From Sphingomonas sp. (GTDB lineage Bacteria > Pseudomonadota > Alphaproteobacteria > Sphingomonadales > Sphingomonadaceae), in NCBI GenBank assembly GCA_013816595.1, contig JACDEB010000002.1, positions 1 to 64,000 on the forward strand: DNA of 64,000 bases. Direction: 5' to 3'. Position 1 is the first letter of the stretch. Every line of letters begins with the position of its first letter. Positions 1-64,000 of the stretch are shown here, one piece after another. A model generated the notes under the pieces. The model saw nothing but the letters and a program-made list of their open reading frames with translations. It was not told the DNA's origin and ran no database searches. The position numbers were made by a program, and so were the translations under genes.

Positions 1-8
1 GGCGAGGA

Positions 9-84
9 TGGTGGGCGCTGACGGGCTCGAACCGCCGACCCTCTCGGTGTAAACGAGATGCTCTACCAACTGAGCTAAGCGCCC
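9..84 (-). tRNA. tRNA-Val (anticodon TAC), CCA encoded
   Basis: Reverse complement GGGCGCTTAGCTCAG...TCTCGTTTACACCGAGA...GGTTCGAGCCCGTCAGCGCCCACCA folds as a cloverleaf; anticodon loop TTTACAC. Confidence 0.93.
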
Positions 85-186
85 CCGGGAGCCGCAGCGC
101 CCTGAGCCAAAATCACTTGTCGGGCGCACTGCCATGCTTCACCTTGTGCCGCAAGAAGGTGCACAGGGGCGGGGGCCAAAGCGGGC

Positions 187-1221
187 ATGGAACTGGCAAG
201 CAGGTGCAGTCTTTTCTTGGCGATCCTTGGTCTGGCCTGTGTATCGATACACGGCCCCGCCGCCGCCAGATCGCCGCGCGCCAGGCCGATCATCGACATT
301 CACGTTCATGCCTCCTCGCGCGACCGCGACCGCCCGGTTGCGGTGTGTCCGGGCGACCAGGAGATCACGTTCAACGCCGTCGATCCGCGCGACGCTTATT
401 ATCCTGCCAAGGCCAGTTCCTGCGCCAATCCGATCTATTCGCCGCTGACGAGCGATGAGCTGCGCCGGGGAACGATCGCCGCGCTCCTCCGCAACAATGC
501 TCGCCATGCGGTTCTGACCGGAAGGCCAGAGGTCGTCGCGCTTTGGCGCAAGGGCTATGAAGCGCTGTTCATTCCCGCTGGCGATCCTGGCAGCTCGACT
601 CCGGCGCAGCTCGACCGGTTGCGCTCGCTGATCGCTTCCCGGGCGGTGGACGTCATTTTCGAGGTCGGCTTTCAATATCAGGGTAAGCGCGCCGACAATC
701 CGGCGCTCGAACCGTTCTGGGCCCTGGCCGAACAGCGCGACATTCCGGTTGGAATCCACCTTGGCGAAAGCGTCCCGGGCGGCGCCCGCGAACCCGGGCC
801 GAACGCATTTCGCCCGAGTTTGACGACTCCGTTCCAGCTCGAGGACGTTCTCCGTAAACATCCGCGCCTGCGCGTCTATGTCTGCCATTATGGTTCACCG
901 CTGGTCGATGAAATGATCGCGATGCTCTATTTCTACCCCAACCTTTATGTCGATATTTCGGCCAATGACTGGAATTCGCCGCGGGCGCAGTTCTACGATC
1001 ATCTGAAACGCATGGTCGACGCCGGTTTCTCGAAGCGGATCCTGTTCGGATCGGACCAAACGGCATTTCCGCAGGGCATCGACCTAGCAGTGCCTTCGGT
1101 GGCGGCGGCGCCATTCCTGAACGCCGCGCAAAAGCGGGACATTTCTTACAATAATGCAGCGCGTTTCCTGCGTCTGAGCCCGGCGCAAATTGCCGCCGAT
1201 CACCGGCCCTTGCGACCCTAG
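187..1221 (+). CDS. Amidohydrolase family (TIM-barrel metal-dependent hydrolase), putative signal peptide
   Basis: 344 aa ORF; hydrophobic N-terminus, IDIHVHAS motif, HLGES, C-terminal ILFGSDQT. Confidence 0.75.
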   Translation: MELASRCSLFLAILGLACVSIHGPAAARSPRARPIIDIHVHASSRDRDRPVAVCPGDQEITFNAVDPRDAYYPAKASSCANPIYSPLTSDELRRGTIAALLRNNARHAVLTGRPEVVALWRKGYEALFIPAGDPGSSTPAQLDRLRSLIASRAVDVIFEVGFQYQGKRADNPALEPFWALAEQRDIPVGIHLGESVPGGAREPGPNAFRPSLTTPFQLEDVLRKHPRLRVYVCHYGSPLVDEMIAMLYFYPNLYVDISANDWNSPRAQFYDHLKRMVDAGFSKRILFGSDQTAFPQGIDLAVPSVAAAPFLNAAQKRDISYNNAARFLRLSPAQIAADHRPLRP

Positions 1222-1784
1222 AGCGAGCGCACCAGCCTGGTCGCCATTGCGATCCACGGCGGGTTGGCGACGATCTGCTGGCGCGCGCCGCTGCCCAAAG
1301 GGAGCAATTGCAGGCGTTTGGGATCGCGATCGATTAGGCGCCCGAACAGGAAGCGCCCGGTGGGCCGGGGGACAAGCACGTCGCGGTTGAGCGCCCGGCC
1401 GAAATCGCCGGGGCCCAGACGTTCGCACCAGATTTCGTCGCCGGCGCGATAATCGCCGATGCCGCCGCTGACGAGCAAGGCGAGCTGATCGGCGCCAGCC
1501 TTTGGCGGGACGACGATGCGCGCGGTTCGCGGCGCGGTTGCGCCATTGGCGCCGATCACTGCGGCGACGCTGAGTTCGGCCTGCTCGTCCTTGCCGCCGA
1601 CCAGATCCGAAGCATCGACTCCAAGCGCGTCGGCGATCCGGTTGAGCCAGGCGATCGACACCGTCCTGGTGCCCGTTTCGAGCCGGCCGACGGTCTGCGG
1701 AGTGGTCGGCGGGCGGCACGCGCGAGCGACATCGTCAAGAGTCATGGAGCGCGCCCGGCGAACGTCGCGAATGCGGGTGAACAT
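1218..1784 (-). CDS. XRE-family transcriptional regulator with S24-like C-terminal region
   Basis: N-terminal HTH (TLDDVARACRPPTTPQTVGRLETGTRTVSIAWLNRIADALGV); C-terminal beta-rich region with GDEIWCERLG. Confidence 0.75.
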   Translation of the reverse strand: MFTRIRDVRRARSMTLDDVARACRPPTTPQTVGRLETGTRTVSIAWLNRIADALGVDASDLVGGKDEQAELSVAAVIGANGATAPRTARIVVPPKAGADQLALLVSGGIGDYRAGDEIWCERLGPGDFGRALNRDVLVPRPTGRFLFGRLIDRDPKRLQLLPLGSGARQQIVANPPWIAMATRLVRSL

Positions 1785-1803
1785 GCCAGGACCTCCCCAA
1801 TAT

Positions 1804-1820
1804 ATAACCTAATCGGTTAT
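1804..1820. promoter_or_regulatory. Inverted repeat ATAACC-N5-GGTTAT, candidate operator of the XRE regulator
   Basis: Perfect 6-5-6 palindrome 20 nt upstream of the regulator start codon. Confidence 0.5.
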
Positions 1821-1863
1821 TCGCTTTCCTACAGTTTTGCCATTGTGGCAAGTGGTGGGCGCC

Positions 1864-1913
1864 GGATCATGACGAAGGCCGGATCATGACGAAGGCCGGA
1901 TCACGATGAAGGG
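1864..1913. repeat. 17-bp tandem repeat (GGATCATGACGAAGGCC, about 2.9 copies)
   Basis: Read directly in sequence, immediately upstream of the DUF6456-like ORF. Confidence 0.85.
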
Positions 1914-2417
1914 ATGTGTATGAAGGGATGCAAAGGCGGACGCCTGCTGGTCGAGCGGGCGATTGGGGAGGAACCCGCTGACGAGGTTCGGGGGCCAAGC
2001 CGGCCGGCGCGATCGGTCACCGTCAATCTGGCCGAATCGCCGCTCGGCTGGCTGTTCTCGCGCGGGCTCGTCAGCAATCGCCAATTCGATGCCGGGGAAC
2101 GGCTCCGGGCCGATTGGGAGCGGGCCCGACTGGCGCCGCGCGTTACCATGACATGGGATTGCGCGCCGATCGCCCGGGGCCGCGGCGGCGCGGCTTCAAG
2201 TCCTGACCCAAGCAGCGCGCAAATCGATTCCAAACGACGGTTCGAGGCAGCGATCGCCTTTGCCGGTGCGGGCCTGGCCGACATCTTGTGGCGCGTGGTC
2301 TGCGCCGGGGAGGGCATGCGCATCGCCGAGACCGCACTCGGCTGGCCGGTGCGGTCGGGCAACCTGGTGCTGACCATCGCGCTCGACCGGATCGCCGAAT
2401 ATTATCGCATTCGCTAG
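1914..2417 (+). CDS. DUF6456-like protein
   Basis: VNLAESPLGWLFSRGLVS...QFDAGERLRADWERARLAPRVTMTWD and C-terminal LVLTIALDRIAEYY; start codon uncertain. Confidence 0.6.
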   Translation: MCMKGCKGGRLLVERAIGEEPADEVRGPSRPARSVTVNLAESPLGWLFSRGLVSNRQFDAGERLRADWERARLAPRVTMTWDCAPIARGRGGAASSPDPSSAQIDSKRRFEAAIAFAGAGLADILWRVVCAGEGMRIAETALGWPVRSGNLVLTIALDRIAEYYRIR

Positions 2418-2466
2418 GAAGCGGGGACCGGCATTGCTATCGACCGGTCATCCCGCGGAGGCACAT

Positions 2467-3114
2467 ATGATCATTTACGGTTCGACCTTGTCGCCATTCG
2501 TCCGCAAGGTTGTCGCGATCTGCGTAGAAAAGGAACTGCCGTTCAACCTCGAATTCGGCGCGTTGGGAAATCACAGCCCGGGTTTCATCGCGGCCAGTCC
2601 GCTGAAGAAGATGCCGGCCATCGATGACAATGGCTTCATGCTCGCCGATTCCAGTGCGATCGCCCATTATCTCGACGCTCAATATCCCGTGCCGCAACTG
2701 ATCCCGAGCGATCCGCAGCTGCGCGGCAAGACTATCTGGTTCGATGAATTCGCAGATACCGTGCTGATGGTCTGCGGCGGCAAGATGTTCTTCAACCGGA
2801 TCGTCGCGCCGCGGTTCATGGGCCGCGAGGGCGATGAAGCGGCGGCGGATGCGGCGGAGTGCGAGGAGCTTCCGCCGTTGCTGACGTATCTGGAGGGGCT
2901 GGTCCCCGGTCCCGGCGGCTATCTGGTCGGAAAGTCACTGACGCTGGCCGATATTTCGGTCGCCAGCGTGTTCGTCAATTTCCGCCACGCGGCGCGCTCG
3001 ACCGACGAAAGCCGCCATCCGCGGACCTTCGCTTATATCGATTCTATCCTAGAGCGCCCAAGCTTCGCCGAATCGGTCAGGCGCGAGCAGGCGATGCTGG
3101 CCCCGGCGGAATGA
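2467..3114 (+). CDS. Glutathione S-transferase family protein
   Basis: MIIYGSTLSPFVRKVVAICVEKELPF N-terminal thioredoxin-like fold; SPLKKMPAIDDNGFMLADSSAI. Confidence 0.88.
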   Translation: MIIYGSTLSPFVRKVVAICVEKELPFNLEFGALGNHSPGFIAASPLKKMPAIDDNGFMLADSSAIAHYLDAQYPVPQLIPSDPQLRGKTIWFDEFADTVLMVCGGKMFFNRIVAPRFMGREGDEAAADAAECEELPPLLTYLEGLVPGPGGYLVGKSLTLADISVASVFVNFRHAARSTDESRHPRTFAYIDSILERPSFAESVRREQAMLAPAE

Positions 3115-3118
3115 AACA

Positions 3119-3146
3119 GGCCGCGCCCCCGGCTGGGGACGCGGCC
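3119..3146. terminator. Candidate bidirectional stem-loop terminator
   Basis: ggccgcgcccccggctggggacgcggcc followed by gtttcat, between convergent genes. Confidence 0.5.
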
Positions 3147-3166
3147 GTTTCATCATTTGGACCGGC

Positions 3167-3553
3167 TTATTGCCCGTCGAGCTGGGACTTGTCGGAAGTG
3201 CCTTCGATATCGCTATCGGACTGGCCTTTTTCCTGCAGATAATCGCTGTCGTCCTTGCTTTCCGAGCCGAGAAAGCCGCCGGTCGGCTGGCTGCTTTCCT
3301 CGCCAGTCGTCTTGGCGCTGTCGGCGTCGCCGGTCGTTGACGATTGTTCGGTAATCGTCTCGCTGTCCTGGCCCTGGCCAGTCGCGGCCTGGCCACCCGA
3401 TTCAGAATCGCTCGCCGTCGGCTGCGAATCGGAATGCGGCTGCTCCGACTGGTTGTGGCCGGTCGGCTGTTGCGACTGCTGGCCAGTCGGCTGCTGGCCC
3501 TGGCTGGCGGTTTCGGTCGGGTTTGGCTGGTTGTCGTCGCGTTCAGTGGTCAT
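3167..3553 (-). CDS. Hydrophilic, low-complexity (Q/S/T/G/D-rich) predicted disordered protein
   Basis: MTTERDDNQPNPTETASQGQQPTGQQ...FLGSESKDDSDYLQEKGQSDSDIEGTSDKSQLDGQ; start trimmed to internal ATG at 3553. Confidence 0.6.
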   Translation of the reverse strand: MTTERDDNQPNPTETASQGQQPTGQQSQQPTGHNQSEQPHSDSQPTASDSESGGQAATGQGQDSETITEQSSTTGDADSAKTTGEESSQPTGGFLGSESKDDSDYLQEKGQSDSDIEGTSDKSQLDGQ

Positions 3554-3727
3554 TGGGTACTCCTTGGTCACAACGCCCCCGCGTGCTCCAATCCGTAAAC
3601 CGTCTTCCATGCCAGTGCGTTCCGGCGCCGCCGGACAAATTCGACGAACGGCTCGTCGCACAGAAAAAGGGCCGCCGGTCCGAAAACCGACAGCCCATTT
3701 CTAGAACGCATCAAGGAGGACTCGGGC

Positions 3728-4435
3728 CTACTCGCTTTTGCCCTTGTCGGCTGCTGCGTCGCCGGCGGGTTCAGCCGCAGGTTCAGCCGCGAGTTCAGCA
3801 TCTGCTGCCGGCGTTTCGGCTTCGGCTTCTGCCGTTGGGGCGGATGCTTCGTCAGCCGTGTCGGACTTGAGCGGTTTGTCATCCTCATTCGCTGCCGAAC
3901 CCGGAACCACATCCTCGGTGAAGGTCGCGGTGTCGCGTTCGAACATCTGAGCCATGACGTCGATACCCTGGGCCTGGAGATCGGCTTCCTCGGGCGAACG
4001 GGCGACGTTGACCTTGATCATCGCGATCACTTCGGGGTGAAGGACGACCTTCACGTCGTGCATACCGATGGCCTTGATCGGGCGGTCGAGGACGATCTGG
4101 CTCTTGACCAGCTTGACCCCGTCGAGGTCGAGCGCCTCGATCATGTCGCGCGCCGAAACCGAACCGTAGAGCTGGCCGGTGTTGGATGCCTGCCGGATCA
4201 GCTTGACGGTCTTGCCGTCGATGTCCTTGGCCGCTTTTTCGGCGTCGCCACGCTTGCTTTCGTTGTCGGCGACGATCTTCGTGCGGTTGCTTTCGAACAG
4301 CTTGCGATTGGCCTCGTTGGCGCGCAGCGCCTTTTTATTGGGGAGGAGGAAGTTGCGGGCAAAGCCGTCCTTCACCGTCACCACATCGCCGATGGCGCCG
4401 AGCTTTTCGACGCGCTCAAGCAGAATGATTTCCAT
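3728..4435 (-). CDS. rplI: 50S ribosomal protein L9 with long acidic/Ala-rich C-terminal tail
   Basis: MEIILLERVEKLGAIGDVVTVKDGFARNFLLPNKKAL. Confidence 0.97.
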   Translation of the reverse strand: MEIILLERVEKLGAIGDVVTVKDGFARNFLLPNKKALRANEANRKLFESNRTKIVADNESKRGDAEKAAKDIDGKTVKLIRQASNTGQLYGSVSARDMIEALDLDGVKLVKSQIVLDRPIKAIGMHDVKVVLHPEVIAMIKVNVARSPEEADLQAQGIDVMAQMFERDTATFTEDVVPGSAANEDDKPLKSDTADEASAPTAEAEAETPAADAELAAEPAAEPAGDAAADKGKSE

Positions 4436-4447
4436 GTCGAGCGTTCC

Positions 4448-4672
4448 TTATTTCACGACGTAGGGAAGCAGGCCGATGTGGCGGGCGCGCTTGATCGCTT
4501 TCGCCAGCTCGCGCTGCTTCTTGGTGCTGACCGCAGTGATGCGGCTGGGGACGATCTTGCCCCGCTCCGAGACGAAGCCCTGGAGCAAGCGGATGTCCTT
4601 ATAATCGATCGTCGGTGCGTCCTTGCCCGAAAACGGGCACGACTTGCGGCGGCGGAAGAATGCGCGGGCCAT
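4448..4672 (-). CDS. rpsR: 30S ribosomal protein S18
   Basis: [68 protein letters not shown]. Confidence 0.98.
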
Positions 4673-5133
4673 TATCCGACCTCCTCTTCACGGTCTTCGC
4701 GGGGGCGAAATTCGCTGCGCTCGCCACGGTCACCACGGTCACCGCGGTCACCACGGTCCCCGCGGTCACCACGGTCGCCGGGACCGCGCGAGCGATCCTT
4801 GTCGCCGCGATCGCTCCGCCGCATCATCGCCGAGGGACCGGTTTCATGGGCGTCGACGCGGATGGTGAGGAAACGGATGATATCCTCGTTGATGTTCGAC
4901 TGGCGCTCGAGCTCAGCGATCGCGGCCGGCGGGGCATCGACGTCGAGCATGACGTAATGCGCTTTGCGGTTCTTGGCGATGCGGTAAGCGAGGCTCTTGA
5001 GGCCCCAGGTCTCGGTCTTGGCGACCTTGCCCTTATTGTCGGTGATGATCTTGGTGGCGTTTTCCGCGAGCGCATCGACCTGGGCCTGGGCAAGGTCCTG
5101 TCGAGCGAGGAAAACATGCTCGTAAAGCGGCAT
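4672..5133 (-). CDS. rpsF: 30S ribosomal protein S6 with DRG-repeat C-terminal tail
   Basis: [22 protein letters not shown]..., synteny rpsF-rpsR-rplI; start at internal ATG 5133. Confidence 0.97.
4721..4783. repeat. 9-bp imperfect tandem repeats in rpsF encoding (GDR)n
   Basis: tcaccacgg/tcaccgcgg/tccccgcgg units; encodes [20 protein letters not shown]. Confidence 0.8.
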
Positions 5134-5285
5134 GCGTAAACTTCCATATTGGCCGATCGCTGACGCCGCACCGTGCGAGCGCCCCTCCGGCTGTCGTCTC
5201 AAGTAAAACCGGCGCCAGGGACAAGCCCAAAGCGCCAGCGAGCCGCCCATTGCCGCAATTCGCTCGAAATGGCAAGTATGGCGGC

Positions 5286-6458
5286 ATGGCGACCAAGCTT
5301 CATTCGGTGCCGCCCGCGCCTGACCCGCTCGACGACATGAGCCTGCCCGGCTGGCTGTACCACGACGCGGAGTTTTTCGCGGCGGAGGAGCGGGCGTTCC
5401 TCCGCGCGAGCCCGCAAATCGTCTGCCACGAAAGCGAGATCGCGCTGGCGGGCGAGTGGCGCAGCATCGATTTCCTCGGCGAAAGCGTCATCGTCATGCG
5501 CGGCGACGACGGCGCGGTGCGTGCTTTTCACAATGTCTGCCGCCACCGCGGTTCGCGACTGGTCGATGGCGAGGCCGGCTGCGCCAAGGTGCTGACCTGC
5601 CCCTATCACGCGTGGAGCTATGACCGGCGCGGGGCGCTGGTCGGGGTGCCGCAGCGCCATGAATATCCCGGGCTCGATACCGCCAGCCACGGGCTCAAGC
5701 CGGTCGCGATCGAGCAATGGCGCGGGTTCCTGTTCGTGCGGCTTGAGGGGGGCTTGCCGAGCGTCGCCGAAATGATGGCGCCTTACGACGCCGAGGTTGC
5801 GCCGTATCGCTTCGAGGATTTGCGGGCGATCGGCCGGGTGACCCTGCGCCCGCGCGACCTCAACTGGAAGACCATCGCCGACAATTACAGCGACCACCTC
5901 CACATCCCCATCGGCCATCCCGGGCTCACCCGATTGTTCGGCAAGAGTTACCAGATCGAAGCCGCCGAGTGGATCGACCGGATGGAGGGCGAGCTGCGCG
6001 ACGATCTGTCGGCTAATGTGTCCGAACGCGCTTACCAAACGCTGTTACCGCCGGTTGAGCATCTGCCAGCCAGCCACCAGCGCAAGTGGCTCTATTACAA
6101 GCTGTTCCCGTGCGTCGCCTTCGACATCTATCCCGACCAGGTCGATTTCATGCAGTGGCTGCCGGTCAGCGCGACCAAGAGCGTGATCCGCGAAATCAGC
6201 TATGCGCTGCCCGATGCCCGCCGCGAGATGACGGCGGCGCGGGCGCTCAACTGGCGCATCAACCGGCGCGTCAATCACGAGGACACAGTGCTGATCAGCC
6301 GGGTCCAGCGCGGCATGGAAAGCGCCGCCTACCAGGCCGGACCGTTGGGTAAGAGCGAAGTCTGCCTGCGCAGCTTCGCGCGGCGGCTGCGGAACCTTAT
6401 TCCGGAGGCGCGGCTGGAGCGTTCGCCACCGCCGGGGTGGCTCCAACCGACGAATTGA
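5286..6458 (+). CDS. Rieske [2Fe-2S] aromatic ring-hydroxylating oxygenase alpha-subunit-like protein
   Basis: Rieske [11 protein letters not shown]...CPYHAWSYD; catalytic region [15 protein letters not shown]. Confidence 0.88.
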
Positions 6459-7722
6459 TGCGCTGCATCACGGCCCTGACGACGAGGCCGGCGGCGAGCA
6501 GCATCAAGCACCACAGGTTTGCTTCGAGCCCGATCCCGTAAACCGCAAAGGCAATGAACAGCACCGCAAGCGCGAGCACGGCCCGTGAGGCCGGCGCCGG
6601 GCTGCACTTCCATGCGGCGAGGGCGGCGGTCAGATAGACGACGATCACCGCCGCGGTCGACAGCAGGATAATGAAGGTGAACAGGCTGGCGGTGGCGCGG
6701 CTGCTGTTGGCGAGCAGAAGGACGATGCTCAACGCCATGCCGACGATTTGCGACACGACGGGCGTGTTGACCCCGCGGGTCTTCGCCATGAACGCCGGCA
6801 AATCGCCGCGAAGCGCCATCGCATAACCAAGTTCGCCAGTGCCCAGGATCAGCCCGTTGAGACATCCAATCGCGGCCACCGCGATGGTCAAGGCGGCGAA
6901 GGTTGCGGCTCCGCGCCCCCAGTGGGACACCAGAGCGTCAGCGAACGGGGCCGCGGAATTCGCCACGACGCCCGCGGGCAGAAGCATCTGGATCGCGGTT
7001 CCGGCGACCAAATAAAGCGCAACGACGAACGCCGTCCCGCCGATCAGCGCGCGGGGAATGGTTCGGGACGGATCGCGCACTTTGCCGACCGGAGTCGTCG
7101 CGCTTTCAAAGCCGGTGAAGGCGAAGAAGGTGAGGGCGGACGCGGTCGCGATATTGGCGAAACTGACCGGCATCTGGGCCAACGGCTCGAACGTTCCACC
7201 GCTCGCGCCGCGCTCGATGAACAGCCAAATCACTGCGAGCAAGGGCAGGAGCTTGATGGCCACGGTAACGAGCGAAAATCCGCCGACCGCGCGCACTCCG
7301 ATCGCGTTGACCGCGGTCAATATGACGAGCCAGCCAATGGCGACCAGCAGAACCCCGGCTGGCCCGCCGAAATCGACCCCGGCGAACGCCAGTGCAGAGG
7401 CGGCGCCAATGGCGACCGAGGCCTGCGCGACCCAATTGGAAACCCAGAAGCTCCAGGCGACTAGGAACGCCACGGTCGAGCCATATTCGCGCTCGACATT
7501 GGCCTGGATTCCTTCGCCGCCAAGCCGCGACAGACGCGCCATGCCATAAGCGATGCACAGCACTCCAATTCCGCTGACAACCCAGCCGATGAGCGCGTTG
7601 CGGCCGAGCGGCGCGAGGCTGACCGGGAGCATGAAAATGCCCGACCCGATGATCGTTCCGACAACCAGCGCGCTCGTCATCCACACTCCGATCATCGCTG
7701 ATTGATCGCTTCGGTCGGCCAT
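6397..7722 (-). CDS. APC superfamily amino acid permease
   Basis: VVGTIIGSGIFMLPVSLAPLGRNALIGW; about 12 hydrophobic segments. Confidence 0.88.
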   Translation of the reverse strand: MADRSDQSAMIGVWMTSALVVGTIIGSGIFMLPVSLAPLGRNALIGWVVSGIGVLCIAYGMARLSRLGGEGIQANVEREYGSTVAFLVAWSFWVSNWVAQASVAIGAASALAFAGVDFGGPAGVLLVAIGWLVILTAVNAIGVRAVGGFSLVTVAIKLLPLLAVIWLFIERGASGGTFEPLAQMPVSFANIATASALTFFAFTGFESATTPVGKVRDPSRTIPRALIGGTAFVVALYLVAGTAIQMLLPAGVVANSAAPFADALVSHWGRGAATFAALTIAVAAIGCLNGLILGTGELGYAMALRGDLPAFMAKTRGVNTPVVSQIVGMALSIVLLLANSSRATASLFTFIILLSTAAVIVVYLTAALAAWKCSPAPASRAVLALAVLFIAFAVYGIGLEANLWCLMLLAAGLVVRAVMQRINSSVGATPAVANAPAAPPE

Positions 7723-7803
7723 GATGTGTTCCCCCGGACTTGGCTTTGCCGTGATGGCGGCTTAGTCCGCCGACCAACAAAGCACAGTCGGACAGGAATT
7801 TCG

Positions 7804-8742
7804 ATGCGCGCATTCATTTTTCCGGGGCAGGGCAGCCAGTCGGTGGGCATGGGGTCGGCCTTGGCGGAGGCCTGCAGGACCGCGCGCGACACCTTCGCCG
7901 AGGTCGACGAGGCGCTTGGCCAGAATTTGTTCAAGCTGATGCGCGACGGGCCGGACGAGGAGCTTCGGCTGACCGAAAATGCACAGCCGGGGATCATGGC
8001 CCATTCGCTGGCGGTGTTCCGCGCCTTGACCCGCGACGGCGGGGTCGAACTCAAGAAAGCCGCCAATTTCGTCGCCGGGCACAGCCTTGGCGAATATTCG
8101 GCGTTGTGCGCGGCGGGAACGTTCGATCTTTCGACCACGGCCAAGCTGCTGAAACTGCGCGGGCAGGCGATGCAGGCCGCGGTGCCGGTCGGCAAGGGCG
8201 CGATGGCCGCGCTGCTCGGCGCCGATATCGAGCTTGCGACGCGCATCGCCAACGCCGCTGCGGAAGGCGAAATCTGCACCGTCGCCAATGACAATGACCC
8301 CAGCCAGGTTGTGATTTCGGGCGATAAAGGCGCGATCGACCGGGCGGTTGAAATCGCCAAGGACATAGGGGCCAAGCGAGCGGTGCTGCTTCCGGTCAGC
8401 GCGCCGTTCCACTGTTCGCTGATGCAGCCGGCCGCAGAGGCGATGCAGGATGCGCTGAGCTATGTCGTTCTTGAACCGCCGGTTGTGCCATTGTTCGCCA
8501 ATGTCACCGCGGAGCCAACGACCGATCCCGATACGATCCGCAACCAGCTGGTCGAACAGGTCACCGCCATGGTCCGCTGGCGCGAAAGCGTCGCCAACAT
8601 GGCCGCCGCCGGGGTCGGGCAGTTCATTGAAGTGGGCGGCAAGGTGCTCGGTCCGATGGTCAAAAGGATCGCGCCCGACGCCGAGGTTTCAAGCTTGATT
8701 TCCATCGACGATATCGAGGCCATGGCGAAGGAGCTGCACTGA
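7804..8742 (+). CDS. fabD: Malonyl-CoA:ACP transacylase
   Basis: MRAFIFPGQGSQSVGMG, GHSLGEYSAL, QFIEVGGKVLGPMVKRI. Confidence 0.96.
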   Translation: MRAFIFPGQGSQSVGMGSALAEACRTARDTFAEVDEALGQNLFKLMRDGPDEELRLTENAQPGIMAHSLAVFRALTRDGGVELKKAANFVAGHSLGEYSALCAAGTFDLSTTAKLLKLRGQAMQAAVPVGKGAMAALLGADIELATRIANAAAEGEICTVANDNDPSQVVISGDKGAIDRAVEIAKDIGAKRAVLLPVSAPFHCSLMQPAAEAMQDALSYVVLEPPVVPLFANVTAEPTTDPDTIRNQLVEQVTAMVRWRESVANMAAAGVGQFIEVGGKVLGPMVKRIAPDAEVSSLISIDDIEAMAKELH

Positions 8743-9482
8743 TGTTCGATCTAACGGGAATGACGGCATTGGTGACCGGCGCCAGCGGCGGGCTTGGAAG
8801 CGCCATCGCCGCCGCGCTTGCCGAGCAGGGCGCTCGGCTGGCGGTGTCGGGCAGCAATGCCGACAAGCTCGAGGCGTTTCGCGGCGGGCTTGGCGCCGGC
8901 CATGTGGCGCTGCCGTGCAACCTGTCTGACGGTGCCGCGGTCGATCAACTGGTGCCGCAAGCGGTCGAGGCTTTGGGCGGCAAGCTCGATATCCTCATCA
9001 ACAACGCCGGGGTCACGCGCGACAATTTGCTGATGCGGATGAAGGACGAGGAATTCGCGGACGTCATCCGGATCAATCTCGAAGCCGCGTTCCGGCTGAT
9101 GCGGGCAGTGGCGAAACCGATGATGAAAGCGCGCTTCGGTCGGATCATTTCGGTAACCTCGGTCGTCGGCGTCACCGGCAATCCCGGCCAGGCCAATTAT
9201 GTCGCCTCCAAAGCGGGCCTGATGGGGATGACCAAATCGGTGGCGCAGGAGCTGGCGAGCCGCGGGATCACTGCCAATGCGGTCGCTCCGGGGTTCATGA
9301 ACTCGGCCATGACCGCCGCGCTCAACGACCACCAGCGCGCCGCGATCCTTGCGAAAATTCCGCTCGGCACGATGGGCGAAGGCGCGGATATCGGCGCGGC
9401 TTGCGTCTATCTGGCATCGAAGGAAGCCGGCTACGTCACCGGCCAGACTCTTCACGTCAATGGCGGAATGGCGATGCTGTAG
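8742..9482 (+). CDS. fabG: 3-oxoacyl-[ACP] reductase
   Basis: [37 protein letters not shown] overlaps the fabD stop. Confidence 0.96.
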
Positions 9483-9517
9483 AGCGAAAAAACGCCAATT
9501 CAATTGCCTTTCGCGTC

Positions 9518-9548
9518 CTTGTAGTGGCTCCAACGCCCCCTATATCGC
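9518..9548 (+). promoter_or_regulatory. Candidate sigma32 (RpoH) promoter of dnaK
   Basis: CTTG-N17-CCTATATCG, close to the alphaproteobacterial CTTG-N17/18-CYTATNTNNG pattern, about 70 nt upstream of dnaK. Confidence 0.6.
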
Positions 9549-9615
9549 CTCCGAAATCAACACATTCCGACGGCTTTGCAAGCAGTTGGAACGGGGCATT
9601 AGAGAGGACGAATTT

Positions 9616-11562
<1,947 letters not shown>

Positions 11563-11571
11563 GACATGGCT

Positions 11572-11601
11572 GGCGCCGCTATCTCAGCAGGTAGCGGCGC
11601 C
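11572..11601. promoter_or_regulatory. Perfect 10-bp stem-loop between dnaK and dnaJ
   Basis: GGCGCCGCTA-tctcagcagg-TAGCGGCGCC; no T-run follows. Confidence 0.7.
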
Positions 11602-11631
11602 TTCCAGGTAAAGGCGTAACCGGGTCGAACC

Positions 11632-12759
11632 ATGGTCGAGCAGGACTTTTACGAACTGCTGGGGATTCAGCGCGGCGCCGATGACGCCGCGATCAAGGCA
11701 GCATATCGGACGATGGCCAAGGAATGCCATCCCGACCGCCATGGCGGCTGCGCCGACCAGGAAGCGCGGTTCAAAGCCATCAGCCACGCCTATGAGGTAC
11801 TCAAGGATTCGCAAAAGCGTGCCGCCTACGACCGCTTCGGCCCTGCCGCCTTTCAGAATGGCGGCGGCGGCGGCGCGGATCCCTTTGGCGGAGGGCAGGG
11901 CTTCGAAGGCTTTTCGGATATTTTCTCGTCGATTTTCGGCGAATTCATGGATCCGCGCGGACAGCGGCAGAACGCCGCGCGCGGGGCCGATTTGCGCTAC
12001 GATATCGAACTTAGCCTGGAAGACGCGTTCACCGGCATCGAAAAGACCGTGACCCTGGACGCGCTCGGCACTTGCACCGCATGCAAGGGCCGGGGCTGTG
12101 CCATAGCCGATCATTGCGCCGAAACCTGCGGCACCTGCGGCGGGGCCGGCAAGGTTCGCGCCCAGCAGGGCTTCTTCGTGGTCGAGCGCGGCTGCCCGAC
12201 CTGTCGCGGCAGCGGCCAGGTGATTTCCGACCCGTGCGCCAATTGCGGCGGCGAAGGCCGCGCCCTCAACCAGCGAAAATTGTCGGTCAACATCCCCGCC
12301 GGAGTCGACGAAGGCACCCGCATCCGCGTTGCCGGCGAAGGCGAAGCGGGGATTCGCGGGGCATCAAGCGGCGACCTTTATCTGTTCGTCCACATGAAGC
12401 GGCACATTATTTACGAGCGCGAGGGCACCAGCCTCATCGCTGAATGCCCGATCAGTTTCACGACTGCAGCGTTGGGCGGGTCGATCGAGCTTCCCGGGAT
12501 CGACGGTAAATCGGTCGAAATCAAGATTCCCGCCGGGCTTCAATCGGGCGAGCAATTGCGCCATCGCGGTTCGGGCATGAGCGTGCTCAACGGTCGTGGC
12601 CGTGGCGATTTGGTCGCCCGGATGCTGGTCGAAACGCCGACGAAACTGTCGAAGGAGCAAAAGGGAATTCTCGAGCAGTTTCGCGCTGTCGAAACGGGCG
12701 ACGAATGCCCGGCGAGCAAGGGCTTCTTCAGCCGCATCCGCGACATATTAGGCGCCTGA
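11632..12759 (+). CDS. dnaJ: Molecular chaperone DnaJ
   Basis: J domain with HPD; zinc-finger motifs [32 protein letters not shown]. Confidence 0.97.
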
Positions 12760-13587
12760 ACGCCCCACGCGCAGTTCGACGACAATGATTTGGAGCGCGA
12801 GGATGCGGGCGAACAGGCGGGCAATGCTTCGCCGTTCCACGCTGACGTGGCGCGGGGAATGATGGAGGCAGCAGACTGCCCCCCAGGACTCTGCTCCGTT
12901 GGCGAGCGGGAGGATCATGGCCGCTTTGGCGCCGCTTTCCGCGAGCCATATGCGTTCTTCGGTCGCGGGCTCGCGCAGGACTGATCGTGGCGTGTTGATC
13001 TGGTGGTCGAGGTCGAATTGAAGGGCAACCGCGGCTGAATTCAGGTCGACCACCATGAAATCATCGAAACCCGGTGCCAAGGCCGGCGGGCTCAGCGCCG
13101 TTCGGGCGGAAAATGCCTTCAATCCCGTCCTGGTCCAGATCGACACTTGATCGAACCCGGTCAGCGCCCGGGTCTGCCGCGCTGCCTGCTCGTTTAACCG
13201 GGTGACATCATCGCCATCGTCGATCCGCGCCAGCATTCCTTCGATGACCCCGACCGAATCGCCGAATCCGTGCCTGCCGGAGCGTTCGGCGTCGATCCCG
13301 AAACCATCATCATTCCGCCGGATCGACAAGTCGAAGGGCGTGCCGCCATCGACCAGGGCGATCTGGAAAAGATGCTCGGTCGTGCCGGCGCCCGGAAGCA
13401 GCGTCATGCGGTTGCGGATGTCGTGGATCGCAGTTTCCGAAAACAGGTCCGTGACGGGGCGCCCGAGGATCGAGTTCGCGGACGCCGGGAGGAAGTCGCC
13501 GACATTGGCGGAGACCGCGCTCACTCGCCAATCGCTCGACAGGCCGAGATGGAATCCAATCGGCTGAATCGTCGGCGCTTCGGCCAT
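12748..13587 (-). CDS. Degenerate phytochrome-like PAS-GAF protein without PHY or kinase output
   Basis: IQPIGFHLGLSSDWRVSAVSANV, LTGFDQVSIW, ESWGAVCCLHHSPRHVSVERRSIARLFARILALQI resemble the bacteriophytochrome chromophore module. Confidence 0.6.
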   Translation of the reverse strand: MAEAPTIQPIGFHLGLSSDWRVSAVSANVGDFLPASANSILGRPVTDLFSETAIHDIRNRMTLLPGAGTTEHLFQIALVDGGTPFDLSIRRNDDGFGIDAERSGRHGFGDSVGVIEGMLARIDDGDDVTRLNEQAARQTRALTGFDQVSIWTRTGLKAFSARTALSPPALAPGFDDFMVVDLNSAAVALQFDLDHQINTPRSVLREPATEERIWLAESGAKAAMILPLANGAESWGAVCCLHHSPRHVSVERRSIARLFARILALQIIVVELRVGRSGA

Positions 13588-13593
13588 GACCTG

Positions 13594-14919
13594 TTATTCT
13601 TCCTGGCCGAACACGCGCCCAAAAATCGTGTCGACATGTTTGAAATGATAATCGAGATCGAACAGCCCATCGAGCTCGGCCGCGGGCAATTTCGCGGTCA
13701 CTTCGGGGTCGGCCTTGAGCAGATCGAGCAGCGACAACTGCCCGTCGCTTTCCCACACCTTCATCGCATTGCGCTGGACAAGGGCGTAGCTGTCTTCGCG
13801 GTTCATTCCGGCCTGGGTCAGCGCCAGAAGCACGCGCTGCGAATGGATCAGCCCGCCCATTCGATCGAGGTTCTTTTGCATCCGTTCGGGGTAGACGAGC
13901 AATTTGTCGATGACATTGGTCAGCCGGGCGAGCGCGAAATCGAGCGTGATCGTGGCGTCCGGCCCGATGAACCGCTCGACCGAGGAATGCGAGATGTCGC
14001 GCTCGTGCCACAAGGCGACATTCTCCAGCGCCGGAAGCGCTGCCGAACGGACGACCCGGGCTAGGCCGGTAAGGTTTTCGGTCAGCACCGGATTGCGCTT
14101 GTGCGGCATCGCCGAACTGCCCTTCTGCCCGGGCGCGAAATATTCCTCGGCCTCAAGCACCTCGGTGCGCTGGAGATGGCGGATTTCGACCGCCAGCCGC
14201 TCGATCGAACTGGCAATGACGCCGAGCGTCGCGAAGAACATCGCGTGGCGGTCGCGCGGGATGATCTGGGTCGAGACCGGCTCGGCGGACAGACCGAGTT
14301 CCTTGGCGATATGCGCTTCGACCGACGGCGGGACATTGGCGAAGGTCCCGATCGCACCCGAAATCGCGCAGGTGGCGATGTCGTCGCGCGCTGCCACCAG
14401 CCGGGCGCGATTGCGGGCGAATTCGGCATAAGCCTGGGCCAGTTTCAGACCGAAGGTGGTCGGCTCCGCGTGAATGCCGTGGCTTCGGCCCATGGTCGGG
14501 GTCAGTTTATGCTCGATCGCCCGCCGCTTGAGCACAACGAGCAAAGCGTCGAGATCGTCGGTCAGAAGTTCCGCGGACTGCTTCAACTGCACCGCCAGCG
14601 CCGTGTCGAGCACGTCGGAACTGGTCATGCCCTGGTGGAGCCAGCGCCGCTCGGGGCCCAATTTCTCCCCGGCCCAGGTGAGGAAGGCGATCACGTCATG
14701 CTTGGTCACCGCCTCGATGGCGTCGATCGCGGGGACGTCGATGTCGCCCAGCGCATTGGCGTCATAGGCCTTGCGGATGGTCGCTGCGTCGGCCGCGGGG
14801 ATCATCCCGATCGCGCCCATCGCTTCAGCCGCGAAGACTTCGATCTGCCACCAGATGCGGTAACGGTTTTCGGCCGACCAGATCGTCGTCATTTCCGGGC
14901 GGGAATAGCGGGGGACCAT
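13594..14919 (-). CDS. purB: Adenylosuccinate lyase
   Basis: MVPRYSRPEMTTIWSAENRYRIWWQIEVFAAEAM; signature GSSAMPHKRNP. Confidence 0.97.
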   Translation of the reverse strand: MVPRYSRPEMTTIWSAENRYRIWWQIEVFAAEAMGAIGMIPAADAATIRKAYDANALGDIDVPAIDAIEAVTKHDVIAFLTWAGEKLGPERRWLHQGMTSSDVLDTALAVQLKQSAELLTDDLDALLVVLKRRAIEHKLTPTMGRSHGIHAEPTTFGLKLAQAYAEFARNRARLVAARDDIATCAISGAIGTFANVPPSVEAHIAKELGLSAEPVSTQIIPRDRHAMFFATLGVIASSIERLAVEIRHLQRTEVLEAEEYFAPGQKGSSAMPHKRNPVLTENLTGLARVVRSAALPALENVALWHERDISHSSVERFIGPDATITLDFALARLTNVIDKLLVYPERMQKNLDRMGGLIHSQRVLLALTQAGMNREDSYALVQRNAMKVWESDGQLSLLDLLKADPEVTAKLPAAELDGLFDLDYHFKHVDTIFGRVFGQEE

Positions 14920-15083
14920 GGGGAGGGCGGCTAGCAGGGGCTGCTCGAGGGTGCAAATCCGCCCATCGCAATTTGTCCTAGTCGACAAAGGCACCTTGTG
15001 CGTACGCTCGGACCAGGTCGAATAAGATTAGAAAATGGTTTGTCGAAAGTGAATTTCTGCTATTAACCGACTCGCCGAATCGA

Positions 15084-15099
15084 TCGAACGAATGTTCGA
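15084..15099. promoter_or_regulatory. Inverted repeat TCGAAC-GAAT-GTTCGA upstream of the heptad-repeat peptide
   Basis: Perfect 6-4-6 palindrome 18 nt upstream of the ATG at 15117. Confidence 0.45.
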
Positions 15100-15116
15100 A
15101 GCGAAAAGGCATCCCC

Positions 15117-15353
15117 ATGAAAGACGTGGCCAACAAGGGTATTTCATTCGAGCTTGACGAACGTCAGGTCGAGGCGCTCAGGACAATCGCGGGTGGGCGA
15201 GCCGTGCGTTTAAGCGGAAAGCTCCGCGGTTCACGCCTCAATATCGAATTTATTGCCTGCAATTCGCCCTTTTCATCCTGTAATTCGGCTTTTTCTTCGT
15301 GCAATTCCGCGTTCTCATCCTGTAATTCGACATTCGCGTCGAAAGCGGAATAG
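15117..15353 (+). CDS. 78-aa peptide with four C-terminal CNSxF(S/A)S heptads (function unknown)
   Basis: MKDVANKGISFELDERQVEALRTIAGGRAVRLSGKLRGSRLNIEFIA+CNSPFSS/CNSAFSS/CNSAFSS/CNSTFAS; third-position changes between repeats are silent in this frame. Confidence 0.65.
   Translation: MKDVANKGISFELDERQVEALRTIAGGRAVRLSGKLRGSRLNIEFIACNSPFSSCNSAFSSCNSAFSSCNSTFASKAE
15258..15341. repeat. 21-bp tandem repeat, 4 copies, coding
   Basis: TGC AAT TCG CCC TTT TCA TCC / TGT AAT TCG GCT TTT TCT TCG / TGC AAT TCC GCG TTC TCA TCC / TGT AAT TCG ACA TTC GCG TCG. Confidence 0.95.
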
Positions 15354-15437
15354 CTCACCCTAAACCCATCATCCTCGCCATTGCGCTTCGGCGCTAGGTG
15401 TGGGGTGACTTGACTCGATAGGGAAGGCAAAAGGGCC

Positions 15438-16181
15438 ATGAACGCAGTGATGGAGGTCGTTCGCGATCGATTGCCGAGTCTTGAAACTGAATGCCCCATG
15501 TATTGGTCCGCATTCGGACAGGCGTGGCTTGCTCATCCGCCTCCCTACGGGGAGGCTTGGTATGGCGACCTTTTCCGCGAAAAGGCGATTGATTTAGAAT
15601 GGCTGGCCGGGATCATAGCACTTAATTCGCGAAAAGAAGCGGACGGTGCCCGCCAGCTATGGGCTTTTGCCTGACGAATAAGCGATGACGTTATTCGACC
15701 CCAGGTTCGGCAGCATGCCATCGACGAGGCGCGTCACGCCGCTTTTTACATAGCAATGCTGGAACTAATGTTTCCGGGCGCATTTGCGGCGCAGGATTTG
15801 GCTCGTCTGCGATCAAATGTCCCGCGATTCGATCGCGAAAACGACAGTTTGGACGCAGATCGTCTGGCTTCAACCGATGCAATCATCGACGAAACCGTTC
15901 AAATGAACATTGGAGAGGTGCGAACCCTCATCAACCAGGTGCTAATGCGACCGTTTGTCGCCTACCTGACGCCCGACGAAAACCGGCAACGCGCATTGAA
16001 ATTGATCGATGGACTTGGCGATGATGAGGCGGTGCATATTGAATATACAGCCCGTCTGATCGAAGGGTTCGGTAATCGCGACAGGGTAGCTCATTTTGCC
16101 GCGCTTCGCCTCGAAGAATTCAATGGGATTACCCGGAGAGAAGTGGGATCGGCCGAAGGAGTTCGCGAAGTTTTCGCGTAG
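15438..16181 (+). pseudogene. Ferritin-like di-iron protein interrupted by one in-frame TGA (15672-15674)
   Basis: ORFs 15438..15674 and 15756..16181 share a frame with no other stop between them; joined translation ...KEADGARQLWAFA*RISDDVIRPQVRQHAIDEARHAAFYIAML...MNIGEVRTLINQ...DDEAVHIEYTARLIEGF; E / ExxH / E / ExxH ligand pattern. Confidence 0.65.
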
Positions 16182-16192
16182 TGCGATGCGGA

Positions 16193-16675
16193 ATGGAAAT
16201 TTATGAGCTGCTCGCACGATACAATCGCGCGTTCAACGCCCGCCTTCGCGACATATTCGATTCCCACCCCCGCGCGGCCTCAGACGTCATCTTGATCCAG
16301 CTCAATCATGTGGCGGTGATGGACATTGTCTGGATCGCTCGTCTGAGTGGATCGCCCGATGCGCGTTCCGAAAGCTCTATGGAAGCGATCTTGTTTGAGT
16401 GAGCGGAAACATGGTGGGTCGCCCGCGATGACCTCGATTGCCGCATTGATACCATAGTAAGCGACGCTTCGAGCAACCCTTGCGAGGCGGAGCGCGCGAT
16501 CGAATTCGTGAGCAAGGCCGACGGCGTCAAAGTGACGTGCCGGTGGGACCATGCGCTCGTCCATCTGTTCAATCATCAATCACTGCATCGAGGCGAAATC
16601 CTGCGATTGCTGAGCGATCAGGTCATTGCATTTGGTAATTCCGACCTGCTCCCGTTCATTGTGCGTGCGGCCTGA
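16193..16675 (+). pseudogene. DinB/YfiT-like four-helix protein interrupted by one in-frame TGA (16400-16402)
   Basis: Joined translation MEIYELLARYNRAFNARL...LIQLNHVAVMDIVWIARLSG...AILFE*AETWWVARDDLD...DHALVHLFNHQSLHRGEILRLLSDQ...; His-triad positions present. Confidence 0.7.
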
Positions 16676-16685
16676 TCTTTCAGTC

Positions 16686-17419
16686 TTAAATCAACCCGCT
16701 CGCTTTCATGCTCGTCCGCCCGCTCGCGCCGACGATCACATGGTCGTGAACCGCGATCTTCATATGCCGGCCCGCATCGACCAGGTCGCGGTCAGGCGGA
16801 TGTCCTGGCTCGACGGGCTGGGATCGCCGCTGGGGTGGTTGTGGACGATGATCAGCGCGGTCGCTCCGAGCACGATGGCGCGGGCGATGACTTCGCGGAC
16901 GTGGACCGAGGCTTCGTCGACGCTGCCCTGCCACAGGGCTTCGTTGGCGATCAGCATGTTCTTGGCGTTGAGGAACAGGATCCGCACTTCCTCGACCCGC
17001 GCATGGGCCATTGCGGCGTGGAGATAATCGCCAAGTGCATCCCAGCTGGCGAGGATCGGTCGCTGTTCGATGCGCGTTTCGAGCAGTCGCAGCGCGGTTG
17101 CCTGGGCGATCTTAAGCGCCGCCACTGTCGCTTCGCTAAGGCCGTCGCGGGCAAGGGTCTGCGGGCTCGCCGACAATAAGGGACCGATGCCGCCGAAATC
17201 GTGGAGCAGACGCTTGGCCAAAGGTTTGGTGTCGACCCGCGGGATGGTCAGCGCGAGCAGATATTCGAGCAGCTCATAATCGTGAAAGCCTTCGGGGCCG
17301 CCCTCGAGCAGGCGCTGGCGAAGTCGCGCGCGATGACCGCCCGATCCGATTGCTTCAGTTTTGTTCGGAGCATGCCCGTGCACGCCGCCCCTTTCGCGAC
17401 ATTTCCGAGCGCTGAGCAC
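16686..17419 (-). pseudogene. radC: RadC (MPN/JAB domain) with a 1-nt frameshift near 16790
   Basis: Main frame ends HNHPSGDPSPSSQDIRLT-ATWSMRAGI*; another frame continues RDLVDAGRHMKIAVHDHVIVGASGRTSMKASGLI*. Confidence 0.8.
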
Positions 17420-17441
17420 TAGACCATATTAGCTTTGTCAT

Positions 17442-20400
17442 GTGAAGGGTCGTGGCGTTGCTGGAACGGTGGCGCGTGGCGAGGGTTTGAAGACTTCGAT
17501 GGTTGCACGGCGAAGCGAAACTGAGCGCAGCACGTCGGCTGGGGCCGGCGACAGCATGGTCGTGAGCCGCTGGTCGTGGGGCCGGCTGGCGAGCGTGATC
17601 GCGATCGGCGTCCTCATTGCCTTGCTGGCGATCATCGCGACGGTGTGGATCGAACGGCGGCCCCTGGCTACGCGCTTCCTCCAGAACGAGCTTGACCGGC
17701 GCGGGGTCGAGGCACGCTACACGCTCGACCGAGTCGGATTCCGCTCGCAGCAGGTCAGCAATCTTGTCATCGGCGACCCCACGCACCCCGATCTCACTGC
17801 CCGCCATGCCGAAATCCAGACTCGTCTGACGTGGACCGGAAGCTTCGAGGTCTATCGCATTGTCGCGCGCGGGGTGCGTCTTCGCGGCCAGCTTGTCGGC
17901 GGCAAGGTTCACTGGGGCCAGATCGACAAATTGCTTCCGCCGCCAAGCGACAAGCCGTTCACTCTGCCCAATTTCGCGCTCGACATCGCCGATTCGACGA
18001 TTGCTCTGAAAACGCCGTTCGGGCCAGTGGGGATCGCGCTCGCCGGTTCGGGCCAGCTGAGCGGCGGGTTCAAGGGCCGCGCGGCAGTGGTCAGTCGACG
18101 GCTCGCGCCCGGCCGCTGTGTCGCCGATCAGTTGCGCGCCAATCTCGCGGTCGCGGTCGAGGCCCGGCGCCCGAACGTCGATGGCCCGGTCACCCTCGCC
18201 AGTTTCCGCTGCCCCTCGAGCCACTTGGCGATCAACCAGCCGCGGTTCGATGCCAAGGCCAGCTTCAACGAAAGTTTCACCAGCGTCGATGGATCGGGGC
18301 GAATGGCGATGGCGACCTTTGTCGCTGGCGCCAACGGGCTCGCCTCGGCGGTCGGCGACCTCACCTACAAGGGGCCGCTAAGCGACGTCCGCGGTCATGT
18401 GAAGCTCGCCGCACAGCGCTCGCGGCTGGCGACCATCACTGCCGATCGCACCCGGCTCGACGCGCGCTATGGCCTCGGCATCGCCAACGGCAAGCTGTCG
18501 CTGGTCGGCCAATTCAGCGCCGACAGTGCCAAGCTCGACGACAGGATGCTGGCAAGTGTGTCGGGGCCGCTGGCCGCCGCCGCCAAGACACCGATCGGAC
18601 CGGTCGCAACCGCGATCGGCAATGCGATCAAGCGGACGTCCGACAATTTCCACATCGCCGGGGGCATTCGGCTGGTCAATTTCCCCGGCGGTGGCGGGGC
18701 CCGGATCAATGACGCGACGATCATCGGCCCGAACGGCGCGCGGGCGCATATTTCCGGCGGTACCGGGGTGACCTATTACTGGCCCGAAGCGCGCCTGAGG
18801 ATCGACGGAACGATCGCCACGGGCGGCGGCGGACTGCCGCAAGGCCAGGTTGTTCTGTCGCAGCCAAGGCCGGGCGCACCGATGAGCGGGCTCGCCACCT
18901 TTGCGCCGTACACGGTCAACGGATCGCGGCTGACGTTGACGCCGATACGCTTCGCCGGGTCTGCCGATGGTTCGACCCGGGTCAGCACCGTGGCGCAACT
19001 CGACGGGCCCTTTCCCCAAGGCCAAGTGACAGCGCTTCGGCTGCCGATCGAGGGCCGGATCGGGCGCGGCGGGTCGTTCGCATTTGGATCGTCCTGCGCC
19101 GTGGTCAGCTTCGATTATGCCCGGTTCGGAGCGCTCGCGCTTGAGCGGACCCGGCTTCCGGTCTGTCCGCTGGGCCGCTCGATCATCGCCAAGAATGGCA
19201 GCGGGCCGGTGATGACCAGCGCCCGCATCGGCGCGACCACGCTCAACGGCCGGCTGGGCAAAGCACCGTTCCAGCTCAACACATCCGCCGGGCGCTTCAT
19301 GGGCCAGCGTTTCACCCTCGACAGCATCAGGGCGCGGCTCGGCAAGAGCGAGGCTCCGATCCGCTTCGACGCCACCCGGCTCGATGGCAATTTCGCGGGC
19401 AGCGGGATTTCGGGCACGTTCGACGGCGGCAATGCGGTCATCGGCAATGTGCCGCTTTTGCTGAGCAAGGCGGCGGGCAAGTGGCGGCTCTATCACGGCG
19501 ACCTCGCGGTCGACGCCCGGACGACCATTTCCGACCGGCTCGACAATCCGCGCTTCTATCCGTTGGCCAGCGACGATCTTCACTTGACCATCGCCGGTGA
19601 CGTGGTGCGCGCCACCGGATCGATCCGCCAGCCTGGGTCGGGCGTAAAGGTAGCGAACGTCAATCTCGAACATTTGCTGGCCAGCGGCCTGGGCCACGCC
19701 AACCTCGATGTTCCGGGATTGACCTTCGGCTCTGGCTTGCAGCCGGACGATCTCACGCGGCTGACCCAGGGCGTGATCGCGCTCGTCAACGGCACGATCA
19801 GCGGTTCGGGACGGATCGACTGGAACAAGCAGGGCAAGGTGACGTCCAGCGGCGACTTTTCGACCTCAAGCCTCGACCTCGCGGCGCCGTTCGGACCGGT
19901 CGGCGGAATCAGCGGGACAATCCACTTCAACGATCTGCTCGGCCTGACCACCGCGCCGGGGCAAGTGTTGACCACACAGTCGATCAACCCCGGTATCCTG
20001 GTCGAAAACGGAGCGATCCATTACCAATTGCTGCCGCACCAGCTGGTCAAGATCGAACGCGGCGAATGGCCGTTCATGGGCGGCACTTTGGTGCTCCACG
20101 AAACCGTGATCAACTTTGCCCGCCCGACCGACAAACGGCTGACGTTCGAAGTCATCGGTCTCGACGCCAATGTCTTCGTCAGCAGCCTGGGCTTCAAGGA
20201 GATAAAGGCGAGCGGGCGCTTCGACGGATTCCTGCCGATGATCTTCGATGAAAACGGCGGCCGGATCGTCGGCGGTCGGCTCGACGCGCGGCCCGAAGGC
20301 GGTACCCTGTCCTATGTCGGGGCGATCAACCGCGCCAATCTCGGTTTCGCCGCCAAGGCGGCCTTCGATGCGCTTAAGGACCTGCGCTACAAAGCCATGG

Positions 20401-20744
20401 TCGTCCGTCTCGACGGCGACTTGTCGGGCGAATTCGCGACCAAGATCACGATCGACCAATTGGGGCTGAGCGGCTCGTCGGGCGGCGCCAAGCTGCTTCG
20501 AGGCGCCTTCGCCAAGGTCCCGTTCCGGTTCAATATCAATATTCGCGGCCCATTCCGGTCGCTGATCCAGACCGCCAAATATTATCGCGATCCGCGCCCG
20601 CAGGTCGACCAGGTCCTCACGCGCCCGCTCGATTCGATCCCCGGGATTGCCACCGAAGTGCGGCGCAACGAGGAAAATCAGACTCAGACCCAAACTCCGC
20701 CCGCAGCGCCGGAGATTACCACCACCACGACCCCGCCCCAATGA
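17442..20744 (+). CDS. ydbH: YdbH-family intermembrane transport protein (AsmA-like)
   Basis: 1100 aa; N-terminal TM; C-terminal region GGTLSYVG...FDALKDLRYKAMVVRLDGDLSGEF; followed by YnbE-like and YdbL-like genes. Confidence 0.82.
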   Translation: MKGRGVAGTVARGEGLKTSMVARRSETERSTSAGAGDSMVVSRWSWGRLASVIAIGVLIALLAIIATVWIERRPLATRFLQNELDRRGVEARYTLDRVGFRSQQVSNLVIGDPTHPDLTARHAEIQTRLTWTGSFEVYRIVARGVRLRGQLVGGKVHWGQIDKLLPPPSDKPFTLPNFALDIADSTIALKTPFGPVGIALAGSGQLSGGFKGRAAVVSRRLAPGRCVADQLRANLAVAVEARRPNVDGPVTLASFRCPSSHLAINQPRFDAKASFNESFTSVDGSGRMAMATFVAGANGLASAVGDLTYKGPLSDVRGHVKLAAQRSRLATITADRTRLDARYGLGIANGKLSLVGQFSADSAKLDDRMLASVSGPLAAAAKTPIGPVATAIGNAIKRTSDNFHIAGGIRLVNFPGGGGARINDATIIGPNGARAHISGGTGVTYYWPEARLRIDGTIATGGGGLPQGQVVLSQPRPGAPMSGLATFAPYTVNGSRLTLTPIRFAGSADGSTRVSTVAQLDGPFPQGQVTALRLPIEGRIGRGGSFAFGSSCAVVSFDYARFGALALERTRLPVCPLGRSIIAKNGSGPVMTSARIGATTLNGRLGKAPFQLNTSAGRFMGQRFTLDSIRARLGKSEAPIRFDATRLDGNFAGSGISGTFDGGNAVIGNVPLLLSKAAGKWRLYHGDLAVDARTTISDRLDNPRFYPLASDDLHLTIAGDVVRATGSIRQPGSGVKVANVNLEHLLASGLGHANLDVPGLTFGSGLQPDDLTRLTQGVIALVNGTISGSGRIDWNKQGKVTSSGDFSTSSLDLAAPFGPVGGISGTIHFNDLLGLTTAPGQVLTTQSINPGILVENGAIHYQLLPHQLVKIERGEWPFMGGTLVLHETVINFARPTDKRLTFEVIGLDANVFVSSLGFKEIKASGRFDGFLPMIFDENGGRIVGGRLDARPEGGTLSYVGAINRANLGFAAKAAFDALKDLRYKAMVVRLDGDLSGEFATKITIDQLGLSGSSGGAKLLRGAFAKVPFRFNINIRGPFRSLIQTAKYYRDPRPQVDQVLTRPLDSIPGIATEVRRNEENQTQTQTPPAAPEITTTTTPPQ

Positions 20745-20968
20745 AGGACCGATCAATGACACCAAGCAAACACGGGACCGGCCTGATCGCGCTGGCGGCG
20801 CTCAGCGCACCGCTCGGCGGCTGCATTTCGGTCAAAACGCCGGACAAGCCGATCGAGATCAACCTCAATGTCACGATCCGCCAGGAGGTCGTCGTTCGCC
20901 TCCAGAAGGATGTCGAGCAATTGATCAACCAGAACCCCGAAGCCTTCCCTCAGCAGCCCAAGCAATGA
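20741..20968 (+). CDS. ynbE: YnbE-family lipoprotein
   Basis: GGCISVKTPDKPIEINLNVTIRQEVVVRLQKDVEQLINQNPEAFP. Confidence 0.88.
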   Translation: MKDRSMTPSKHGTGLIALAALSAPLGGCISVKTPDKPIEINLNVTIRQEVVVRLQKDVEQLINQNPEAFPQQPKQ

Positions 20969-21333
20969 GCTTTCGATCACTCCTCATCGCGTTGCTTCTG
21001 ACCACCGGCGCGAGCGCCGCATCGGCCCAAACGCCGGCGGTCAATCAAGCCCGCGCAAATGGCGTGGTGGGTGAACGGTTCGACGGATTTCTGGGCGTTG
21101 CCGCGACCGCCAGCGGAGCGGTCCGAAGCCAGGTTTCGACCATCAACATCCGCCGCCGGGCGCTCTATTCGCGGCTCGCGGCGAGCAAGGGCGCATCCGC
21201 CCAGGACGTCGGGATCACGGCTGGCTGCCAGCTGCTCGACCGGCTCGTAATTGGCCAGGCCTATATGCTCGCTGACGGCGTGTGGCGGCGGCGCGCCGCC
21301 GGACGCTCTCCAGTCCCCGATTATTGCCGCTAA
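20965..21333 (+). CDS. ydbL: YdbL-family (DUF1318) protein, signal peptide
   Basis: MSFRSLLIALLLTTGASAASAQTPAVNQARANGVVGERFDGFLG; ATG overlaps ynbE stop. Confidence 0.82.
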   Translation: MSFRSLLIALLLTTGASAASAQTPAVNQARANGVVGERFDGFLGVAATASGAVRSQVSTINIRRRALYSRLAASKGASAQDVGITAGCQLLDRLVIGQAYMLADGVWRRRAAGRSPVPDYCR

Positions 21334-22084
21334 CGCTCGGCCGGCGCGAAGCTGGCCCGAAATTGCGGCTTGAGCGCCGCTACCAGCGCTGAAGTCACCG
21401 GCAGGCTGATGTCATAATCGCCCTCGACATAAGGTCCCGCGACATATGGGTCGGCGTGGATCGTCATCGTTGCGAACGGACGACCCGCCTTTCCCTCCGG
21501 AATGATCGCCAGTTGGGCAAATTTCGGACATTGGTAGAACGGATCCCCGGCGAAGTCGCCGGCTGCCGCATCCTCGGGGCCGCGGCGCTCAAGCCGTTCC
21601 TTGTCGAGCGCTGCACAATAGCTTTTGCGCAATGCCGCCGCGCTGCCCGCCGCGCCGCTGGTGAATAGGCCATCGAACGCCATTCTACGATTGAGCGTGC
21701 GGTCCCACAGCATCGCCGAGGTGCCGTGATTGGGATGAGCGCCGCCAGTAAATTCGTACCATTCCCTGGTCAGGCTGAGCAGACGCGCGGTCTGGCCGAC
21801 GCTCGCCACCTCGACCGAACTCTCGTAGGCGTTGAAGGGTAGTCCCGCTTGCCGCGCTCGGCCTTGTCGGTCGCCGCTGCAGCCAGCAGCTGGCGCCGGT
21901 TCTTGATCGCGGCCGAGCGGATGATCGCAAGCAACGGCGGGATTGCGCTGACTTCGGCGGGCCAGGCGAGGTGCCGCTCAAGCAGGCTGGTCTTGAAAAT
22001 GAGCTCGCCAGCCGTAGCCGCGGGCCGGCCAATCGCGCTTGCCGCGGCGACCAGCATGACGGTTGCGAAAACGGGCTTGCGCAT
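21330..22084 (-). pseudogene. DUF3298-like secreted protein with a 1-nt frameshift near 21838
   Basis: MRKPVFATVMLVAAASAIGRPAATAGELIFKTSLLERHLAWPAEVSAIP...AERGKRDYP then frame change to FNAYESSVEVASVGQTARLLSLTREWYEFTGGAHPNHG. Confidence 0.7.
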
Positions 22085-22246
22085 GGCTCGGATATGACAG
22101 CGATCCATGGTCCGCGAAAGGTGCCGCGGTTGACTATCGCCGGTGCGGTTCATAAAGGGTCGGCGCCTTGGCGGAATCATTTTCGCCATGCTCCTCGCCT
22201 TTGCCTGCCCCACTCACTGGCCGGGGCGACGCACAAGGGAAGACGC

Positions 22247-22582
22247 ATGGTCGAAGACGAATCCGGGCAAAGTTCAAGGCTTTCACCTGATGAACGGCTC
22301 GAATCGCTCGATCGGCGGCTCGGCAAGGCTCAGCAGGAAGAAGCCAGGAAGGCGGCCAAGGTGCAGGGCGACCCCAATATGCGGGCCGGCCAGCAGGTGC
22401 TCAGTCACCTCGTCGGAGCGCCGCTTGGCGGCGGCTTGCTCGGCTGGGTCCTGGACCGCTGGCTACATACCGCGCCGTGGCTTTTGCTGGTGCTGATGTT
22501 TGGCGGGTTCGCCGTCGGCATCATGAACGTACTCAGGATTTCAAAAACGCCCGGCGGCCGCGGCCCTGGCGAAGGACGGTAA
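22247..22582 (+). CDS. atpI: ATP synthase assembly protein AtpI/AtpZ-like
   Basis: GQQVLSHLVGAPLGGGLLGWVLDRWLHTAPWLLLVLMFGGFAVG, upstream of atpB. Confidence 0.85.
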   Translation: MVEDESGQSSRLSPDERLESLDRRLGKAQQEEARKAAKVQGDPNMRAGQQVLSHLVGAPLGGGLLGWVLDRWLHTAPWLLLVLMFGGFAVGIMNVLRISKTPGGRGPGEGR

Positions 22583-22589
22583 CAAGAAT

Positions 22590-23363
22590 ATGGCTTCCGC
22601 CAAGATCGACCCGATGCATCAGTTCGTGATTCAGCCGATCGCTCCGCTGAACGTCGGTGGCTATGACGTCAGCTTCACCAACAGCGCGCTGTGGATGCTT
22701 CTGGCACTGGTCGTGATCTTCAGCTTCATGTCGCTAGGAATGAAGCGTCAGCTGGTTCCCGGCCGGTGGCAAATGGCGGTCGAGGAAGTGACCGGCTTCA
22801 TCAACAGCATGGCTGGAGCGACGATCGGGCCGGAAGGCAAGAAGTTCGTCCCGTTGCTGTTTTCGCTGTTCACCTTCATCCTCGTCGCGAATTTCCTTGG
22901 ATTGCTGCCGCTGGCGCTCATTCCCGGCGTTCACCCGTTCACCAGTACGAGCCATTTCAGCGTCACCGGCATACTTGCGATCATCAGCTTTTCGATCGTC
23001 CTGATCGTCGGTTTCTGGCGCCATGGACTGCATTTCTTCAGCCTGTTCATTCCCTCGGGCGTGCCGTGGTACATGGCCGCGTTCCTGTTCCCGATCGAAC
23101 TTATCAGCTTCTTGGTGCGGCCGTTTAGCCTCGGCCTGCGTCTGTTCGTCGCGATGTTCGCCGGTCACATTCTGATGGAGGTGTTCGGAAGCTTCATCGT
23201 CACCGGGTTCAATGGCGGCGCGGTTGGCTGGGGCGTCGGCATCCTTAGTATGGTGTTCATCATCTTCGTCAGCGCGCTCGAAATCCTGGTTTGCCTGATC
23301 CAGGCCTATGTCTTCACTTTGCTCACTGCGGTCTATCTCAACGATGCCGTCAATCTTCACTAA
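22590..23363 (+). CDS. atpB: F0F1 ATP synthase subunit a
   Basis: HQFVIQPIAPLNVGGYDVSFTNSALWMLLALV...FVRP SLGLRLFVAMFAGHILMEVF. Confidence 0.97.
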   Translation: MASAKIDPMHQFVIQPIAPLNVGGYDVSFTNSALWMLLALVVIFSFMSLGMKRQLVPGRWQMAVEEVTGFINSMAGATIGPEGKKFVPLLFSLFTFILVANFLGLLPLALIPGVHPFTSTSHFSVTGILAIISFSIVLIVGFWRHGLHFFSLFIPSGVPWYMAAFLFPIELISFLVRPFSLGLRLFVAMFAGHILMEVFGSFIVTGFNGGAVGWGVGILSMVFIIFVSALEILVCLIQAYVFTLLTAVYLNDAVNLH

Positions 23364-23387
23364 GTCGTTCATTCAAGGAGTTTAAAA

Positions 23388-23615
23388 ATGGATCTCGCTT
23401 CTGCTCAAGTTATCGGTGCCGGTCTTGCGGCAATCGGCGTTGGCGCTGCTGCAATCGGCGTCGGCAATGTCTTCGGTTCGTTCCTCGAAAGCGCAGTGCG
23501 CAATCCGGCGGCTTCGGACGGTCAGTTCACGCGCGTGCTGATCGGCTTCGCCGCGGCCGAACTTCTCGGCCTCATCGCCTTCGCCGTCGCGATGATCATT
23601 CTCTACGCTCGTTAA
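23388..23615 (+). CDS. atpE: F0F1 ATP synthase subunit c
   Basis: GAGLAAIGVGAAAIGVGNVFGSFLESAVRNPAASDGQF...FAAAELLGLIAF. Confidence 0.97.
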   Translation: MDLASAQVIGAGLAAIGVGAAAIGVGNVFGSFLESAVRNPAASDGQFTRVLIGFAAAELLGLIAFAVAMIILYAR

Positions 23616-23649
23616 GTTTTCGACGACGAACGTCTAGCTCGAGGACCTT

Positions 23650-24141
23650 ATGCCTCAGATCGAACAACTTCCGGTCATTTTCTTCTCGCAGCTGTTTTGG
23701 CTGCTGCTGGTGTTTGGAATCATCTTCTTCGGCATCGGCCGGGGGATGCTGCCCAAGATCCAGTCGACGGTCGATGCCCGCGAAGCAAAGATCGCGGCCG
23801 ACCTGGCGGCTGCCGAGAAGGCCCGCGAAACTGCCGATGCGACCGAGCAGGCGTGGCGCGACAAGGTCGATTCGGCCCGTGCCGAAGCTTCAAAGGTCGC
23901 GATCGAGGCGAAGGACCTGAGCGCTCGGGAAACCGAAGTCAGGGTGCGCAAATCAGCCGAGAAGATTGCGAAGAAGGCCGAGGCAGCCGAAACTCGCATC
24001 CGCGACGCAGCCAGCGCTGCCCGAGCGGAGATCGAGGCCGTCGCGACCGAGGCTGCGCAGGATATGGTCGGTCGGCTGACCGGCCTCGCGATCGACAAAA
24101 AAGACGCCGCTGCGGCGGTGAAGGCGGAATTACATGGTTGA
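23650..24141 (+). CDS. F0F1 ATP synthase subunit b'
   Basis: FFSQLFWLLLVFGIIFFGIGRGMLPKIQSTVDAREAKIAADL. Confidence 0.93.
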   Translation: MPQIEQLPVIFFSQLFWLLLVFGIIFFGIGRGMLPKIQSTVDAREAKIAADLAAAEKARETADATEQAWRDKVDSARAEASKVAIEAKDLSARETEVRVRKSAEKIAKKAEAAETRIRDAASAARAEIEAVATEAAQDMVGRLTGLAIDKKDAAAAVKAELHG

Positions 24142-24679
24142 GGCCGTGACCCAGTCAGTGGTCGAACATCCTTTGGGCGAAGGCTATGAGGAAGCATCGG
24201 CATTCGGGCTCGAAGCGCCGGCGTTCATTGCGCTGGCGATGCTGGTCGTGATTGTCTTTATGCTGTGGAAAAAGGTGCCGAGCGCGATCGGCAAGGCGCT
24301 TGATGAGAAGATCGCGACGATCCGCGATCAGCTCGCCGAAGCCGAGGGCCTGCGCAAGGACGCCGAGGCGTTGAAGGCCGAATATGAAGCCAAGGCGAAA
24401 TCGGTCGACAAGGAGCGCAAGACAATGCTCGAGCGCGCCAGGAAGGAGGCTGACGAAATCGTCGCCAAGGCCGCGGTCGATGCCGAAGCACTGATCGAAC
24501 GCCGCGGCCGCATGGCCGAGGACAAGATCGCCGCCAAAGAAAGGTCGGCGATCAACCAGCTGCGCAATGCCGCGGCCAATGCAGCCACCAATGCAGCGGC
24601 GAAGCTGATCGCCGAGCGCAACGATCCAGCGATCGATGCCAGGCTGATCGATCAGGCGATCGGCGACATCGGCCGCTAG
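24134..24679 (+). CDS. atpF: F0F1 ATP synthase subunit b
   Basis: FIALAMLVVIVFMLWKKVPSAIGKALDEKIATIRDQLAEAEGLRKDAE; overlaps preceding gene. Confidence 0.93.
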   Translation: MVEAVTQSVVEHPLGEGYEEASAFGLEAPAFIALAMLVVIVFMLWKKVPSAIGKALDEKIATIRDQLAEAEGLRKDAEALKAEYEAKAKSVDKERKTMLERARKEADEIVAKAAVDAEALIERRGRMAEDKIAAKERSAINQLRNAAANAATNAAAKLIAERNDPAIDARLIDQAIGDIGR

Positions 24680-24687
24680 CGCACTTT

Positions 24688-24711
24688 CCTCTCCCCGCAG
24701 GGGGGAAGAGG
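24688..24711. terminator. Candidate stem-loop terminator after the atp operon
   Basis: cctctccccgcaggggggaagagg inverted repeat between convergent genes. Confidence 0.5.
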
Positions 24712-24718
24712 CCGTTGT

Positions 24719-25147
24719 TTATTGCTGATGAGCGCCGCCCTTCTGGCTGACTCCGGACAGCACTTCGGTGGCGGCACCGCTTTGGGCCTCACGGCTGAGG
24801 TCGCCAAGACTGACGATCCCGCACAATTTCGCATCGCTGTCGATGACCGGCATGCGGCGCACCTGCGCCTCGCTCATTTTGGCGGCGACAGCGGCGACAT
24901 CGTCGGTCTCTCGGACGGCGATGATATCGCCGGTCATCAGATCGCGGACCAGCGTTTCCGGGCCGTAGCCCTTGGCGATCCCGCGTACCGCGATATCGCG
25001 GTCGGTGATCATGCCCACCAGCTTGTCGCCGTCGGTGACGGGGATCGATCCGGTATCGGCCGACAGCATGAAGCCGGCGGCTTCCTGGACGGTCTGGTCG
25101 GGGGTCACGGTTTCAACATTTCTGGTCATCACGTCGCAGATTTTCAC
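24719..25147 (-). CDS. CBS-domain pair protein
   Basis: MKICDVMTRNVETVTPDQTVQEAAGFMLSADTGSIPVTDGDKLVGMITDRDI plus second repeat. Confidence 0.92.
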   Translation of the reverse strand: MKICDVMTRNVETVTPDQTVQEAAGFMLSADTGSIPVTDGDKLVGMITDRDIAVRGIAKGYGPETLVRDLMTGDIIAVRETDDVAAVAAKMSEAQVRRMPVIDSDAKLCGIVSLGDLSREAQSGAATEVLSGVSQKGGAHQQ

Positions 25148-25205
25148 ATCCCGTCTCCTTCAGGTTCGGGGCGTCAACGAACGTCTCGGGCCAGCGTTGC
25201 CTTCC

Positions 25206-27230
25206 TTATGGAAGGTTCTCTGTCAGGAGGTCGTAGGTGGCGACCAGCTCGTCCTTCTGGTTGAAGATTTCGACCGCCCAGCGGACTACGCCAGTGTCTT
25301 CGCTCTTGAGGCTTTTTGAGCGCACGGTGAGCTCGACCCGCATCGCATCGCCCGGATAGAGCGGGGTCAGGAAGCGCAGATCTTCGAGGCCCGTATTGGC
25401 CAGGACCGGGCCCGGATCGGGGTCGACGAACAGGCCCGCGGCGAAGCTCAAAATCAGATAGCCATGGGCGACCCGGCCGTCGAAGATCGGCGACGCCTTG
25501 GCCGCCTCCTCGTCCATGTGGGCATAGAAATTATCGCCGGTGAACTCGGCGAAATGCTCGATGTCGGCGACGGTCACGATGCGGCTTGCGGTCTTGAGCG
25601 TGTCGCCGATGGCAAGCTCGCTCATGCGTTTGCGGAACGGGTGGGCGTCGGTGATGAAATTTTTGGGCCCGCCGGGAATATATTGTTCGCTGATGGCGGC
25701 TATCATCGCCGGGGTCGATTGGATCGCGGTCCGCTGCATGTAATGTTTAACGCCGCGAATGCCGCCCATTTCCTCGCTTCCGCCGGCCCGGCCCGGCCCG
25801 CCATGGACTAGCACCGGCAGCGGCGAGCCATGACCGGTCGATTCCTTGAAATTGTCGCGGTTGATGACCAGCATCCGCCCGTGGAATGCGGCCGCGCCCT
25901 GAATGAAGTCGCGCGCCGCGTCGGCCGAAAAGCTGAATAGCGAGAGGACCAGGCTGCCCATGCCGCGATTGGCCAGCGCCACCGCATCGGCCAGGTCGCG
26001 GTAGGGCATGATCGTGCTGACCGGTCCAAATGCCTCGACGTCGTGGACTGCGCTGCTGTGCCACGGATCGTCGGCGCGGAGCAGGATCGGCTGCATGAAC
26101 GCGCCTCCATCGGGGCCAGCTGAGGCGTCGGGATCGCCGGCAACGATCCGCGCGCCCGAAGCGACCAGTTTCTTGACCTGAGCGCGGACGTCGTCGCGCT
26201 GGGCACAGCTGACTAGCGCCCCCATCCGGCTCGCCTCCTCGCGCGGGTCGCCGACGGTAGTTTTCGCCAGCCTGTCGCGGATCGCCCCCTCGAGCGCGTC
26301 GAGAAACTCGGCCGGGGCCATGGCGCGGCGGATGGCGGTGCATTTCTGCCCCGCCTTGACCGTCATTTCATTGACCACTTCCTTGACGAACAGGTCGAAC
26401 TCGGGCGTGTCCGGACCCGCATCGGGACCAAGCACCGAGGCGTTGAGGCTGTCCTGCTCGGCGACGAACTTGACCGATTCGCGCTGGACTACCGGGTGAC
26501 TCTTGAGCTTGAGCGCGGTGGATGCCGAACCGGTGAAGCTGACCACGTCTTGCCCGCCGAGATGGTCGAACAAATCGCCGACCCCGCCGACGATTAGCTG
26601 GATCGCGCCCGGCGGCAGCAGGCCGGTCTCGACCATCACCCGGAACGCAGCCTCGCACAGATAAGCGGTCGAGCTCGCCGGTTTGACGATCGCCGGCATC
26701 CCCGCGAGCAGCGTCGGGGCGAGTTTCTCGAGCATTCCCCAGACGGGGAAGTTGAAGGCGTTGATGTGGACCGCGGCGCCGTGTAGCGGGGTGTAGATAT
26801 GCTGGCCGATGAAGCTTCCGGTCTTGCTCAACTGCTCGACATCGCCATCGAGCAAGACGTGCGCGTCGGGCAGTTCGCGGCGGCCCTTGGACGAAAAGGA
26901 GAGGAGGGTCATCGCCCCGCCCTCGATGTCGATCCAGCCGTCCTTGCGGGTCGCGCCGGTCAGCGGGTTGAGCGCGTACAGCTCCGCCTTGCGCTCCATG
27001 ATGGCGAGGCCAAGGCCTTTGATCATCCGCGCCCGCTGATGAAAGGTCATCGCCCGCAACGCCGGACCGCCGACGTCGCGGGCGTGGCTCAGCATGGCGC
27101 CGAAATCGAGTCCGGAGGAGCCGGTGCGGGCAATTACGCTGCCGTCGATCGCGCTCGCGATATCGGCGAAATTGCCGTCGCCAGCGATCCAGCGGTCGCG
27201 CTCGTAATTGAGGAGCTGAATGGTTTTCAT
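25206..27230 (-). CDS. paaZ: Bifunctional oxepin-CoA hydrolase / 3-oxo-5,6-dehydrosuberyl-CoA semialdehyde dehydrogenase
   Basis: ALDH domain (NAFNFPVWGMLEKLAPTLLAGMPAIVKPA; VKAGQKCTAIRR) fused to C-terminal MaoC-like domain. Confidence 0.92.
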   Translation of the reverse strand: MKTIQLLNYERDRWIAGDGNFADIASAIDGSVIARTGSSGLDFGAMLSHARDVGGPALRAMTFHQRARMIKGLGLAIMERKAELYALNPLTGATRKDGWIDIEGGAMTLLSFSSKGRRELPDAHVLLDGDVEQLSKTGSFIGQHIYTPLHGAAVHINAFNFPVWGMLEKLAPTLLAGMPAIVKPASSTAYLCEAAFRVMVETGLLPPGAIQLIVGGVGDLFDHLGGQDVVSFTGSASTALKLKSHPVVQRESVKFVAEQDSLNASVLGPDAGPDTPEFDLFVKEVVNEMTVKAGQKCTAIRRAMAPAEFLDALEGAIRDRLAKTTVGDPREEASRMGALVSCAQRDDVRAQVKKLVASGARIVAGDPDASAGPDGGAFMQPILLRADDPWHSSAVHDVEAFGPVSTIMPYRDLADAVALANRGMGSLVLSLFSFSADAARDFIQGAAAFHGRMLVINRDNFKESTGHGSPLPVLVHGGPGRAGGSEEMGGIRGVKHYMQRTAIQSTPAMIAAISEQYIPGGPKNFITDAHPFRKRMSELAIGDTLKTASRIVTVADIEHFAEFTGDNFYAHMDEEAAKASPIFDGRVAHGYLILSFAAGLFVDPDPGPVLANTGLEDLRFLTPLYPGDAMRVELTVRSKSLKSEDTGVVRWAVEIFNQKDELVATYDLLTENLP

Positions 27231-27240
27231 CGGGTGGCCT

Positions 27241-28008
27241 TCACCGTCTGGGCTCAAGCATCTTGAAGTCGAAGGCGCGGGCGACCGGATGGCTGGTCGA
27301 CAATCCGCCATCGACGACCAGCGCCTGGCCGTTGACGTAAGATGAATCGTCCGACGCCAGAAACAGCGCGGCCTGTGCGATTTCGATTGGCTCGCCGCCG
27401 CGGCGCAGCGGGTTGAGCTCGCCGATCCGGCTGCCGTGGCCGCGATCGCGAGCGCCCTGGTACATCGGCTTGGTCATGCCCGTCTCGATCAGTCCGGGGC
27501 AGATGGCATTGACCCTGATGCCGCTGCCGCCGAGCTGCTGCGACGCGTTCTGGACGAGGTTGATGACCCCCGCTTTCGACGCCGAATAGGCTGCTCCGCC
27601 GGCACCCGAGCGAAGCCCGGCGACGCTTGCGGTGCAGATGATCGATCCGCCGCCGCGCGCATTCATCGCCGGGGCGGCATATTTGATCGCCAGGAACGGG
27701 CCGATCAGATTGACGCGGAGAATTTCCGCCCAATCGTCTTCAGTCTGCTCGGTGATATTGGCCATTCCGCCGGACACGCCGGCATTGGCGAAAAAGATGT
27801 CGAGGCCTCCGTGATCGGCGACAGTCTGCTCGACCACCGCCTTGACTGCGGCTTCGTTGCCGGCGTCCATCTGCACCTCGGCGCCAGCCCCGATATCGGA
27901 ACCGACGACCGTCGCGCCCTCGCTTCGAAAGAGGTCGGCGGTGGCTTTGCCGATGCCCGACGCGGCCCCGGTGACGATCGCGATCTTGCCCTGGAGACGT
28001 GTTCCCAT
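27241..28008 (-). CDS. SDR family oxidoreductase
   Basis: [36 protein letters not shown]. Confidence 0.9.
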
Positions 28009-28066
28009 GGCGCCCCTCATAGCCACGGGGCTGTAACTGGCAAAGTCGGCTGTTATAGCCGCGGCC

Positions 28067-29302
28067 ATGGATTTCAGCGCTCAGCCCCAGGAAACCGAAT
28101 GGCGCGACCGCGTCCGTGCCTTCATGGAGGCCCACGTCCGGCCGGCGGCGCCAATTTATGACCAGCAGCAACGCGAAGGCGAGCGCTGGAAGGTGCTTCC
28201 GATCATCGAAGAACTGAAGGCCAAGGCGCGGGCCCAAGGGCTATGGAATCTGTTCATGCCGCCAGCCCCTGCCGCTGCCCATGTCGACGACAGTTTCGAC
28301 TTCGAAGGCCCCGGCCTGAGCAACCTTCAATATGCCTTTTGCGCCGAGGAAATGGGACGCTTCCTGTGGGCTTCGGAGGCGTTCAACTGCTCGGCGCCCG
28401 ACACCGGTAATATGGAAGTCCTCCACCGCTACGGGACTCGCGAACAAAAGGAGCAGTGGCTGAGGCCGCTGATGAACGGCGAGATTCGCTCGGCCTTCCT
28501 GATGACCGAGCCCGACGTCGCTTCGTCGGATGCGACCAACATCCAGTGCGGCATCGCGGCCAAGGGCAATGGCTATGTCATCAACGGCCGCAAATGGTGG
28601 TCGAGCGGAGCCGGTGATCCGCGCTGCAAGATCGCGATCGTCATGGGCAAGACCGATCCCGCCGCCGAGAAACACAAGCAGCAGTCGATGATCCTGATGC
28701 CGCTCAATGCCGACGGGGTGGACGTCGTTCGCCACTTGCCGGTGTTCGGTTATGACGATGCGCCGCACGGCCATATGGAAATCGCGCTCGACGAGGTCGC
28801 GGTGCCGCATTCGAACATGCTGCTCGGCGAAGGCCGCGGGTTCGAAATCGCTCAGGGACGGCTTGGGCCGGGGCGGATCCACCATTGCATGCGGATCATC
28901 GGCGCTGCGGAAGAAGCAATTGAGCTGATGGTCAAAAGGCTGCAGTCGCGGGTCGCGTTCGGCAAGACCCTGGCCGAGCAGTCGGTGTGGGAGGAACGGG
29001 TCGCCGACGCTCGGATCAATATCGAAGTGACCCGACTGTTGTGCCTCAAGGCGGCGGACATGATGGATCGGTCGGGCAACAAGGCGGCGCAGCGGGAAAT
29101 CGCGATGATCAAGGTGGCGGCGCCGCTGATGGCGCTGAAGGTCATCGACGATGCCATCCAGGCCTTTGGCGGGGCCGGGGTGTCGGAGGATACGGGCTTG
29201 GCGCGGGCCTATGCGTCGATCCGGACCTTGCGGCTGGCCGACGGCCCCGATGAGGTCCACCGCCGCGCCATCGCCCGCCTGGAATATAAGAAGCACCAGT
29301 GA
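28067..29302 (+). CDS. Acyl-CoA dehydrogenase family protein
   Basis: [49 protein letters not shown]. Confidence 0.92.
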
Positions 29303-30339
29303 GCGAAGCGGCGATCGATAGTCCGGCGCTCGGCGCCTGGCTCGAAGCGAATGTGGCGGGCTTCACACCGCCGTTCAACCTGACCAAATTCGATTTCGGC
29401 CAGTCCAACCCGACCTATCGCGTCCGAGCGGCGTCGGGCGATTATGTGCTTCGCCGAAAACCGTCGGGATCATTGCTCCCCTCCGCCCACGCCGTCGACC
29501 GCGAATATCGCCTTCTCGGCGGACTTTTCCCGCTCGGTTTTCCGGTGCCAAGACCGTTTGCCTTGTGCGAGGACGCGGGCGTCATCGGCTCCATTTTCTA
29601 CATCATGGAACTGGCCCGCGGGCAGTCCTACGCCAATGGCGCCTTGCCCCAGTTCGATCCCGCGACGCGCGGGCGCATCTACGGGCAATTGGTCGACACA
29701 TTGGCCGATCTCCACACCATCGACCCAGCCGCTGCGGGCCTCGGGGATTTCGGCAAGCCGGGCAATTATTTCGAACGGCAGGTCGCGCGCTGGACCCGCC
29801 AATATCGCGATTCAGAAACCGATTATCTCCCCGAAATGGAACGGCTGATCGCCTTCCTCCCCGAAAGCCTGCCCGAGCAGGCGCGGGTGGCGATCGTCCA
29901 CGGCGATTATCGCATCGACAATGTCCTGTTCGACGGCGACGGGACCTTGGCCGCGGTGCTCGATTGGGAATTGGCGACGCTCGGCGATCCGCTCGCCGAT
30001 TTCTCCTATCTCGCGATGCAATGGGTGATGCCCGCGGACGGTGCGTCGGGCCTTAGCGGACTCGACCTTGAGGCACTTGGAATTCCGACCCTGGAGGAGA
30101 TCGCCGGGCGCTATTCGGCGCGCTCCGGAGTGGATGTCGCGGCCCATCTCGACTGGTATTTCGCCTATAATCTGTTCCGCCTCGCGGCGATCGTCCAGGG
30201 CATCAAGAAGCGCGTTATCGATGGCACCGCATCGAGCACCAAGGCGGCCGAAATGGCCAAGCGCGTGCCGGAATTGTCGGCCGCCGCATGGCGCTGTGCG
30301 CAGGCGGCCGGCGTGATGATGAAATTTGTGGAGGAATGA
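29299..30339 (+). CDS. APH-type phosphotransferase family protein
   Basis: [36 protein letters not shown]. Confidence 0.9.
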
Positions 30340-30341
30340 TC

Positions 30342-31298
30342 ATGGATCCCGTTCGGCCGATCGCACTTGGCGATATCGAGCAAGCCCGCGAGCGCATCGC
30401 CGGGACGGTCATCAGGACCCCGCTGGTCAAGCTCGACGCCGGCCGGGGCAGCGCCGAAATCTATCTCAAGCTCGAAAATCTCCAGCCGACCAATGCGTAC
30501 AAGATCCGCGGCGCGGCCAATGCCGTCGCCCGATTGTCCGAGGAGGAGCGTTCACGCGGAGTGTGGACGATCAGCGCCGGCAATGCCGGGCAGGGCGTTG
30601 CTTATGCCGCGCGTGCTTTGGGCGTGCCCTGTTCGGTGGTCGCCATCGAAACCGCGCCGCAAACCAAGCTCGACCGGATGCGCGCTTTGGGAGCGACGAT
30701 CGTGCCCGTGTCCTACGAGGAGGCGTGGCGCGCCGCCGAGGCGCATGCCTTCGCAGGCATGGACGGCACCTTCATCCATCCGTTCGACAATCACGATTTC
30801 ATTGCCGGCCATGGCACCATGGGCCTTGAGATCATGGAGGATTTGCCTGCGGTCCGAACAGTGATCGCGGCGATTGGCGGCGGTGGGCTGATCACCGGCC
30901 TCGGAAGCGCGGTCAAGGCGATCGATCCGACGGTGGAGGTGATCGGTGCCGAACCCGAAACCGCGGCGCCTTACGCGCTGTCGTTGGAGCAGGGCGGCCC
31001 GCGCCGCTTCACCGACTGGACGCCGTCGTTCGTCGATGGCGCCGGCGGGCAGAGTGTGACCCAGCGCATGTGGGAGCGGATGCAGCCGGTCGTCGACCGC
31101 ACGATCATCGTCTCGCTCGAGGAGACACGTCAGGCGATGCGCCTGATGGCGGACAAGGCGCGGGCAATTTCCGAAGGAGCGGGCGCCTTGTCGGTTGCCG
31201 CGGCGCTCGGTGGGAAAGCCGGCGACGGCCCGATCGTGTGCGTCGTTTCCGGCGGCAACATTGATCTCGCCAAGTTCAGCGAGCTGATCTCCATTTAA
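30342..31298 (+). CDS. PLP-dependent threonine/serine dehydratase-like enzyme
   Basis: LKLENLQPTNAYKIRGAANAV, IAAIGGGGLITGL. Confidence 0.87.
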   Translation: MDPVRPIALGDIEQARERIAGTVIRTPLVKLDAGRGSAEIYLKLENLQPTNAYKIRGAANAVARLSEEERSRGVWTISAGNAGQGVAYAARALGVPCSVVAIETAPQTKLDRMRALGATIVPVSYEEAWRAAEAHAFAGMDGTFIHPFDNHDFIAGHGTMGLEIMEDLPAVRTVIAAIGGGGLITGLGSAVKAIDPTVEVIGAEPETAAPYALSLEQGGPRRFTDWTPSFVDGAGGQSVTQRMWERMQPVVDRTIIVSLEETRQAMRLMADKARAISEGAGALSVAAALGGKAGDGPIVCVVSGGNIDLAKFSELISI

Positions 31299-31304
31299 GC
31301 CCGC

Positions 31305-33029
31305 TCACGTACCGACTGTGTGGTGCCCGCGAAACATCCCGGTCGGATCGTATGTGCGTTTAGCGCGCAGCAATCGCGGATAATTGCCGCCCCAATAGGC
31401 CTCTCGCCAGTCGCGCCCGAAATAATCGGCTTCGGACAGGTAGCAGCCGCCATCGGGCACCAGCTTCACGAATGGCGCGAACGCGCGGGCCACTCCCGCC
31501 GCTTCTTTCCGGCCAAGCGCATTGTCGGGAATGTGGCCGGGGATCCCGGGCCATGCCGGTGGTCCTTCGGCGGCGACGATCAACAGCCCGAACGCATCTA
31601 CCATTTGCGGATTGGTCGCGGTTTCCAGCGAGCGCTTCACCGCCGCCGGATCGCCCCCAGCAAGCCCTTTGTTCATGTGCAGCGCGATAGTCCATTCGCT
31701 CGCGCCCGCAATAATTGCGTCGACCAGCCGGTTACGGCCCTCGCCCTTGAGCAGGCCCTGCGGCAGCCAGCGCGATTTGTAGGCGTGGAGGACCTGGCCC
31801 GCTTCACTGAGGTTGCCGGCCCAGAAGACATTGTCCGGGCTTGCCCGCGGACGATCGTCAGACAATATGATACCCGGCATCTGCTTGAGAATTTCGGGAT
31901 TCCAGAAATCGCGGGCGGGCAGCGTGACGATCATCGGCTCGCCGCCCATCGAATAGGTATCCTTGTGCGCCCTCAGCCAGCCGAAGAACGGCTTCCACGC
32001 GGCCTCGATCTGCGTCTTGTCGAGCCCGTAGGCGGTCAGCGCAACGGACATTTTTCGTCCGGAACCGAACCGTATCTGCTCACCCCAATGCGGATTGAAC
32101 AGGCTGTCCGCGTAAAACGTCATGACCTTCTCGACCAGCGTCCGCCACGCCTGATCGTCGCTCGCGGTGACGTCGAACAACACCGCACCGATGGTCGCGG
32201 GCAAATCGAAGGTGCGCAAGGTCAGCCGGGTGACGATCCCGAACGTTCCGCCGCCACCACCGCGAAACGCGAAGAACAATTCCGGGTCCTGCCACATATT
32301 GGCGATCCGAATTTTGCCGTCGGCGGTGACGATTTCGGCCTCGAGCAAATTGGCGGCGCCGGTCCCGAAGCCCTTGGAGAAACTGCCGAACCCGCCGCCA
32401 AGCACGAAGCCGCCCACCCCAACGGTCAGGCAGCCGCCGCCCTGGACATAGCGGCCATGCTTGACCGCGGTTTCGCGATAAATGCGGCCCCACAGGCAGC
32501 CTGCGCCGATCGACACTGCCTTGTGCGCCTCGCTACCCGCTGGAGCGCCAGCCGGGACGAACGCATCATGCTGCTCGATGCGGTCGATTTTCTTGGTCCA
32601 CAGAAGCAGCGAATTGGCGGCATTGCTGTTGCCGAAATAGCTGTGGCCACCACCCTTGGTGACAAGGCGGACATTGTGGCGGCGGGCAAAGTCGACGGCC
32701 GCGGCGACATCCGTCGCGCTTTCCGCGGCGACGACGTAGCGGCTTGGCGCGCTGGTCCAGCCGTCGGTCCAGCCGAGCGTCTGAGTGAGCGCCGGGTCGT
32801 CGCTGATCCGATAGGGGTTCTTGAGGCTGGCGAAGAGCGCGTCGGCGCCCTTGCCACCCGAATCGCGGCACGCGACGAGCGGCGAGCGCACCGGCTGGAA
32901 CCGCGCGCCGAGTCGCCGTGCAAGCTCGCCCCACGGCGCGCGTCCGGATTTTGCCAGTACCGGACCCGCCAGCGGAGCAGCGCAACTCGCGCCGGCAAGA
33001 AGCATGAATTTGCGGCGGTCGATGCTCAT
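31305..33029 (-). CDS. FAD-binding (BBE-type) oxidoreductase with Tat-like signal
   Basis: MSIDRRKFMLLAGASCA; VRLVTKGGGHSYFGNS; C-terminal AYWGGNYPRLLRAKRTYDPTGMFRGHHTVG. Confidence 0.88.
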   Translation of the reverse strand: MSIDRRKFMLLAGASCAAPLAGPVLAKSGRAPWGELARRLGARFQPVRSPLVACRDSGGKGADALFASLKNPYRISDDPALTQTLGWTDGWTSAPSRYVVAAESATDVAAAVDFARRHNVRLVTKGGGHSYFGNSNAANSLLLWTKKIDRIEQHDAFVPAGAPAGSEAHKAVSIGAGCLWGRIYRETAVKHGRYVQGGGCLTVGVGGFVLGGGFGSFSKGFGTGAANLLEAEIVTADGKIRIANMWQDPELFFAFRGGGGGTFGIVTRLTLRTFDLPATIGAVLFDVTASDDQAWRTLVEKVMTFYADSLFNPHWGEQIRFGSGRKMSVALTAYGLDKTQIEAAWKPFFGWLRAHKDTYSMGGEPMIVTLPARDFWNPEILKQMPGIILSDDRPRASPDNVFWAGNLSEAGQVLHAYKSRWLPQGLLKGEGRNRLVDAIIAGASEWTIALHMNKGLAGGDPAAVKRSLETATNPQMVDAFGLLIVAAEGPPAWPGIPGHIPDNALGRKEAAGVARAFAPFVKLVPDGGCYLSEADYFGRDWREAYWGGNYPRLLRAKRTYDPTGMFRGHHTVGT

Positions 33030-33184
33030 GTTGGCCCTCCGTGCAGCGAATGCGACTGCCTCGACGATCTTGATCGCCGCGTAAAGACACCTCGGCGGGC
33101 TCGCACGGCCGGATTGTCTATTTTCATCGTGGGTTCAGGCGATTGGTCGCTTGGCCCATCCGGCAGGGGAACAAGGAGTCATCC

Positions 33185-33475
33185 ATGAACCAGTCGACTA
33201 AAATCCTCGCAGCATTCGGTGTCGCAGCTCTTGCTGTCGCGGCGCCGGTTTCGGCTCACACGCCGAAGGCCAAACTGACCATGACGCAGGCGCGCGCAAT
33301 CGCGCTCAAGGCTGCTCCGGGCAAGATCCAGGACGCGGAATATGAAAAAGAAGGCGGCGCCTGGCGCTATTCGTTCGACATTCGCCAGGGGAATAAAATC
33401 CACGAAATCGGCGTCAACGCCAACACCGGCAAGATTGTCGAAAACAAATTCGAAGGATTGAAGGACAAGGACTGA
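33185..33475 (+). CDS. PepSY domain periplasmic protein
   Basis: Signal peptide; LTMTQARAIALKAAPGKIQDAEYEKEGGAWRYSFDIRQGNKIHEIGVNANTGKIVENK. Confidence 0.9.
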   Translation: MNQSTKILAAFGVAALAVAAPVSAHTPKAKLTMTQARAIALKAAPGKIQDAEYEKEGGAWRYSFDIRQGNKIHEIGVNANTGKIVENKFEGLKDKD

Positions 33476-33496
33476 TCGTCCCACCGCCGCGCCTCG

Positions 33497-34273
33497 TCAC
33501 CGGGGCGCGGCGTTTTTCTCGACCGCATCGACTTTGCTGATGGTGAGGTAGGCGACCAGCGCGATGATGATGACGAGGAACACCGCGCTAACCGACATCG
33601 TCGACAGACCAAGTCCGCCGTCCTGTGGCGACTGGGTTAGAAAATCACCGGCCGACGCCCCGAGGGGGCGGGTCAGGACATACGCGCTCCAGAACGCCAG
33701 CACCGAGCCGATTGCTCTGGCATAATAGCCGATCGTGATGAGCAGGATCAGGCCGCCGAAAATGGCCCCAGCAAGGATATAGCCGAGCCCAAGCTGCTCG
33801 CTGACAAGATCGCCAGCGGCCGTACCCAGGGCGAACGTGAACAGGATCGCCAGCCAGTAATAACGCTCCCGGGGGGGTGTGGTAATGTCGTGAATCGACA
33901 AGGTGCGCTCGGCGCGGTGCCAGACGAAGAACGTCGCAGCCAGCGCGATCGCGAACGCGGCCGTCGTGACATACAAGCTGACTCCAAAATTATCGCTGAG
34001 ATTGTCTGTGACGAGTGTTCCGACGATGCTCAGAAAGACGACGCAGATCCAATAAATCCAAGGCACGTACCGATCCTGGCGAAGCTGGAGCGACAGGAAC
34101 CCCGCAAGTACCAGCCCCGCGAGCAGCGAGGTCTTCGTCAATCCAAACCCCAAATTGAAATTGAGGAAGTCGGCCCCTGTTTCGCCCACCGTAGTGGCGA
34201 GAATCTTTATGACCCAGAAGGCCAGGGTGACGATCGGCACCTTGTTGAGCATCTGGTGGCTGGCGTCGGTCAT
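33497..34273 (-). CDS. COG4705-like multi-pass membrane protein
   Basis: LNKVPIVTLAFWVIKILATTVGETGADFLN...; about 8 TM segments. Confidence 0.75.
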   Translation of the reverse strand: MTDASHQMLNKVPIVTLAFWVIKILATTVGETGADFLNFNLGFGLTKTSLLAGLVLAGFLSLQLRQDRYVPWIYWICVVFLSIVGTLVTDNLSDNFGVSLYVTTAAFAIALAATFFVWHRAERTLSIHDITTPPRERYYWLAILFTFALGTAAGDLVSEQLGLGYILAGAIFGGLILLITIGYYARAIGSVLAFWSAYVLTRPLGASAGDFLTQSPQDGGLGLSTMSVSAVFLVIIIALVAYLTISKVDAVEKNAAPR

Positions 34274-34338
34274 TGCGGTTCCTTCCACATGGAGCGGACC
34301 AAACTCCAACCTTGGCGCCTAGCGTTCGTTCCGCGGTT

Positions 34339-35118
34339 CTAACGGCCTTCGAACTTCGCTGCTCGTTTTTCGAGAAACGCTGCGACGCCCTCGCGATAAT
34401 CGTCGGTAAAGCCCAACCGGCGCATCGCGCCCGCCTGAAGGTCGAGTTCTTCGTCGAGACTGTGCAGCCACGAGGCGCGGATCATCTGTTTGATCGCGGC
34501 CAGGCCGAGCGGCGGCAGGCCCGCCAATTTATTCGCGAGCACATCAACCTCTTCGTCGAGAGCTTCGTCCTCGACGCATTTCCAGATCAGCCCCCAGTCG
34601 GCGGCCTGTTGCGCGCTCAGCGGCTCGCCGGTCAGCGCCAGGCCGAGCGCGCGGGCTTGGCCAACCAGGCGCGGCAGGATCCACGTCCCGCCGCTGTCGG
34701 GGATCAGTCCGAGCGCGGAAAAGCTCTGGATGAATTTCGCGGATTGCGCGGCGACGACGATGTCGCAGGCCAAGGCAATATTGGCGCCAGCGCCGGCCGC
34801 TACCCCATTGACCTTGGCGATCACCGGCTGCGGGATCGAGGTCAATGTTCGAATGAGCGGGTTCCAGCTGTCTTCTACCGTTTCGCCAAGGTCGACCATT
34901 TGGCCTGGAGCGGCGGCGCGGTCGTTGAGGTCCTGGCCGGCGCAGAAGCCGCGCCCGGCGCCGGTCACCACCACCACCCGCGCCTCACCAAGGTTGGCAA
35001 GAGCATCGCGCAACTCGCCGTGCATCGCCTTGGTGAAAGCGTTGAGCCGATCGGGCCGGTTGAGCGTGATCCGCGCAATCGCGCCGTCGCGCTTGAAGTC
35101 GATTGTCTCGTAAGCCAT
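34339..35118 (-). CDS. paaG: Enoyl-CoA hydratase/isomerase, PaaG-like
   Basis: ITLNRPDRLNAFTKAMHGELRDAL, GAGRGFCAGQDLNDRA; paa gene context. Confidence 0.87.
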   Translation of the reverse strand: MAYETIDFKRDGAIARITLNRPDRLNAFTKAMHGELRDALANLGEARVVVVTGAGRGFCAGQDLNDRAAAPGQMVDLGETVEDSWNPLIRTLTSIPQPVIAKVNGVAAGAGANIALACDIVVAAQSAKFIQSFSALGLIPDSGGTWILPRLVGQARALGLALTGEPLSAQQAADWGLIWKCVEDEALDEEVDVLANKLAGLPPLGLAAIKQMIRASWLHSLDEELDLQAGAMRRLGFTDDYREGVAAFLEKRAAKFEGR

Positions 35119-35144
35119 TGCGGCGGCGTAGCGAAGGAACCGGT

Positions 35145-35570
35145 GTGGACGCAAACGAACTCGCAGCGGACGTCGCCAGCGCGATGCTCGACGCCGAAGG
35201 AACCGGCCCCGCGTGGGGCATCGTCATCGAGGAAGTGCGCGCTGGCTATGCGCGGGTGTCGATGCTGGTCCGGCCCGACATGCTCAACGGCCACGGAATC
35301 GCTCACGGCGGGATGATCTTCGCGCTTGCCGATAGCGCCTTCGCTTATGTCTGCAACGGTGCCAATCACGCCAGCGTCGCCGCCCAGGCCGGGATCGTCT
35401 TTCTCGGTCAGGCCAGGCACGGCGAAATTCTGGTCGCCGAAGCTCAGGAGGTTGCGCGGGAGGGCAGGGCGGGCGTGACCCGGGTAGCGGTCCGAACGTC
35501 CGACGGCCGGACAATCGCCGAATTCACCGGCTATTCGCGAACCCTGGGCGGTACCGTCATCGACATTTGA
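35145..35570 (+). CDS. paaI: Hydroxyphenylacetyl-CoA thioesterase (hotdog), GTG start
   Basis: [26 protein letters not shown]. Confidence 0.88.
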
Positions 35571-35602
35571 ACGTTGGGCATTCAGCGACTAGATCGGACA
35601 AT

Positions 35603-36595
35603 ATGTACACCACCGAACTGACCAAGACCGCGAAGATCGAGAATCTCGAAGACCCCGAACTGCTCGAGGCATTCGAGGCGCGGGTCGCGGCCGATGAGTT
35701 CATCGAGCCCAACGACTGGATGCCCGAAGCCTATCGGCGGACCCTGACTCGGCAGATCAGCCAGCACGCGCATAGCGAAATCGTCGGCATGCTGCCCGAG
35801 GGAAACTGGATCAGCCGCGCGCCGTCACTCCGGCGCAAAGCGATTTTGCTCGCCAAGGTTCAGGACGAGGCCGGCCACGGGCTCTACCTCTATTGCGCGG
35901 CCGAGACGCTCGGCACCAGCCGGGAGGAGATGATCCTCGCGCTCCACAGCGGAAAGGCCAAATATAGTACGATCTTCAATTATCCGACGCTGACCTGGGC
36001 CGACATCGGTGCCATCGGCTGGCTCGTCGATGGCGCTGCGATCATGAACCAGGTGCCGCTTCAGCGGACCAGCTACGGGCCTTACGCCCGCGCCATGGTC
36101 CGCATCTGCAAGGAAGAAAGCTTTCATCAGCGCCAGGGCTATGAAATCATGATCGCGCTGGCCAATGGCACGGCGCAGCAAAAGCGAATGGCGCAGGACG
36201 CCTTGAATCGCTGGTGGTGGCCAAGCTTGATGATGTTCGGTCCGCCGGACGACAATTCACCCAACACCGCGCAATCGATGCGCTGGCGGATCAAGCGCGA
36301 AACCAATGACGAACTACGCCAGAAATTCGTCGATATTTCGGTGCCGCAGGCGGAATTTCTGGGGCTGACGGTCCCCGATCCCGATTTGAAGTGGAACGAG
36401 GCCAAGGACGAGGGTCGCGGCGGCTATGATTTCGGAGCGGTCGACTGGGAAGAATTTTACGCGGTGGTCCGCGGCGAAGGCCCGGTCGCCAAGGAGCGGA
36501 TGAAGGCGCGGCGGGATGCCTGGGACGACGGCGCCTGGGTCCGCGACGCTGCTGCTGCCTATGAGGCAAAGCGGCAGCAACGGCTCGCTGCTTGA
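35603..36595 (+). CDS. paaA: 1,2-phenylacetyl-CoA epoxidase subunit PaaA
   Basis: [30 protein letters not shown] di-iron motifs. Confidence 0.96.
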
Positions 36596-36600
36596 ACCCC

Positions 36601-36673
36601 GCGCTCACCCTGAGCTTGTCGAAGGGTTTTCTCCAGCGTAGCGCTCGCGTTTCGACAAGCTCAACGTGAGCGC
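36601..36673. repeat. Intergenic palindromic repeat (23-nt imperfect arms)
   Basis: gcgctcaccctgagcttgtcgaa ... ttcgacaagctcaacgtgagcgc between paaA and paaB. Confidence 0.85.
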
Positions 36674-36680
36674 TTTGGAG

Positions 36681-36974
36681 ATGGAGATGAAAGGTCACGA
36701 CTGGCCGCTGTGGGAAGTGTTTGTTCGCGCCAAGGGCGGTCTTTCGCACCGCCACGTCGGCAGCGTTCATGCGCCCGACCCGAAGCTCGCGCTCGCCCAT
36801 GCCCGCGACACCTATACGCGGCGCCAGGAAGGGGTCTCGCTGTGGGTCGTGAAATCGACCGACATCATTGCCTCCGACCCGGCGGAGGCCGGCGAATTGT
36901 TCGAACCCGCGGCGGACAAGGTCTATCGCCATCCGACATTCTACGACATCCCCGACGCAGTGAAGCACATCTAG
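36681..36974 (+). CDS. paaB: 1,2-phenylacetyl-CoA epoxidase subunit PaaB
   Basis: WPLWEVFVRAKGGLSHRHVGSVHAPDPKLALAHARDTYTRRQEGVSLWVV. Confidence 0.95.
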   Translation: MEMKGHDWPLWEVFVRAKGGLSHRHVGSVHAPDPKLALAHARDTYTRRQEGVSLWVVKSTDIIASDPAEAGELFEPAADKVYRHPTFYDIPDAVKHI

Positions 36975-37817
36975 ATGCCGTCGCTGCCCGCATTTGAAAA
37001 AGACGTCGAGGAAAAGGCCAAAAGCGCCCCCGACACCGGCGCGTTCGACGAGCAGACTCCCGAAGCCGGTTCCGACCCGCTCGAGGACGCTTATTACGAT
37101 TATCTGTGCCGCCTTGGCGACGATGCGCTGATCCTTGGTCAGCGGCTCGGCGAATGGTGCGGTTATGCGCCGGTTCTGGAAGTCGATCTCAGTCTCGCCA
37201 ATCTCGCGCTTGACCTCATCGGTCAGGCGACGATGGCGCTGGGCCACGCCAATAATGGCGACGGCGACGAGCTCGCCTTTCATCGCGACGTGCTCGATTT
37301 TCGCAATTGCCTGTTGGTCGAGCAGCCCAATGGCGATTTCGCCCGGACCATCGCCCGCCAGCTGTTGTTTTCGACCTGGCAGTACATTCTCTATCGCGAA
37401 CTGACCGAGAGCCCCGACAAGTTCCTGCGTGAATTCGCGGCCAAGGCGGTCAAGGAAGTCGCTTATCACCGCGAGCTGGCCAGCGAATGGACCATCCGGC
37501 TTGGCGACGGGACCGAGGACAGCGCCCGGCGCATGGCCGAGGGGCTCGACTGGTGCTGGCGCTTCATTCCGGAATTGTTCGAAGTCGACGAAGAGCTCGA
37601 AGAAATGATCGCTCGCCAGACGGTGCCCGATCCGCGCGGGTTCGAGGCCGAATATTATGCAGCGATCGAAGGCGTGCTGGGCCAAGCGGCGCTTGCAATT
37701 CCACCCGACCAGCGGCCAATTCTCGGTGGCCGCCGAGGGCACCATAGCGAGCACCTCGGCCATCTGCTCGCGGCGATGCAATATCTGCCCAGGACCTATC
37801 CGGACGCCGCCTGGTAA
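36975..37817 (+). CDS. paaC: 1,2-phenylacetyl-CoA epoxidase subunit PaaC
   Basis: YLCRLGDDALILGQRLGEWCGYAPVLEVDLSLANLALDLIGQA. Confidence 0.95.
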   Translation: MPSLPAFEKDVEEKAKSAPDTGAFDEQTPEAGSDPLEDAYYDYLCRLGDDALILGQRLGEWCGYAPVLEVDLSLANLALDLIGQATMALGHANNGDGDELAFHRDVLDFRNCLLVEQPNGDFARTIARQLLFSTWQYILYRELTESPDKFLREFAAKAVKEVAYHRELASEWTIRLGDGTEDSARRMAEGLDWCWRFIPELFEVDEELEEMIARQTVPDPRGFEAEYYAAIEGVLGQAALAIPPDQRPILGGRRGHHSEHLGHLLAAMQYLPRTYPDAAW

Positions 37818-38890
37818 TGGCCGAGCATTTTCATGCGCTCGAAATTGCCGAAATCGTGCCCGAGACCGACGAAGCGGTATCGATCCGCTTTCATATTCCG
37901 CCCGCGCTTGAGGACGCGTTCAGCTTCAAGGCGGGCCAGCATCTGACCTTGAAAGCCGACATCGAAGGCGCGGAAGTACGGCGCAATTATTCGCTCTGCA
38001 CCGCGCCCGGCGACAAGGATGTGATGGTCACGGTCAAGCGCATCGCCGGTGGCCTTTTCTCCAACTGGGCGGGGGACAATTTGAAGGCCGGGGACACACT
38101 CGATGTCATGGCCCCGCACGGCAGCTTTACCGTGCCCTTCGCGCAAGGCTCGGCGAAACGCTATGTCGGCTTTGCCGGCGGGTCGGGAATTACGCCGATC
38201 ATCTCCCTGATCCGGACCGCCTTGAGCGCAGAGACCGGCAGCCGCTTCACCCTTTTCTACGGCAATCGCGACAGCGTTTCGGTAATCTTTCTCGACGCTT
38301 TGGCCGATCTCAAGGACCGCTTCATGAGCCGGTTCGAACTCTATCATTTCCTCGCCGAGGAGGAGCAGGATATCGAGCTGTTCAACGGCATGCTCGACCA
38401 GGCCACCTGCGCCGCGGCGATCGATCAGCTGGTCGATGACCCGGTTAGCGTCGACGAATGGTTCATTTGCGGGCCCGGCCCGATGATGGACTCAGCCGAA
38501 GCCGCGATCCTCGAGCGCAAGGTCGACAAGGCCCGGGTCCATATCGAGCGCTTCACCGTCGGCCGGCCGTCCGCAGCGGTCGCTGCGGCGTTGCAACAGG
38601 CGCAGGCCGAGGCAGCGGGGCTGAGCGTCTCGGTGACTCTCGACGGGCGCACCCGAAAAGTCGAATTCAACGGCGAGAACATCCTCGACAGCGCACTCGA
38701 AGCCGGGCTGTCCGCGCCCTTCGCGTGCAAGGCCGGGGTGTGCGCGACCTGCCGCGCCAAGGTCATCCGGGGCAAAGTCGAAATGGCGGTCCATTACGGG
38801 CTCAGCGATGAAGAGGTTGCGGCGGCTTACGTGCTCACCTGCCAGTCGGTGCCGGTAGGGGACGGGGTGGCGGTGGATTATGACTCGTGA
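37817..38890 (+). CDS. paaE: 1,2-phenylacetyl-CoA epoxidase reductase PaaE
   Basis: FNR-like reductase domain plus C-terminal 2Fe-2S ferredoxin CKAGVCATCRAKVIRGKVEM. Confidence 0.94.
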   Translation: MAEHFHALEIAEIVPETDEAVSIRFHIPPALEDAFSFKAGQHLTLKADIEGAEVRRNYSLCTAPGDKDVMVTVKRIAGGLFSNWAGDNLKAGDTLDVMAPHGSFTVPFAQGSAKRYVGFAGGSGITPIISLIRTALSAETGSRFTLFYGNRDSVSVIFLDALADLKDRFMSRFELYHFLAEEEQDIELFNGMLDQATCAAAIDQLVDDPVSVDEWFICGPGPMMDSAEAAILERKVDKARVHIERFTVGRPSAAVAAALQQAQAEAAGLSVSVTLDGRTRKVEFNGENILDSALEAGLSAPFACKAGVCATCRAKVIRGKVEMAVHYGLSDEEVAAAYVLTCQSVPVGDGVAVDYDS

Positions 38891-38909
38891 AGCGGCTAAT
38901 CGCCCGGTC

Positions 38910-40103
38910 ATGCTGACCGACACCAAAGCGCGGGGACTCGCCGATCTTCCGCCCGTTCAAAGCGACTCGCTGCTGGCGCTGATCGCGCTTGCCGCCGCCG
39001 ACCCGCGCGCCGACAAGATCGATGTCGGGGTCGGCGTGTTCCGCGATGGCGCCGGCAACACCCCGATCCTCAAGGTGATGAAGCAAGCCGAGCAGCGCCT
39101 GCTCGATACCCAGGTCACCAAGGCCTATCTTGGCGGTGCCGGCGACAAAAAATATGCCGAGCTGCTCCGCCCGACCGTGCTCGGCGAACATGCCGCGGAT
39201 GCGCGCATCGCCGGGGTCCAGACGCCGGGCGGCTGCGGTGCGCTTCGGCTCGGGTTCCAGCTCATCGCTCGGGCCAATCCCAAGGCCCGCGTGCTTCTCG
39301 GCACCCCGACCTGGCCCAATCACGCGCCGATCATCGACGGTGTCGCTCTCGAAATCGTCGAATATCCTTATTACGACCGTTCCAGCGGCGCGATCAGCTT
39401 TGCGAAAATGCTCGAAGCGCTCGAGGCCGCGGCCCCGGGCGACGTCGTCTTGCTTCACGGTTGTTGCCACAATCCGACCGGCGCCGACCTCAGCGACGAC
39501 CAGTGGGAGCAGATGACTCAGGTCGTCGCCCGGCGCGGGCTGCTGCCGTTCGTGGATATCGCCTACCAGGGTTTCGGACGCGGGCTTGATGAGGATGGGC
39601 GCGGGTTGCGCGGCCTGCTCACGGCGTGCGACGAGGTCATTGCGGCGCACAGCTGCGACAAGAATTTCAGCGTCTACCGCGACCGCGTCGGGTCGCTGTG
39701 GCTCAAGACCGCAAGCGAGGAATCGACCCGGACGGCGATGGCCCACGTCCTCCAGGATGCGCGCGAGATGTGGTCGATGCCGCCCGATCACGGCGCTGCG
39801 TGCATCCATATCATCCTCGACGACAGCGAACTCCGCGCCCGCTGGCTGGTCGAACTCGCAGCGATGCGCGAGCGCATCAACGCGGTGCGCCGGCGGATCG
39901 CTTCGTTCGACCCGCGCCTCGACTATATCGGTCGCCAGTTCGGCATGTTCTCGCTGCTTCCATTGAGCAGGGATCAGGTGCTCAAGCTGCGCGAGGATCA
40001 TTCGATCTACATGGCCGATAGCGGGCGCTTCAACGTCGTCGGCATGGCCGATGGCGACATCGATCGATTTACCGCGGCGGTCGTGGACGCCATGGATGGC
40101 TGA
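38910..40103 (+). CDS. Aromatic amino acid aminotransferase (class I, PLP)
   Basis: DKIDVGVGVFRDGAGNTPIL, LLHGCCHNPTGADLS; paa operon context. Confidence 0.88.
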   Translation: MLTDTKARGLADLPPVQSDSLLALIALAAADPRADKIDVGVGVFRDGAGNTPILKVMKQAEQRLLDTQVTKAYLGGAGDKKYAELLRPTVLGEHAADARIAGVQTPGGCGALRLGFQLIARANPKARVLLGTPTWPNHAPIIDGVALEIVEYPYYDRSSGAISFAKMLEALEAAAPGDVVLLHGCCHNPTGADLSDDQWEQMTQVVARRGLLPFVDIAYQGFGRGLDEDGRGLRGLLTACDEVIAAHSCDKNFSVYRDRVGSLWLKTASEESTRTAMAHVLQDAREMWSMPPDHGAACIHIILDDSELRARWLVELAAMRERINAVRRRIASFDPRLDYIGRQFGMFSLLPLSRDQVLKLREDHSIYMADSGRFNVVGMADGDIDRFTAAVVDAMDG

Positions 40104-42147
40104 GAAGGACCCTGGCCGGGTGTCCGCCAAGGTCGACTGGCGCGAGGTCGCTCGGGTCGTTCTCACCAGCCGCGAGATGGACCGGATCGAGGAGGAAGAA
40201 CTCGTTCCGGCCAAGAAGGTGCTCTACCAATTTTCGGCCCGCGGCCACGATCTGGCGCAGGTCCTGCTCGGACTGCAGCTCAAGGACGGCGATGCCGCCT
40301 GCGGCTATTATCGCTCGCGGCCTTTGCTACTCGCGCTCGGTGTCTCGCTCGCCGATGCGCTCGGCAGCGGGATGGGCTTGGCCGGCGGCTATTCCGACGG
40401 GCGCGACATCGGCGTGGTGTTCAATTACCCGAACCCCGGCGGGGCTCACGCGCTTCCGATGTGCGGCGGGGTCGGCGCTCAATATACGCCGGCGGCGGGT
40501 TGGGCGCAGGCGATCGATTACAAGACCAAAGTGTTGGGCGAGGGTCCCGATGATGCCATCGCGCTGGTCCTTGGGGGCGATGCGAGCTGCGCTACCGGTG
40601 GATTTTGGTCCGCGCTAACAATTGCAACGACGCAACAATTGCCGCTGCTCATTTACGTCGAGGATAATGGCTACGGCATTTCGGTGACGTCGGATTATCA
40701 GACTCCTGGCCGCGACATCGCCGCCAATCTCGCCAGCTTCAGCGGTCTGAAAATCCTCAACGGCGACGGCACCGATCCGCACGAAGCCGCCCGGCTGGTC
40801 GCCGAAGCCGTGACCTATGTCCGGACCCAGCGCGCGCCGCTGCTGCTGCGCGTAACCGTGCCGCGGCTTGAAGGTCACAGCTTCCAGGATACGCAGACCT
40901 ACAAGTCCGAAGCCGAGATTGCGGCGGAATGGGCGCGCGATCCTTTGCCCAAACTCAAGACGTTTTGCGCCGGCCTCCAGCTCGGCGAGGAGCAATGGGG
41001 CGAGATCGAGCGCCGTGTCGAATGGGAAGTCGACGCCGCCCGGGCAGAAGCCGAAGGGCGGGGAATCGCCGACCCCGAGCAGGTCGAGCGCCACGTCTTC
41101 TTCGATGGCCAAATGAGCCAGATCGGCGGCAATGCCGGCCTCTCGCTCGACGGCACCAGCAGCGATCCCGCGCCCGACGGTCAGCGCATCAACATGGTCA
41201 CCGCGATCCGCCGGGTGATCGAGCAAGAGCTTCAGGCCAATCCCAAAATGCTCGTGTTCGGCGAGGATGTCGGACCCAAGGGCGGAGTCCATGCGGTGAC
41301 GCTTGGCCTTCAGGACAAGTTCGGAGTCGAACGCGTGTTCGACACCTCGCTCAATGAGGAAGGCATTGTCGGCCGGGCGGTCGGAATGGCGCTCGCCGGT
41401 TTGTTGCCCGTCCCCGAAATCCAGTTCCGCAAATATGCCGAGCCGGCGACCGAACAGATCCACGATTGCGGGACGATGCGCTGGCGCACCGCCAACCGCT
41501 TCGCGGCGCCGATGGTGCTGCGCGTGCCGGGTGGCTTCTTCAAATGCGGCGACCCGTGGCATTCGATGACCAATGAGGTCGAATTCGTCCACAATCCGGG
41601 GTGGAAAGTGGCGGTTCCGAGCAATGCCGAGGACGCGGTCGGACTGCTCCGGATGAGCCTTCGCGGCCACGACCCGGTGATCTTTTTCGAACATCGCGCA
41701 ATGCTCGACGACATCTGGGCGCGGCGGCCGTGGCCGGGCAACCATTTCGTGCTCGAATTCGGGCGGGCGAACAAGACCCGCGAGGGCAATCAAATCACCA
41801 TCGTCACCTGGGGCGCGATGGTCCCGCGCTGCGAGGCCGCTGCGGACGGGATCAGCGCCGATGTCATCGACCTGCGCAGCCTCAATCCGTGGGACCGCGA
41901 CATGGTCCTCGACAGCGTCCGCCGGACCCGTCGCTGCCTGATCGTGCACGAGGATTTGCGCACCGGAGGCTTTGGTGCGGAGATCGCCGCGGTCGTCGCC
42001 GACGAGGCCTTCCTCGATCTCGACGCACCGGTCGCCCGCGTGACCATGCCCGATATCCCCAGCCCGCATCATCCCAAATTGATGGAATGGACGGTGCCCT
42101 CAGTCGCCCGAATCCGCGCCGAAATCGACCGGCTGGTGGGGTTTTGA
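40096..42147 (+). CDS. 2-oxoacid dehydrogenase E1, fused alpha-beta (ThDP-dependent)
   Basis: E1 alpha GGDASCATGGFWSALTIATTQQLPLLIYVEDNGYGIS; E1 beta NMVTAIRRVIEQELQANPKMLVFGEDVGPKGGVHAVT. Confidence 0.92.
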   Translation: MAEKDPGRVSAKVDWREVARVVLTSREMDRIEEEELVPAKKVLYQFSARGHDLAQVLLGLQLKDGDAACGYYRSRPLLLALGVSLADALGSGMGLAGGYSDGRDIGVVFNYPNPGGAHALPMCGGVGAQYTPAAGWAQAIDYKTKVLGEGPDDAIALVLGGDASCATGGFWSALTIATTQQLPLLIYVEDNGYGISVTSDYQTPGRDIAANLASFSGLKILNGDGTDPHEAARLVAEAVTYVRTQRAPLLLRVTVPRLEGHSFQDTQTYKSEAEIAAEWARDPLPKLKTFCAGLQLGEEQWGEIERRVEWEVDAARAEAEGRGIADPEQVERHVFFDGQMSQIGGNAGLSLDGTSSDPAPDGQRINMVTAIRRVIEQELQANPKMLVFGEDVGPKGGVHAVTLGLQDKFGVERVFDTSLNEEGIVGRAVGMALAGLLPVPEIQFRKYAEPATEQIHDCGTMRWRTANRFAAPMVLRVPGGFFKCGDPWHSMTNEVEFVHNPGWKVAVPSNAEDAVGLLRMSLRGHDPVIFFEHRAMLDDIWARRPWPGNHFVLEFGRANKTREGNQITIVTWGAMVPRCEAAADGISADVIDLRSLNPWDRDMVLDSVRRTRRCLIVHEDLRTGGFGAEIAAVVADEAFLDLDAPVARVTMPDIPSPHHPKLMEWTVPSVARIRAEIDRLVGF

Positions 42148-42151
42148 CTCC

Positions 42152-43315
42152 ATGATCGAAGTCCGCGTCCCGGATGAACAGGAAGGCACCAAAGCGGTCG
42201 TCCGTGCCTGGCTCAAGCAGATTGGCGACACCGTCGCGATCAATGACCCGTTGGTTGAGCTCGAAACCGACAAGGTCACCCAGGAGGTTCCGGCACCGGC
42301 GGCGGGGGTGCTGTGCGAGATATTGCTCGACACCGACGCCGAGGCGGTCCCCGGCGCGCTGCTCGGGCGGATTGATGCTGGCCGTTCCCCAGCAAAGGCC
42401 GGGGTCCAGGAGGCGAAGCCTTCCACTGCGATACGTGAAGCGCCCGCTGGCGCTCCTGAACTCCGGCCTTCGCTGGGGAACGAGACCCGCCTCTCTCCCT
42501 CGGTCAAACGCGCGCTTCAGCAGCATGGTATCGACCCCGCGCGGCTGACCGGCACCGGCCGCTCAGGGCGGATCACGCGCGAAGATGTCGACCGCGCGCT
42601 GGCTGGCGGGGCGATACCCGCGACGGCTTCGCCCGGCGACATCCCGCACGATCGGATGCGACTCAAGATCGCCGAAAATATGGTCCGCGCGATGACCGAC
42701 GCGCCGCATGTCACGGCGCTGTTCGAAGCCGATTTCTCAGCCATCGCTGCGCATAAAGCGGCGCTCGCGGCCGCGGGCAACAGGCTCAGCTACACCGCAT
42801 TCATCGTCAAAGCCGCCGCCGAAGCCATGGCCGCCGCTCCGGCGATCAACGGTCGGTGGGAGGAAGACCGAATCGCGGTCTCGCCGACCATCGACATCGG
42901 GGTCGGCACCGCGCTTGGCGACAAGGGACTGGTTGTCCCGGTGGTCAAGGACGCGGGCGGGCTCAGCCTCGCTCAGATCGGCACCCGGCTCGACGACCTC
43001 ACGACCCGCGCCCGCGACGGCAAACTGACCGGCGCCGATGTGTCGGGCGGAAGCTTCACCATTTCCAACCACGGCGTGTCGGGCAGCCTGCTCGCGGCGC
43101 CGATCATCATCCATCAGGGCCAGGCCGCGATCCTCGGAATCGGCAAGCTCCAAAAGCGCGCCGTGGTGCGCTCGGTCGACGGCGCCGACGCCATCGTCAT
43201 CCGGCCGATGGCCTATGTCACCCTGACCATCGACCACCGCGTCGTCGATGGCCACCAGACCAACGCCTGGCTGACCCGCTTCGTCGAAATCCTGGAGACC
43301 TGGCCAGCGGCCTGA
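42152..43315 (+). CDS. Dihydrolipoamide acyltransferase (2-oxoacid dehydrogenase E2)
   Basis: Lipoyl domain [20 protein letters not shown]3-binding domain [14 protein letters not shown]; catalytic [12 protein letters not shown]. Confidence 0.93.
42384..42481. repeat. Palindromic repeat element inside the E2 coding sequence
   Basis: gttccccagcaaaggccggggtcca ... actccggccttcgctggggaac inverted arms of about 22 nt. Confidence 0.85.
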
Positions 43316-43335
43316 ACCTTCGCCGCAGCGGCTAA

Positions 43336-43412
<77 letters not shown>

Positions 43413-43438
43413 GCGATGAGCGCGCGGCTTAGCCGTGA

Positions 43439-44530
43439 CTAGCCGGAGCGGCAAGACGGGTCGAGAAAGCTGGCCAGCGCCCGGTGGAGTTGGAGCCGCT
43501 TCGATCCGACCAGCATTCCGACATGCCCCGACGCAATCGACTCGGTTGGACCCTTTGGCGCGGTCGCCGCGGGGGCGATGCGATCGCTGCCGGCGGTGAG
43601 GTTGAGCAGCGGCACCTCCAGCCGCTCGCTCACCAACGTGCCGCCGACGCGCCATTGGCCCTGGCCCGGCAGATCGGCGCCGAACATGCGCTCGATCAAC
43701 TCCTCGGCAGCGGGGAGGGGCAGCGCCTCGCCCTCATTCGCCCAATCTTCCAGCGCGACGAAGCGCCGGGCCTGGGCGCTTGCGGGATCGAGAGTGTCGA
43801 AATCGGCGAATTTGGCGACGGTGCGCAACGGGTCGAGCGACCAGAAGGCCGCTTGCAGCAATTCCATCGGCAAGGCGCCGAGCGCTTCGGCGCTGGCCCG
43901 GCTGTGCGCCCACAGATTTTCCAGCCCGATGCGCGAATCCTTGGGATAAGCGCCGAAATGCCACGGCCCGGCGAGGTTCGCGACGCGCTCGGCTGGAACC
44001 AGATTGGCGGCGGCAATCGCCATCGTCCCGCCAAGACAATAGCCGATCAGCGCCGGGCACTCGCCGATCGCGCGGATCAACGGCACCAATATCTGCTCGA
44101 CATGGCCCGAAACGCTGAGATCGCGGCGTTCATCGGCCGCGCCCCAATCCAGCAGCAGCACGCGCCGCCCCATTCCGATGACAGCTCCGGCAAGCGAGGT
44201 TTCATCGTCGAGGTCGAGGATCCGCGGCGGATTGATCAGCGACGGCACGAGCACCGCAACAGGCCCGCTGCCGCCGTGATCGCGCAGGCACGCACCGCCG
44301 ATTCGCGCCGCTTCGGGCAGCGTCGGCCGGGCCGGGCCGCGTTCGGCCTGTTCGTAAGCGCGCAAGCCGGCCAGCGCTTTGCGCGCGAGTTGCGGGTCAT
44401 CTTCGCCGGCCTTTCGGACAAGCTCAAGGAACAGCGGCAACGGGCGCGGCGCGCGCTCGCTGTGCGGTTCATGTTGCAGCGCACACTTGTCTGCTATTAG
44501 ATCGCCTTTCGTATTGCTGGAGCTTTTCAT
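43439..44530 (-). CDS. PhaC-like alpha/beta hydrolase
   Basis: [41 protein letters not shown], nucleophile GYCLGGTMA. Confidence 0.78.
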
Positions 44531-45068
44531 GGCCAAATCATCGGACAAGGTGACAATCAAGAAATACGCCAACCGGCGGCTTTATGACACGGAAAGTTCG
44601 GCATACATCACGCTCGACCGATTGGCGCAAATGGTCCGCGACGGGCGCGAGTTCGAGGTGGTCGACGCCAAGAGCGGCGATGACATCACCCGTCACGTGC
44701 TGACGCAGATCATCGTCGATGAGGAAGCGCGCGGCTCGACCATGCTGCCGCTCAATTTCCTCAAACAGATCATCGGTCTCTACGGCAATTCGATGCAGAA
44801 CTTCGTGCCTCAATATCTCGAGGCTGCAATGGATGCGTTGAAGCGCAACCAAAGCGCCGCGCGCGATGCCTTTGGCGCCAATATGTTCGCCGAAATCGCC
44901 AAGAAGAATATGACGATGTTCGAGGAAGCGGCGCAGGCACTACGCGGCAAGCCGATGGGCAATGCCGATCCCAAATCCGAACCCGCGGCCGCGCCCAAAG
45001 ACGACATGGGCGCGCTTCGTGCGGAACTTGCCGCGCTTCAGGCCAAAGTCGACAAGCTGGGCCGTTGA
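44529..45068 (+). CDS. phaR: Polyhydroxyalkanoate synthesis repressor PhaR
   Basis: VTIKKYANRRLYDTESSAYITLDRLAQMVRDGREFEVVDAKSGDDITRHVLTQII. Confidence 0.96.
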   Translation: MAKSSDKVTIKKYANRRLYDTESSAYITLDRLAQMVRDGREFEVVDAKSGDDITRHVLTQIIVDEEARGSTMLPLNFLKQIIGLYGNSMQNFVPQYLEAAMDALKRNQSAARDAFGANMFAEIAKKNMTMFEEAAQALRGKPMGNADPKSEPAAAPKDDMGALRAELAALQAKVDKLGR

Positions 45069-45070
45069 TC

Positions 45071-45550
45071 ATGCGTTTATGGTGTGCGTCGACTGCGGCT
45101 CTGGTTCTTCCCTGCTCGGCATTTGCGCAGTCGCCCGCGCCGACCACCGTCCAGCCCGCTTATGATTACAGCATCGCCAATCCGGTTGCCGGACGCTGGC
45201 ATTATGCCCCGACCACCACCGGCAGCGCGGCCAGCTTTGGCGATGGCGCGGCGCGCCCGCTGCTGACCCTGACGTGCGTCCGGTCGATCCGGCGCATCAG
45301 CATTGCTCGCCCGGCGCTTGGTGCGGCGCCATATTTGATGGTGTGGACCAGCGCCGAACGTCGCAACGTGCCGGCCAGTTTCAATCCCGCGACCGGCCTC
45401 ATCAGCGCTGATCTTGGCGCCTACGACCGATTGTTCGATTCGCTCGCCTTCAGCCGCGGCCGATTAGCGATCGGGCCAAGCAACGCCGGCGCATTGGTGG
45501 CGCCGGTGTGGCCCGACATCATCCGAGTTATTGAGGATTGCCGCAGCTGA
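45071..45550 (+). CDS. Hypothetical secreted protein
   Basis: Signal peptide MRLWCASTAALVLPCSAFAQSP; YDYSIANPVAGRWHYAPTTTGSAASFGD. Confidence 0.7.
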   Translation: MRLWCASTAALVLPCSAFAQSPAPTTVQPAYDYSIANPVAGRWHYAPTTTGSAASFGDGAARPLLTLTCVRSIRRISIARPALGAAPYLMVWTSAERRNVPASFNPATGLISADLGAYDRLFDSLAFSRGRLAIGPSNAGALVAPVWPDIIRVIEDCRS

Positions 45551-45660
45551 ACCAGGGCCTGGTTCGGGCAAGCGCAAGAGAATTGCCGATTATTCACCTC
45601 ATTTCAAGTCTTGAAAGTGCGGCCAATCCGACTCATCATGGTATTCGCAATCACGCAGCG

Positions 45661-45806
45661 AAAGGAGGTGATCCGATGTCTCATGGTTCAGCAGAGAGGT
45701 CGGAGGAGGTCGTTCGTAGGCGCTAGGCGCTGGCGAATGGTTGGCACCTCCTTCCGCTGACCATGTCGAAGGGCATCGCTGCTGAGCAGCGGTGCCCTTT
45801 AACATG
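45661..45806 (+). ncRNA. Candidate riboregulator / sRNA: SD element, mini-ORF, internal anti-SD, terminal hairpin
   Basis: aaaggaggtgatcc (45661-45674); cacctcctt (45745-45753); hairpin aagggcatcgctgct...agcagcggtgccctt within 45762..45806. Confidence 0.55.
45676..45726 (+). CDS. 16-aa mini-ORF MSHGSAERSEEVVRRR
   Basis: ATG 5 nt after a near-complete SD AAAGGAGGTG; terminates TAG. Confidence 0.5.
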   Translation: MSHGSAERSEEVVRRR

Positions 45807-45890
45807 TCTGGTTTTTGCGCGCCGCAACGGGCATTAGGGATCTTGTTACGGTTTTGAAGTGTTCTTTCTTGCGCAACAGGGAGCGAATTC

Positions 45891-46457
45891 ATGGCGAAAA
45901 CCACGACTAAACGGACCATTAGGACGGCCACCAAAAAATCGCCGTCGAAAGCCAAGCCGAAAACCCGCAGCCCGGCGAAGTCGAAAAAGAGCAGCACCGT
46001 CGACAAGATCGCCAAGGCGGCGATGAGCAAGGAAATGCTCGCCGCCGGACTCACCGCGGCGGCAGCGGCGATTGCCGCAAGCCCCAAGGCCCGCAAAGCC
46101 ATTCGCGACGCCGGCATGGATGCCGCTGATACTGCTTCCAGTGCTGCATCGAGCATGATGTCGAGCGCCACCAAATTGGGTGCGCTGATCGCCGAAGCGG
46201 TGGCCGATGCCGCACAGCGCGTGATGTCGGGCAAATGGGCCGAGGATCTGCCCGGAATGCCGCAACGTGGGACAAGCCGCAGCGCAGCGAAGAAGCCCGC
46301 CGCGCGCAAGAAAACGGCGACTCGCAAAAAACCCGCTGCTCGCAAAAAGACGGCGGCGAAAATCGGGGCCGCGTCGACTGCCAGAAAATCGCCGGCGAAA
46401 AAGCGCTCGACCGCGCGCAAGCCGGCGGCGCGCAAAGCGGCACCCAAGACGCCGTAA
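45891..46457 (+). CDS. Histone H1-like / AAKP-type basic-tailed protein
   Basis: Lys-rich N-terminal tail, Ala-rich helical core, C-terminal KKPAARKKTATRKKPAARKKTAAK repeats. Confidence 0.7.
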   Translation: MAKTTTKRTIRTATKKSPSKAKPKTRSPAKSKKSSTVDKIAKAAMSKEMLAAGLTAAAAAIAASPKARKAIRDAGMDAADTASSAASSMMSSATKLGALIAEAVADAAQRVMSGKWAEDLPGMPQRGTSRSAAKKPAARKKTATRKKPAARKKTAAKIGAASTARKSPAKKRSTARKPAARKAAPKTP

Positions 46458-46468
46458 CGTTAACGTTT

Positions 46469-48250
46469 CTACGCGGCGCGATGCTCGAACTGGAGTCGGG
46501 CGAGCCGCGCGTAGAGCCCGCCTTCGGCGCTGAGGCTGGAATGTGTTCCTTCCTCGACGATCTTGCCGTGGTCCATGACCACGATCCGGTCGGCGGCGCG
46601 GACCGTCGCTAGGCGGTGGGCGATGACGATGGTGGTGCGGTCGGCCATCAACCGGTCGAGCGCGTCCTGGACCAGGCGCTCGCTTTCGGCGTCGAGCGCC
46701 GAGGTCGCTTCGTCGAGCAACAGCAAGGGTGCATCGCGGAGCAGCGCCCGGGCGATCGCGATGCGCTGGCGCTGTCCGCCCGACAGGCGCGCGCCCCCTT
46801 CGCCCATGATGGTGTCGAGTCCGTCGGGCAGCTTGCGCAGGAATTCTTCGGCATGGGCGTCGCTCGACGCCTTCCACAATTGTTCGTCGCTGGCGTCCCA
46901 ATTGCCATAGCGCAGATTGTCGCGAGCAGTCCCGGCGAACAAGGATGTGTCCTGCGGGACCATTGCGATGCGCTGGCGGATGTCGGCCGGGTCGGCGTCT
47001 TTCAAATCGACTCCGTCCATCAGCACCCGGCCGTTCTGCGGGTCGTAAAAGCGCTCGGCGAGCTGGAACAAGGTGGTCTTTCCGGCGCCCGACGGACCGA
47101 CCAGTGCGAGCCGTTCGCGGGGTCGTACCGAAAGGCTGAAATCGTCCAGCGCCGAAGTTTCCTTGCGCGTCGGATAATGGAAGGTGACATGGTCGAACGA
47201 CAGTTCGCCGCGTGGCGGGTCGGGTAGCGCGGCGGGATTGGCGGGGGCCTCGATGTCGGGCTTTGCGTCGAGCAATTCGCCGAGCCGTTCCGACGCCCCC
47301 GATGCGCGCAGAAGGTCGCCATAGACTTCGGATAAGGCCCCGAACGCACCGGCGAGCAGTCCGCCGTAGAGCACGAACGCGGCGATCGTCCCGCCGCTCA
47401 TCCGCCCGGCGGAAACGTCGATCGCGCCCTGCCAGATGATCATGATGATCGCTCCGAACAGCAGGAAAATGACGATCGCGGTCATGATCGCTCGAAGGAA
47501 CATGCGTTTCTTGGCGGTCGAGAAGACGCGTTCGACCGAGTCGGTGAAGCGAAGTGTCTCGCGGCCCTGCTGGTTGAACGCCTGGACGATCTTCATCGCT
47601 CCGAGCACTTCGCTGGTGACTGCTCCGACATCGGCGATCCGGTCCTGGCTCTGGATCGAGATGGCACGGACCTTGCGCCCGACGATGGTGATCGGGATCA
47701 CGACCAGCGGAACGCCGAGCAGGAGCATCGCGGCGAGCTTGGGCGAAAGCGCGAACAGGATGATGATGCACGCCGTGCCCATGACCAGGTTGCGCAGAGC
47801 GACCGACAAGGTGGTGCCGACGACCTGTTCGATGATCGTCGTATCGACCGTGATCCGGCTGGTGATTTCCGCCGGGCGGTTTTCTTCGAAGAAACCGGGC
47901 GAGAGGCGCAGCAGGTTGCGATGCACTGCGAGCCTGATGTCGGCGACGGTGCGCTCACCAAGCCAGGAGACGAAATAGAATCGGGTTGCGGTGGCGATCG
48001 CCATCACCCCGACCAGAAGGAGCAGATATTCGAACCAGCGGGCGATGCTGGGGCCGCTCCCGCCGCCGTTGCCGAAGCCCTTGTCGATGATCAGCTTGAA
48101 CGCATAAGGAACGCCCGAGGTCGCTCCCGCGGCGACTGCCAGCGCCAGTCCGGCAATCGCGATCCGGCCCGGATAGGCCAGTGCGAACGACCACACCATG
48201 CGCAGGTTCTTGAGCGACTTGCCCTTGGGGCGGTTGGGGACGTTGGACAT
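46469..48250 (-). CDS. ABC transporter, fused permease/ATPase (MsbA-like exporter)
   Basis: Walker A GPSGAGKTTLF, signature LSGGQRQRIAIARA, Walker B LLLLDEATSALD. Confidence 0.96.
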   Translation of the reverse strand: MSNVPNRPKGKSLKNLRMVWSFALAYPGRIAIAGLALAVAAGATSGVPYAFKLIIDKGFGNGGGSGPSIARWFEYLLLLVGVMAIATATRFYFVSWLGERTVADIRLAVHRNLLRLSPGFFEENRPAEITSRITVDTTIIEQVVGTTLSVALRNLVMGTACIIILFALSPKLAAMLLLGVPLVVIPITIVGRKVRAISIQSQDRIADVGAVTSEVLGAMKIVQAFNQQGRETLRFTDSVERVFSTAKKRMFLRAIMTAIVIFLLFGAIIMIIWQGAIDVSAGRMSGGTIAAFVLYGGLLAGAFGALSEVYGDLLRASGASERLGELLDAKPDIEAPANPAALPDPPRGELSFDHVTFHYPTRKETSALDDFSLSVRPRERLALVGPSGAGKTTLFQLAERFYDPQNGRVLMDGVDLKDADPADIRQRIAMVPQDTSLFAGTARDNLRYGNWDASDEQLWKASSDAHAEEFLRKLPDGLDTIMGEGGARLSGGQRQRIAIARALLRDAPLLLLDEATSALDAESERLVQDALDRLMADRTTIVIAHRLATVRAADRIVVMDHGKIVEEGTHSSLSAEGGLYARLARLQFEHRAA

Positions 48251-48382
48251 GGTTCACGCGCCTAGCAGTGTGGCTCGCGCGTCTCAATTGCCGCAATGCG
48301 GCTTTTGCACTGCAACATCTGCTTGTCATCGGCCCGAACCACCGCCACATTGGTTTCTTCCCGAAACTGGTGGTGGATGTGG

Positions 48383-49612
48383 ATGCTCTACGACGCATAT
48401 GAAGTTCAGCGCTCACTCCTGACCGGGGCGAGCAGGCTCGCCGGACTCGGGGCTGGCTGGCTCAGCAATCCCGCTAATCCGTTCGCTTATTCCTCCGCCG
48501 GGCCGCTGGTTTCGGCCAGCCTCGAAGTCTTCGCCCATGCCGCCGCGCCGCGCGGCAAGCCCAAATTCGGTATCGACAGCGTGAAAATCGGCCGCAAATC
48601 GGTCGCCGTCCGCGAGCAAACCGCCGTCGCCAAGCCGTTTGGCAACCTCAAGCATTTCGTCAAATCCGGGGTCGCTGCCGGACCGCCGCTGGTCATCGTT
48701 GCGCCGATGAGCGGCCATTATGCGACCTTGTTGCGCGGGACCGTCGAGCGGCTGCTGCCGAAGCAGGACGTCTACATTACAGACTGGGCCGACGCCAAGC
48801 TGGTGCCATCGTCCAAGGGCCGCTTCGATCTCGACGATTATATCGATTATGTGATCGAATTTCTCGATCATGTCGGTCAGACGACCGGCCAGCGCCCGCA
48901 TCTGCTCGCGGTGTGCCAGCCGTCGGTTCCGGCCTTCGCTGCAACCGCGATCATGGCGGCGAACAAGGACCAGTGGCGCCCGGCGACCCTGACCATGATG
49001 GGCGGGCCGATCGACACGCGCGAGGCACCGACCGCGGTCAACACTCTTGCCACCCAGCGGCCGCACAGCTGGTTCCAGCAAAATGTCATCGCCACCGTGC
49101 CGATGATCTACGCCGGTGCCGGACGGAAGGTCTATCCCGGCTTCCTCCAGCTCGCCGGCTTCATGACCATGAACCTCGGGTCGCACCTCATCAGCCATTG
49201 GGAAATGTTCAAGCACCTCGTCGTCGGCGATGATGAAGGCGCCGACGCGACCCGCGACTTCTACGACGAATATCGGTCGGTCTGCGACATGACCGCCGAA
49301 TTCTATTTGCAGACGGTCGATGTAGTTTTTCAGCGCCACTTGCTGCCCAAGGGCAAGCTCAAGCACCGTGGCAAGCTGGTCGATCCAACCGCGATCCGCG
49401 ACACGGCGATCCTGGCCATCGAAGGCGAGCGCGACGATATTTCAGGGATTGGCCAGACCAAGGCCGGACTGACCTTGGCGACCAAGCTGGCGCCGGCCAA
49501 AAAGCAGTATCTGATGGCCAAGGACGTCGGCCATTACGGCATCTTCAACGGCCGCAAATGGCGCGAGATGATCGCCCCCGCGGTCGAGGCATTCATCGCG
49601 AAGAATGGCTAG
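48383..49612 (+). CDS. phaZ: Intracellular polyhydroxyalkanoate depolymerase
   Basis: MLYDAYEVQRSLLTGASRLAG, VYITDWADAKLVP, HLLAVCQPSVPAFAA. Confidence 0.92.
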   Translation: MLYDAYEVQRSLLTGASRLAGLGAGWLSNPANPFAYSSAGPLVSASLEVFAHAAAPRGKPKFGIDSVKIGRKSVAVREQTAVAKPFGNLKHFVKSGVAAGPPLVIVAPMSGHYATLLRGTVERLLPKQDVYITDWADAKLVPSSKGRFDLDDYIDYVIEFLDHVGQTTGQRPHLLAVCQPSVPAFAATAIMAANKDQWRPATLTMMGGPIDTREAPTAVNTLATQRPHSWFQQNVIATVPMIYAGAGRKVYPGFLQLAGFMTMNLGSHLISHWEMFKHLVVGDDEGADATRDFYDEYRSVCDMTAEFYLQTVDVVFQRHLLPKGKLKHRGKLVDPTAIRDTAILAIEGERDDISGIGQTKAGLTLATKLAPAKKQYLMAKDVGHYGIFNGRKWREMIAPAVEAFIAKNG

Positions 49613-50250
49613 TTCGGTGGAGTCGCCTCCTTCGTCGGGGTGACATTCGTCATCGGCTGCGGCGGGACGATCCGGTCCATCACCCGGCCGATGAAGCGTC
49701 GCGCTTTCCACACCAGCCATAGCGACAGCAGGACCAGGATCGCGGCGATCAGCGCGGCGGCGATGGGATTGGCGATGGCCAGCGCGAGAAGGCCGCCGGT
49801 CGTCACGTCCTCGACGGTCGAGACGACGACGTTGCTGAACGGTTCGGGGCTGGCATTGACCAGGGTCCGCGCGCCCGCCTTGCCGGCATGGGCGAGGAAC
49901 GCCGCGCCGCCGCCGAGCAGGAAGCTTGCGACCTGCCATCCGGTGTCGCCGCTGTCGACGATCGCAAGGCTGAGCAGCGCCCCGCCGAGCGGCCGGATGA
50001 CGCTGTGAACCGCGTCCCAGGCGCTATCGACCCAGGCGATCTTGTCGGCGAAGAATTCGGCCAAAGTGCCGACGCCCGCGGCGCCGATCACCCACCAGCT
50101 GCCGATCACGTCGAGCTGGTGCAAATGGCCGGGCAAGGCGATCCAGCCGAAGTGCATCGCCAGACCGGTGACGAGGGTCACCAGATACAGCCGCCACCCG
50201 GCGAGCAGGCTGGTCGATGCGGCCAGCGCGATGAGTTCTGTGGCGCCCAT
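49609..50250 (-). CDS. DUF4126 family membrane protein
   Basis: ELIALAASTSLLAGWRLYLVTLVTGLAMHFGWIALP. Confidence 0.8.
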   Translation of the reverse strand: MGATELIALAASTSLLAGWRLYLVTLVTGLAMHFGWIALPGHLHQLDVIGSWWVIGAAGVGTLAEFFADKIAWVDSAWDAVHSVIRPLGGALLSLAIVDSGDTGWQVASFLLGGGAAFLAHAGKAGARTLVNASPEPFSNVVVSTVEDVTTGGLLALAIANPIAAALIAAILVLLSLWLVWKARRFIGRVMDRIVPPQPMTNVTPTKEATPPN

Positions 50251-50633
50251 CAGCCGCCGACCGCCTTTTGCCACTCATGGGTGTCGGTGAATTGCTCGAA
50301 ATGGGTGATCCGGTCGCCCTCAACGGTGGCGAGATGGGCGAAAGGGGTTTCCAGCGGGCCCGCGGCGGTCCGCCCGCGATAAAAGCCGAGTGCGATCGCG
50401 CGATTTTCGCCGACCGGGACGATCTCGTCCGGAACCGCGGTGAAATCCTGGACGTCGCGCCCGATTGGCCCGAAGACCTTTTCGGCGACTTCTCCAAGCC
50501 CGCGATAGGTGCCGCCGTAGGGACCGCCAGCCGCCTCGACCCAATGAGTATCGCCAATCAATCCGCCAAGCGCATCTCCGTCGCCAGCAGCGAAGGCGTC
50601 GTACAATTTCGAAAGTATCGCGCTTGCCGTCAT
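50250..50633 (-). CDS. SnoaL-like (NTF2 fold) protein
   Basis: ILSKLYDAFAAGDGDALGGLIGDTHWVEAAGGPYGGTYRG. Confidence 0.88.
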   Translation of the reverse strand: MTASAILSKLYDAFAAGDGDALGGLIGDTHWVEAAGGPYGGTYRGLGEVAEKVFGPIGRDVQDFTAVPDEIVPVGENRAIALGFYRGRTAAGPLETPFAHLATVEGDRITHFEQFTDTHEWQKAVGG

Positions 50634-50648
50634 CGGACAACTCCCTTG

Positions 50649-51827
50649 TTACAAGACCTCGAACAGGCCCGCCGCGCCCATGCCGCCGCCGACGCACATG
50701 GTGACGACGACGTATTTGACGCCGCGGCGCTTGCCTTCGATCAGTGCGTGGCCGGTCATTCGCGCGCCACTCATGCCGTACGGATGGCCGATCGAAATCG
50801 AGCCGCCGTTGACGTTGAGGCGGTCGTCGGGAATGCCGAGCTGCTCGGCGCTGTAGATGACCTGGACCGCAAACGCCTCGTTTAATTCCCACAGTCCGAT
50901 GTCATTGGCCTTGAGGTCGAACCGATCGAGCAGCTTGGTCACTGCAGCGACCGGTCCGATGCCCATTTCGTCGGGCTCGGTCCCGGCCACAGCCATGCCG
51001 ACGTAGCGGCCCATTGGTGTTAGCCCGCGCTTCTCCGCCACTTTGGCTTCCATTAGGATCGAGGCCGAGCTTCCGTCCGACAACTGGCTGGCGTTGCCTG
51101 CGGTGATGGAAGTTTCGGGGCCGAGGACGGGGATGAGCGCCGACAGCCCCTCGAGGGTGGTATCGGCGCGATTGCCTTCATCCTTGCTCAGCGTGATCTC
51201 GCGCTGCGAGACGTTGCCGGTTTCCTTGTCCTTGATCATCATCGTGGTGGTGACCGGCACAATCTCGTCATCGAAACGGCCAGCGGCCTGCGCCGCTGCG
51301 GTGCGTTGCTGCGAGCGCAATGCATATTCGTCCTGGCGTTCGCGGCTGATGCCGTAGCGGCGGGTGACCGTCTCTGCTGTCTGAAGCATCGGCATATAGA
51401 CATGCTTGTGCTTCGCCTGGAGCGCCGGATCCATGGCGATGCGCATCTCCGGCGTCTGGACCATCGAGACCGAATCCTGTCCGCCCGCGGCGACGATGTC
51501 CATGCGGTCGGTAATGATCTGCTTGGCGGCGGTGGCGATGGCCATCAGCCCGGACGAGCATTGGCGATCGATCGTCATTCCCGAAACGGTGACCGGGCAG
51601 CCGGCGCGGAGTGCGACCAGTCGGCCGATATTGCCGAATTGCGTCCCCTGGGTCAGCACCGCGCCCCACACGACATCCTCAATCTCGCCGGCTTCGATCC
51701 CGGCGCGCTCGATCGCGGGGGTCAGCGAAAAGGCACCCAAAGTCGCGCCCGGCGTGGCGTTGAAGGCGCCTTTGTAGGCGCGGCCAATCGGGGTTCGGGC
51801 GGTGGAAACAATGACTGCGTCGCGCAT
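50649..51827 (-). CDS. Acetyl-CoA acyltransferase (thiolase)
   Basis: [19 protein letters not shown], active Cys in [32 protein letters not shown]. Confidence 0.95.
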
Positions 51828-51840
51828 TCGAAATACTCCC

Positions 51841-52296
51841 TCAAACGACCATCAGGCCAAGCCACAAAGCGGTCAAGGCGGGCTTGTCCTCGCCCTCGAT
51901 CTCAACCGTAACCCGGTGGCGCATCAAAACCCTTCCCGGCCCTTTCTCCGCGACCGAGTCAAGCGCGAAGCGCCCGCGGACCCGCTTTCCAGCACTCACC
52001 GGGGCGAGGAAGCGAACTTCCTCAAGCCCGTAGTTGATCGCCATCTTGAGGCTGTCGGGCAGCAGCATCGCCTCCGCCCCCATCCGCGACAGCAGCGACA
52101 GGGTCAGGAAACCGTGGGCGATGGTACCGCCAAATGGGGTCGCCGCAGCGGCAGCCGGATCGATGTGGATGAACTGGCGGTCTTCGGTCGCCTCGGCGAA
52201 AGCGTCGATCCGGTCCTGGCCGATTGCGATCCACGACGAAAAGCCAATTTCCTGACCGATCCGCGAGCGGATATCATCCAGTGTTGTAACCGGCAT
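51841..52296 (-). CDS. MaoC family dehydratase
   Basis: [42 protein letters not shown]. Confidence 0.93.
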
Positions 52297-53441
52297 CAGG
52301 CTTTGGTCTTGCGCTTTTTGACCGCTGCGGCCGTTGCGGCGGCGGGGGTGGCATAGGGCATGACCATGGTCCCGTCGGGGGCCGCGGTGAAGGTTGTCTG
52401 GGTCGGGTAGGCCAGATCGATGCCGTTCTTCGCGAACAAAGTCACAAGCCCGAGGCAGATGTCGGAGCGGTGCTTGGCGAGCGTGTCGAAATCGATCGAG
52501 CGATCATCATAGACCAGTTCATATTCGATCCCGCTCGCGCCGAGCGCCTTGATGCAGCAACGCACCATCCGGCAGCTGCTGACCGCTTTGACCGAATCCT
52601 CGGCGATGTTGGGCATCAGCGCGAGCTTTTCGGGTGGTGTGTGATGGACGATCGCGAACGTCAGCCAGGTCCGCCGGGCGCGAGCGCTGGCGAGATTGTG
52701 GATCTGAAGGTCGAGCAAATTCTTGTTCGACATGATCACCTGCTCGCCGCCCTGGGCGCGGACGCGCGTGGTCTTGAGGCCGATCTGCTCGACAGTTCCG
52801 GTGGTGTCGCCGAAGCGGATCGTGTCGCCACGCCGGAACGGCCGGTCGAAAACAATGCTCAGCGCCGCGAACAGGTCCGAAAAAATGCCCTGGGCGGCAA
52901 GACCGATGGCAATGCCGCCAATGCCCAGCCCCGCGACAAGGGTGGTGACGTTGACCCCGAGATTGTCGAGGATGAAGATGGCGGCAAGCGCGAATGCAGT
53001 GACGCTGACCAGGACCCGGACGATCGACATTGCATTGCCAAGCGTGGTCTCGCCGGGTTCGTCGCCGACCCGGTGGCGCAAGCTGCCCATCACCAGTTCG
53101 CGCACCCACACCGCCATCTGGATCGCGAAGGCGATGATGAAGATGATGTTGACCGCGCGGTCGATCTGGCTGGGAATTGCGGCGTAGCTGGCGACGATCT
53201 CGAGCGCGGCGGCGACCATGAAGATGATCCCGGTCTTGGCCAAAACCGCGCCGATAATGCCCTTCCAGTTGACGCAATTGGGATGCCGCTCGGCGATTTT
53301 CTCGCCGACCATGCGCAGGATCAGCATGAGCGCGACAATTGCCGCCGCGACCAGGCCGCCAAGGATCAGCGCGCCGCGATTGTCGGCCAGCCATTCGATC
53401 AGGCTGCGGGTGTTTTGGAGGGGGTCGATGCTGGCCTTCAC
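52296..53441 (-). CDS. MscS family mechanosensitive channel
   Basis: ALGIGGIAIGLAAQGIFSDLFAALSIVFDRPFRRGDTIRFGDTTGTVEQIGLKTTRVR-type MscS core. Confidence 0.93.
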   Translation of the reverse strand: MKASIDPLQNTRSLIEWLADNRGALILGGLVAAAIVALMLILRMVGEKIAERHPNCVNWKGIIGAVLAKTGIIFMVAAALEIVASYAAIPSQIDRAVNIIFIIAFAIQMAVWVRELVMGSLRHRVGDEPGETTLGNAMSIVRVLVSVTAFALAAIFILDNLGVNVTTLVAGLGIGGIAIGLAAQGIFSDLFAALSIVFDRPFRRGDTIRFGDTTGTVEQIGLKTTRVRAQGGEQVIMSNKNLLDLQIHNLASARARRTWLTFAIVHHTPPEKLALMPNIAEDSVKAVSSCRMVRCCIKALGASGIEYELVYDDRSIDFDTLAKHRSDICLGLVTLFAKNGIDLAYPTQTTFTAAPDGTMVMPYATPAAATAAAVKKRKTKA

Positions 53442-53478
53442 TTCGCCCTAGTGGCGTTCGGCGGCGGCCGGATCAACC

Positions 53479-54486
53479 CTAAGCGGCGGCTTTCGAGCGC
53501 CGCTGGCGCGGCTTGGAGGATAGGAATTCAAGCAATGCGACCTCGCTCGACGATAGCCGCTTCCTGGCCCGCGGACGATCCATTCCGTCCAGCGGGTCGC
53601 GCGCGCTGGCAGCGATCGCCTCGACCAGACCGGGGTGGACATAGGCCTTGCGGCTGACGGCAACGGTATTGCCGAGCGCCTCTGCCACCGGTTCTATCAT
53701 TGTCTTGACCGTGATCCGGGCGTCATCTCTTTTCTTGAGCAATTCGTCGAGCGCGATGACGCTGGCGCCCCAGGTGCGGAAATGCTTGGCGGTGAAGTCG
53801 CCGCCGGTCTTTTCCTTGATGTAGGCATTGACGTCGCTCGAGGAGACCGGCCGCGGTTCTCCATCGCCGTCGATATATTGAAACAGCATCTGGCCCGGCA
53901 ATTCCTGGCAGCGACTGATGACCCGCTTCAAATGCCCGTCGGTCAGCGATAGTTCGTGGGTGACGCCGTGCTTGCCGGTGAAGCGCATCACCAGCTTGCT
54001 TCCCCGCCGCCGCAAGTGACGCGTTCGAAGCGTGGTCGCTCCGAAGCTTTTGTTCGACTGGGCATATTGCTCACTACCGACCCGGATATGCTCGGTGTCG
54101 AGCAAGCGGATGATTGCGGCGAGCACGGTATCGCGCTCGATCTTGCGCCGCTTGAGGTCCTGTTCGACGTGGCGGCGGAGCTTGGGCAGGACCTTGCCGA
54201 ATTCCTTGAGCCCGTCGAATTTGGAAGCGGACCTCTTGGCGGTGAAATCGGGGTGGTAGCGATATTGCTTACGCCCGCGAGCATCGATCCCGGTCGCCTG
54301 CATATGACCCTCGGGGCCGGTGCAGAACCAGGCGTCGGTGTATGCCGGGGGAAGGCCGATGGCATTGAGCCGGTCGATTTCGTCGCGGTCGGTGATCCGT
54401 TTGCCCGCGGGGTCGAAATAGGCCCAGGCCTTGCCCTTGCGCTCGCGGGTGATCCCCTGTTCGCTGTCACTGCTGTGTCGCATCAC
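53479..54486 (-). CDS. DNA topoisomerase IB
   Basis: WFCTGPEGHMQATGIDARGRKQYRYHPDF, FRTWGASVIALDEL, C-terminal RKAYVHPGLVEAI. Confidence 0.94.
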   Translation of the reverse strand: MMRHSSDSEQGITRERKGKAWAYFDPAGKRITDRDEIDRLNAIGLPPAYTDAWFCTGPEGHMQATGIDARGRKQYRYHPDFTAKRSASKFDGLKEFGKVLPKLRRHVEQDLKRRKIERDTVLAAIIRLLDTEHIRVGSEQYAQSNKSFGATTLRTRHLRRRGSKLVMRFTGKHGVTHELSLTDGHLKRVISRCQELPGQMLFQYIDGDGEPRPVSSSDVNAYIKEKTGGDFTAKHFRTWGASVIALDELLKKRDDARITVKTMIEPVAEALGNTVAVSRKAYVHPGLVEAIAASARDPLDGMDRPRARKRLSSSEVALLEFLSSKPRQRRSKAAA

Positions 54487-54568
54487 AATCTCTTCGCTTT
54501 GGGAACCATCGGTCAGATAAGAGACTTTGGTCCCGCAAGTTCCCTAACCGAGACAAAGGACCGTATTC

Positions 54569-55111
54569 GTGCCGTCAATCCGCGATTCTAGAATCCTCAT
54601 CGTCGCCACCGACCGGTTCGAAGAATCGGAACTGTTCGGACCGCTGGAAATCCTCGCCGGCAAGGGCGCACAGGCCAAGCTCGCGTCGCTCTCGCTCAAT
54701 CCCATCCAGGCGACGGTGCACGACGATCCGGGCAAGGTGATCCGGCCCGATCTACTGATCGCCGATGCCAAAGTTGAGGATTTTGATGCGCTGATCTTGC
54801 CCGGCGGAGTCGGCAATCCCGACACATTGCGCACCGACAAAGCGACGATCGCACTGATCCGGGCGTTCGCCGAGGCAGGAAAGCCGATCGGTGCCATCTG
54901 TCACGGACCGTGGCTGCTGGTCGAAGCCGGCCTGCTGCGCGGTCAACGGGCGACTAGCTGGCCCTCGATCCACACCGACCTCAGAAACGCCGGAGCGGTG
55001 GTGGTCAATGAGGCGGCTGTGACCTCCGGAAATATCGTCACCAGCCGAAATCCCGACGACTTTCCCGCCTTCACCGAAGCGCTGATTAAATGCGTCGAAG
55101 CGCAGGCCTAA
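54569..55111 (+). CDS. DJ-1/PfpI family protein
   Basis: DALILPGGVGNPDTLR, nucleophile elbow IGAICHGPWLLVEAGLLRGQRATSWPSI; GTG start. Confidence 0.94.
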   Translation: MPSIRDSRILIVATDRFEESELFGPLEILAGKGAQAKLASLSLNPIQATVHDDPGKVIRPDLLIADAKVEDFDALILPGGVGNPDTLRTDKATIALIRAFAEAGKPIGAICHGPWLLVEAGLLRGQRATSWPSIHTDLRNAGAVVVNEAAVTSGNIVTSRNPDDFPAFTEALIKCVEAQA

Positions 55112-55145
55112 CCTTCCGGCAAGGTTTTGCTGATAATCGGGAGGC

Positions 55146-55624
55146 ATGAGACAGAAGCGCAAAGCCCGGGCTGAAACCTTCATCGAGGCGGTCGCCGCCG
55201 CGGCCCTGGCTGCGGCACTCGGCTATTCGGTGACGTCGCTGATGGGCGGCATTTATTATTTGCCGCTGGTGCCGGGAATGGCGGTTGCTGCAATTGCGTT
55301 CACCGCAACTCGGACCGCGCTTGGAAAGATCGGTTCGATCGCGGCTCGCGCGAAGCGGCCGAGAAGGAGTTTCCGGCGCTGTCGTTCGCGGATTTTGCAG
55401 ATGTCGGAGATCCGGTCGGTTCGCTGCCGGTGTCCTGTTCGGCCGGGGATGAAGGACCGCCGCTGCTCGACGATGCGCTCGGCCTTCCAAGTTCCGATTC
55501 GCGGATCGTCCAGATGTTCGGCCCGCCGCGGCCCGGCGCTGGCGCGATCTTCGCAAGTGCCGAACACGACGATTCGGCGGCGATGTTCGAATCGCTCGAG
55601 GAGCTTCGCCGGAGCCTGCGCTGA
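55146..55624 (+). pseudogene. Membrane-anchored hypothetical protein with a 1-nt frameshift near 55350
   Basis: MRQKRKARAETFIEAVAAAALAAALGYSVTSLMGGIYYLPLVPGMAVAAIAFTATRTALGKIGSIAAR then frame change to EAAEKEFPALSFADFADVGDPVGSLPVS...ESLEELRRSLR*. Confidence 0.6.
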
Positions 55625-55957
55625 TTACTCCTCAATGGTCAGCGCTTCGATCCTGACTTCGATCGCGCCGTCGGCCTCGGTAACCGGAGTACCGGCGATT
55701 TCGATGTCGGCGACGATTAAGCCCGGAATCGCGAATTCGGCATCGGCCAGGCCATCGCATAGCGACTGTGCGGCAAAAGCTGCATCGGGACCGGCAAGGC
55801 GAATTCCGATCTCGTGCCGTTCACCGCTCAGGGTTAGCGACTGCCAGTCGATCGACTGGATCGAGGTCAGCAATGCCTGGTCGCGCGGAACGTTCGATCT
55901 AACCACCAGCGCCCGATACAGCGCCGCCGCGGCTGGTGACATCGGAACCCGCATCAT
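55625..55957 (-). CDS. Hypothetical protein
   Basis: 110 aa ORF overlapping the upstream HTH-like gene by 4 nt (ATGA). Confidence 0.6.
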   Translation of the reverse strand: MMRVPMSPAAAALYRALVVRSNVPRDQALLTSIQSIDWQSLTLSGERHEIGIRLAGPDAAFAAQSLCDGLADAEFAIPGLIVADIEIAGTPVTEADGAIEVRIEALTIEE

Positions 55958-56172
55958 TGGGTCGATTCCAGATATGCGATGACCCGGGCGACTGTCACCG
56001 GACGGGGATCGCGGCCATTGCGCAGATCGAATACGAACCGCGGATCGCCGAGTGCGTCTCGTCCAAATCGGGTTGGTGCTACATCACTATGGCGCAGAAA
56101 TTTCTCGACCTCTCTCAACAGATACACATTAACTTCCTTGGTCTTGCGACTCGGCTGCCCATTTATTCCCAA
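55954..56172 (-). CDS. Small HTH-like DNA-binding protein
   Basis: VEKFLRHSDVAPTRFGRDALGDPRFVFDLRNGRDPRPVTVARVIAYLE. Confidence 0.6.
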   Translation of the reverse strand: MGINGQPSRKTKEVNVYLLREVEKFLRHSDVAPTRFGRDALGDPRFVFDLRNGRDPRPVTVARVIAYLESTQ

Positions 56173-56219
56173 CGCAATTCCTACTTGTCTAGGCGTTTAC
56201 CTATAACTATGACGAAACC

Positions 56220-56867
56220 ATGCTGAATAACCCTCAAAAACTGATCGAGCAGCTATGTCTTCAGCGGGGCGAGGATTTCGCTGGACTGTCGCGGATGCTC
56301 GGCCGCAATCCGGCCTATATCCAGCAGTTCGTCCGGCGCGGCGTTCCCCGACGTTTGAAGGAGGAGGAACGGCGCAAACTGGCGCGCTATTTCGGGATCT
56401 CCGAAGCGCTCCTCGGGGGACCGCCGGACGATGCCAAGAAGCTTGGCGGACTGCTCAGTGTGCACCGCCATCCGGTGCGTGTTTCGGCCGGTCCGGGGAC
56501 GGTCGTGTTTGAAGAACTTGGTAAACCCTATTTCGCGTTCGACGAGCGCTGGCTGAAGGCGCTGACCGCGACTCCGGCAACACAATTGTCGATTGTCCGG
56601 GTCGAAGGAGATTCGATGGCGCCGACGCTCAATGCCGGCGACGATATCCTGGTCGATCTGGGCGACTGCATGGAGCGTCTCCGCGACGGCATCTATGTAC
56701 TTCGGACCGACGATCGCGTGGTCGTCAAACGCCTCGCGCTCAACCCGATCGGCAAACGGCTGACCGTCCAATCCGACAATCCGGCTTATTCCGACTGGCC
56801 CGATTGCGGACTGGATGAAATAAACTGCATCGGTCGGGTGATCTGGTCGGGACGGCGTTTGGTCTAG
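56220..56867 (+). CDS. S24-family (LexA/CI-like) HTH regulator
   Basis: FAGLSRMLGRNPAYIQQFVRRGVPRRLKEEERRKLARYFGI; Ser in VRVEGDSMAPTLNAGDDILVD; Lys in DDRVVVKRLAL. Confidence 0.85.
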   Translation: MLNNPQKLIEQLCLQRGEDFAGLSRMLGRNPAYIQQFVRRGVPRRLKEEERRKLARYFGISEALLGGPPDDAKKLGGLLSVHRHPVRVSAGPGTVVFEELGKPYFAFDERWLKALTATPATQLSIVRVEGDSMAPTLNAGDDILVDLGDCMERLRDGIYVLRTDDRVVVKRLALNPIGKRLTVQSDNPAYSDWPDCGLDEINCIGRVIWSGRRLV

Positions 56868-57037
56868 CTTCGGCGGCGGCGGTCAATCAGCCACAAGGCA
56901 GTCGCAAGGGCCGCGCCGAGCGCGGTTCCAACGGTCACTCCAAGCACCGGATTGCCAATTGCCAGTCCGATGATGAAGCCGACCAGGATGAACAGCGTAA
57001 GGAAGCAGCCGCCAGCAATTGGGTTGGGTTGGGTCAT
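56864..57037 (-). CDS. 57-aa two-TM small membrane protein
   Basis: MTQPNPIAGGCFLTLFILVGFIIGLAIGNPVLGVTVGTALGAALATALWLIDRRRRS; below the ORF-track cutoff. Confidence 0.65.
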   Translation of the reverse strand: MTQPNPIAGGCFLTLFILVGFIIGLAIGNPVLGVTVGTALGAALATALWLIDRRRRS

Positions 57038-57156
57038 GGCCGCCCACTGCCAGACGCGGCCGAACGAAGCCAGTGGGTTCGCAGCGACATGGTCAACAAG
57101 TCGTTGACCGGATTTGTCCGCAGTGTGGAAACGGGGCCGGGACTATAGGCCTGGCG

Positions 57157-57366
57157 ATGGAGACGCCGTTCATTCATGGCCGCTCGGCCCTGGCCGATGC
57201 CGCCGACCTGCTCGAGCGGTATGGCGACGATGCCGGGCTGGAAGCGGCGGTTCGCGCCGAGCAGAGCCGCGACGCCGGCAATGTCGTGCGCTTCTGCCAC
57301 TGGCGCCAGATCGAGCGCGTGGTCGCGACGCTCGGCTGCGACGAAGTGCTCGGTACGATCCACTAA
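57157..57366 (+). CDS. 69-aa hypothetical protein
   Basis: METPFIHGRSALADAADLLERYGDDAGLEAAVRAEQSRDAGNVVRFCHWRQIERVVATLGCDEVLGTIH. Confidence 0.65.
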   Translation: METPFIHGRSALADAADLLERYGDDAGLEAAVRAEQSRDAGNVVRFCHWRQIERVVATLGCDEVLGTIH

Positions 57367-57445
57367 TTCCTTGATTCCAAGGCATATCGGTCCAGCGGAC
57401 AGGATTGCCACCCCGGCTCATTGATACTGGCGCTGTTCAGGTGGC

Positions 57446-59476
57446 GTGGCTAGGCTGGGCGACGTGAACATTGGGCGGGGATTGAAGAGCAGGGCGGCGC
57501 GGCTGCTATGCGCGGCGGCGATTGGCTTGGCATGGGGATCCGCCAGCCTGGCTCAGCAGTCCGCGCCTTTGCCCGGCAACGATCCGATTGCCGATCCAGC
57601 CGAACTCGACCCGTCTGCACCACTCGACCCGCTACCCGATCTTGGCGTCGACTGGCCCGATGTCACTACGCCCGATCAGGGCGAAGCCGCGGCTCCAGTC
57701 GCTTCCAATGCGCAAACCAAGGTCGAGGATTCGATCGGCGAACGGCGCTACACCTTCACCGTCGAAGGCCTGGCCGGGATTGGCGACAGCGAGGAATTGC
57801 TGGCGTCTTTTCGCAAGCAGTCCGCGCTCGAGGCAGGACGCAAGAAACCCGGCAACGTCGCCCAGATCAGCCGCCGCTCGCAGGGCGATGCCGACCTCCT
57901 CGCTGAAATCCTCCGCAGCCAGGGCTATTATGATGCAATGGTCGATCCCCGGATCGAAGGCTCGGGTGACGCGCTCCGGGTGGTCCTGGCCGCGGAAGCC
58001 GGCGAGCAATATCATTTCACCTCGGTCGAGCTTCCCGGTCTCGACGCCGCAGGGCCGGAGGACGCGCCCAAATTGCGCGCGGCGTTCGCGATCAAGCCCG
58101 GCGACCCGGTCATCGCCCAAGAGGTCATTACCGGGGGCGCCGAGCTCAAGCGCAAGCTGGGCGAAGAAGGCTTCGCCGGGGCCATTATTGGCGATCAGGA
58201 CATCGTCATCAATCATCAGACCCGGCTCGCCACCCTGGTGCTGCCGGTCGATCCGGGTCCGGTCGCGCAGTTTGGCGCCATCACCGTCAGCGGAACGCCG
58301 CCGTTCAGCGCCCGCCATGTCGGTCTGATCGCTCGGTTCAAGGCCGGCGACCAATATCGCCGCTCGCGGATCGACGATTTGCGCCGGGCACTGATCGCAA
58401 CCGGGCTGGTGTCCAACGCCACCGTTTCGACCGTTCCCGTCGATGGCGGAAAGATAGTCGATGTTCTAGTCAAGCTGGAACCTGCGCCGTCGCACACCAT
58501 CGCTGGCGAATTGGGGTACGGCACTGGCCAGGGGGTCAGGGTCGAAGGCAGCTGGACCGACCGCAATTTCTTCAATCCGGAAGGGGCGCTGACCGTTCGC
58601 GGAGTGCTTGGGACCTCGGAGCAATTGGCCGCCGTTCAGCTTCGCCGGAGCAATTTTCTGCAGCGCGATCAGACCCTCAATCTCCAGCTCCTGGCGAGCC
58701 ATCAGAAATTCGATGCCTATGAGGCGAAAACTGCCAAGATCGGCGGCAATATCGAGCGCCAGAGCAATTTCATCTGGCACAAGAAATGGACCTGGAATGT
58801 CGGCGCCGAAGTGCTCGCGACCGACGAGCGCGGCGCCTTCAACACCTCGGGGATCAAGGACACACGAACCTTTCTGATCGCGGCGCTGCCCTCCGGCATC
58901 GGCTATGACGGCAGCGACAGCCTGCTCGATCCGACCCGCGGCTTTCGGCTCAGCGGCTGGCTCAGTCCGGAAATCTCGGCCCATGGCGCGCAATTCACTT
59001 ATGCCCGCGCCCAATTCGATACCAGCGCCTATCGCCCGGTGTCCGACCGGGTCGTGGTCGCCGGCCGGGTCCGGCTTGGCACGATCATCGGTGCCGGGGT
59101 TTACGACATCGCGCCGTCGCGCCGATTCTATTCCGGCGGCGGCGGGTCGGTGCGCGGCTATGGCTATCAGCGGCTTGGTCCAAAGGATGTCGATGGCGAT
59201 CCCACGGGCGGTCGCGGCCTCGCCGAATTCTCGCTCGAAGCCCGCATCCGCCTCCAACGCTTCGGCGGAAATTTCGGAATTGTGCCGTTCATCGACGCTG
59301 GATCGCTCAGCACCGCAACCCTGCCGCGGATCAAGGACCTGCGTTACGCCGTCGGCCTCGGCCTGCGCTATTATTCGAGCTTTGGGCCGATCCGCATCGA
59401 TGTCGGCGTCCCGCTCAACCGCGAAAAGGGCGACGGCCCGGTCGCGGTTTCGGTCTCGCTCGGCCAGGCGTTCTAG
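57446..59476 (+). CDS. tamA: TamA-like outer-membrane assembly factor (POTRA + Omp85 barrel)
   Basis: Signal peptide, POTRA-like N-terminal region, C-terminal FYSGGGGSVRGYGYQRLGPKD and SFGPIRIDVGVPLNREKGDGPVAVSVSLGQAF. Confidence 0.9.
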   Translation: MARLGDVNIGRGLKSRAARLLCAAAIGLAWGSASLAQQSAPLPGNDPIADPAELDPSAPLDPLPDLGVDWPDVTTPDQGEAAAPVASNAQTKVEDSIGERRYTFTVEGLAGIGDSEELLASFRKQSALEAGRKKPGNVAQISRRSQGDADLLAEILRSQGYYDAMVDPRIEGSGDALRVVLAAEAGEQYHFTSVELPGLDAAGPEDAPKLRAAFAIKPGDPVIAQEVITGGAELKRKLGEEGFAGAIIGDQDIVINHQTRLATLVLPVDPGPVAQFGAITVSGTPPFSARHVGLIARFKAGDQYRRSRIDDLRRALIATGLVSNATVSTVPVDGGKIVDVLVKLEPAPSHTIAGELGYGTGQGVRVEGSWTDRNFFNPEGALTVRGVLGTSEQLAAVQLRRSNFLQRDQTLNLQLLASHQKFDAYEAKTAKIGGNIERQSNFIWHKKWTWNVGAEVLATDERGAFNTSGIKDTRTFLIAALPSGIGYDGSDSLLDPTRGFRLSGWLSPEISAHGAQFTYARAQFDTSAYRPVSDRVVVAGRVRLGTIIGAGVYDIAPSRRFYSGGGGSVRGYGYQRLGPKDVDGDPTGGRGLAEFSLEARIRLQRFGGNFGIVPFIDAGSLSTATLPRIKDLRYAVGLGLRYYSSFGPIRIDVGVPLNREKGDGPVAVSVSLGQAF

Positions 59477-59479
59477 GCG

Positions 59480-62400
59480 ATGGCCGAAACCACCATCGTC
59501 GAGCCGCGCAGTCAGCCCCAGCGGATCGTGGTCAGGCGGGATTGGCCGCGGCGCCTGCTCAATGAACTGCTGGCATTGTTCATCGCCTTGCTCGTCATCC
59601 TCGCGGCAGCCCTGGTCCTGCTCGATACGGCTCCGGGCCATCGCTTCATCGTCGACCGGATCGCGGGAATCGAAACCAGGTCCGGCCTCAAAATCCGCAT
59701 CGGCCGGATCGACGGGTCGGTGTTCGGCAAGTCGGAACTTCGCAACGTCGCCATTTCCGATCAGCAAGGCGTGTTCCTGACCGCACCGAGCCTGGTCCTG
59801 GACTGGTCTCCGGCGGCGTGGCTGACCAACAGTTTGTCGATCGACAGCCTGACCGCTGCGCGGGTCACTCTGGTTCGTGCGCCGCACCTCAAACCGAGCA
59901 TCAAAAAGGGGCCGATCCTCCCCAATTTCGACATTCATATCGGAGAGCTCAGGATCGACCGGCTGGATATCGGCTCGGCGGTCGCTGGGATCGCGCGCAG
60001 CGGCCGGGTTCAAGGCAGCGCCGACATTCATTCGGGCCGGGCGCTGGTTGAACTCTATGCCTTCATTAACAATGGCGGCGACCGGGTTCACTTCAAACTC
60101 GACGCCGAGCCGGACCGCGACCGCTTCGACATCGATGCCCGGGTGCGGTCTCCGGGTGACGGAGTGCTGCCCGCGATCGTCGGCACCAAGCGCTCGATCG
60201 ACCTCGACATCTCCGGTGTCGGCAGTTGGAGCCGGTGGCGCGGGCGCGGCGCTCTTGATCTTGCCGGACGGCCGGCGGCGCGCCTGGCGCTGGGCGTGGA
60301 TGGCGGCCGCTACCGGCTCGCTGGCCAGTGGGCGCCGGCGCAATTCCTCAAAGGTCGCCTCCATCGGCTGACAACGCCGATCGTCACCATCCGCGGCGAT
60401 GCGACGCTGGTCGAGCGCGTGCTCGACGGCCAATTGTCCGCCGCGACCCCGGAGATCCGCGTCGTTACTCGCGGCGCGCTCGATCTCGGCGCCAACGAAT
60501 TTCGCAAGGTGCGCCTCGGCATCGACCTGCTCAAGCCCGGGGCACTGTTCACCAATATGAGCGGTCGGAACGTGCGCCTGGTGGCGACTTTGGACGGGGC
60601 GTTCGACAGCGCCGATTATTCATACCGGCTGACCTCTAGAGGCGTGAAGTTCGACAATAATGGGTTCGTCGATTTGCGCGCCGAAGGTCGGGGGCGGATG
60701 TCGCCGTGGCCGATGCGGGTTCCGATCCGGCTCAGCGCCAAGGCAATCACCGGCATCGGCGATGTCGCCGGATCGATCCTCGCCAACCCCAGGATCGAGG
60801 GCTGGCTCAACGTCACTCCCAAGCTTGTGCGGGGCGATAATCTCAAACTGACCAGCGCGCGCATCAACGGCAAGATTTCGCTGTTGATCGATCTCGTCAC
60901 CGGGCGCTTCGAAGTGACACTGTCGGGCGCGCTTAACCGCTATTTCATCCCCGGCCTGGGGATCGTCGATGTCATTACTGACCTCAAGGTCGTGCCCGGC
61001 CCCAATGGCAAGGGCAGCCATGTCGTTGGAACCGCCAAGGCCTGGGTCCGGCGGCTCGACAACAGCTTCTTCCGCGACCTCACCGGCGGCCCGCCCAGCC
61101 TGACGACCAACCTGGAGCGGGGCAATGATGGGATCGTGCATTTCACCAATTTGCAGATCTATTCGCCCAAGCTTCGTTTGTCGGGCTCCGGTCAGCGTTT
61201 CCGCGACGGCACCTTCCACATCGTAGCGAGTGGGCGGCAGTCGAAATATGGTCCGCTCAAGCTGGTTCTCGACGGGCATATCGAGCGTCCACGGATCGAT
61301 CTCCTGCTCGACCGGCCCAATGATTCTTTGGGTATACGTGCGATGCACTTGCTGCTCGTCCCCAATGCTTTTGGGTTTGATTATCGCGCCAGCGGCGGCT
61401 CCAAGCTTGGACCGTTCACCAGCAACGGCCAGATCCTTCTGCCGCACAACCAGCCGACGGTGATTGCGATTGCTGCGCTCGATGCTGGCGGTGCCCATGC
61501 CAGCGGCCGGCTGCGCTCCGATCCCGGTGGCTTTACCGGCCAGCTCAACCTTACCGGGAGCAGCCTTGCGGGCACGCTCGGCTTCGCGCCGGTCAATGGA
61601 GCGCAGCGGATCGACGCCCATCTCACCGCCAACGGCGCCAGCTTCCCCTTGTTCGCGGTGCGCAGCGGCCGGGTCGATGGATCGATCATCCTCGACGACA
61701 ATCACACCACGGTTGACGGAGTGGTCGACGCGCGCGGTGTGGAGATCAGCGGATTAAGCCTCGCCCGCCTCACCGCCAATGCCAAATTGGTCGATGGCTC
61801 GGGCCAGGTCCGTGCCGCCTTCGCCGGCCGCCGCGGCGCTGCTTTTTCGTTCACCACACTGGCCAATGTCACCCCGGATTCGGTGCGCCTGAGCGGCAGC
61901 GGCCGGATCGAGCGCACCCCATTGGTGCTCAAGCAGGTAGCCGTTCTGACGCGCTCGGGCGACGGCTGGGAACTGGCGCCGACCGCGCTGACCTTCGCCA
62001 GCGGCTCGGCCACCGTCTCGGGGCAAAGCGGATCGCATCCCGAAGTCCACGCCAATGTCGCTGCAATGCCGCTCGAGGTGCTCGACCTGTTCTGGCCCAA
62101 TCTCGACCTCAGCGGTTCCGCCACCGGACGGCTCGATTATGCGTGGAAGGGCAATCGCAACGGCAAGCTCGACCTCAAGGTGCGCGGTCTCAGCCGCTCG
62201 GGTCTGGTGCTTGCGTCAAAGCCGATCGATGTCGGCATCGCCGCGGTGGTCAGCGACAATGCTGCGGCGATGCGCGCGGTGGCTGCAAGCGACGGCAAGG
62301 TGGTCGGCCGGGCGCAAGCGCGCTTTTCGCCAATGACGGGCGGCCCGCTGGTGGCTGCTCTGATGAACGCGCCGATGTTCGCCCAGCTTCGCTATACCGG

Positions 62401-63649
62401 ACCGGCTGACACGCTGTGGCGCTTGTCCGGGACCGAGGTGTTCGATTTGTCGGGTCCGTTGGCGATCGGCGCCGATATCACCGGCCGTCTGTCCGATCCG
62501 CAATTGCGCGGCTCGCTCAAGACCCAGAATGCGCGGCTCGAAAGCGCGGTCACCGGAATGGTCATCGATGGCCTCGCGACCGAAGCGCGCTTTTCCGGTC
62601 CGCAGCTGATTTTCTCGAAGCTTGCTGGCAATACGTCGGGCGGCGGAACGATCAACGGCTCCGGATCGGTGACGTTCGCCAACGGGCGGACCGCGCTCAA
62701 TCTCAATTTCACCGCCGCCCAGGCATTGCTTCTCAACCGCGATGACATTGCTGCGCGCGTAACCGGTCCGCTGACCATTCGCTCGGACGGCAAGTCGGGC
62801 ACGATCGGCGGCAAGCTCCATCTCGACAAGGGCCAGTTCCGGCTTGGGCGAGCGAGCTCGGCGGCGTCGGTTCCGCAATTGCAGGTGCGCAATACCGGGC
62901 TCGATTCGGACGACGTCATCGATGTCAAACAGCTTCACCCATGGAATCTCGATATAGCGGTCAACGGCAATGACCTGCGAGTCACCGGGCTCGGCATTTC
63001 GAGCCAATGGCGGACCAGCCTGCAGATTGGCGGGCAGGCGGATTCGCCGCGGTTCACCGGCCGCGCCGATCTGGTCCGCGGCGACTATGATTTCGCCGGT
63101 CGCAACTTCAGGCTCGACCGCGGGACGATCCGCTTCGCCGGCGAAAGCCCGGTCAACCCGCAGCTCGATATCCGCGCCATCGCCCAAGTGCAGGGTCTCG
63201 ACGCAAGTGTCCTGGTGCAAGGTACCGGCCTTCGCCCCGAAATCACCTTCGCAAGCAATCCGGCACTGCCGCAGGACGAGCTCCTGTCGCGGATCCTGTT
63301 CGGCACCTCGATCACCAATTTGTCTGCGCCCGAAGCACTGCAGCTGGCGTCGGCGGTAGCCGCGCTCCAGTCGGGTTCTGGCAATCTCGATCCGATCAAC
63401 GCGCTGCGCAAGGCGATCGGGCTGGATCGGTTGAGGATCGTTCCGGCGGACATTGCTACCGGCCAGAAAACCGCGATCGCCGCGGGCAAATACATCACCC
63501 GCAAATTGTTCGTCGAGGTGGTGACCGACGGCCAGGGTTATTCCGCCACGCGTATCGAATATCAGATTACCCGCTGGCTCTCGTTGCTGTCGACGGTCTC
63601 GACGGTCGGCCGCTCGAGCGCTTCGGTCCGAGCCAGCAAGGATTATTAG
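59480..63649 (+). CDS. tamB: TamB-like translocation/assembly module protein
   Basis: 1389 aa, N-terminal TM, C-terminal LRPEITFASNPALPQDELLSRILFGTSITNLSAPEALQLASAVAALQSG. Confidence 0.92.
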   Translation: MAETTIVEPRSQPQRIVVRRDWPRRLLNELLALFIALLVILAAALVLLDTAPGHRFIVDRIAGIETRSGLKIRIGRIDGSVFGKSELRNVAISDQQGVFLTAPSLVLDWSPAAWLTNSLSIDSLTAARVTLVRAPHLKPSIKKGPILPNFDIHIGELRIDRLDIGSAVAGIARSGRVQGSADIHSGRALVELYAFINNGGDRVHFKLDAEPDRDRFDIDARVRSPGDGVLPAIVGTKRSIDLDISGVGSWSRWRGRGALDLAGRPAARLALGVDGGRYRLAGQWAPAQFLKGRLHRLTTPIVTIRGDATLVERVLDGQLSAATPEIRVVTRGALDLGANEFRKVRLGIDLLKPGALFTNMSGRNVRLVATLDGAFDSADYSYRLTSRGVKFDNNGFVDLRAEGRGRMSPWPMRVPIRLSAKAITGIGDVAGSILANPRIEGWLNVTPKLVRGDNLKLTSARINGKISLLIDLVTGRFEVTLSGALNRYFIPGLGIVDVITDLKVVPGPNGKGSHVVGTAKAWVRRLDNSFFRDLTGGPPSLTTNLERGNDGIVHFTNLQIYSPKLRLSGSGQRFRDGTFHIVASGRQSKYGPLKLVLDGHIERPRIDLLLDRPNDSLGIRAMHLLLVPNAFGFDYRASGGSKLGPFTSNGQILLPHNQPTVIAIAALDAGGAHASGRLRSDPGGFTGQLNLTGSSLAGTLGFAPVNGAQRIDAHLTANGASFPLFAVRSGRVDGSIILDDNHTTVDGVVDARGVEISGLSLARLTANAKLVDGSGQVRAAFAGRRGAAFSFTTLANVTPDSVRLSGSGRIERTPLVLKQVAVLTRSGDGWELAPTALTFASGSATVSGQSGSHPEVHANVAAMPLEVLDLFWPNLDLSGSATGRLDYAWKGNRNGKLDLKVRGLSRSGLVLASKPIDVGIAAVVSDNAAAMRAVAASDGKVVGRAQARFSPMTGGPLVAALMNAPMFAQLRYTGPADTLWRLSGTEVFDLSGPLAIGADITGRLSDPQLRGSLKTQNARLESAVTGMVIDGLATEARFSGPQLIFSKLAGNTSGGGTINGSGSVTFANGRTALNLNFTAAQALLLNRDDIAARVTGPLTIRSDGKSGTIGGKLHLDKGQFRLGRASSAASVPQLQVRNTGLDSDDVIDVKQLHPWNLDIAVNGNDLRVTGLGISSQWRTSLQIGGQADSPRFTGRADLVRGDYDFAGRNFRLDRGTIRFAGESPVNPQLDIRAIAQVQGLDASVLVQGTGLRPEITFASNPALPQDELLSRILFGTSITNLSAPEALQLASAVAALQSGSGNLDPINALRKAIGLDRLRIVPADIATGQKTAIAAGKYITRKLFVEVVTDGQGYSATRIEYQITRWLSLLSTVSTVGRSSASVRASKDY

Positions 63650-63661
63650 CGTGGACTGCAC

Positions 63662-63753
63662 GACGTCGTCCCAGCCCCGAGCCGGGATCCGCCTTTCTTC
63701 TTGAATCCGTGACCATTGAAAGGCAGACCCCGGATCAAGTCCGGGGTGACGAT
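63662..63753. repeat. Intergenic palindromic repeat
   Basis: acgtcgtcccagccccgagccgggatccgcctttc ... gaaaggcagaccccggatcaagtccggggtgacg. Confidence 0.7.
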
Positions 63754-63773
63754 TTGGGTTAGGGGTAACGACC

Positions 63774-64000
63774 ATGAGTTTCATGCATCGCAAGACGATC
63801 GTCGCGCACGATGACGTTCCCGAAGACCATCGGCTCAAGCGCACCCTGAGCTGGCCGCACCTCATTTTTCTCGGCGTCGGCGCGATCGTCGGCACCGGCA
63901 TCCTGGTTCTGATCGGCACCGCCGCGGGCAAGGCTGGCCCGGCGATGATGCTCAGCTTTGCCATTGCCGGAGTGATTTGCGCCGCGGCCGCGCTTGCTTA
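63774..64000 (+). CDS. APC-type amino acid permease, truncated by the window edge
   Basis: MSFMHRKTIVAHDDVPEDHRLKRTLSWPHLIFLGVGAIVGTGILVLIGTAAGKAGPAM. Confidence 0.85.
   Translation, partial: MSFMHRKTIVAHDDVPEDHRLKRTLSWPHLIFLGVGAIVGTGILVLIGTAAGKAGPAMMLSFAIAGVICAAAALA

Follow-up and report, generated by a model that had tools for sequence, protein, structure and literature searches.

The window, by which we mean the whole stretch of Sphingomonas sp. DNA analysed here (64,000 nt), very probably carries an independent and conserved sRNA gene of roughly 155 nt, related to CC2171 (Rfam RF01867), as judged from its sequence and from that of its relatives. Taken as a combined statement, we propose a ribosome-gated sRNA that doubles as a mini-mRNA and represents an MSHG subtype related to CC2171, a description to which we would give about an even chance. 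An independent sRNA had already been one of the two readings offered in the first-pass annotation of this locus, and this reading stood up to the comparison with relatives: the promoter is conserved, a terminator hairpin is present, no conserved gene follows downstream and the phylogenetic spread is wide. The features on which the discussion is based are the following:

45602-45639, plus strand: predicted sigma-70-type promoter, with the dyad TTTCAAGTCTTGAAA over the -35, a 17-nt spacer and the -10 TCATCA/CATCAT
45630-45634, plus strand: GACTC, a GANTC site overlapping the -10 and position-locked in MSHG promoters
45645-45806, plus strand: predicted sRNA transcript, its 5' end placed according to the promoter (further based on fold z and family conservation)
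45652-45798, plus strand: full-length match to Rfam RF01867 (CC2171), 45.8 bits at a gathering score of 75
45661-45674, plus strand: extended Shine-Dalgarno (SD) sequence AAAGGAGGTGATCC, over 14 nt complementary to the 16S tail (GGAUCACCUCCUUU)
45676-45726, plus strand: mini-ORF MSHGSAERSEEVVRRR, 16 codons long and ended by TAG (most relatives have 18 codons)
45682-45692, plus strand: 5' strand of helix P1, CATGGTTCAGC, located in mini-ORF codons 3-6 and unchanged throughout 40 MSHG sequences
45702-45710, plus strand: internal motif GGAGGAGGT within the mini-ORF, seen in the sequence
45710-45740, plus strand: P2-like hairpin across the end of the mini-ORF, in the minimum free energy (MFE) fold of the window copy
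45745-45753, plus strand: anti-SD-like CACCTCCTT (CACUUCC in many relatives), whose closed-state partner in the MFE structure is 45662-45670
45756-45765, plus strand: 3' strand of helix P1, GCTGACCATG, at the terminator foot
45768-45800, plus strand: hairpin resembling a terminator and followed by a short T run, from sequence and fold

Inspection of the sequence confirmed every motif that the first-pass annotation had named, including its position. The spacing of 5 nt given there between SD and start codon had to be corrected, as the full 16S complement is separated from the ATG at 45676 by only 1 nt (G45675) and its GGAGG core (45664-45668) by 7 nt. The 14-mer is unique in the window even if two mismatches are allowed (0.39 expected), and a single exact copy exists genome-wide. 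As reference for the alphaproteobacterial 16S end (CTGGATCACCTCCTTT), a plasmid-borne alphaproteobacterial rRNA was used for checking. The predicted transcript folds with a z of -7.66 against dinucleotide shuffles. Its terminator is a weaker call in the window copy than in the relatives, since the sequence 3' of the hairpin reads TTTAAC only; a terminator scan requiring at least five T found none in the window copy, and the relatives possess longer T runs. A plasmid or phage origin of the element was considered as well and is unsupported, no match being found in plasmid or phage collections.

Kinship with CC2171 and distribution of the element

A BLAST search with a 221-nt region recovered the element, mostly as a single copy, from 262 of the 301 Sphingomonadaceae genomes, and the core (45658-45703) is about 100% identical across most of these 262 genomes. 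An alignment of 40 relatives reveals two near-invariant blocks, GCGAAAGGAGGTGATCCGATGTCTCATGG..CAG and CGCTGACCATG, with a variable part between them and with a terminator hairpin of changing sequence after the second. The RF01867 model aligns with the window copy over its entire length (model positions 1-159 of 159; 45.8 bits, E about 1e-8, in one scan 8e-9), and full-length matches of 31-57 bits are likewise obtained for 12 other sphingomonad (MSHG) loci. A match to an RNA family already described, which the first-pass annotation had counted as evidence against its own reading, is thereby half given: the alignment is full-length, but the score of the window copy stays below the gathering cut-off of 75 set by the curators. 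This holds for most of the relatives too: at E <= 0.001 the model matches 148 of 161 Sphingomonadaceae genomes, and 3 of the 161 reach the cut-off, while in a sample of the alphaproteobacterial class 72 of 338 genomes are matched, 10 of them above it. A simple sequence pattern matches 74 of these 338 genomes, and a reversed control pattern gave no match among the genomes listed for this sample. Caulobacterales, Hyphomicrobiales, Rhodospirillales and Acetobacteraceae are among the named matches; three matches of a phylum-wide sample fall outside the class, all of them with a damaged SD. With a covariance model built from sphingomonads only, canonical loci are recovered at roughly 1e-8 to 4e-10.

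As the SD and the start region alone supply part of the score of canonical loci under the sphingomonad model, the architecture was weighed above the bits. The element and CC2171 have in common the leader, AAAGGAGGUGAUCC and the start (A/G)UG UCUCAU, the long-range helix between start region and terminator foot (present in the element as P1), a GC-rich terminator and the organisation as an independent gene, whereas the MSHG type differs in the sequence of P1, in P2, in its promoter and in having CAUGGUUCAGC in place of CAUUGUC. In some Sphingomonadaceae the canonical (MSHC..) and the MSHG types occur in the same genome (apparent cases are the loci L047 and L155 of one genome, as well as the genomes G011, G012, G086, G112, G146 and G158), and several Sphingomonadaceae genomes without the MSHG type carry the canonical one. 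Because of the sub-threshold score and of this coexistence, we regard MSHG as a paralogous subtype related to CC2171 instead of filing it as a member; it appears to be a duplicate with its own, GANTC-bearing promoter type and not a simple orthologue. The literature searched yielded no function for RF01867/CC2171. What has been filed as a Caulobacter sRNA would, from these comparisons, be one RNA common to much of the Alphaproteobacteria; the present cut-off of RF01867 hides nearly all of its relatives, and rebuilding its model and annotating the mini-ORF would be of benefit to the family.

Promoter and neighbouring genes

A promoter scan of the window returned TTGAAA-17-CATCAT (shuffle mean 0.1). 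The dyad CAAGnCTTG over the -35 is kept in 111 of 127 MSHG loci, and 79 of these 111 dyad-bearing promoters contain GANTC, the methylation motif of CcrM, at one fixed offset (20 nt from CTTG) over the -10, a position lock that was not seen in the promoters of other families. Given this lock, and given that the source genome encodes GcrA and a CcrM-type RAMA domain, control of the sRNA promoter by GcrA/CcrM may be inferred on good grounds, and the transcription of the sphingomonad sRNA is probably cell-cycle-dependent by way of the promoter GANTC. For activation by GcrA in Caulobacter, the stricter motif YGAKTCK has been described (PMC7987155), which the GANTC site of the window does not match.

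About 85 nt 3' of the element and in the same orientation, the window contains a gene (45891-46457) for a Lys/Ala-rich histone-like protein without Pfam match, and the other reading of the first-pass annotation was that of a translation-coupled transcription attenuator for this gene. Apart from the arrangement itself, the short T run of the window copy's terminator would suit such a function. However, only 9 of 131 MSHG loci have the histone-like gene behind the element; in 52 a branched-chain aminotransferase (ilvE-like) gene takes this place, the remaining loci have other downstream genes, in some cases facing the opposite way, and across all 131 loci no conserved regulated gene was found immediately downstream. 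In the window copy, the predicted competing helices leave out the terminator stem, and the MFE fold and the fold with P1 forced both retain the terminator hairpin. The attenuator is largely refuted by synteny, and we consider it most improbable. On the other side of the element, the upstream gene (45065-45550) is a conserved neighbour in 112 of 131 MSHG loci; its product, which matches no Pfam family, probably carries a signal peptide.

Ribosome-binding site, mini-ORF and competing folds

The extended SD is near-invariant in 153 elements, a figure biased upward because that very sequence served in part to find the loci; outside the sphingomonads, 20 of 29 substitutions within it retain the pair with the 16S rRNA as G-U. 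Among the distinct MSHG sequences, 107 of 123 have an ORF of exactly 18 codons behind this site, ended by TAA in 66, by TGA in 31 and by TAG in 10 of them, and between the stop and P1 one finds 37 different distances. Fixed length, exchanged stops and such a multitude of stop-to-P1 distances can hardly be accounted for unless the reading frame is under selection, and we consider it likely from this pattern that the mini-ORF is translated. ATG, GTG and TTG are all used as start codons across the class (the absence of CTG is no evidence, since only A, G or T was admitted before TG when the elements were collected), and codon 2 encodes serine almost without exception, by TCT, TCG, TCC or TCA. For codons 5-18 the mean entropy at the first, second and third positions amounts to 0.96, 1.04 and 0.73; as the third positions are the least variable instead of the most variable ones, selection appears to act on the translated length rather than on the peptide.

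The same numbers weigh on the idea that the element is a short mRNA made solely for a micropeptide of 18 residues (16 in the window), whose expression the RNA structures would tune or protect. A very strong SD, the conservation of start and stop and the P1-bearing relatives in Azospirillum, in which a signal-peptide-like ORF of 57-59 codons begins with the same start, are what one would expect of such an mRNA. Against it, besides the low entropy at third positions, stand the free variation of the MSHG codons 10-18 at first and second positions, the first nine codons, which are largely accounted for by RNA pairing, and the peptides of other families, unrelated beyond MS-H/S/N, and we hold this reading to be rather unlikely.

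Helix P1, in which codon 2 onward pairs with the foot of the terminator, is found class-wide and shows covariation between families. When its 3' strands were exchanged between species, the non-sphingomonad sequences paired with their own strands at a mean of -12.6 kcal/mol versus -9.35 with the swapped ones (sd 0.27; best of 50, -10.0), and at each of the positions +8 to +14 several Watson-Crick pair types occur. Within the sphingomonads P1 is invariant and for this reason displays no covariation. In P2 of the MSHG type, codons 13-16 pair with the stretch after the stop; seven of its eight pairs have changed on both sides, and slid controls are far below.

A third set of pairings concerns the SD itself. 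Of the 9-bp duplex between the SD and a downstream anti-SD described in the first-pass annotation, the general tendency is borne out across the class, but its perfect version is an extreme of one lineage. Across 46 families other than that of the sphingomonads, sequence complementary to the SD is enriched relative to dinucleotide shuffles (mean z of -1.07, p = 2e-8; controls with a shuffled or a reversed SD lay between -0.02 and -0.28), and many canonical members mimic the 16S tail by a UGGAUC..GCCUCC located within the ORF. In the sphingomonads the energy of the SD:anti-SD duplex is not below that of shuffles (mean z -0.24). The stretch in question reads CACUUCC or CACCUCC after the stop in the MSHG type, and 47 of 78 MSHG sequences match GGAGGTG over at least 6 contiguous bp, compared to 20 +/- 3 in shuffles, a count made up of related sequences and not of independent cases; in these carriers the stretch is mostly locked to positions +80 to +95. 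The perfect CACCTCCTT is not conserved, relatives having usually CACUUCC or something more different; in the genus of the window the stretch is absent or degraded outside the window copy (L005, L006, L010), and the window copy itself is the extreme of the MSHG subtype (z -3.0).

Two further readings build on these complementarities. According to one of them, the element is a base-pairing sRNA, the anti-SD-like loop (CACUUCC/CACCUCC) of which would repress mRNAs, with SD and ORF mainly providing a ribosome-protected, stable 5' end. The mostly position-locked stretch in 47 of the 78 MSHG sequences would be in line with this, but it is not universal, as its loss or decay in L005, L006 and L010 demonstrates, and the conserved ORF length would be left unexplained; we judge this unlikely. 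The other would have the RNA bind or titrate 30S subunits through its 16S-tail complement, be it as a sensor of free 30S or in quality control of the 16S 3' end, in competition with its own anti-SD mimic. To this the class-wide preservation of the 14-nt complement with its mostly wobble-preserving changes, the enrichment of an internal 16S-like anti-SD in 46 families and the mimic inside the ORF of many canonical members lend themselves well; a single gene copy, however, is hardly able to titrate ribosomes, and mere binding needs neither a start codon nor an ORF, which makes such a role very unlikely in our opinion.

In the best fold of the window copy the SD is closed by CACCUCCUU, and CAGCG pairs with CGCUG (45656-45660 with 45755-45759). 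This closed fold is predicted to surpass the best P1-containing fold by 14.6 kcal/mol, and as the closed helix and P1 share GCUG (45756-45759) in the window, the two are mutually exclusive. Ensemble folding of the MSHG type (n=122) gave 62 sequences with closed SD, 51 with P1 formed and 11 with neither, and that of the canonical type (n=73) 25 closed and 44 with P1. Mutually exclusive foldings of the SD, as they had been proposed for this locus beforehand, are accordingly supported in so far as competing forms are concerned, but the conserved counterpart of the closed state is a different helix, P1, and GGAGGAGGT is not conserved. That CACCTCCTT pairs with the internal GGAGGAGGT was rejected as a feature of the family, the latter motif being specific to the lineage of the window.

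Proposed ribosome gating, known RNAs and divergent relatives

The ribosome-gated mini-mRNA that we favour could work as follows. While the RNA is being transcribed or thereafter, 30S subunits would capture the extended SD, and ribosomes would translate the 18 codons of the mini-ORF up to a stop whose position within P2 is fixed. Translation would open P1 and the SD:anti-SD helix, so that the 3' anti-SD-like and P1 strands are left single-stranded, and without initiation the RNA would close on itself. Engagement of the ribosome would in this way gate either the stability of the sRNA or its pairing in trans with the ribosome-binding sites of other mRNAs; an action of the opened RNA in trans at ribosome-binding sites is our first guess, the control of stability our second. 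That translation gates the RNA as proposed is possible, if doubtful. The predicted closure of the window copy by 14.6 kcal/mol would imply that its translation is limited unless initiation takes place co-transcriptionally. Going one step further, an alphaproteobacterial RNA of this kind might sense the availability of ribosomes, with free 30S subunits competing with the internal mimic of the 16S tail, which we take to be quite unlikely. If it were true, ribosome capture and a mini-ORF acting independently of its sequence would flip an RNA between closed and open states, with the regulatory output being exerted in trans. The RNA retains a maximal ribosome-binding site in much of the Alphaproteobacteria, and its best-conserved property is the predicted ability to hold the 16S tail.

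Several known RNAs resemble the element in some respect. The alphaproteobacterial sRNAs SisA-D (alphaR8) possess a pyrimidine-rich stretch able to pair with purine-rich ribosome-binding sites (PMC12559287). They differ in their single-stranded UUUCCUCCCU core, which does not occur in the element, whereas the element has a structured CACUUCC/CACCUCC and a conserved mini-ORF; Rfam scans of the element list no alphaR8 family. CcnA (CCNA_R0094) of Caulobacter is a cell-cycle-regulated ncRNA with a proposed action at ribosome-binding sites (PMC8959179), and differs from the element by its CCCC loop, its linkage to the origin and its presumable activation by CtrA. Both CcnA and SisA-D were considered as the identity of the element and rejected as different RNAs. 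In the leader-peptide mRNA rbfL of S. aureus, an SD duplex extends beyond the canonical core and the translation of a short ORF appears to matter (PMC13009471). Unlike leaders of the rbfL type, the element is without a regulated downstream gene and ends in its own terminator hairpin.

Two groups of relatives deviate in their reading frames. Five loci, from Azospirillum (L216 and L246) and one other lineage (L259, L064 and L113 being the remaining loci), contain, instead of the mini-ORF, an ORF of 56-59 codons, the products of which look secreted, are signal-peptide-like and cysteine-containing (..A(D/E)CSxxHS..) and belong to no Pfam family; extended SD and P1 are kept. Since P1 is retained beside the terminator foot, L113 and L064, with 56-58 codons, are better read as members with a longer ORF than as false positives. 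In four other loci (L199 and L210, both from Bradyrhizobium, as well as L252 and L267) a conserved peptide of 14 codons, MSYxKRCHLAGIAR, is encoded and the 3' half is unusually conserved (GGCATCGGGGCGCTCTCAGCCCTGGACCAGCGAG); these loci may constitute a specialised branch of the family.
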